A stretch of DNA of 27,727 bases. Source: a virus. Below, piece by piece: positions 1 through 27,727 of this stretch. The notes below the pieces were generated by a model. That model was not told where the DNA came from, did no database searches, and worked only from the letters and a program-made list of their open reading frames with translations. Both the position numbers and the translations under genes were made by a program. The stretch is from positions 1 through 27,727 of the IMG/VR virus record IMGVR_UViG_3300032265_002532; one strand, given 5' to 3'. Numbering within the stretch: position 1 is the first letter of the stretch; the number at the start of each line of letters is the position of its first letter.

Positions 1-1
1 G

Positions 2-346
2 TCTGGTGCTCCAGGGCTATATATTGAAGGCACACAGTTCCAAGCGGATACCACCATAACACTAAATGTATGGAATCAAATCTGTACTACATTTACAGCA
101 GATGGCCCTGCTGGCGGAACTGCTAAGATCTATATCAACGGTCAACCCCATGGCTTGGGAACCACAGGGGCTCCACAGAATACTCAGAGAAACTACTGTT
201 ACATCGGTCGATCAAACTGGGGATTTGGTGATCCCAACTTTCACGGGGGTATGGGTAGCCTACAGATCTACAATCGCGCATTGAGCGATAGTGAAATGTT
301 AAGCAACTACAATACCACCAAGAGCCGTTATTCACCGTTGGGCTAA
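2..346 (+). CDS. LamG/concanavalin-like virion protein, C-terminal part (5' truncated)
   Basis: The frame is open from the first bases of the window and stops at TAA just before the pirin gene, so only the last 114 residues are present. The visible part reads as a laminin-G/concanavalin A-like jelly-roll: a 'WNQICTTF' strand, 'AKIYINGQPHG', 'CYIGRSNWG' and a terminal 'GGMGSLQIYNRALSDSEML' segment, which is the usual closing motif of LamG-type domains. In phages such domains sit on tail fibres or other surface virion proteins and bind glycans. The internal ATG at 155 is not a credible independent start because the jelly-roll continues upstream of it. The function as an adsorption or decoration protein is inferred from the domain. 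Confidence 0.75.
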   Translation, partial: SGAPGLYIEGTQFQADTTITLNVWNQICTTFTADGPAGGTAKIYINGQPHGLGTTGAPQNTQRNYCYIGRSNWGFGDPNFHGGMGSLQIYNRALSDSEMLSNYNTTKSRYSPLG

Positions 347-350
347 TAAC

Positions 351-983
351 ATGCGTATACGCCCTGCTAACACCCGCGGGCATCTACAGGCAGGGTGGAT
401 AGAAAGCCGTAGAACATTTTCAAATAACAGTTATTGGGACCCCAAGTACATGAACTGGGGTAACCTAAAGGTTATTAACGATGATGTACAACAACCTGGC
501 AATATGGTTCCAAATCACGAACACTCCAACTACGATATCCTAGGCTATCTCGTAGAGGGGGAGCTAGAACACAGGGACAGTTTGGGCAACACAGTAAGAG
601 TCCGCTCCGGCCAAATACAACACATGTGGTGCGGTAAATCAATATGGCACACTGAAGCATCAGTAGGTAGCGTACCTGCCCGTTACTTACAAATTTGGAT
701 AACTCCCAGAGTAACTCTAAGAGATAGTGATCCTTATTACGAAATCATAGACAAAGATCCTGGTGTTTTTGCACCCGTAGACATAGCTCTCAAGCAGAAG
801 ATGCAGATCCAAGCAGGCTGGCTTACAGGAACTCATACGCTAAATATATCAAATGCTTATATCTATGTTGTTAGCGGCACAGTAAAAGGCAATGGATTTG
901 AGTTAAACGAAGGTGATGGTGCTGAATTGAGTAGTGAATTAACTGCTGATTTCAATGCTCATATCATATTGTTTGAACAATAA
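351..983 (+). CDS. Pirin family protein (cupin fold)
   Basis: This 210-residue protein carries the pirin N-domain signature: 'GNLKVINDDVQQPGNMVPNHEHSNYDILGYLVEGELEHRDS', followed by 'GQIQHMWCGKSIWHTE' and 'LQIWI'. The metal-site residues of human pirin (His56, His58, His101, Glu103) correspond here to His56, His58, His100 and Glu102, so the iron site looks intact. The C-terminal half also looks cupin-like but is more divergent, and the protein is slightly shorter than usual pirins (about 230-290 residues). Known pirins are Fe-dependent quercetin dioxygenases or redox-responsive regulators; what a phage gains is unknown. It starts 4 bases after the LamG protein, without a clear Shine-Dalgarno sequence. 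Confidence 0.88.
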   Translation: MRIRPANTRGHLQAGWIESRRTFSNNSYWDPKYMNWGNLKVINDDVQQPGNMVPNHEHSNYDILGYLVEGELEHRDSLGNTVRVRSGQIQHMWCGKSIWHTEASVGSVPARYLQIWITPRVTLRDSDPYYEIIDKDPGVFAPVDIALKQKMQIQAGWLTGTHTLNISNAYIYVVSGTVKGNGFELNEGDGAELSSELTADFNAHIILFEQ

Positions 984-1028
984 ATAACTAAGTGCAGGGA
1001 CAATACAGGCCCGCCAAAAGGAAAAAAC

Positions 1029-1343
1029 ATGTTAACAAAAACAGTAGGACCAACCGGGCTATACGCTCTTAATGCCACAACAGGCACACACCATGCTATT
1101 ACAACAGAATCTGGAGAATTATACGGTGTGCCCACCCAAGCTCTACCAGCAAGAAAAGTTCGAATTGCAGTAACAGCTCCTGCTTGTATTGCGTTTGGCA
1201 CAGATGTTGCTGATAATAATTCTGGCATTTTAATGCCTGCTAATACAGTAGAACATTTTACACTTCATAATACTAGCACAGTATCTTATGTCCTTGTAAC
1301 AGGTGCAACTACTGGATACATTTCAATCACTTCGGTAGCCTAA
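1029..1343 (+). CDS. Small virion-type protein, unknown function
   Basis: This encodes 104 residues rich in Thr, Ala and Val, with alternating hydrophobic beta-strands and no charged coiled coil, signal peptide or membrane segment. The sequence ('VGPTGLYALNATTGTHHAITT', 'VLVTGATTGYISITSVA') reads like a small beta-sandwich such as phage decoration or head-fibre proteins, but no family is recognised with certainty. A TAAATA element lies 43-48 bases upstream (981-986), where a late promoter would be expected. It is the first of three closely spaced small genes (1029, 1354, 1784) that probably form a late transcription unit. Confidence 0.7.
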   Translation: MLTKTVGPTGLYALNATTGTHHAITTESGELYGVPTQALPARKVRIAVTAPACIAFGTDVADNNSGILMPANTVEHFTLHNTSTVSYVLVTGATTGYISITSVA

Positions 1344-1353
1344 GGAAACAACG

Positions 1354-1773
1354 ATGAGAGCAAGCGAAATATTAGCAGGCCTAGCAGAGTTATTAGGTGG
1401 ATTAGATTCGGGATCTAACAGTCAACAACCATCTGTTGTTGTTATCAATAATACTCCTCCTACAGCCCAGCCTGCTCCGGCACCACAGCCAATGGCTCAA
1501 CAGCCTGCACCTGCCGGCACATTAACTCCTGTTGAACCCGACAATACAGATGACAGTGACAAGACCACAATGGTTCCCCCACTACAACAGAAGATTGAAT
1601 TACTTAAAAAATCATTGAATGTTGATAATGAATTCAGTAACGGGTTTGATCAAATAGACCAACAACAAGATGCCGAGAATCCTCCAGATGAATTGGAGCG
1701 TATGAAGAAAATGGCCGGTATCAAACAAATAGCACAACAAGAATTAGCTAGCGACGAACCGTTAGATGTCTAA
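1354..1773 (+). CDS. Pro/Gln-rich acidic small protein with MRxSEIL N-terminus
   Basis: This encodes 139 residues preceded by a good ribosome binding site (AAGGAAA). The N-terminus MRASEILAGLAELL is a short amphipathic helix, followed by a disordered Pro/Gln/Ala stretch and a charged C-terminal helical half ('LLKKSLNVDNEF', 'DELERMKKMAGIKQIAQQ'). No enzymatic motif is seen. The short amphipathic N-terminus resembles those of the products at 3268, 6970 and 9888. In T4, similar short N-terminal sequences (MKTYQEFIAE) target internal proteins to the prohead core. A scaffold or internal head protein role is therefore possible but unproven. Confidence 0.65.
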   Translation: MRASEILAGLAELLGGLDSGSNSQQPSVVVINNTPPTAQPAPAPQPMAQQPAPAGTLTPVEPDNTDDSDKTTMVPPLQQKIELLKKSLNVDNEFSNGFDQIDQQQDAENPPDELERMKKMAGIKQIAQQELASDEPLDV

Positions 1774-1783
1774 GGAGTAAACC

Positions 1784-2191
1784 GTGCCAATAACACACAA
1801 GGTTTATTCAAGTAGAAGTTTAAGTATAGACACTAATACTTTTGTTGGTGAAGCTGGACGCTTATTCTACGAACAAACAACTGGCACGGGCCATGCTCCT
1901 GTACTAAAATATTCAGATGGATCTACACCGGGCGGTCTACCATTAAGTGGCAGTAGCTTAACATTCTCGGGGTCAACCCCTCCAGTCAATCCACACGATG
2001 GTCTATTATGGTGGAGCACCGAAGACGGCCGATTATACATTTATTATCAAAATACATGGGTTGACGGAAATCCTCAATCATCTACAGCAAGTTATACCCC
2101 GGCAGTCCCTGCTAATTGGCAATCAACAGTTACTACTATTAGTCAGGCCTTAGATGAAATAGCCGCAAGGTTAACTACTGCTGGATTTTAA
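1784..2191 (+). CDS. Virion structural protein with tail-fibre-type modules
   Basis: This encodes 135 residues with a GTG start, chosen because a strong Shine-Dalgarno sequence (TAAGGAGT) lies just upstream and no ATG is suitable. The segment 'GEAGRLFYEQTTGTGHAPVLKYSDGSTPGGLPL' matches the phage structural module that reads 'GELFYD...LYIGDGSTPGG'. 'PHDGLLWWSTEDGRLYIYYQNTWVD' matches a second small module frequent in T4-like marine phage structural proteins. The C-terminus (TISQALDEIAARLTTAG) is a helix typical of trimerising fibre proteins. It is probably a short fibre or fibre-attached protein. Module recognition is by eye. Confidence 0.72.
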   Translation: MPITHKVYSSRSLSIDTNTFVGEAGRLFYEQTTGTGHAPVLKYSDGSTPGGLPLSGSSLTFSGSTPPVNPHDGLLWWSTEDGRLYIYYQNTWVDGNPQSSTASYTPAVPANWQSTVTTISQALDEIAARLTTAGF

Positions 2192-2199
2192 TATAAATA
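2192..2199 (+). promoter_or_regulatory. Late-promoter-like TATAAATA
   Basis: An exact TATAAATA octamer, identical to the T4 late promoter core, begins just after the upstream stop codon. It lies 25 bases before the secreted nuclease start at 2225, leaving room for a leader with AAGG. The assignment rests on analogy with T4 gp55-dependent promoters. Confidence 0.55.
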
Positions 2200-2224
2200 A
2201 TATACCAACTTAATAAGGTACAAC

Positions 2225-3046
2225 ATGAAAAAAATTCTATTTGCCGTACTGCTAGCGGCCACAAGTCTAGCATCACACGCTTGGACTCAAAGAGCTCCGC
2301 AAGATCCACAGGCCTGTCGGGTACATGCACCCTACGGTTTCCCACAAACAGCAGGTGTACAACCTATTTGCCGACAAGCATACCTAGTAGGTTACGATGC
2401 GGCTGCTAAACTACCCAAGTATGTAACATATGAACTATTACCTCAAAACGCTCTCGGCTGTGTCGCTCGCACTAATGCTTTTGCTAGTGATCAATCTGTT
2501 CCAAATGGAGCCACTCCCGCAGATTATGTTGGTACAGGATACGACAAAGGGCACATGTCTCCAGATGGTGACCTATCGTGGGACACTCAAGTTGAGTTTG
2601 AATCATTCTTAATGACCAACATGAGCCCACAAGCAGGTTCATTAAATCGTGGTATCTGGAAGCTGTTAGAAACTAGTGTTCGTGGTTGGGCAGTACAACG
2701 CAATCAATCATATACTGTTTATGTGGGCGGTGTATATGGCGCCGGAGATAAAACTATCGGCAAGGGTGTTGTAGTACCACATGGCTTCTACAAGATTGTG
2801 GTCAACAATCAAACCAATGAAGTTGCTGGTTGGGCATTTCCCCATGTTGCACCATATCCTAACTTAGGTAATGATTTGACCAAGTTCCGATTACCAATTG
2901 CGCAGATTGAAACTACAGCAGGTGTTAAGTTTGCCTATCCAGCAGGTGCTAAAGAATTACAACCAGGTCAAGAATGGCCTGTAGACTTTGGAGCATTGAC
3001 CAATGCCAAGCGAGCCAAATGTGGTGCTACTGCAAGTGACGATTAA
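2225..3046 (+). CDS. Secreted DNA/RNA non-specific endonuclease (NUC1/EndA family)
   Basis: This 273-residue protein begins with a clear Sec signal peptide (MKKILFAVLLAATSLASHA, cleavage likely after residue 19). The beta-beta-alpha-metal nuclease core shows 'GYDKGHMSP' with general-base His110, corresponding to the Serratia nuclease DRGH motif. It also has 'TNMSPQAGSLNRGIWKLLE', carrying the Mg ligand Asn141 and a downstream Glu149. The family cleaves single- and double-stranded DNA and RNA. Four cysteines in the mature part could form disulfides, in keeping with a periplasmic or extracellular site. Export is unusual for a T4-like phage enzyme; it might attack incoming DNA in the periplasm or reduce viscosity at lysis. 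The stop overlaps the next start (TAATG). Confidence 0.92.
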   Translation: MKKILFAVLLAATSLASHAWTQRAPQDPQACRVHAPYGFPQTAGVQPICRQAYLVGYDAAAKLPKYVTYELLPQNALGCVARTNAFASDQSVPNGATPADYVGTGYDKGHMSPDGDLSWDTQVEFESFLMTNMSPQAGSLNRGIWKLLETSVRGWAVQRNQSYTVYVGGVYGAGDKTIGKGVVVPHGFYKIVVNNQTNEVAGWAFPHVAPYPNLGNDLTKFRLPIAQIETTAGVKFAYPAGAKELQPGQEWPVDFGALTNAKRAKCGATASDD

Positions 3047-3198
3047 TGAATATCCAGTCTATCCGGAAGATGATGGGACAGATAGGCCGCGCAATCCTTA
3101 CAGCCCTGTATGAAGGATTAGTAAGATTTGGATGTGGAATGGCCAACATCCCATATCCAGAAGAGACCCACCTTAGGGCCGGTAGTCGTCAACGGTAA
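3046..3198 (+). CDS. Small hypothetical protein (50 aa), TAATG-coupled
   Basis: The ATG shares its first base with the stop of the nuclease gene (TAATG at 3044-3048), a common translational coupling arrangement. The frame encodes 50 residues: MNIQSIRKMMGQIGRAILTA, an amphipathic helix continuing through LYEGLVRFGCGMAN, then a polar tail ending RAGSRQR. No family is recognised. The evidence for coding is the overlap and the amphipathic helix; codon composition is otherwise unremarkable. The 69 bases after it, up to the metallopeptidase, contain no obvious gene. Confidence 0.45.
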   Translation: MNIQSIRKMMGQIGRAILTALYEGLVRFGCGMANIPYPEETHLRAGSRQR

Positions 3199-3256
3199 CA
3201 GGCGTCCGCACAATTGGACTGCACCGCGTAGTGTGCGCTGGATAAAGTAACCAGCA

Positions 3257-3263
3257 CTAAATA
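3257..3263 (+). promoter_or_regulatory. TAAATA element adjacent to start codon
   Basis: CTAAATA ends only four bases before the ATG at 3268, and there is no Shine-Dalgarno sequence. If this is a late promoter core, transcription would begin at about the start codon and give a leaderless message. Confidence 0.35.
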
Positions 3264-3267
3264 CACC

Positions 3268-3687
3268 ATGCGAGCAAAACAGTTTATCAACGAAGACATA
3301 AAAGATCTCAAAACACACAAGGAAAATTTTCTAAGTATGTTTGAGAAATTTTTGCCTATTGCCATGCATTTCATACAACTTAAATCTCTGCCCAAGATGA
3401 AGTTCGAAGCACACATACACGATGACATACAACCTACATTTGGCAAATATGAAAACGGTGTGCATGTGTTATATATTGCACTGATGAATCGTCATCCCAA
3501 TGATATTCTACGCACTGTAGCTCATGAGCTTGTTCATTATAAACAAGACACTGAACATGAATTACATGATCAAAGCGGAGCGACAGGTAGCCCACATGAA
3601 AATCAAGCACATGCTGTTGCCGGCATTGTAATGCGTCATTTTAATAAAAAATACCCCGAATATCTAAACAGTAAGCCCATTGTATAA
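3268..3687 (+). CDS. HExxH zinc metallopeptidase-like protein
   Basis: This encodes 139 residues. The motif 'TVAHELVHYKQD' supplies HExxH (His86, Glu87, His90), and 'PHENQAHAVAG' about 20 residues later supplies a plausible third zinc ligand (Glu111), as in SprT-like and minigluzincin-type phage peptidases. The N-terminus, MRAKQFINEDIKDL, resembles the short prohead-targeting sequence of T4 internal proteins and might place this enzyme inside the capsid. No signal peptide or membrane segment is seen. It is followed by a strong hairpin terminator. A second HExxH protein of exactly the same length (139 residues) is encoded at 24161. The substrate is unknown. Confidence 0.8.
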   Translation: MRAKQFINEDIKDLKTHKENFLSMFEKFLPIAMHFIQLKSLPKMKFEAHIHDDIQPTFGKYENGVHVLYIALMNRHPNDILRTVAHELVHYKQDTEHELHDQSGATGSPHENQAHAVAGIVMRHFNKKYPEYLNSKPIV

Positions 3688-3692
3688 AAGAA

Positions 3693-3713
3693 AAAGCCCC
3701 CAATGGGGGCTTT
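3693..3713. terminator. Bidirectional rho-independent terminator
   Basis: A perfect stem AAAGCCCCC/GGGGGCTTT with a three-base loop sits between convergent genes. Read on the minus strand it is followed by a T-rich tract (TTTTTCTTTT), so it is strongest for the minus-strand gene at 3744-4019. On the plus strand it ends in TTTAATATAT. Confidence 0.85.
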
Positions 3714-3743
3714 AATATATAATGTGTGGCTATGCCAATAATA

Positions 3744-4019
3744 TTATTTTGTCTTAGCACCAGCATTAACAAATGTGTACATTTTTTCTGCTGTTTCTAA
3801 TACTTTATCTAAACCAGGAAATTCTGGCATTGCAACTGTGCTAACAACTTGGCCAGTCTTTTCATCCCTGGCAACTGACATTTCCCAACCATGGAACTTA
3901 GCGTTAAATTCTTCGCTAACTAGGCCCTTGGCCATATCTAGGATATCTGTACGGATTTCGTAGCCGTTTTTGTTAAATTTAACTTCTGGTACTGCGGGTG
4001 CTTTAAATGTGTTTGACAT
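3744..4019 (-). CDS. Conserved-looking small phage protein, unknown function
   Basis: This encodes 91 residues with a strong ribosome binding site (AAGGAGAATAAT before ATG). The sequence has a polar N-terminus, 'NGYEIRTDILDMAKGLVSEEF', 'WEMSVARDEKTGQVVSTVAMPEFPGLDKVLETAEKMYTFVN'. It is a mixed alpha/beta soluble protein without cysteines, membrane segment or catalytic motif. It has its own consensus-like promoter (4083-4111) with a palindrome between the -35 and -10 boxes, and the terminator at 3693-3713, so it is a well-insulated monocistronic gene. That suggests an early and strongly expressed product. The function is not recognised. Confidence 0.8.
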   Translation of the reverse strand: MSNTFKAPAVPEVKFNKNGYEIRTDILDMAKGLVSEEFNAKFHGWEMSVARDEKTGQVVSTVAMPEFPGLDKVLETAEKMYTFVNAGAKTK

Positions 4020-4082
4020 ATTATTCTCCTTGTGTGTGTTATGTCTGTATAGACAACAACTAATTTTGCTGTCTATGTATTT

Positions 4083-4111
4083 ATTATACAGTGATGCTCA
4101 CTGTTTGTAAA
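4083..4111 (-). promoter_or_regulatory. Sigma70-like promoter with internal palindrome
   Basis: On the minus strand the -35 box is TTTACA (4106-4111) and the -10 box is TATAAT (4083-4088), with a 17-base spacer. The spacer contains the perfect inverted repeat CAGTGA-TGC-TCACTG (4089-4103), placed where a repressor or activator dimer could control the gene at 3744-4019. Confidence 0.7.
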
Positions 4112-4125
4112 GTGATATGAAATTA

Positions 4126-4698
4126 TTACTTAAACTTTTTTATTCGTTCTTTGATAATTTTGATCACCGGTTCAGCTAATACAACTTCGTAGTGATTATA
4201 GTCTACATCTACTAGTTCCATATCTGCATGATGCTTCTGACTAGCGATAGTTACCACACCGTCGTTGGGTTCGTGCATGAAAGGACTTTGCCCTTTGACT
4301 GTAACTACATTGGTCCAAGGGTGCTGTATTTTAATCTTATCCGACTGCTTCATTACCCACGAACTAGGACCTATATCACGCATTAGTCTGCTAAACGGCA
4401 AGAAGTACTGTGCATAGTCTGCGACTTCTGCACCACCATAGGGTGTGCTTAATGTCACAGCTCCTTTGACACTAGTAGGTATACTGTTAGCTAAATGCAA
4501 ACTGTAAATGCCTCCTAGACTATGGGCAATAAACACTATGTCTTTGCAGTCTTGCAATGTAGACTGCATGTCTTTTAGGTTATTTTCGAACCCATTACGA
4601 CTATCATAGTTGAGATCTATACCTTTACCAAGTTTACTTTTGATATAGTTAAAGCTCTCGCTGGTGGCATTGGCGCCGTGTATGTACACTAGTTTCAT
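4126..4698 (-). CDS. Alpha/beta hydrolase (lipase/esterase-like)
   Basis: From the ATG at 4698 the product has 190 residues: 'MKLVYIHGANATSESF' (oxyanion-hole HG motif), nucleophile elbow 'FIAHSLGG' with Ser60, then 'LSTPYGG', 'HEPNDGVVT' with the likely acid Asp146, and 'VDYNHYEVV' with the likely catalytic His169. All three triad residues are therefore present in the right order. The frame stays open upstream to an ATG at 4758, but the extra 20 residues look unstructured and would overlap the small gene at 4715-4813, so the internal start is preferred. Neither start has a strong Shine-Dalgarno sequence. It is the last gene of the minus-strand operon promoted near 5250. The substrate is unknown; acyl esters or membrane lipids are possible. 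Confidence 0.82.
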   Translation of the reverse strand: MKLVYIHGANATSESFNYIKSKLGKGIDLNYDSRNGFENNLKDMQSTLQDCKDIVFIAHSLGGIYSLHLANSIPTSVKGAVTLSTPYGGAEVADYAQYFLPFSRLMRDIGPSSWVMKQSDKIKIQHPWTNVVTVKGQSPFMHEPNDGVVTIASQKHHADMELVDVDYNHYEVVLAEPVIKIIKERIKKFK

Positions 4699-4714
4699 GC
4701 CAATATTTATCGGC

Positions 4715-4813
4715 TTAGAACCAGCCTTCGAACTCGCTAGTGATAATGGGATGTACATCCCATCCGTCTTGTTTCCAGCGTAGCAACATGATTAGTGTTT
4801 CGATAAAGCTCAT
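4715..4813 (-). CDS. Tiny protein (32 aa) in minus-strand operon
   Basis: The start overlaps the stop of the upstream tiny gene (ATGA, 4810-4813). The product begins MSFIETLIMLLRWKQDGWDV and ends EFEGWF. An N-terminal hydrophobic helix is followed by a Trp-rich polar tail, so it may be a small membrane-associated or protein-binding peptide. Coding is supported by the exact stop/start overlap and its place in a run of four similar tiny genes. No family is recognised. Confidence 0.55.
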   Translation of the reverse strand: MSFIETLIMLLRWKQDGWDVHPIITSEFEGWF

Positions 4814-4911
4814 TGTGCTATAACCAAGTAAACAATCATAGCTGAGATAGCGGCCATTGCTAGCTTAGGGCCGTATTCGCGCTCTTCCCACTTTTTAGCA
4901 AATTCTTTCAT
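4810..4911 (-). CDS. Tiny single-span membrane protein (33 aa)
   Basis: This gene has a proper ribosome binding site (GGAG, 8 bases before ATG). The product starts MKEFAKKWEEREYGPKLAMA and continues with ISAMIVYLVIAQ: a charged amphipathic N-terminal half and a hydrophobic C-terminal span, suggesting an inner-membrane anchor with the N-terminus in the cytoplasm. Its stop (TGA) overlaps the ATG of the next gene. Small early phage proteins of this sort often modify host membrane processes, but nothing in the sequence identifies a target. Confidence 0.6.
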   Translation of the reverse strand: MKEFAKKWEEREYGPKLAMAAISAMIVYLVIAQ

Positions 4912-4912
4912 G

Positions 4913-5005
4913 TTAGCTCCAGTATCTGCCTTTAAACATGGCATCTGCTCGTGCTTGTTGAATTTCTTTGATAACTTCGTAGATTGTTGTAAAAAATTTT
5001 TTCAT
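4913..5005 (-). CDS. Tiny amphipathic protein (30 aa)
   Basis: The ATG overlaps the stop of the 58-codon gene upstream (ATGA) and is preceded by AAAAGGAAAC. The product, MKKFFTTIYEVIKEIQQARA followed by DAMFKGRYWS, is a single amphipathic helix with an aromatic C-terminus. Similar 30-40-residue proteins ending in RYW-type motifs occur in T4-like marine phages as far as I recall, but I cannot confirm homology. Coding is supported by the ribosome binding site, the overlap, and the tight join to the next start (one base apart). Confidence 0.6.
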   Translation of the reverse strand: MKKFFTTIYEVIKEIQQARADAMFKGRYWS

Positions 5006-5178
5006 AAATAAGTTTCCTTTTGAGAATTGAATCTTTGGATATAGTGGTCCAATTGTGCGGCATCGGTAATGCCTTTGGTGCTTAGATAAGCGTCTAAGCG
5101 GCTTTGATAGGAACTGTCGGGGAACATTTCAGCTAGGCGTTCCATAATTGCTAGCATAAAATCTGATAGAGTTTTCAT
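5002..5178 (-). CDS. Small protein (58 aa), first gene of minus-strand operon
   Basis: This encodes 58 residues from an ATG preceded by AAGGAAAACACACA. The N-terminal helix MKTLSDFMLAIMERLAEMFP is followed by 'SYQSRLDAYLSTKGITDAAQLDHYIQRFN'. The second part (a 'LDAYL...ITDAAQLDHYI' pattern) recalls the short DUF3563-like family, a weak resemblance only. It is the promoter-proximal gene of the operon ending in the alpha/beta hydrolase. The sigma70-like promoter about 60 bases upstream indicates early expression by host polymerase. Confidence 0.65.
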   Translation of the reverse strand: MKTLSDFMLAIMERLAEMFPDSSYQSRLDAYLSTKGITDAAQLDHYIQRFNSQKETYL

Positions 5179-5233
5179 TGTGTGTTTTCCTTGTGTGTTG
5201 TAGTACTCATGGTTTCTACTGAGTATTTATGCT

Positions 5234-5262
5234 ATTATATATTGCGACCGCACAAATCACAA
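5234..5262 (-). promoter_or_regulatory. Sigma70-like promoter of the minus-strand small-gene operon
   Basis: On the minus strand, TTGTGA (5257-5262) and TATAAT (5234-5239) are separated by exactly 17 bases. It lies upstream of the gene starting at 5178. On the opposite strand a weaker extended -10 (TGCTACAAT, 5285-5293) faces the gene at 5334, making 5179-5333 a divergent promoter region. Confidence 0.7.
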
Positions 5263-5333
5263 GATTTTTATTTGCCAGATAATATGCTACAATCGTGTTG
5301 CGAATGAACTAAATACCAAAAGGAAATATTATC

Positions 5334-5645
5334 TTGAAAAGAGTTACTCGTAGTCTTTTAGAAGAATTGAACGCTATATCCGAAAAGAAAAACAGCGAAG
5401 CTGTAATCGAAAGTAGGGCAACTCATGTTATCAATAGTGCAATTAATCTACTTTCTTTAATCAAAGAAAACTTTCCCCCGGAACAGGCCTATGAATTAGA
5501 GCGCAGGTTTGTCAATAGTATCCGAGGCAACGATCCTAATAAATTTGTCCGTAGTATCCGTAGACTACGCGACAACAAAGAAACTGCTAAAAATTTAACT
5601 ATCGTAGAAGGCGATCTAAAAGACGACGATAATGACACCATTTGA
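5334..5645 (+). CDS. Small helical protein, unknown function
   Basis: This encodes 103 residues with a TTG start, chosen because AAAAGGAAA lies 9 bases upstream and there is no ATG in the N-terminal part of the frame. The protein (TTG start, then KRVTRSLLEELNAISEKK, then a long helical central part with 'INLLSLIKENFPPEQAYELERRFVNSIRG' and 'FVRSIRRLRDNKET') is strongly alpha-helical, basic in the middle and acidic at the end (DDDNDTI). It resembles small conserved proteins of T4-like marine phages, without a known role. ACTAAATA at 5308-5315 lies directly upstream. Confidence 0.75.
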   Translation: MKRVTRSLLEELNAISEKKNSEAVIESRATHVINSAINLLSLIKENFPPEQAYELERRFVNSIRGNDPNKFVRSIRRLRDNKETAKNLTIVEGDLKDDDNDTI

Positions 5646-5664
5646 TATATTTTTTATCGAAATG

Positions 5665-5672
5665 GATAAATA
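5665..5672 (+). promoter_or_regulatory. Late-promoter-like GATAAATA
   Basis: GATAAATA lies 52 bases before the strongly expressed-looking gene at 5724, just downstream of the preceding stop codon, in the position expected for a late promoter. Confidence 0.5.
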
Positions 5673-5723
5673 TTTACACCATAGTCCAGTAGTTGGACTC
5701 TAACAGATCAAGGAGATTTTAAA

Positions 5724-6170
5724 ATGGCACAACTTTTTCACAAGTACGAATCAACAGTAGCTCCATTCTTCAAGAATGGTGTAACTCTAGACTTTTACAC
5801 TATCACTTTCACAGGTGCAGACCTAACAGCAAAACTAGGCGCAGACAGCGCAGGTTTCCTAGCTGGTACATACACAGCTGAACAAGCTAAGAGCCCGGTT
5901 GTTAAGGCATTCGAAGCTATCCAGGCTAAGACAAGCATTGAGCTTGTTGGTACACCTCGTTACAGCGCAAGCGATACAACAATCGTTATCGCTGTGGCAG
6001 CTCTAGGTGGTGCTTACGGTACAGACGACTACGCTTCTTACGGTGCTGTTGGTACAGGTTCTACCTTTGCTAACTACCTAACAAGCCTAGTACAAAACGG
6101 CGGTACATACCAAGGTTTTGCAATGAGCGGATGTGCAGTTGCAGCCGGTGTTCGTGGCGTTGCATTCTAA
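5724..6170 (+). CDS. Gly/Ala/Thr-rich protein, probably an abundant virion protein
   Basis: This encodes 148 residues, beta-strand-rich and dominated by Gly, Ala, Thr, Ser and Tyr, with a single cysteine, no membrane span and no catalytic motif. Signs of high expression are a near-perfect Shine-Dalgarno sequence (AAGGAGATTTTA before ATG), a uniform preferred-codon bias (GGT, GCT, GTT, CTA, AAG) stronger than in its neighbours, its own promoter-like element (5665-5672) and a rho-independent terminator (6193-6220). An abundant capsid decoration or tail component is the best guess. No homologue is recognised, so the name is descriptive only. Confidence 0.8.
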   Translation: MAQLFHKYESTVAPFFKNGVTLDFYTITFTGADLTAKLGADSAGFLAGTYTAEQAKSPVVKAFEAIQAKTSIELVGTPRYSASDTTIVIAVAALGGAYGTDDYASYGAVGTGSTFANYLTSLVQNGGTYQGFAMSGCAVAAGVRGVAF

Positions 6171-6192
6171 TTAGAAATTAGTTCAAATAAAG

Positions 6193-6220
6193 AAAGGGAG
6201 TTTTTAACTCCCTTTTCTTT
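6193..6220 (+). terminator. Rho-independent terminator after the abundant virion-type gene
   Basis: The stem AAAGGGAG/CTCCCTTT with a short T/A loop is followed by TCTTTT. It lies 23 bases after the stop at 6170 and isolates that gene from the next. Confidence 0.85.
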
Positions 6221-6224
6221 TGAC

Positions 6225-6232
6225 CATAAATA
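6225..6232 (+). promoter_or_regulatory. Late-promoter-like CATAAATA
   Basis: CATAAATA follows the terminator immediately and precedes the ATG at 6250 by 17 bases. Its position argues against using the TTG at 6220 as the start of the next gene. Confidence 0.5.
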
Positions 6233-6249
6233 CATTATATAGGTACTTT

Positions 6250-6678
6250 ATGGATATAATTGAAATTCGCACACTGATAGATATAACTGGCACAGGAATC
6301 ACTAGACCCAATCAAGGTAGTCAGTTGGAACTAGATCAGAATAGAAATTTTATTACTCTGATGCAGTGTGTTGAATTGCGATCAATTGTGACCTATGACA
6401 CTAAACCGACAGTGGAAACAGTAGATGTCAAGAACTTGGGATTTGGTTCAGAGTATAAGGGCAAGCATAGTGTATGGACATTTAGATTCAGCCCCGATAG
6501 ACAAAGTGTGTATAATGATAATGACAACAATCCAGTTGGTGGGTTAGTTGAAGATATCCATGGCGTTCCTATAATAAAAAATCTTACAGAAACGGTAAAT
6601 ATAAGCACAACAGTTTTCGAACTGAAGAATACACAATATAAAAACACTATCATTAAGGCTCTTCAAGGCACAATTTAG
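6250..6678 (+). CDS. Conserved T4-like phage protein, unknown function
   Basis: This encodes 142 residues from ATG (AGGT ribosome binding site). The N-terminus 'MDIIEIRTLIDITGTGITRPNQGSQLELDQNRNFITLMQCVELRS' follows the 'EIRTLVDIT...LDQ..N..TL.Q.I.LRS' pattern of an uncharacterised protein common in marine T4-like phages, from memory and not checked. The rest is beta-rich ('HSVWTFRFSPDRQSVY', 'NLTETVNISTTVFELKNTQYKNTIIKAL'). It is probably virion- or assembly-related given its neighbours. A longer TTG start at 6220 would overlap the terminator and promoter elements and is not favoured. Confidence 0.78.
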   Translation: MDIIEIRTLIDITGTGITRPNQGSQLELDQNRNFITLMQCVELRSIVTYDTKPTVETVDVKNLGFGSEYKGKHSVWTFRFSPDRQSVYNDNDNNPVGGLVEDIHGVPIIKNLTETVNISTTVFELKNTQYKNTIIKALQGTI

Positions 6679-6728
6679 GCAACCAAGGCTGATAAAGCAC
6701 TGTAATATAACCTACTAGGAGAGACATA

Positions 6729-6968
6729 ATGTCTGTACAAACAATTGAAATAGAAAAAACAAATTTAGAAGTGCATGTTGAGTTATGCGCCCAGCGATAT
6801 CAAAATTTAGATGATCGCCTTACAAAAATCGAAGGCAAATTTGATGCGTTGAAAAAACTAATCGAAGACAGCCATAACAGCATGACCAAAGTTATGATCG
6901 GTACCGCTGGTACGGTTATCACTGGCATCGTAAGTTTGTTAGTTGTAGTTTTACAAAAAGGCCATTAA
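6729..6968 (+). CDS. Coiled-coil plus C-terminal membrane span; holin/XhlA-like
   Basis: This encodes 79 residues after a good Shine-Dalgarno sequence (TAGGAGAGACATA). Residues 10-50 form a coiled coil ('YQNLDDRLTKIEGKFDALKKLIED'). Residues 53-75 (VMIGTAGTVITGIVSLLVVVL) form one transmembrane helix, followed by a short basic tail. This architecture is that of XhlA-type hemolysin/holin accessory proteins. A role in lysis or membrane attachment is likely, but the architecture alone does not prove holin function and no endolysin is adjacent. Confidence 0.72.
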   Translation: MSVQTIEIEKTNLEVHVELCAQRYQNLDDRLTKIEGKFDALKKLIEDSHNSMTKVMIGTAGTVITGIVSLLVVVLQKGH

Positions 6969-6969
6969 A

Positions 6970-7362
6970 GTGAAAATTTCAGAGTTATTAGTATTTGAAG
7001 CCATAGGCACTGTTGGCGCCTCCACCGATCCGCAACAACAAAACGGATTACCCAAGACTGGGAATAATCCCAATGCGCAAACTCAACAGCAAAATACACA
7101 AACAACTCAACAGGCCAATCAACAGAATACCCAGACTCCGGCTACCACACCGAGTCAACCCGTCCAAGGCCAGCCTTCACAGCAGGGCAAGCCGGGACAG
7201 CCCATGGGACAGAATCCTGCCCAATCTCAAGCACAAACAGCACAACAGCAACAGTCATTACAAGCATCAATGACTGATCTAGATAAAATCGCCGCTCAAA
7301 TTGTCGGTCTCAAACAGAAGCAACAAGATCTGCAAAAGCAGATGCAGACTCCAGCGGTATGA
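6970..7362 (+). CDS. Gln-rich low-complexity protein
   Basis: This encodes 130 residues from a GTG directly after the upstream stop; AAAAGG in the end of the previous gene can serve as ribosome binding site. The N-terminus MKISELLVFEAIGTVGAS is hydrophobic, with a possible T4 gp21-type cleavage context after FE. It is followed by about 75 residues of Gln/Thr/Pro/Asn low-complexity sequence and a C-terminal helix ('LDKIAAQIVGLKQKQQDLQKQMQ'). It has the look of a disordered internal or scaffolding virion protein. It overlaps the next gene by ATGA. Confidence 0.65.
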   Translation: MKISELLVFEAIGTVGASTDPQQQNGLPKTGNNPNAQTQQQNTQTTQQANQQNTQTPATTPSQPVQGQPSQQGKPGQPMGQNPAQSQAQTAQQQQSLQASMTDLDKIAAQIVGLKQKQQDLQKQMQTPAV

Positions 7363-7571
7363 AAATCCAACATCTATTATCGGGCTTAACGATAGCCATC
7401 ACCAATGAGGAACAGGCGTTCTTAAATCAGCACGAAGGCCGTGTATCATTAAACAGTCTTAATGATCATGACCAATGGCTAGCTCAGAATCTTGTACGCA
7501 AGGGCGTATACTCAATAAGTAAAGATAATACAGTATTGGTAAAAAATCTAGATGAAACAGCTAACAAATGA
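7359..7571 (+). CDS. Small soluble protein (70 aa), unknown function
   Basis: The ATG overlaps the stop of the Gln-rich gene (ATGA). The sequence 'MKIQHLLSGLTIAITNEEQAFLNQHEGRVSLNSLNDHDQWLAQNLVRKGVYSISKDNTVLVKN' reads as a small winged-helix-like or virion accessory fold: a helix, then 'DQWLAQNLVRKGVYSI', then a strand. No family is assigned. The last 20 bases overlap the start of the next gene, so translation of the three genes is probably coupled. Confidence 0.68.
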   Translation: MKIQHLLSGLTIAITNEEQAFLNQHEGRVSLNSLNDHDQWLAQNLVRKGVYSISKDNTVLVKNLDETANK

Positions 7572-8016
7572 TGTGTTTGATCGATTCTCAAAGGTATCCG
7601 AACAGGTAGTTCGCGATTTCCGTCAGCGCGGAATTGTAATACCGCAAAGAAATCCAGATGGGTCCGTAACTATAGGTAAGTACACAGTCGTAAAGAAATC
7701 AACAGGTTTCTATGCTGTGCTAGACGGTAGATTAGAAATTGTAGTTGACGATATCAATTTGCCGCAGACTGCCACTATCGTTGCCAATGACCTCGCATTA
7801 GGTCGCTGGGTAAACGATAATCTATTAAAACAAGATAAAGAATACGGTTTTGCATTATTTGAAGAAACCCTATATAAAAGATCAGCAGAGCGCAGTAAGG
7901 GTTCTTATGATAAGTTTGAAATAATGATGAACAAGTATCATATCAAGCGTCTTAAAAAGAATTCTGTCAAGACAGGCATCGTTAATAGTTTTGAAAAACT
8001 ACGAAAACTCGTATAA
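7552..8016 (+). CDS. Conserved-looking phage protein (154 aa), unknown function
   Basis: The ATG lies inside the end of the preceding gene. The product begins with a helix (MKQLTNDVFDRFSKVSEQVV), followed by a beta-hairpin region ('IGKYTVVKKSTGFYAVLDGRLEIVVDDINLPQTATIVANDLALGRWVNDNLLKQDKEYGFALFEETLYKRS') and a basic helical C-terminus ('YHIKRLKKNSVKTGIVNSFEKLRKLV'). I recall this layout from uncharacterised T4-like cyanophage proteins but cannot name it. The basic C-terminus may bind nucleic acid or core protein. Confidence 0.72.
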   Translation: MKQLTNDVFDRFSKVSEQVVRDFRQRGIVIPQRNPDGSVTIGKYTVVKKSTGFYAVLDGRLEIVVDDINLPQTATIVANDLALGRWVNDNLLKQDKEYGFALFEETLYKRSAERSKGSYDKFEIMMNKYHIKRLKKNSVKTGIVNSFEKLRKLV

Positions 8017-8019
8017 ATA
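8012..8019 (+). promoter_or_regulatory. Late-promoter-like TATAAATA
   Basis: An exact TATAAATA octamer overlaps the stop codon of the preceding gene and lies 25 bases before the ATG at 8044, which is ideal spacing for a late promoter plus a short leader. Confidence 0.55.
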
Positions 8020-8043
8020 ACATTAACCACATTTGGACCAAAT

Positions 8044-9888
8044 ATGAAAACCAACATTTTTTACAGTAAAATTACTAGCTCTAAGTTACAAGAGAATTTA
8101 GAAAAGCAATTTGGCTCGCGTGTCAACTTAGAAAAGTATGGCCGCGAACAATTAGAAGATTTTCGTAATAAGTTGAGAACTCGTATTTTTCAACAAGAAG
8201 GTTCAGCAGGCGTCAACGATTTGTTGACCAATGAAACATACCAAAAAGATAAGGCAATGTTAGAGTTGCTAAACACAAGGATAAAAGAAATGCTAGGCGA
8301 ACAAATGAAACAACTACGCGATAAAATGGATGCTCTTAACGAAGCAAAGAAAGGTGTGCGCGACATCAAACATGCTAAGAAAGCCAAAGGTAGTAAGCCA
8401 GACTTTCTTGATCTAGACAAAGACGGCAACAAAGCTGAACCAATGAAGAGTGCGGCTAAGAGTGCTAAGGTAAAAGAAGGTGCTAAAAAAGCCAATAAAG
8501 ACTATGACGGTGATGGCAAAATTGAAAGCCCTAAAGATGAAGTATGGGGTAGCCGTGCTAAAGCAGCCGCTAAGTCTGGAAAGCCATTTAAAGAAGGTTT
8601 TCCAACTGTTGACTATGATAAAGTTTTAAATGCTATCGCGGCATTATATGGTGATGACATGTGGGACAATGATGCAATGCAAGATCTAGCCAACGACTTG
8701 GAACAAGCCGGACCAACTGACCGAGAGTTAGATTTTATTATTGCCAGGGGCAAGTTGCCAAAGAGATTGGCTGGTATGCAATTCTCAGCAGGTGATGATG
8801 TGCAGTTTAAAGAAGGTTTCCCAACTGTAGACGATGCAAAGAAAAATGCACAAGGTACAGCTGGTATGAAAACTGGCGACAGCAAGAAGTCTAGCACAGG
8901 TGGTACAATCACTAAGACTGCTACTGGTCTAAAGCACACAGCAGGTAAAAACTATGGCGGCCAAGATGCTCCTAAGACTCCTGACAGTGATGCTAAGTCT
9001 AAGAAAGTCAAAGAAGAAATGAAAGTTGGAGATAAGAAAAAGTCTTCAACAGGTGGTACAATTGAAAAGACCAAGACGGGTGTCAAGCACACAGCTGGCA
9101 AGAACTACGGTGCCCAAAAGCAACCATTCGATAAGAACAGCAAAGATCTAGATGAAGGCTCGATGCATCCTAAAGATTGTGACTGTAAAGAGTGCATGGG
9201 CATGTACGAGCGTGACGAAGGCAAGCACAATAACAAAACTACAGGTTTCAAAGCATTGGCCAAGAAAGCAGGTGGCGGCGAGAAAGGTGCTAAGATTGCA
9301 GGCGCACAACGTCAGAAGATGAAGAAGGCCGGACAGTTAGAAGAAAGCCAATTCAAGCACAATGTTCGCTTTGTAAATGAGAGTCTACACTTCCTATTGT
9401 CAGAGGACGAAGAAGGCAAGGCCAAGGCAATTACAGCCGCCGGTGATATTGTTAACGACTACACATCATGGATGCAACGAGTCGGTCAATACCAAACTAA
9501 ATCTATGATTGAACTAGCAGATGCTATTCGTGCAGACTTCGGTGCTGCCGAGGCAGAAGCGTTCAAGAACGCAGTTGGTCCAGCTCTAAGTGCTACACTA
9601 GAAGTACTAACACAACAGCGTGAAACAGTCAGCAATGCAGTTGCCGCGCTAGCAGGTGAAGCAGTTCCAGAAACACCAATGGGACAAGAGCCAGGAATGG
9701 AGCCGGGCCTAGACGCCGCAGGTCCAGATGAAATGAATCCAGACATGGGCGGTGATGAATTCGGTGCTAGCGATGCAGCCGCAGGTGGAGCAGAAACAGC
9801 CGGTCGTGAAATGCGCGAAAGCCGTGAAGCTCGTCGTGCTCGCAAACTAGCTGAATCACACAGTATCATTTCTAAACTAGCCAAATAA
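8044..9888 (+). CDS. Large Lys/Ala/Gly-rich virion-type protein with EF-hand-like loops and internal repeats
   Basis: This encodes 614 residues. Residues 1-110 are helical ('LQENLEKQFGSRVNLEKYGREQLEDFRNKL') and match the start of an uncharacterised T4-like marine phage protein from memory. Two calcium-type loops follow: 'DLDKDGNKAEP' (123-133) and 'DYDGDGKIESPKDE' (153-166). KEGFPTVD occurs twice (183-190, 256-263). A unit of about 25 residues, KKSSTGGTI...KT.TG.KHTAGKNYG, occurs at 281-305 and 332-356. A 'CDCKEC' cluster is near 379-384. The C-terminal 180 residues are helical, then acidic and Pro/Gly/Met-rich. It is likely a prohead or internal structural protein whose Lys-rich middle could contact DNA. 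TATAAATA lies upstream. Confidence 0.75.
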   Translation: MKTNIFYSKITSSKLQENLEKQFGSRVNLEKYGREQLEDFRNKLRTRIFQQEGSAGVNDLLTNETYQKDKAMLELLNTRIKEMLGEQMKQLRDKMDALNEAKKGVRDIKHAKKAKGSKPDFLDLDKDGNKAEPMKSAAKSAKVKEGAKKANKDYDGDGKIESPKDEVWGSRAKAAAKSGKPFKEGFPTVDYDKVLNAIAALYGDDMWDNDAMQDLANDLEQAGPTDRELDFIIARGKLPKRLAGMQFSAGDDVQFKEGFPTVDDAKKNAQGTAGMKTGDSKKSSTGGTITKTATGLKHTAGKNYGGQDAPKTPDSDAKSKKVKEEMKVGDKKKSSTGGTIEKTKTGVKHTAGKNYGAQKQPFDKNSKDLDEGSMHPKDCDCKECMGMYERDEGKHNNKTTGFKALAKKAGGGEKGAKIAGAQRQKMKKAGQLEESQFKHNVRFVNESLHFLLSEDEEGKAKAITAAGDIVNDYTSWMQRVGQYQTKSMIELADAIRADFGAAEAEAFKNAVGPALSATLEVLTQQRETVSNAVAALAGEAVPETPMGQEPGMEPGLDAAGPDEMNPDMGGDEFGASDAAAGGAETAGREMRESREARRARKLAESHSIISKLAK

Positions 9889-10238
9889 TGAGATTATTTG
9901 AAGTAGATCAAGGGTCTGCTAGAGATGTTCTAGCAGTCCTACAAGGTCTTGCCAATAAGGCGGGTGATTCAGCCTCTTTACCTTTTCCAACGGTGATGAA
10001 TATGCTGAAACCTTTTGGGCTAGGCATTAGCACACCCGACGGTCTTATTGCTCTTAAAAATGCTGTAGATCCACAGGGGGATGTTATTAGAGATATCTCC
10101 GCAGATGGAACAGTTGTTCTAAATACCGACGCCGACAATCCAGATGTAAATGAACCACCTAGCAATCAAGGTGGAGCAGGGCCAAATGTAGAAAAAATGG
10201 CTAAATCTAATTCTAAGAATCTTAAGCCAAATATTTGA
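9888..10238 (+). CDS. Small virion-type protein (116 aa), unknown function
   Basis: The ATG shares a base with the stop of the large Lys-rich protein (TAATG). The N-terminus MRLFEVDQGSARDVLAVLQG is followed by 'LPFPTVMNMLKPFGLGISTPDGLIALKNAVDPQGDVIRDISADGTVVLNTD' and a disordered Asn/Pro/Lys-rich tail. The middle looks like a small globular alpha/beta domain. Coupling to 8044-9888 suggests a joint role, for example in prohead core assembly. No family is recognised. Confidence 0.68.
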   Translation: MRLFEVDQGSARDVLAVLQGLANKAGDSASLPFPTVMNMLKPFGLGISTPDGLIALKNAVDPQGDVIRDISADGTVVLNTDADNPDVNEPPSNQGGAGPNVEKMAKSNSKNLKPNI

Positions 10239-10263
10239 CTTTATTAGATTAGCCTGTTATAAT
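10235..10263 (+). promoter_or_regulatory. Consensus-like sigma70 promoter, close to start codon
   Basis: TTGACT (10235-10240), a 17-base spacer and TATAAT (10258-10263). The ATG of the PD-(D/E)XK nuclease lies at 10271, which is about the expected transcription start, so the message would be leaderless or nearly so. No Shine-Dalgarno sequence is present. Confidence 0.75.
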
Positions 10264-10270
10264 TAAGTTT

Positions 10271-10996
10271 ATGACAATATACACAGCACCTCCATTCGTA
10301 GAGCGTTTCCAATATAAAAATTGCAAACAGATCAATGATCCTGTAACTCGTAAGCGAGTATACCAAACGCCCGACGGTGAAAGACTGCCAAGCGTGACCA
10401 CTATCCTTAGTGCTACCAAAGACATGACACACCTAAACGAATGGAAGAATCGTATAGGGCACGAAAAAGCACAACAGATTACTTCGGAAGCCGCAGGGGT
10501 TGGCACAGCGATGCATGCTAACTTGGAACGATTCTTAATAGGTGAACAGCGCCAGCCTGGTAATAATCCAGTACATGTACAGGCTAACAAAATGGCCGAT
10601 GTTATCATAGAAAACGGCCTATCGCACATGACTGAGATCTGGGCTATGGAACAGTCATTATACTTTCCGGGACTGTATTCCGGAACCACAGACGGTATTG
10701 GGGTGTTTAAAGACGAGCCCTGTGTATTTGATCACAAGCAGACCAATAAACCTAAAAAGCTAGAATGGGTTGACGATTATTTCATGCAGTTGGTTGCCTA
10801 TATACTAGCACATAATGAAGTCTACGGTACTGATATTCGCAGGGGTGTGGTGTTCATGTGCAGTCGTGATCTACAGTATCAACAGTTTGATCTACTGCCC
10901 GAGAATTTTAACATGTGGCAGGACCGCTGGCTTTCTAAAGTAGAAGAATACTATACCACAGGCATGCAGGGCTATAAGCAACTACTTACTCAGTAA
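10271..10996 (+). CDS. PD-(D/E)XK (RecB/Cas4-like) nuclease
   Basis: This encodes 241 residues. Motifs in order: 'GVGTAMHANLERFLIG' (helical H motif), 'LYSGTTDGIGVFKDEPCVFDHKQTNKPKK' (Asp of the TDG motif, then the D-x-K catalytic element, here DHKQT), and 'YFMQLVAYILAHNEVYG' (the Q-x-x-x-Y motif). This is the layout of RecB-type nuclease domains in phage exonucleases and Cas4. The N-terminus ('RVYQTPDGERLPSVTTILSATKD') is the usual lead-in of the phage PDDEXK_1-type proteins. It probably trims or recombines DNA during replication. It is transcribed from a host-type promoter, so it is likely early. No Cas genes or arrays are nearby. Confidence 0.88.
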   Translation: MTIYTAPPFVERFQYKNCKQINDPVTRKRVYQTPDGERLPSVTTILSATKDMTHLNEWKNRIGHEKAQQITSEAAGVGTAMHANLERFLIGEQRQPGNNPVHVQANKMADVIIENGLSHMTEIWAMEQSLYFPGLYSGTTDGIGVFKDEPCVFDHKQTNKPKKLEWVDDYFMQLVAYILAHNEVYGTDIRRGVVFMCSRDLQYQQFDLLPENFNMWQDRWLSKVEEYYTTGMQGYKQLLTQ

Positions 10997-11004
10997 GATA
11001 AATA
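10997..11004 (+). promoter_or_regulatory. Late-promoter-like GATAAATA
   Basis: GATAAATA lies 22 bases before the tailspike ATG at 11027. A GAGG ribosome binding site falls between the two. Confidence 0.5.
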
Positions 11005-11026
11005 TCCTTATACAGAGGATAAATTC

Positions 11027-13609
11027 ATGGCCGTTATTCAAATTTCTAAAATTCAAGTCCGCAGAGGACAAGAAGGTACCACAGGTATACCACAACTAGC
11101 ACCTGGTGAGTTTGGCTGGGCAGAAGATACTGAGCATCTATATATAGGTAAGCGTATTTCTGAAGGCGCAGTTGACGATAAAAATTCTAGAATTTTAACC
11201 ACTAACGATCTGAATAATGTTTTTAGTCTGTTGGGCAATGCCAGCACCTTAACAAATAATGTGCCCCAAATTTATCGTGGCGGTCCTACAGGCAATTATC
11301 CATGGATAGCATCTACAACTACAACTATTCAAACCAAATTAGATAATCATGTAAGCCTAACAGACTTTGGTCTTACTGTCACTGATGATACCGGTACTGT
11401 TGATATCACTGATATATTTAGACGAGCCGTAAACACTTTGTTTGCCAATCCCACAGCTTCACCGGACTATACTGAACCATTTAGGAAACTAATGATACCT
11501 GCCGGTAGTTATGTTATTTCTGATACTATCGAATTACCTCCTTTTGCCTGTATCGTAGGCGAAGGTCCTAACATCACTACACTTATTTTGAATAATGCTA
11601 CCACTAGTATGTTTCAAACTGTGGCAGTTGATCTACAGACCCGCCAAAAAATTAACTACTATTATACTGATCCTGTTAGCGGAAATACCATGGTCAGTAC
11701 TAAAAATTTGCCTCGTCATATCAAGATAGCCGATATGACCATGATGTACAAGACCAGTAGTCTGACTGCCACAACCGTAGCATTACTTGCCCTTGACAAT
11801 GCCAAAGATATTGTTGTAGATAATTGTATTTTTAAAACAGATTCAACATCTTCGCGACAAACTACCTATGGTACCGGTATACGAGTACAGACCAGCGCAG
11901 TTAATGATAATACCGGTGATATCAATTATAGTGAAAATATACAGATAATTAATTGTCGTTTCGATAGCTTCCGCCGCGGTGTACAAATGATTGGACCCAC
12001 AGTGCGCCCAATAATACAAAATTGTGTATTCCGTTGGCTAGATAGAGGAATCATTTGTAACGCATTATCTGTCGATGTAACCGGACCTTTGTATGGATTG
12101 TTTACTGGTAATAAGTTTGACCGTATCACTAGAGAAGGTATCATTGTAGTACAAAATAATCCTGGCGACTTACCTAGTAATAATATCAGTTCAAATAATA
12201 CATTTGTCAATGTAGGTAACGGCACTAACTCCGACGATTTTATTACCTACGGGCCGCAGGCTAATTATTTTTCTGTTCTTAGTCAAACTGCAACTACTGT
12301 ACCACCGCAGCCAGCGCCTAGTAAAAATGCCACCTTTAATGTAATTCAAAGCAATCAAGGCTACGCTGTATATCCGGATTTTGCAAATTATGGAGCAGGC
12401 TATAGTACATTAACAAATTCTAAACTAGTAATACCGGGTAACCTAATTGGTGGTAGTCCAGGTATAAACAATATTAATGTTACGGTGACTTCTACTACTG
12501 GTACAGGACAAATATATAGTTTTACCTATACAGGAACAAGCACATCTTTTGTTTTTCCTACGCCTGTTATTAATTTCCAAGCACCGGGTAATAAAACTGT
12601 TGATGATTATTTTAATAGAAGAGTCTATGCCAAGACCAAATTCAATGGAGTATCCAGTGTTAATATTGTTAACTCTGGAACCTTTAGTGCTAACTCTACA
12701 ACTATTAAATTGAATTTTTCCGATACAGAAATAGGTAATATAAATGCACAGGCCCAGGCAACTCTTAGCTCAACAGTTAACGGTCACATAACTAGTATTA
12801 CTATGCAGAATGCTGGATACGGATATCAACAGGTGCCTACAGTAGGCATTGATCCCACAACTCCCGGATTAGTTATTACTACTCTTGCCGCACTGACTCC
12901 TGTTTTATATAATGTATCATCTCAGTTTTATTATAATCCGTTAGTTGCAGGTAGTGTATCTATTAAAGATCCAGTTACATATACGGCTACAATTTTTAAA
13001 TCCACTGTCGCAGGGCCAGTGACTACATCAATACAGGCAGGTCTGGCTACATTTGGGTCAATGGCACAGATCAATTACTCACTGTCGAATAGTCATCTGT
13101 CTAGAAAAGGACAGATGATTGTTAATATTTCTGCAGATGGGTATGCATCAATCACTGACAACTATAACTATAGCGATACTTTATTATTGGTAAGTCAGGG
13201 CAGTATTTCCAGTACAGCTCAATCAGATGTAAATGTATTTGCTGTAGATACTGCACTACCTCAAAACGCAATTTTTACATCTACAAATGTAAATCCTGCA
13301 GATGGGATTTGGTATGTAACCAGTAGCAATCCTGCATCGCCGTACTATAATCAATCTGGATTTTTATTGAGTGCGGTAAGTGTAGGCTCTATAAGAATAT
13401 TCCAAGTTGATTCTGCAAGTCCTGCAATTAATTTTAAAAATACTGTAGGCGGTCAACCTGACACATGGTCATTATTGAGATCAGACAGTCCTGATATTAA
13501 TTTTGATACTGTTACTCAGGCCAGTAAGAACTATGTAACATTGACATGTCAGAATTTGTCTTTATATACAGATTGTCTGTTTGAATACCAAGTCGATATA
13601 TTACAATAA
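11027..13609 (+). CDS. Tailspike/tail fibre protein with pectate-lyase-type beta-helix
   Basis: This encodes 860 residues. Residues 1-65 ('ISKIQVRRGQEG...QLAPGEFGWAEDTEHLYIGKR') match the N-terminal module of phage tail fibres that attaches the spike (major tropism determinant type). From about residue 105, 'VSLTDFGLTVTDDTGTVDITDIFRRAVNTLF' and 'KLMIPAGSYVISDTIELPPFACIVGEGPNIT' mark the start of a pectate-lyase superfamily right-handed beta-helix, which continues with repeated 'IVDNCIFKTDS', 'IQIINCRFDSF', 'PIIQNCVFRWLDRGIICN' rungs. The C-terminal half is beta-rich and Ser/Thr/Asn-rich. The likely role is polysaccharide binding or depolymerisation at the host surface; active-site residues cannot be assigned by eye. 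Confidence 0.88.
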   Translation: MAVIQISKIQVRRGQEGTTGIPQLAPGEFGWAEDTEHLYIGKRISEGAVDDKNSRILTTNDLNNVFSLLGNASTLTNNVPQIYRGGPTGNYPWIASTTTTIQTKLDNHVSLTDFGLTVTDDTGTVDITDIFRRAVNTLFANPTASPDYTEPFRKLMIPAGSYVISDTIELPPFACIVGEGPNITTLILNNATTSMFQTVAVDLQTRQKINYYYTDPVSGNTMVSTKNLPRHIKIADMTMMYKTSSLTATTVALLALDNAKDIVVDNCIFKTDSTSSRQTTYGTGIRVQTSAVNDNTGDINYSENIQIINCRFDSFRRGVQMIGPTVRPIIQNCVFRWLDRGIICNALSVDVTGPLYGLFTGNKFDRITREGIIVVQNNPGDLPSNNISSNNTFVNVGNGTNSDDFITYGPQANYFSVLSQTATTVPPQPAPSKNATFNVIQSNQGYAVYPDFANYGAGYSTLTNSKLVIPGNLIGGSPGINNINVTVTSTTGTGQIYSFTYTGTSTSFVFPTPVINFQAPGNKTVDDYFNRRVYAKTKFNGVSSVNIVNSGTFSANSTTIKLNFSDTEIGNINAQAQATLSSTVNGHITSITMQNAGYGYQQVPTVGIDPTTPGLVITTLAALTPVLYNVSSQFYYNPLVAGSVSIKDPVTYTATIFKSTVAGPVTTSIQAGLATFGSMAQINYSLSNSHLSRKGQMIVNISADGYASITDNYNYSDTLLLVSQGSISSTAQSDVNVFAVDTALPQNAIFTSTNVNPADGIWYVTSSNPASPYYNQSGFLLSAVSVGSIRIFQVDSASPAINFKNTVGGQPDTWSLLRSDSPDINFDTVTQASKNYVTLTCQNLSLYTDCLFEYQVDILQ

Positions 13610-13615
13610 AAATCA

Positions 13616-14050
13616 ATGTTTGATAAACCTATAGATGACCGTTTGAGTCTGTGGGCAGGATTTCGTGCCTCCATAAACACAAGTGATACACCTTTAGAGG
13701 ATGTTTGGGATTTTTGGAAGTCTGCTCCCTACATACCCTACAACAATAAAATTGATCCCTATCATCAGCAGAGCTGGCCGAGTCCTTGGGAAATCATCGT
13801 TCATAACAAGTATGATGATTTTACCAAAGCTGTCATGATTGCCTGGACAATTAAACTTACAGATCGATACAGAGATTCGAAGATACAGATAAAAACATTA
13901 GTAGACAATAGCCAAAAGTTTCAGTATAATGTAGTAACAGTAGATGATCAATGGGCTATAAACTACAATGATAATGGACCCATTGAGGCAGTTAAACTGC
14001 CAGATTATTTTTACCTAGAAAATCTAATAGATCTAGAACCACCTAGGTAA
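13616..14050 (+). CDS. Conserved T4-like phage protein (144 aa), unknown function
   Basis: The product begins 'MFDKPIDDRLSLWAGFRASINTSDTPLEDVWDFWKSAPYIPYN', then 'DPYHQQSWPSPWEIIVHNKYDDFTKAVMIAWTIKLTDRY' and a beta-rich end. This combination (DDR.S.W, PLEDV..FW..AP, DPY....WPSPWE.I, L.DR) matches an uncharacterised protein conserved next to tail or nrd genes in T4-like cyanophages, from memory. It starts 6 bases after the tailspike stop without a Shine-Dalgarno sequence, so reinitiation from the tailspike message is likely. Confidence 0.8.
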   Translation: MFDKPIDDRLSLWAGFRASINTSDTPLEDVWDFWKSAPYIPYNNKIDPYHQQSWPSPWEIIVHNKYDDFTKAVMIAWTIKLTDRYRDSKIQIKTLVDNSQKFQYNVVTVDDQWAINYNDNGPIEAVKLPDYFYLENLIDLEPPR

Positions 14051-14081
14051 ATATCTTCCTCAGCATAATTTAAGGTACATA

Positions 14082-16409
14082 ATGACAATAACAGTGGTCA
14101 AAAGAAATGGGGAACGAGTTCCTCTCGATATTAGCAAGATACAGAGACAGGTAGCACATGCCTGTAGAGGCATAGACGGAGTCAGTCCGTCCATGGTAGA
14201 GATCAAAGCACAGATAGAATTGCACGATGGTATGACCACAGAAACCATAGATGAGCTACTGCTCAAGGCCATGGTAGATCTGATAGATGAAACAGAAAAT
14301 CCAGAAATCAACAATGTAAATTATCAATATGTTGCTGGCCGACAGCGTGTCAGCATGTTGCGTAAAGAAGTCTATGGTGAGTATACACCTCCTAAACTAT
14401 TTGATATAGTTAAAAAGAATGTGGATCTGGGTATGTACACTCCTGCACTATTGGAGTGGTATACAGAAGATGAATGGAACATCATCGACTTATTCATTGA
14501 CCACGGTAAAGATGAAGAATACACCTATGCGGCAGTTGCACAACTAGCCGAAAAGTATTTGGTACAGAATCGCGCCACTGGTACGATTTATGAAACTCCG
14601 CAAATTCGTTATGCAGTTGCCGCCGCCACTGCCTTCCACAACGAATCAAAAGAAACAAGATTAAAACTGGTCAAGGAATACTACGAATGTGCTAGTGACG
14701 GTCACTTTACATTGGCTACTCCTGTCCTTGCTGGCCTGGGTACAACTACTAAGCAGTTCAGTAGCTGTGTTTTAATCACCAGTGACGATACATTGGACAG
14801 TATCTTTGCCGCAGGCGAAATGATGGCAAAATATGCATCAAAACGAGCCGGAATCGGCTTGGAAATTGGTCGAATCCGCCCCTTAGGTGCCCCGATACGC
14901 AATGGCGAGATCAAACACACGGGTATGATACCATTCTTGAAGAAATGGTTTGCTGATCTACGCAGTTGTAGTCAAGGCGGAATCCGTAATGCAAGTTGCA
15001 CAGTTACTTTTCCCGTCTGGCATTATCAATTCGAAGATCTTATTGTGCTGAAAAACAATCAAGGTACTGATGAAACCCGTGTGCGTCAAATGGACTATAG
15101 CGTAGTACTAAACAAAATGTTTTGGAATCGTTATAAGAATGGAAAAAGCATAACACTATTTGATCCTGCAGAGGTACCGGACCTGTACGAAGCCTATTAC
15201 AGGGATTCGGAAGAGTTTGAAAGATTATATACAAACTATGAAAAGCATCCGACAATTAAAAAGAAAACGGTATCAGCAGATGAGATATTCAAAAATGGAA
15301 TTCTTAAAGAGCGTACTGACACTGGCCGCATCTACCTTGTCAACATTGACAACGTCATCAACCAGGGTCCTTTTGATACGAGGCTTGACCCGATATATCA
15401 ATCAAACCTATGCCAAGAGATACTTTTACCCACCCGCCCTTTCCAGAGAATTGAAGATCCTGAGGGACGAATTGCTCTTTGCACTCTTGGCAGTATAAAC
15501 TGGGGTGCATTTAAAGATCCTCAGCAGATGCGCAAGGCCTGTAGAATATTAGTAAGGTCATTGAGCAATCTGTTAGCCTACCAGGATTTCCTAAGTATTC
15601 AAAGTAAACTAGCCAATGACGACTTTGAGCCGTTAGGAGTGGGCATTACTAACTTGGCCTATTGGCATGCTCGGCGCAATATCAAGTATGGCGAAAAGGA
15701 CGCATTAGCCGAAGTCAAGCGTTGGATGGAACATCAGGCCTACTATCTAACTGAAGCCAGTGTTGAGCTGGCCAAAGAGCGCGGTGCTTGTAAAAAGTCT
15801 GCGCAAACATATTATGGTAAGGGTGTGTTTCCCTGGGAACGCCGTAGCAAAGGTGTCGACGAGCTGACCAATTTTGAACCTAGTTTAGATTGGGAAATTC
15901 TTAGAACTGATATATTAAAATATGGAATACGCAATGCTACCTTAATGGCAGTGGCGCCAGTAGAGTCCAGTTCTGTTGTTCTAAACTCCACCAACGGAAT
16001 TGAAATGCCGATGGAAATGATTTCTGTTAAGGAATCAAAGGCTGGATCGTTTGTACAGGTAGTACCCGAGTACAAACGCCTAAGGAATCGTTATCAGTTG
16101 ATGTGGGAACAAAAAGACTGTATTGACTATTTGAAAACTGCCGCAGTCCTAGCAGTATATATTGATCAAAGCCTAAGTACAAACACATTCTATAATCCGG
16201 CACATTTTGCTGGAGGTAAAGTTCCAGGGACACTGATCGCTAAAAATCTAATGTTGGCCTATAAATGGGGAATAAAAACCATGTACTATAGTTTGATCAA
16301 TAAGGTCGGAGCCAAAGTTAGCGTCACTGGGACTACCGCTATCAATGCCGCGGATAATATTGTAATCTATGAAGACATTGAGGACGACTGTGAGGCCTGT
16401 AAATTATGA
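14082..16409 (+). CDS. nrdA: Ribonucleoside-diphosphate reductase, large (alpha) subunit
   Basis: This encodes 775 residues, close to the E. coli NrdA length (761). An N-terminal ATP-cone ('VVKRNGERVPLDISKIQRQVAHACRG') suggests allosteric ATP/dATP control. Active-site residues are present: Cys229 in 'FSSCVL', Asn442/Cys444/Glu446 in 'SNLCQEI', the radical-transfer pair Tyr735/Tyr736 in 'KTMYYSL', and the C-terminal redox pair CEAC (Cys770/Cys773). Specificity-site elements 'GIGLEIGRIRPLGAPIRNGEIKHTG' and 'APVESSSVVLNSTNGIEMP' are intact. The enzyme reduces NDPs to dNDPs in the cytoplasm with NrdB and glutaredoxin, supplying phage DNA synthesis. It has an AAGG ribosome binding site and overlaps nrdB by ATGA. 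Confidence 0.98.
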   Translation: MTITVVKRNGERVPLDISKIQRQVAHACRGIDGVSPSMVEIKAQIELHDGMTTETIDELLLKAMVDLIDETENPEINNVNYQYVAGRQRVSMLRKEVYGEYTPPKLFDIVKKNVDLGMYTPALLEWYTEDEWNIIDLFIDHGKDEEYTYAAVAQLAEKYLVQNRATGTIYETPQIRYAVAAATAFHNESKETRLKLVKEYYECASDGHFTLATPVLAGLGTTTKQFSSCVLITSDDTLDSIFAAGEMMAKYASKRAGIGLEIGRIRPLGAPIRNGEIKHTGMIPFLKKWFADLRSCSQGGIRNASCTVTFPVWHYQFEDLIVLKNNQGTDETRVRQMDYSVVLNKMFWNRYKNGKSITLFDPAEVPDLYEAYYRDSEEFERLYTNYEKHPTIKKKTVSADEIFKNGILKERTDTGRIYLVNIDNVINQGPFDTRLDPIYQSNLCQEILLPTRPFQRIEDPEGRIALCTLGSINWGAFKDPQQMRKACRILVRSLSNLLAYQDFLSIQSKLANDDFEPLGVGITNLAYWHARRNIKYGEKDALAEVKRWMEHQAYYLTEASVELAKERGACKKSAQTYYGKGVFPWERRSKGVDELTNFEPSLDWEILRTDILKYGIRNATLMAVAPVESSSVVLNSTNGIEMPMEMISVKESKAGSFVQVVPEYKRLRNRYQLMWEQKDCIDYLKTAAVLAVYIDQSLSTNTFYNPAHFAGGKVPGTLIAKNLMLAYKWGIKTMYYSLINKVGAKVSVTGTTAINAADNIVIYEDIEDDCEACKL

Positions 16410-17506
16410 GTAAAGAACAATATAACCTATCAAAACCAACTAACTACCTCAAACGCAAGATGTTCCTAGATCCAGAAGGTCCGGTCACAGTACAGCGATT
16501 TGAGGAAGTAAAGTATCCTAAGATTCAAAAATTTGAAGAACTTGCTCGCGGGTTCTTTTGGGTTCCGGAAGAAATCAGTCTTACCAAAGACAAAATGGAT
16601 CACAAAGACGCCAGTGATGCTGTTAAACATATCTTTACCAGCAACCTACTGCGTCAAACAGCACTAGACAGTATACAGGGCCGAGCACCTAATCAAGTCT
16701 TTAGTCCCGTGATCAGTATTCCTGAACTCGAAGCTCTGGTAAGCAATTGGAGTTTCTTTGAAACCAACATCCACTCGAAGAGCTATAGTCACATCATAAG
16801 GAATGTATATGGAGTACCAAAAGAAGAATTTAATAAAATACACGACACAGCTGAAATCGTGGCTATGGCTGCAAATATTGGTCGTTACTATGAGGATCTT
16901 CATCAGCTTAATTGCCGCAAAGAATTGGGCGAAGAAATATCCGTTCGAACTCACAAACGATCAATTTGGCTTGCTCTTCATGCATCGTATGCACTAGAGG
17001 CATTCCGCTTTATGGTTTCATTTGCCACAAGTTTGGCCATGGTTGAGAATCGTATCTATATCGGTAATGGCAATATCATCAGCTTGATTCTACAAGACGA
17101 ATTATTACATGCAGAGTGGACTGCCTGGCTGATCAACAATGTAGTAAAAGATGACACAGATTTTGCCGATCTGGTTGACGAATGTAAGGAAGAAGTTTAC
17201 GCTATGTATATGGAAGTTATTGGTGAAGAAAAAGCATGGGCCGACTACCTGTTTAGTAAAGGTGTAGTTATCGGTCTTAATGCAGATATTCTTAAAAACT
17301 TTGTAGACTATACAGCATTTACTCGCTTGAAAGATATTGGTATCAAATACCTGGCAGATCATCCTCGCCAAAGTCCTATACCTTGGTTCAACAAGCATGT
17401 AAATATCAACAAGAAACAGACCGCTCTTCAGGAAAATGAAAGTACCAACTATGTTATTGGTGTTATGAGTGATGTTGTAGAGTCAGAAGAACTTCCAGAT
17501 CTATAA
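16406..17506 (+). CDS. nrdB: Ribonucleoside-diphosphate reductase, small (beta) subunit, with altered metal-ligand positions
   Basis: This encodes 366 residues, the normal R2 length, starting at an ATGA overlap with nrdA. R2 landmarks: 'FFWVPEE', 'LDSIQGRAPN', 'HSKSYSHIIRNV' with the radical Tyr127, 'ALEAFRFMVSFA' (the E204 ligand of E. coli), 'QDELLHAEW' (E238/H241) and a C-terminal tail for binding NrdA. Two first-half ligand positions differ from the E. coli pattern: where 'EEVDVS' carries Asp84, this protein reads 'EEISLT' (Ser58), and the ExxH pair (E115/H118) is spaced ExxxH (Glu119/His123) by one extra residue. It still surely partners NrdA, but the metal centre may be of a different type. 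Alignment was done by eye. Confidence 0.95.
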   Translation: MSKEQYNLSKPTNYLKRKMFLDPEGPVTVQRFEEVKYPKIQKFEELARGFFWVPEEISLTKDKMDHKDASDAVKHIFTSNLLRQTALDSIQGRAPNQVFSPVISIPELEALVSNWSFFETNIHSKSYSHIIRNVYGVPKEEFNKIHDTAEIVAMAANIGRYYEDLHQLNCRKELGEEISVRTHKRSIWLALHASYALEAFRFMVSFATSLAMVENRIYIGNGNIISLILQDELLHAEWTAWLINNVVKDDTDFADLVDECKEEVYAMYMEVIGEEKAWADYLFSKGVVIGLNADILKNFVDYTAFTRLKDIGIKYLADHPRQSPIPWFNKHVNINKKQTALQENESTNYVIGVMSDVVESEELPDL

Positions 17507-17514
17507 GGATAAAA

Positions 17515-17739
17515 ATGAAAGCTATAGTATGGAGTAAGTATAACTGCCCTTATTGTGATCAGGCCAAGGCGTTATTAAAATCAAAAGATATACCATTTGA
17601 AGAAAAGAAAATTGGAGATGGGTATACCAAGGAAGAATTATTAGAAGCTGTTCCGACTGCTCGTACCGTTCCACAAATTTTCTTAGATGGCGAGTTGATC
17701 GGTGGTTTCACTGAACTACGGGCCCGACTAAATGGATGA
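17515..17739 (+). CDS. nrdC: Glutaredoxin
   Basis: This encodes 74 residues with the glutaredoxin fold compressed to its core: 'AIVWSKYNCPYCDQAKALLKSK' with the CPYC active site (Cys11/Cys14), 'RTVPQIFLDGELIGGFTEL' with the cis-Pro loop (TVP) and the glutathione-binding GG. It is the electron donor for the reductase encoded immediately upstream (8-base gap, AAGGAT ribosome binding site). T4 also encodes a thioredoxin/glutaredoxin (nrdC), so the symbol is used by function. It overlaps the next gene by 8 bases. Confidence 0.95.
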   Translation: MKAIVWSKYNCPYCDQAKALLKSKDIPFEEKKIGDGYTKEELLEAVPTARTVPQIFLDGELIGGFTELRARLNG

Positions 17740-18244
17740 CGACAAACTAGGTAAACTGAAAGAGGCTTTAGATAAAATAAAGCCTGCTGAGTTCAGGTTC
17801 AAAGAAGAAGAGCCCGATACAAAAGTCGATGATATTCAAACTATTGATATAAGTGGATTTGGCGGAGTTCTAGGCGGGCTAGGTTATTCAGGTAATATTA
17901 CCATTAGTAGCCACGGTGCAGCCGGTATTGGTGCAAGTGGCTCATATCTAACTGCCGGCGGTCCAAGTACAGGTCCTATTTGGACCAGTAGCCTTTCTGG
18001 TATAAGTGGCATGGGTAATGTTATCACTAGTCACAGCACCCCTAGTATGCAGGTAAAAGGTGATGCCGAGTTTGATGGAGACATCAAATGGAAAGGTCGT
18101 AGTCTGGGATCATTCTTAGAAAGCATCGAAGATAGGCTTGCTATACTACAAGAACCGGATCCTAAAAAATTAGAAAAACACGCGGCTCTTAAAAAGGCCT
18201 ATGATCACTATAAACTATTAGAAAAGTTAATCGGTGATGAGTGA
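17732..18244 (+). CDS. Conserved T4-like phage protein (170 aa), unknown function
   Basis: The start lies inside the glutaredoxin gene. Residues 1-35 are acidic and helical. The central 70 residues are a Gly/Ser/Thr-rich beta region ('GFGGVLGGLGYSGNITISSHGAAGIG'). The C-terminal third, 'QVKGDAEFDGDIKWKGRSLGSFLESIEDRLAILQ' followed by 'PKKLEKHAALKKAYDHYKLLEKLIGD', is a pattern recalled from cyanophage structural or assembly proteins. Despite being in the nrd transcript it looks like a virion component. Its TGA overlaps a GTG start (GTGA). Confidence 0.75.
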   Translation: MDDDKLGKLKEALDKIKPAEFRFKEEEPDTKVDDIQTIDISGFGGVLGGLGYSGNITISSHGAAGIGASGSYLTAGGPSTGPIWTSSLSGISGMGNVITSHSTPSMQVKGDAEFDGDIKWKGRSLGSFLESIEDRLAILQEPDPKKLEKHAALKKAYDHYKLLEKLIGDE

Positions 18245-18306
18245 AAATAATTCTGCCAAGGGTACACACTTGGTTAGAAATTGACGAAAAAGGAAATATA
18301 TGTTAA
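18241..18306 (+). CDS. Possible 21-residue peptide gene (GTG start)
   Basis: GTG overlaps the stop of the upstream gene (GTGA) and the frame ends seven bases after the next ATG begins. The product would be M-KIILPRVHTWLEIDEKGNI-C, a compact amphipathic peptide. The overlaps at both ends and the protein-like sequence (no low complexity) argue for translation. The very short length and lack of a recognised family keep the confidence low. Confidence 0.4.
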   Translation: MKIILPRVHTWLEIDEKGNIC

Positions 18307-18587
18307 TCAATAAAGGCCCAACTACGGGCGATGTAGTAAGTGTAAAATTAGTAAACGGTGACGAATTAATCGCTCGATTCGACGAAGATTCTCCGGGAAT
18401 TATCAAGCTAAACCGCCCATTGGCATTGACCATGAGTGGGCAGGGGTTAGGCATGATTCCTTGGATGTTTCTTGGTGCTGAAGAAACAGTTTCTATTAAG
18501 AAGGAACACATCCTAGCAATGATGTTGAGTAAAAAAGATGCCGCTGATCAATATCTTTCGGGAACCACTGGTATCGCTCTGCGTTAA
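18300..18587 (+). CDS. Small beta-barrel (Sm-like) phage protein
   Basis: This encodes 95 residues after an AAAGGAAAT ribosome binding site. The N-terminal 50 residues ('GDVVSVKLVNGDELIARFDEDSPGIIKLNRPLALTM') match the strand pattern of an Sm/LSm-like barrel, in which 'VKLVNGDELIARF' corresponds to Sm strands 1-3. A hydrophobic segment with 'GMIPWMFLGAEETVSIKKEHILAMM' and a polar helix follow. Such proteins are common and uncharacterised in T4-like marine phages. RNA binding is possible in view of the fold but not shown. Confidence 0.7.
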   Translation: MLINKGPTTGDVVSVKLVNGDELIARFDEDSPGIIKLNRPLALTMSGQGLGMIPWMFLGAEETVSIKKEHILAMMLSKKDAADQYLSGTTGIALR

Positions 18588-18610
18588 ATACTAGTTTAGG
18601 AGAATAGTAT

Positions 18611-19249
18611 ATGGGTATTCCAATTCAAACCCCTATGGGGGCCACCGGCGGTGCAGGTATTTTCACCGCCATCGATAATGGTGTAGAATTAACCGCCATA
18701 GCAACTGCCATAACTTTGCAAACAGTTGAGATGGAGAGACTTAGGTTTACTATAGCCGCACTGGTCAATGCTGTCAACAAAATAGCAGATGCTAGTGATG
18801 CTACTAGTAAATCGTTGTCTGATATCAATTCATCTGTAGGTGGTGTAAATGTAGCCATGCATGATGCTACAACAACGGCACAAACACTGGCTGCTAGCCA
18901 AATACAAAAAAATAATTTTGATATAGCTGTAACCAAACAGGGATATGAAAAGTTAGGCGAAACTCCTCCAAAGATGCCGACAATTATCGAACAAATTAAA
19001 CAATCTGTAAGTGATAGTACTGTTATTCATGCACAGGTAAAAGCACAGAACTTGATCGCTGGCAAAATTGAAGATGCTGTTACTCAGATACAGAGCTGGA
19101 TTACAGGATCTGCAGTTTATCAAGATGTTGCTAACTGGATTAAGCAAAAGAAAGATGCAGTGGTTGCATCAATACTACCTGCTGGACCCAAGGCTTTGGC
19201 TATCAATACTGCGGCGCAGGCTGGTACTCCATTACCGCCTAACATCTAA
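18611..19249 (+). CDS. Virion-type helical protein (212 aa), unknown function
   Basis: It has a good ribosome binding site (TAGGAGAATAG). A hydrophobic Gly-rich N-terminus ('MGIPIQTPMGATGGAGIF') precedes a long helical Ala/Thr/Ser-rich region ('TLQTVEMERLRFTIAALVNAVNKIADASDATSKSLSDINSSVGGVN') and a second helical half ('IIEQIKQSVSDSTVIHAQVKAQNLIAGKIEDAVTQIQSWI'). There are no cysteines, and the Ala/Thr periodicity suggests a coiled coil or tail-tube-lumen (tape-measure-like) protein. It lies directly before the PAAR/M15 spike-tip gene, supporting a baseplate or tail role. No family is recognised. Confidence 0.72.
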   Translation: MGIPIQTPMGATGGAGIFTAIDNGVELTAIATAITLQTVEMERLRFTIAALVNAVNKIADASDATSKSLSDINSSVGGVNVAMHDATTTAQTLAASQIQKNNFDIAVTKQGYEKLGETPPKMPTIIEQIKQSVSDSTVIHAQVKAQNLIAGKIEDAVTQIQSWITGSAVYQDVANWIKQKKDAVVASILPAGPKALAINTAAQAGTPLPPNI

Positions 19250-19257
19250 TCACATAT

Positions 19258-20151
19258 ATGTCTAGTCCTTGGATTACTAAATCTGGAATACAGAAAAACA
19301 GCACTAGCCCGGCGGTTGATGATCTATATCAATCGCCTAATGTATTCATCAATGGGGTTCCTGTTGTTCTATATAATCCGCCCGGGGATAGCCCGGCTGT
19401 GGCCGCAATAACACTGGCCACAGTGTCCAACGACGAAGTATATTTTTCCAAAGGCCCCGAAGCCGCCAAGCAATACATCCAGAGTCTCGTGACTGCGGGT
19501 GTTATGACACAGGCCGAAGTTGATGCTGGCACGGCGGCTGCGGCGGCCCTCTCTACATCTACTGCCGCTGTTACTGCTGACTTTGCCGGAACCAGTGTAG
19601 CGGCTGATTGTAAGGCCATACACGGATTGACTAGTTTCCCTGATAGCCTAGTGTTGACTCCTAAGGGAACTACGCTGGGCGATCTATTACGGAAGGTAAC
19701 ATTCCCTAATCACAATATAGTGGCACAGAAAGGGCTTACCAAGGATCAGATTGTCTGCAATCTGGCCAACCTAGCACAAAACATTTACGAACCATTAAAG
19801 GCTCAGTTTCCCGATGTTTTTATAACCAACACTTTCCGTGAAGGTGAAAATCAAAGTCAACACGGCACTGGTCAAGCTATGGACATACAGTTCCATAGAT
19901 TGCCTAGCAAGGATTATCTAGCAAGAGCAGAATGGATCAAGGCTAACTTACCCTATGATCAATTGTTGTTGGAATGTCACACTAGTGGAGCTCTTTGGAT
20001 ACATGTGAGCCATTATAGTGGCACCGGCATAAATGTACATGCTAAATCCCAAGGTAATTGGTATGCTACTATGATTAATGACAAAGACTTTACACCGGGG
20101 CTAAGGGATCTATCTGTTGTACCGGGAGTCAGACCAGTCCCTGCGGCGTAA
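19258..20151 (+). CDS. PAAR-like spike-tip domain fused to M15 peptidase
   Basis: This encodes 297 residues. The N-terminus ('TSPAVDDLYQSPNVFINGVPVVLYNPPG', about 16-43) follows the PAAR-repeat pattern of spike-tip proteins (GSPNVFING.PV). An Ala-rich linker follows (about 85-115). The C-terminal part has the M15 (VanY/D-Ala-D-Ala) zinc peptidase motifs 'SQHGTGQAMDIQF' (His202, Asp209), 'QLLLEC' (catalytic Glu239) and 'LWIHVSH' (His249). It therefore combines a membrane-piercing tip with a peptidoglycan-cleaving enzyme, analogous to the lysozyme domain in T4 gp5 and the PAAR protein gp5.4. It probably acts in the periplasm during infection. There is no signal peptide or Shine-Dalgarno sequence. 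Confidence 0.85.
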   Translation: MSSPWITKSGIQKNSTSPAVDDLYQSPNVFINGVPVVLYNPPGDSPAVAAITLATVSNDEVYFSKGPEAAKQYIQSLVTAGVMTQAEVDAGTAAAAALSTSTAAVTADFAGTSVAADCKAIHGLTSFPDSLVLTPKGTTLGDLLRKVTFPNHNIVAQKGLTKDQIVCNLANLAQNIYEPLKAQFPDVFITNTFREGENQSQHGTGQAMDIQFHRLPSKDYLARAEWIKANLPYDQLLLECHTSGALWIHVSHYSGTGINVHAKSQGNWYATMINDKDFTPGLRDLSVVPGVRPVPAA

Positions 20152-20179
20152 TTGTATACGGCTATCGCCCTAGCCAATC

Positions 20180-20479
20180 TTAATTTGACAATTGTTGTTG
20201 CATAAACTCTTGTGCAAAGATATTTTCAAATACTGTATTATCTTCTAGAGCTTCTATTTCGTGCCATTCTCCGGCAACCAAATTCAAGGGTTGACTGAAT
20301 TTATCCATAGTCAACTCTTTTCCCTCTTTGCGAACTACAATGCTGCCTGCATGGCAAACACAGGCATGGCTGTATGCATGACTATGTTTGGGCAATCCTT
20401 GACCTAGATCAGCATGGTACACATTTACTGCCGCACCATCATAGGTGAACATGTGAGCAGGTATTACCTGTACGGGCAT
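20180..20479 (-). CDS. Small single-domain cupin
   Basis: This encodes 99 residues. Cupin motif 1 is visible as 'GQGLPKHSHAYSHACVCHAGSIVV' with several His residues, and motif 2 as 'PLNLVAGEWHEIEALEDN'. The usual Glu of motif 1 is not evident, and the Cys/His content suggests an unusual metal site. The start is one base after the stop of the upstream minus-strand gene, so the two are co-translated. It is the last gene of a three-gene minus-strand block with the Gly-rich adhesin. It could modify or stabilise the adhesin or a small molecule; the substrate is unknown. Confidence 0.75.
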   Translation of the reverse strand: MPVQVIPAHMFTYDGAAVNVYHADLGQGLPKHSHAYSHACVCHAGSIVVRKEGKELTMDKFSQPLNLVAGEWHEIEALEDNTVFENIFAQEFMQQQLSN

Positions 20480-20480
20480 G

Positions 20481-20816
20481 TTAGAATGTGTTTGTTCCAG
20501 TAGATACTGGCTGTACTGAACTGACTCCAGCAGATGTCGGTCCTGGTATTAACGGCTCCACTAGGGCACTGATATGACTTAGATCCAACGAGCTCACTGC
20601 ATCGGTTCTTGATAGATAATGTTGCATTTGCTGACGAGGAGCAAATTCCATGATATAGGCGTCCAGTTCGGGTAAAGTCAATGTAGTGTTGGTTGCCGTG
20701 TTGACAGGAAGATCGTATTGATATATAAAAGGACGATCGATTCCTTCAGCTAGGTAGTTTACCTGTATTGAATTAGTCTTTTCGTTTAGTGAAATAATTT
20801 TGTATTGAATATTCAT
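20481..20816 (-). CDS. Tail-fibre-associated small protein, unknown function
   Basis: This encodes 111 residues between the adhesin and the cupin. The start 'MNIQYKIISLNEKTNSIQVNYLAEGIDRPFIYQYDLPV' is a beta-hairpin-rich region typical of small proteins next to phage tail genes. The C-terminus (PLIPGPTSAGVSSVQPVSTG) is disordered. A tail-fibre assembly chaperone role would fit the position beside a receptor-binding protein, but no family signature supports it firmly. Confidence 0.7.
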   Translation of the reverse strand: MNIQYKIISLNEKTNSIQVNYLAEGIDRPFIYQYDLPVNTATNTTLTLPELDAYIMEFAPRQQMQHYLSRTDAVSSLDLSHISALVEPLIPGPTSAGVSSVQPVSTGTNTF

Positions 20817-20829
20817 TTTTGTCTCTTGT

Positions 20830-21783
20830 TTAATTTAGAGCTCCGGCGAAGCCACCACTGCCGCCGTAGCTAGATACATTTGCAAATCCCACTGTGGCAT
20901 TTCCTTTTGGTCCACCGAGACCAGCATATCCGATGCCGGGATTGTTGAAAGGTCCATCGGGCCCATCTTGACCGATGTTTCCACCTGCAGTACCGAGATA
21001 TGCACCAACAGTTAGACCTCCATTACCACCAGGGCCGCCTTGAAATAACTCAACCTGTCGAGGTTGACGAGTTTCAGTTATGCCCCCGCCGACTCCGCCA
21101 GTGCCGCCGATTTGTTGCCCGCCACCACCTATGTAACTACCTCCGGCGCCACCACCGCCACCGTCGCCACCGTGATATTCAGTACCACATCGGCAGCAAA
21201 CTCCATAATTATTAATGTTGTTAGTGTATCCGGCATTTCCGCCACCCCCTCCACCACCGCCACCGATGAATCCGTTGTTGGTGATATTGATAGATACACC
21301 CGGTTGGCTAGCAAAATACATAGCGGTGCCACCACCGCCGCCGTCGCCGCCATAAGTGGGAGAATTAAACTGATTAGTGTTATCGGCACCAATGCCGCCA
21401 AAGCCGCCCATGCCGTATATTCCGGTCCCGCCACTAATCGTGATATTCATAATATCTCCACTAGATAGACCGCTAACATAAAATGCGGGATCAAACCCAG
21501 TCGAAAAAATGTTTACTCCGACTATTACATTAAATGTAGTTCGGCCCGCAACATAACTACCGCCCGAATGATATGCTGTATCATTTTTTGGAGTGGCATT
21601 AAAAATCGTCCCGCCTCCCGAATAGTCTACTGTAATAGTTACTCGATTGCTCAGACCTAAAAATTCCAACATGTTGCAGTTAGCTCGCCCAAAGGCCGCC
21701 TGCCCTGCGTCAGACAAGCTACCGGCGGCAAATTCGGTTTTTATAGCGGATAAGGATATCGGTGCGTATACGGGTAATGTCAT
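20830..21783 (-). CDS. Gly-rich receptor-binding adhesin (gp38-like)
   Basis: This encodes 317 residues. Residues 1-45 ('PVYAPISLSAIKTEFAAG.SLSDAG...NMLEFLGLS') are a fibre-attachment-like module, and 46-110 a beta domain. From about residue 120 to the end there are many runs of Gly (GGDGGGGG, GGGGGGGGG, GGGGAGG, GGTGGVGGG) spaced by variable polar loops. This is the pattern of the polyglycine type II helix sandwich in T-even gp38 adhesins, where the loops determine receptor specificity. A 'CCRC' motif lies in one loop. It is likely placed at a fibre tip. On the minus strand it follows TATAAATA closely, with no Shine-Dalgarno sequence. Confidence 0.8.
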   Translation of the reverse strand: MTLPVYAPISLSAIKTEFAAGSLSDAGQAAFGRANCNMLEFLGLSNRVTITVDYSGGGTIFNATPKNDTAYHSGGSYVAGRTTFNVIVGVNIFSTGFDPAFYVSGLSSGDIMNITISGGTGIYGMGGFGGIGADNTNQFNSPTYGGDGGGGGTAMYFASQPGVSINITNNGFIGGGGGGGGGNAGYTNNINNYGVCCRCGTEYHGGDGGGGGAGGSYIGGGGQQIGGTGGVGGGITETRQPRQVELFQGGPGGNGGLTVGAYLGTAGGNIGQDGPDGPFNNPGIGYAGLGGPKGNATVGFANVSSYGGSGGFAGALN

Positions 21784-21790
21784 AGTAGTG

Positions 21791-21798
21791 TATTTATA
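21791..21798 (-). promoter_or_regulatory. Late-promoter-like TATAAATA, minus strand
   Basis: An exact TATAAATA on the minus strand ends 7 bases before the ATG of the adhesin gene (21783). As with 3257-3263, transcription would start next to the start codon, consistent with the missing Shine-Dalgarno sequence. Confidence 0.5.
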
Positions 21799-21808
21799 TA
21801 TTATTCAG

Positions 21809-21837
21809 TTGACAGGTTTAAAAATTCCTGTTATAGT
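21809..21837 (+). promoter_or_regulatory. Sigma70-like promoter for the envelope/tmRNA region
   Basis: TTGACA (21809-21814), 17 bases, TATAGT (21832-21837). The inverted repeat ACAGG/CCTGT (21813-21832) lies across the spacer and may be an operator. Transcription would start near 21844 and read the structured leader at 21877-21972. Confidence 0.65.
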
Positions 21838-21876
21838 TGTAAACTGAATACAAGGCAAAGGCGTTAAATAGTATAT

Positions 21877-21982
21877 CCAGAAAGGTAAACTGGTGTAACT
21901 AGTTGCTAGGGTGAGAGGCCCTAAGGTCGGGCGGAGACCGTTCATGCTTTTTGGAGTCCGTCATTTTTGGAGAATAATATGA
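21877..21982 (+). promoter_or_regulatory. Structured leader with three hairpins, duplicated ribosome-binding segment and possible leader peptide
   Basis: Hairpins: CCAG/CTGG (21877-21893), TAGGG/CCCTA (21907-21923, loop TGAGAGG) and GGTC/GACC (21925-21939, loop GGGCGGA). Then CCGTTCATGCTTTTTGGAG (21938-21956) is imperfectly repeated as CCGTCATTTTTGGAG (21958-21972). An ATG at 21944 opens a 12-codon frame (MLFGVRHFWRII) whose stop overlaps the ATG of the next gene, with GGAG at a suitable distance. This suggests translational control of the exported protein at 21979. Confidence 0.4.
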
Positions 21983-22326
21983 AAAGTAAACTTATTATCA
22001 GTTCAGTTTTTGCCAGCATTTTGGCAATGAGTGCATTGTTTGCTTGTAGCCCTGTCCAGGCCCAGTGGCATCACCACAGTGGATACTATCACGGTTACCG
22101 CGGTTATGGGTGCGGCGGATGTTGGATTGGCCCTGCTGTAATCGGTGGAGTAATCGGATACGAACTAAGTCGCCCTGCTCCGATCATCGTACAACAACCG
22201 CCTGTTATTGTACAACAACCGCCGGTGATCGTGAATCCGGAAATCCGTTATGTTGACGGCATTGCTTATCGCGTACAGATCATGAATATCAATGGCATTA
22301 ACCAAGAGGTATTAGTAAAGCAATGA
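21979..22326 (+). CDS. Exported Gly/His/Tyr-rich envelope protein
   Basis: From the ATG at 21979 (TTTGGAGAATAAT upstream; the TTG at 21967 is less likely) the product has 115 residues. A signal sequence (MKSKLIISSVFASILAMSAL) precedes 'FAC', which may be a weak lipobox (LFAC) or part of a region cleaved after 'SPVQA'. The mature start is rich in His, Tyr and Gly ('HHHSGYYHGYRGYGCGGCW'), then a Gly-rich hydrophobic stretch ('IGPAVIGGVIGYELS') and a tandem repeat of IVQQPPV. This layout is that of YMGG/RcnB-like or glycine-zipper periplasmic proteins of bacteria, unusual in a phage. It may be an envelope modifier; the function is unknown. Confidence 0.75.
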   Translation: MKSKLIISSVFASILAMSALFACSPVQAQWHHHSGYYHGYRGYGCGGCWIGPAVIGGVIGYELSRPAPIIVQQPPVIVQQPPVIVNPEIRYVDGIAYRVQIMNINGINQEVLVKQ

Positions 22327-22454
22327 AAGTTAAAAAATTAATCTTAAAATTGAACAAGGCCGAATTAGAGCATAATCTAAAAAAGGTCAAAGAACTTTGG
22401 TTTAAAATATTAAAGAAAAGTCTCAAGGGTAAACACACTGAGGCAGTTCGTTAA
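22323..22454 (+). CDS. Small Lys-rich helical protein (43 aa)
   Basis: The ATG overlaps the stop of the exported protein gene (ATGA). The product starts MKVKKLILKLNKAELEHNLK and continues KVKELWFKILKKSLKGKHTEAVR. It is a highly basic amphipathic helix and could bind nucleic acid or acidic membranes. It ends 4 bases before the duplicated tmRNA segment (22459). The exact overlap and consistent Lys/Leu/Glu composition support translation. No family is recognised. Confidence 0.55.
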   Translation: MKVKKLILKLNKAELEHNLKKVKELWFKILKKSLKGKHTEAVR

Positions 22455-22458
22455 AAGT

Positions 22459-22519
22459 TAAGACTGTATGAAGTCGATTGAAACGGATTCTGGACGCGGG
22501 TTCGATTCGCGAGTCGAAC
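22459..22519 (+). repeat. Truncated duplicate of the tmRNA acceptor piece, ending in a palindrome
   Basis: From 22459 the sequence aligns without gaps to the functional acceptor piece at 23151. The first 16 bases (TAAGACTGTATGAAGT) are identical, then ATTGAAACGG and GGACG are shared, up to TTCGA of the T-loop (22501-22505 versus 23193-23197). After the T-loop the two diverge entirely. The end forms a near-perfect 20-base palindrome, GTTCGATTCGCGAGTCGAAC (22500-22519, one G-T mismatch). Its T-stem cannot pair properly, so it is not a working acceptor. It is probably the scar of the original gene or of a recombination event that introduced the endonuclease. Confidence 0.8.
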
Positions 22520-22531
22520 ATAAATAATATT

Positions 22532-23173
22532 ATGTTCTACACAGTTTATAAAACAACTAATCTTATCAACGGCAAAATCTATGTTGGCCTTCATATAACT
22601 AATAATCTAGAAGATGATTATTTAGGAAGTGGGTCTCAACTTAAATCGGCAATCAAGAAATACGGTAAAGAAAACTTCAAAAGAGATTACATTAAAATAT
22701 GTAACTCTCCTGAAGAAATGTATGAGTTAGAAGCAGACATTGTAAATGAAGACTTTGTTAAAAGGTCAGATACTTACAATATGAAAACAGGCGGTACAGG
22801 ATCTTGGTATCATGTAAATTCTAATCCAGCAGAAAAAAGTAGGACTAGCAGTATAGGCGGAGTAAAGACTTCTAGCAGAGATACGAATCCTTTTAAGGAT
22901 CCAGAATGGCAGAAACAATACGAATGGACACGCTCTCCGGAGATATTAAAAGCTAACAGTATCAAAGCCAATAGTCCAGATGCTATTGCTAAAAAGAAAG
23001 CTACTTGGAAAGAAACAGGTAGAGGACAAGGTAGTAAAAATTCACAATATGGAACCTGTTGGGTTACACATAGTGAGTTAGGTAATAAGAAGATCAGTAA
23101 AGATGATCTTGACAAGTTTCTAACTTTAGGTTATACTAAAGGCAGAAAGATAAGACTGTATGAAGTGAATTGA
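22532..23173 (+). CDS. GIY-YIG endonuclease (putative homing endonuclease) in the tmRNA locus
   Basis: From ATG 22532 the product has 213 residues. The GIY-YIG domain starts 'MFYTVYKTTNLINGKIYVGLH' with the variant VYK...YVG. Then come 'DDYLGSGSQLKSAIKKYGKENFKRDYI' and 'EMYELEADIVNEDFV', whose Glu is the likely catalytic metal ligand. The C-terminus ('NSQYGTCWVTHSELGNKKISKDDLDKFLTLGYTKGRK') is a DNA-binding module typical of phage GIY-YIG homing enzymes. A longer TTG start at 22478 lies in the repeat and is not favoured. CATAAATA (22519-22526) sits just upstream and there is no Shine-Dalgarno sequence. The last 23 bases overlap the tmRNA acceptor piece, so its C-terminus (IRLYEVN) is written by the tmRNA sequence. 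Confidence 0.85.
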   Translation: MFYTVYKTTNLINGKIYVGLHITNNLEDDYLGSGSQLKSAIKKYGKENFKRDYIKICNSPEEMYELEADIVNEDFVKRSDTYNMKTGGTGSWYHVNSNPAEKSRTSSIGGVKTSSRDTNPFKDPEWQKQYEWTRSPEILKANSIKANSPDAIAKKKATWKETGRGQGSKNSQYGTCWVTHSELGNKKISKDDLDKFLTLGYTKGRKIRLYEVN

Positions 23174-23427
23174 AACGGGTCTTGGACGGGAGTTCGAATC
23201 TCCCCTCCTCCACCGAAGCATATTTGTAATAGTATTTTTCGGTGGGGGAGTACATGGTTTCGACAGGGTCAAGAGTAATGAAATGGACAGTCCGGCAATG
23301 TAGAAGCCGTTAGGATTGGGGTAACCCGGTCGAAGAAGCAAAACAAAGTAAACGCAAACGACTCACAGTTCGCATTAGCTGCCTAAACTCAGCTTAGGGT
23401 AAGACATACCTCGTAACAGAAACTCAA
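23151..23427 (+). ncRNA. ssrA: Circularly permuted (two-piece) tmRNA
   Basis: The acceptor piece comes first: T-arm GGGAG-TTCGAAT-CTCCC (23188-23204), acceptor strand CTCCTCC (23205-23211), discriminator A and CC (23212-23214). A 29-base linker (23215-23243) follows, extending the acceptor helix by ACCGAA/TTCGGT. The coding piece begins GGGGGAG (23244-23250), which pairs fully with CTCCTCC, including the G3-U70 wobble needed for alanine charging. 'TGGTTTCGACAGG' is the conserved tmRNA 5' signature. The tag frame (23354-23386) reads ANDSQFALAA then TAA. CAAGA near 23270 can pair with TCTTG in the acceptor piece, as expected for helix 2. The terminal A of CCA is not encoded. The RNA would rescue stalled ribosomes and tag proteins for proteolysis. 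The 5' end of the acceptor piece and the 3' end of the coding piece are approximate. Confidence 0.92.
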
Positions 23428-23454
23428 GAACCCGCTTCGGCGGGTTTCTTTTTG
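23428..23454 (+). terminator. Rho-independent terminator of tmRNA
   Basis: The stem AACCCGC/GCGGGTT with a TTCG tetraloop is followed by TCTTTTT. Twenty-six bases (23431-23456) are identical to the terminator at 24075-24100. Confidence 0.92.
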
Positions 23455-23500
23455 ATACATAATAGTGTGCTATACAGCACATTCTAAAAAGGAAACTACA

Positions 23501-24052
23501 ATGAGAAAGATTGCCACAGCACTTGTGCTGGCGTTATCTGCTATTACAGCTTCTGCTTTAGAGGTCGGCGTTACAGCAGGTTTGAATTTCAAACAAGCTG
23601 ATCCATACAGCTTCGGTGGCGGGTGTGGATTTATCGTTGGGCCTATGACCTGTACCAAGGGTACAGATCGCGAGGAATTCGGTATCACAGTTGGCAAGCA
23701 TTTTGGCCAATTGGGATTGACAGCCGGTGTTGCTCACTCTTCAGGTGGTAGTCCTGTTACCCTACCAACAGACGGTCCGTTTAAGGACAACAGACAATAT
23801 CGTTATAGTGCAACTGCATCATACGATATTTTTGGAGTTGGCCCAGCTATTGTTTCTGTAGCGGCCGGAGGTGCATATCTCCAAAACAGTCGTGCGGCGG
23901 ATGGATATGCAACTACGATCGGTGCAGGCATCCGTTATCCTATCAATAAAGAATTTTCTTTGGGTATGGACTATGCTCGCCAACACGGACAAACTGCGGT
24001 CAAGCAATTTGACGGCAATCGTGTTGCAGTTGGATTAAAATACAGTTTTTAA
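23501..24052 (+). CDS. Putative outer-membrane beta-barrel protein
   Basis: From the ATG at 23501 (AAAAAGGAAACTACA upstream) the product has 183 residues. The in-frame extension to 23465 would lengthen the N-terminus by 12 polar residues ahead of the signal and is rejected. The signal peptide MRKIATALVLALSAITASA is followed by alternating amphipathic strands ('LEVGVTAGLNFKQ', 'FGITVGKHFGQLGLTAGVAHS', 'RYSATASYDIFGVGPAIVSVAAGGAYL', 'TIGAGIRYPINKEFSLGMDYARQ') and a terminal strand ending VGLKYSF. A C-terminal Phe is the BAM recognition signature of outer-membrane barrels. Length suggests an 8-strand barrel like OmpA/Ail. In a phage it might block superinfection or alter the cell surface. It is flanked on both sides by the same 26-base terminator sequence. 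Confidence 0.82.
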   Translation: MRKIATALVLALSAITASALEVGVTAGLNFKQADPYSFGGGCGFIVGPMTCTKGTDREEFGITVGKHFGQLGLTAGVAHSSGGSPVTLPTDGPFKDNRQYRYSATASYDIFGVGPAIVSVAAGGAYLQNSRAADGYATTIGAGIRYPINKEFSLGMDYARQHGQTAVKQFDGNRVAVGLKYSF

Positions 24053-24074
24053 TAGACTATAATTTGTCCAATGG

Positions 24075-24097
24075 CCCGCTTCGGCGGGTTTCTTTTT
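24075..24097 (+). terminator. Rho-independent terminator after the outer-membrane protein gene
   Basis: CCCGC-TTCG-GCGGG followed by TTTCTTTTT, 23 bases after the stop. The 26 bases from 24075 are identical to the tmRNA terminator at 23431. Confidence 0.92.
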
Positions 24098-24099
24098 GA

Positions 24100-24128
24100 T
24101 TGACAATACCAAAAAACTATTGTATAAT
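24100..24128 (+). promoter_or_regulatory. Perfect consensus sigma70 promoter
   Basis: TTGACA (24100-24105), 17-base spacer, TATAAT (24123-24128): a full match to the bacterial consensus. It lies directly after the terminator and drives the metallopeptidase gene at 24161 with a leader of about 25 bases. Confidence 0.88.
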
Positions 24129-24160
24129 AAAGACTTACTAACAACTACTTTAATTGTACT

Positions 24161-24580
24161 ATGGACATTCAATTAAACATTAGACAAGGCGCAACCAAAG
24201 AATTCGTAGGCATGATAGTTAAGTTTTTTGAACAAGAACTTAAACTTAAAAATAGTTCCTGGACTTTGGATGTGCGTACCAAGCGGGGCATGCGGCTTGA
24301 AGGAACACGAGGATGCGTTACCTATATGGGTCCAAAATATCTAATAATGCTTGTGGATTCCGGCTTGGATCTCGAGAGGTTGGTGCTTACTATTGCACAC
24401 GAAATGGTCCATGTTAAACAATATGCCCGAGGGCAAATCAAACATAAATTGGGCAGTAAAACCTATTACTGGATGGGCAAGCAGACCCGTAAGAAATATT
24501 TTGAACAACCTTGGGAAGTGGAGGCATTCAGTAAGGAGCGCAATTTGGCAAATAAAATTTTCCAAATTATCAACACATAA
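24161..24580 (+). CDS. SprT-like HExxH zinc metallopeptidase
   Basis: This encodes 139 residues. 'LVLTIAHEMVHVKQYARGQ' supplies HExxH (His80, Glu81, His84), and 'YFEQPWEVEAFSKE' supplies the downstream Glu ligand (Glu119 or Glu121), as in SprT/WLM-like phage peptidases. The N-terminal half ('WTLDVRTKRGMRLEGTRGCVTYMGPKYLIMLVDSGLDLERL') carries the strand that lines the active site. There is no signal peptide. It has a consensus host promoter but no evident Shine-Dalgarno sequence, so it is probably an early gene. It shares length and active-site layout with the product at 3268, so the two may be distant paralogues. The target is unknown. Confidence 0.82.
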   Translation: MDIQLNIRQGATKEFVGMIVKFFEQELKLKNSSWTLDVRTKRGMRLEGTRGCVTYMGPKYLIMLVDSGLDLERLVLTIAHEMVHVKQYARGQIKHKLGSKTYYWMGKQTRKKYFEQPWEVEAFSKERNLANKIFQIINT

Positions 24581-24625
24581 ATAGAAATCTGTGTTATAAT
24601 TAGTTTTTAACCACTTAGAGGATAT

Positions 24626-25321
24626 ATGAAAAAAGTTCTTTTAGCAGTAATGCTTAGCCTTGCATTTGGTGGCGCTGTTGACGCTAAACCGGGTGGCGGG
24701 GGAGGCCATGTTAGTTCAGGTGGAGGTGGACGCAGTTTTAGTTCTCCTAGCCCTGTGCATCCTATCGCTACACCTAGTCCAAGTAAAGGCAGTTTCAGTG
24801 CCGCACCAAGTCCTAGCCCAAGCCAAAAAGGCAGCTTCAGTGCTCCGCCTGCGGCTGCTCCGAGGCAGACAACTACCGCTACAACAACTACTACAATGAC
24901 ACGCAGGACAACCGGCGGCGGCTACGCAAGTGCTCCTGTGATGTATGGCGGTATGGGTATGGGATTTGGTTACACCAACGGACTGTTGACTGGGTTGATT
25001 ATTGGCAACATGATGCATCCCACAAACACGGTGGTATATTCGGGAGGCGGGTATAATGGTAATGCCCTACTTTATCCCGATGGTCGAGTTGTTAACCAAC
25101 AAGGCTACCAAGTCGGTGTTTACCAAAACGGACAGTTTACGCCTATGAATGGTGGAATGGTTGCACAACCTGCTCCTGCAGATGCTGTTCAATATCAGAA
25201 TTCACCAACACAGCCTGTGGTGCTTGAAAAAGCAGGACCCAGCAATTGGGAGATTGCAGGCATGATTGTACTTGGTATTGCATGTGTCTTGTTGTTCTTG
25301 TTTATTATTGGAGTTCTTTAA
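24626..25321 (+). CDS. Exported Gly/Ser/Pro/Thr-rich protein with C-terminal membrane anchor
   Basis: This encodes 231 residues with an AGAGG ribosome binding site. The signal peptide MKKVLLAVMLSLAFGGAVDA is followed by GGGGG and Ser/Pro repeats (SPSP, a repeated KGSFSA motif), a Thr run, then Met/Gly/Tyr-rich sequence ('VMYGGMGMGFGYTNGLLTGLIIGNMM') and a beta segment ('NALLYPDGRVVNQQGYQVGVYQNGQF'). A strong C-terminal transmembrane helix (WEIAGMIVLGIACVLLFLFI) ends the protein. The topology places a disordered region in the periplasm tethered to the inner membrane. It abuts the next gene, another membrane protein. CATAAATA (24576-24583) and TATAAT (24595-24600) lie upstream. The role is unknown. 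Confidence 0.75.
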   Translation: MKKVLLAVMLSLAFGGAVDAKPGGGGGHVSSGGGGRSFSSPSPVHPIATPSPSKGSFSAAPSPSPSQKGSFSAPPAAAPRQTTTATTTTTMTRRTTGGGYASAPVMYGGMGMGFGYTNGLLTGLIIGNMMHPTNTVVYSGGGYNGNALLYPDGRVVNQQGYQVGVYQNGQFTPMNGGMVAQPAPADAVQYQNSPTQPVVLEKAGPSNWEIAGMIVLGIACVLLFLFIIGVL

Positions 25322-25639
25322 ATGACTTTTCTTATCGTAACATTTTTTATTTTGCTAGTCGTGGCTCTCGTAGTAGCCGTTAACCGTAGGAGTGACCCTG
25401 TGATTTATGATGATTTTAATGACGAAGAAACTGTAACAACTACAACTGTTACAACTACAACTACTGATAATCCACAACAGGGCAATTTGGTTGCTACTGT
25501 GGGTACTATCTATGCTTACCAAAATGCAGGCAATGCACAATGGTTTGTTAAAGATCCGGTAGACAATGAAGAAACTGCTGTCAACGCCAATGATGACTAC
25601 TACCGCGATGCCGGTGGCAAAGTTTGGTCATTGATGTAA
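25322..25639 (+). CDS. Single-span membrane protein (105 aa)
   Basis: The ATG follows the upstream stop with no gap. The N-terminal transmembrane helix MTFLIVTFFILLVVALVVAV is followed by an RR basic flank, an acidic segment ('YDDFNDEETV'), a Thr/Val repeat region and a small C-terminal domain ('GNLVATVGTIYAYQNAGNAQWFVKDPVDNEET...YYRDAGGKVWSLM'). It probably acts together with the preceding exported protein, whose C-terminal helix would sit in the same membrane. No lipobox or spanin signature was found and the function is unknown. Confidence 0.72.
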   Translation: MTFLIVTFFILLVVALVVAVNRRSDPVIYDDFNDEETVTTTTVTTTTTDNPQQGNLVATVGTIYAYQNAGNAQWFVKDPVDNEETAVNANDDYYRDAGGKVWSLM

Positions 25640-25642
25640 AAA

Positions 25643-25727
25643 TATACTGGGGATTATCCCCAGTATAAATAAATTTGCGGGTGGTCCGCAAACCAACACT
25701 CTTTAAATTAACATGCGTCTAGAGTGT
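25643..25727 (+). promoter_or_regulatory. Three consecutive hairpins with embedded TATAAATA
   Basis: Hairpin 1 is TATACTGGGGAT/ATCCCCAGTATA (25643-25667), a perfect 12-bp stem. Hairpin 2 is TTTGCGG/CCGCAAA (25674-25692). Hairpin 3 is ACACTCT/AGAGTGT (25696-25702 with 25721-25727). TATAAATA (25664-25671) overlaps the end of hairpin 1. No T-tract follows any stem, so these look like leader or processing structures rather than plain terminators. Confidence 0.5.
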
Positions 25728-25747
25728 ACGCAGTAAAAGGAAGAAAA

Positions 25748-26587
25748 ATGATGTACGAATCAAAACTCGTTGCAAGTCTAAAAGCTACCGGCAAAATCCT
25801 TCGTGAATTCAAGGACACAGTCTATATTCCATTTGGTAGCGAATATAGTTTCTTAATCAAAAACCTCAACACAACACGAGCACTGGTTAATATTTTTATT
25901 GACGGTGAAGATGTTATCCAAGGTGGCCTTGTACTCAATGCCAATCAAGAAGTTGATCTTGAGCGTTATGTAAAAAACGGCAATCTTCGCGAAGGCAACA
26001 GGTTCAAATTTATTGAACGCACGGCCGCAGTTGAGGAACACCGTGGTGTTAAACTTGAAGATGGACTAATTCGAATTGAATTCCAATTTGAAAAAGCTCT
26101 ACAGGTTCGCCCGAATCCGTTCCAAACAGTTTGGCCTAGCCATAGCCAATATCAAGGCGTTGTTGATAAGTTCAGTGTAACAGCCTGTGGTGCAACATAC
26201 TCAACCAATATCAATGGTGTAATGCGTGGCGTGGACTTCAGTCAAGGCGAAAGTGTCAAGGCAACCGCTGCCGCCGCAATCAATCAAGTAGCACCGGACA
26301 TGATGGAAATGCACGATGGTATGGTTACAATGGATTGGAATGATGTCGGTATTACTGTACCTGGTAGTAAGAGTAATCAGACATTCCAACATACCACAAT
26401 GGGTGCAATGGAATCGGAAAAACATTCTATTGTGTTTAAACTGTTGGGCGAAACCCCTGATAACAAACCTGTATTAGAGCCCGTCAATGTCAAGATGAAA
26501 CCACGATGTGTTACCTGCAACAAACAAAATAAGGCGACAGCCAAGTTCTGTGCAGAGTGCGGTACAGCGTTGGAGATTTTTGCCTAA
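25748..26587 (+). CDS. Beta-rich protein with C-terminal zinc ribbon
   Basis: This encodes 279 residues from ATG 25748 (AAAAGGAAGAAAA upstream; an in-frame GTG at 25724 falls inside a hairpin and is rejected). Residues 1-190 are a beta-sandwich-like region ('YIPFGSEYSFLIKNLNTTRALVNIFIDGEDV', 'LIRIEFQFEKA'). The C-terminus holds a four-cysteine zinc ribbon, CVTC-x10-CAEC (Cys254, 257, 268, 271). A beta domain plus zinc ribbon suggests a protein-protein or nucleic-acid adaptor; capsid association is possible but not shown. Its structured leader suggests post-transcriptional control. The family is not recognised. Confidence 0.78.
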   Translation: MMYESKLVASLKATGKILREFKDTVYIPFGSEYSFLIKNLNTTRALVNIFIDGEDVIQGGLVLNANQEVDLERYVKNGNLREGNRFKFIERTAAVEEHRGVKLEDGLIRIEFQFEKALQVRPNPFQTVWPSHSQYQGVVDKFSVTACGATYSTNINGVMRGVDFSQGESVKATAAAAINQVAPDMMEMHDGMVTMDWNDVGITVPGSKSNQTFQHTTMGAMESEKHSIVFKLLGETPDNKPVLEPVNVKMKPRCVTCNKQNKATAKFCAECGTALEIFA

Positions 26588-26604
26588 TTAACACACATCC
26601 AGGC

Positions 26605-27375
26605 ATGTATCCAAATCAGCTTTATCTTGTTAGCTACATGTCCGGATGTTCGGGAACATTTATTTCCTATGCTATAGTACAGGGCATGCGGCATGGTAGA
26701 ATGCCCAGTTATGATTTTTCTGATACTTTAAATGCACATTTTGTTCCTTCACTAAACTCTATGAGATGGAGGGGAAAATATAACTCAAGGATTAGATTTA
26801 TAGATCAAATGATGCCACCTCATAACAGGCGTCCTATATTTTTCAATGAGCATCCCGAACCAGACTGGGCCAGACTTTTTGATATATTTCCAAATACAAA
26901 AAATATTCTGATACAGAGAGATATAAGAACACTGATTAGAGTACAGGCTAATTTTCATTTCAAAATTTACCTACCAGAATTTAAAAGCAATGGGGATAAG
27001 ATAAGTTCAGAGGCCACTGATCAATATTGGAGATCCATGCAACAGCATAATCCCAATCTACAGAATTACAATATAGCCAATGCTCCCGGAGATGAGTTGC
27101 TTAAAGGTATAGAATGCTATACGAGGTTTCTCGAAGACAACCCCGAATCATTTAATGGATTATGTGGAAAATATAATGCCCTATGCCCTATACCCGATGA
27201 ATATTCAGACAGGGTAGTTGCCATTAATTACTATGATGTTATACATAATCCCGAACTAGTTCTAGATACTATATCAAAATTTATAGACTATCCGATTACT
27301 GATGCTGTGGTAGAAAGCTATAACAGCTACTTAAAACAACAGACAGTGCTCATGCCTTGGCTGGACGACAAGTAA
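26605..27375 (+). CDS. Sulfotransferase-like P-loop protein
   Basis: From ATG 26605 the product has 256 residues; the GTG at 26557 lies within the preceding gene and is not favoured. 'LYLVSYMSGCSGTFIS' resembles the 5'-phosphosulfate-binding P-loop of sulfotransferases (SGxSGT). 'KNILIQRDIRTLIRVQANFHF' fits the 3'-phosphate-binding segment. The C-terminal 'VVAINYYDVIHNPELVLDTISKFIDYPITDAVVESY' fits the family's usual 'YEDLVxxPExxLxxIxxFL' closing motif. The family transfers sulfate from PAPS to sugars or proteins. A phage version could modify surface glycans or virion glycoproteins. The match is by eye and moderate. Confidence 0.65.
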   Translation: MYPNQLYLVSYMSGCSGTFISYAIVQGMRHGRMPSYDFSDTLNAHFVPSLNSMRWRGKYNSRIRFIDQMMPPHNRRPIFFNEHPEPDWARLFDIFPNTKNILIQRDIRTLIRVQANFHFKIYLPEFKSNGDKISSEATDQYWRSMQQHNPNLQNYNIANAPGDELLKGIECYTRFLEDNPESFNGLCGKYNALCPIPDEYSDRVVAINYYDVIHNPELVLDTISKFIDYPITDAVVESYNSYLKQQTVLMPWLDDK

Positions 27376-27385
27376 CCAGAATCTG

Positions 27386-27415
27386 TTGACTTCATGGTTA
27401 ATACTAATATATAAT
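27386..27415 (+). promoter_or_regulatory. Sigma70-like promoter of rubrerythrin gene
   Basis: TTGACT (27386-27391) and TATAAT (27410-27415) are separated by 18 bases, 24 bases upstream of the ATG at 27439, with AAAGGAG between. Confidence 0.72.
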
Positions 27416-27438
27416 ATATTACACAGAAAGGAGACATT

Positions 27439-27727
27439 ATGTCCGTTACATTAAAAAATCTTGAAAGTGCGTTGGCTGGGGAGTCAATGGCTCATATCAA
27501 GTATCGCTACTTTGCAAAGATCGCTCGAGAAGAAGGATTTGAAGAAGTTGCTCGACATTTTGAGCACACAGCAGATCAGGAAATCAAACATGCCTGGGGT
27601 CATTTGGAATTGCTGATTGGCAAGCCAACTACTAAGGAATGCTTAGAAAAAGCTATCGAAGGTGAAACATATGAGTTCACTACAATGTATCCAGAATTCA
27701 AAGCTACTGCTGAATTAGAAGGCAACA
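27439..27727 (+). CDS. Rubrerythrin-like diiron protein (3' truncated by window end)
   Basis: The frame is open to the end of the window (96 residues seen). 'NLESALAGESMAHIKYRYFAKIAREEGFEEVARHFEHTADQEIKHAWGHLELLIG' is the rubrerythrin/ferritin-like helix pair. Glu15 (GESMAH) and the ExxH of 'QEIKHA' (Glu48, His51) form the first half of the diiron site. The third helix begins 'KECLEKAIEGETYEFTTMYPEFKATAE', where the next Glu ligands fall. Rubrerythrins reduce hydrogen peroxide using a rubredoxin-type electron donor; whether a C-terminal rubredoxin domain is present cannot be seen. A strong Shine-Dalgarno sequence (AAAGGAG) and a host-type promoter suggest early expression. Confidence 0.9.
   Translation, partial: MSVTLKNLESALAGESMAHIKYRYFAKIAREEGFEEVARHFEHTADQEIKHAWGHLELLIGKPTTKECLEKAIEGETYEFTTMYPEFKATAELEGN

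Follow-up and report, generated by a model that had tools for sequence, protein, structure and literature searches.

Very small accessory genes of T4-like phages occur in hyperplastic ORFan clusters, where they are mostly non-essential and unevenly spread among relatives, as described for T4 55.1 and 55.2 (PMC4396842). T4 late promoters, which are read by gp55, carry the consensus TATAAATA at −13 to −6, and Aeh1 has CTAAATA (PMC1524935). Both systems resemble a locus in the window, by which we mean the whole 27.7 kb virus record analysed here, itself possibly a fragment. Four minus-strand ORFs (A, B, C and D; 58, 30, 33 and 32 aa in the ORF listing) occupy positions 4715–5178, followed by a fifth gene, H, which was absent from the preliminary description. 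As in the T4 ORFan clusters, the genes are small, accessory and patchily present among relatives. However, T4 55.1 and 55.2 lie in other regions and have been studied individually, whereas the present locus combines a near-constant A–B core, a fixed slot order, a late-type promoter and a hydrolase. A–D are new protein families of a known kind of cluster, that of phage accessory micro-genes, and A–B–C–D–H probably form a translationally coupled, late-type accessory micro-operon of a T4-supergroup jumbo phage. The locus comprises the following features:

5234..5262, minus strand: sigma70-like site TTGTGA-17-TATAAT, overlapping the late promoter and poorly conserved in the upstream-region alignment
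5224..5231, minus strand: T4-type late promoter core CATAAATA upstream of A, its TAAATA conserved
5205..5224, minus strand: conserved leader element ACTCAGTAGAAACCATGAGT between the promoter and A, with a 5-bp hairpin possible
5002..5178, minus strand: gene A, 58 aa, with three predicted helices, heading the operon almost invariably
4913..5005, minus strand: gene B, 30 aa, amphipathic, in a slot that holds several allele types in relatives
4810..4911, minus strand: gene C, 33 aa, single membrane span near the C-terminal end, optional slot
4715..4813, minus strand: gene D, 32 aa, LLRWKxxGWEVHPI..EFxGWF, optional
4704..4711, minus strand: GATAAATA, directly upstream of H
4126..4698, minus strand: gene H, 190-aa alpha/beta hydrolase

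The four tiny overlapping genes of the preliminary description were reproduced in position, size, ATGA overlaps (A/B and C/D) and the 1-base gap between B and C. Ribosome binding sites, reported there for three of the four, were located at A (AAGGA), B (AAGGA) and C (GGAG), D having no Shine-Dalgarno-like site. The 33 aa of C are counted from the ATG served by GGAG, a 44-aa form also being possible. H starts 16 nt past D on the same strand. Ribosomes would load at A, B and C, and D would be translated by re-initiation through the C/D ATGA overlap.

Relatives were drawn from related viral contigs, which supplied 368 stretches with a relative of H and 388 with a relative of A (each search retaining its best 80); pN/pS was computed after duplicate removal on pairs 70–97% identical. 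Gene A yielded a pN/pS of 0.31 over 102 distinct nucleotide sequences, compared with 1.28 and 1.79 in its other frames. Values were 0.28 and 0.33 for the B families B1 and B2, 0.16 for C1 (three pairs only, from five distinct relatives), 0.31 for C2, 0.26 for D (52 distinct nucleotide sequences) and 0.14 for H; shifted frames ranged from 0.69, a single case, to 6.2 across slots and nearly always exceeded 1. An ATGA overlap joins A to B in 120 of 121 distinct loci and C to D in all 26. The window's own B allele was found only here, sharing slot, overlap and N-terminal pattern with other B alleles; as it has no close relative, constraint on it is deduced from position and N-terminal similarity. 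Conservation of the frames in relatives and coding constraint had been set beforehand as the refutation test, and the genes passed it, with intact frames and low pN/pS. On these substitution patterns, A–D are genuine protein-coding genes under purifying selection. Many relatives also keep open an additional overlapping frame (5063–4932, opening MPHNW), but with lengths anywhere between 25 and 85 codons; it was therefore taken as a by-product of the conservation of A.

Comparison of gene order revealed that the cluster is conserved across more than 100 related loci as a swappable set, arranged in nearly all of them as divergent V, A, B, optional C, optional D, optional H and S. A and B are near-constant, C and D being optional inserts in fixed order before H. 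Among the 107 loci with readable downstream context, C was present in 20 and D in 44, and 19 of the 20 C-bearing loci also carried D, C occurring without it once only (Fisher P 3.8e-8). Some loci lack H, C or D; in three, H is inverted downstream of S, and in others it is preceded by a cupin-like gene. Four loci (L008, L092, L139 and L158) carry between B and H an inserted 138-aa gene that is cupin-like by eye and gave no NCBIfam match. The B slot accommodates at least two allele families (B1, 39–40 aa; B2, 31–34 aa) in addition to the window's type, and the C slot two unrelated-looking membrane peptide types, C2 replacing C in other loci. At locus L050 of a 345 kb relative (G002), the A and B slots between V and C1, behind the same TAAATACTCAGTAGAAAC leader, are filled by proteins of 51 and 33 aa that have diverged strongly and for which searching found no convincing relatives. 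The variable presence of C and D, the alternative B and C types and the diverged A/B slots together show whole genes being gained, lost or replaced at gene boundaries.

The upstream regions share a late-type element. TAAATA lies upstream of A in 98 of 99 distinct loci, against 20% in shuffles, and all 85 upstream regions of V, the divergent virion-type gene, contain it as well. In 51 of 65 distinct H upstream regions it ends up exactly 11 nt ahead of the start codon. By T4 spacing, the H transcript would start at the ATG, giving a leaderless mRNA. Eight of the nine DATAAATA sites in the window fall within 65 nt upstream of a same-strand gene start, and the ninth at 66 nt (P 3e-10); their raw count is not enriched (9 versus 7.8 expected), so the late-promoter argument rests on placement and conservation. 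A gp55-type late sigma is encoded in all five relatives of 330–353 kb (E 1e-60 to 1e-80; also phrog_234). Accordingly with gp55-read T4 late promoters (PMC1524935), these phages share a TATAAATA-type core conserved upstream of A and V, with TAAATA as in the CTAAATA of Aeh1, and relatives encode a gp55 homologue; unlike in T4, the first position of the octamer is variable here (C, A, G or T).

The preliminary description had placed the cluster under one sigma70-like promoter and called it early. That site is present and scores 10/12, yet it is poorly conserved: only 67 of 99 loci have a −10-like hexamer at any position within 130 nt upstream of A, and sigma70-like sites in the region are at chance level (9 found versus 7.6 ± 2.4 expected). 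The early label likewise fits poorly with the conserved late promoter core, the virion-type neighbours and the gp55-type sigma of relatives. Because TAAATA is the conserved element and relatives encode gp55, late-phase transcription of the operon, driven by a gp55-type promoter, is strongly indicated, a better reading than an early sigma70 promoter. Since the sigma70-like and late elements overlap in the window, an additional early start may occur.

Between this promoter and A, alignment of the upstream regions revealed strong conservation of ACTCAGTAGAAACCATGAGT, and the 12-mer TCAGTAGAAACC at the leader site occurs elsewhere only once in five relatives. A structured RNA leader was considered and rejected, as 90.6% of cells pair but compensatory change is absent and shuffles do equally well. 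In view of this lack of covariation, a protein-binding site or a constraint on transcription initiation is as likely as a hairpin.

Structure prediction with AF2 placed helices in A at residues 2–18, 23–34 and 40–57 (pLDDT 74), including the motif DAYLxTKGITDAAQLxxYI, and a fold search of A in BFVD gave no meaningful match. The single-span membrane protein announced among the four proved by hydropathy to be C (Kyte-Doolittle 2.56 over 15 residues), and the other three are amphipathic as described, B strongly (moment 0.63) and A and D moderately. D retains 11 invariant columns among 15 aligned sequences, with a W/H/P-rich core. None of the A–D peptides matched Pfam, PHROG, NCBIfam or PADLOC families, the empty PADLOC search saying little as PADLOC-DB lists defence, not counter-defence, proteins. 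Across 50,697 annotated phage records, megablast of the window found no similar DNA, and protein-level searches with A and H likewise came back empty. No relative of A was found in bacterial genomes; none of B was found in 97 genomes of one bacterial family, a search without a positive control that shows little. A TPR identity for B alleles was discarded, the best E value (0.0057) being insufficient.

A relative carries a T4-type large terminase, with PA5oct-like Pseudomonas jumbo phages closest (53%), and on the best reading the window would come from a T4-supergroup jumbo phage. A permuted-type betaproteobacterial tmRNA at 23095–23451 (plus strand; RF01850 115 bits, RF04321 106 bits; tag ANDSQFALAA), together with the homologues of H, makes a Burkholderiales host a reasonable inference. 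The 5′ part of this tmRNA recurs as a degenerate partial copy (22441–22530 versus 23140–23235), and between copy and tmRNA sits a homing-endonuclease-like ORF (22523–23173, within 22441–23235, plus strand), recognized by weak, below-cut-off similarity to a model of group I intron endonucleases; the last ORF codons overlap the tmRNA start, and the insertion may carry a gene-restoring copy. The window also encodes a DNA/RNA non-specific endonuclease (2225–3046, plus strand; PF01223, E 7e-41) with an N-terminus resembling a signal peptide, and, separate from the cluster, an endolysin-like gene at 19258–20151.

H matches the Pfam models Abhydrolase_6 (28.4 bits, cut-off 26.3) and PGAP1 (25.2 bits, cut-off 24.3). 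Ser60 (in AHSLGG), Asp146 and His169 are invariant among 20 aligned relatives and form a candidate catalytic triad. Comparison with PDB lipase chains gave E about 1e-4 in the nucleophile region, the likeness to Burkholderia/Pseudomonas-type lipases (PDB 1hqd, 1tah, 1cvl) lying around the nucleophile elbow (H residues 49–102). H differs from these enzymes in its 190-aa length and lack of an evident signal peptide; the lipase match spans only ~50 residues, and the relatives that cover H over its full length are chromosomal genes of Burkholderiales. One of them, at 44%, lies amid seemingly ordinary chromosomal genes in an Oxalobacteraceae MAG, and strong H relatives occur in 10 of 97 genomes of that MAG's family. 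The AF2 model of H is poor (pLDDT 56), too poor for a fold search. As H has neither an evident signal peptide nor an evident membrane span, its link to the membrane is thin.

Since C is membrane-spanning and B amphipathic, our leading guess, held weakly, is that late in infection the peptides might work at the host membrane or close to it, alongside the lipase-like H. Together with H, they might tune the host envelope or host proteins, and having optional modules would suit variation among hosts or strains. As the presence of C, D and H varies by locus, one joint function of the five products is only presumed.

Other explanations were weighed against this late accessory micro-operon. An early cluster of host-takeover or anti-defence peptides, read by the host RNA polymerase from the 10/12 sigma70-like site upstream of A, would agree with modular small-gene gain and loss resembling arms-race loci and with the finding that T4 ORFans, e.g. 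55.2, inhibit host proteins when expressed (PMC4396842); it is nevertheless unlikely, as it is not the sigma70 element that is conserved, the adjoining virion-type genes carry late promoter cores and no product is linked to any defence system. The late-type promoter would also suit a structural or lysis cluster in which A–D serve as minor virion peptides or assist lysis and H degrades the envelope, as would the divergent neighbour V, a phrog_11854 virion structural protein, and the pairing of a single-span peptide with a lipase-like hydrolase. We regard this assignment as rather improbable, given that C, D and H are each missing in many relatives, an uncommon pattern for components essential to lysis or the virion, and that the endolysin-like gene lies elsewhere. 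A slim chance is likewise accorded to a combinatorial peptide system, in which a constant A–B pair and swappable C and D, exchanged at gene boundaries, would act jointly at the host membrane late in infection; if true, it could serve, for example, superinfection exclusion, or counter-defence with specificity set by the module combination.

Two further alternatives concern the peptides themselves. A could be a phage form of the Burkholderiales small-protein family DUF3563 (PF12086), interfering with the host version. Members of this family, reached via an approximate family-like query and then checked against Pfam, are short and helical like A and share its DAYL...LE pattern; 9 of 40 A members match weakly (best E 0.015), and a genome carrying an H relative encodes DUF3563. 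However, A has two extra residues between the motifs and lies below every membership threshold: 0 of 40 A members reach the Pfam gathering cut-off (26.9 bits), and the search of the window was empty. Hhalign over the DAYL...LE segment returned E 0.0058 with a probability of 6.4% across 24 columns. The family itself has no assigned function, and no mention of it was found in the literature searched. The likeness is thus suggestive but appears to fall short of family membership, and such an origin for A is very doubtful. That A–D are spurious ORFs in a non-coding leader could be argued from their size (each <60 codons) and from their matching no family library, but with coding constraint and conserved overlaps in every slot this explanation is scarcely credible.

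For the late accessory micro-operon, the late-type promoter shifts attention from early takeover to the late phase of infection. Genes of 30–60 codons fall under the usual annotation cut-offs, yet here they are kept under selection, in a jumbo-phage group that is large, mostly unannotated and without a match in the annotated phage records searched. Within this group, the natural slot combinations, with or without C, D and H and with several B alleles, constitute a library for comparing the function of variants.
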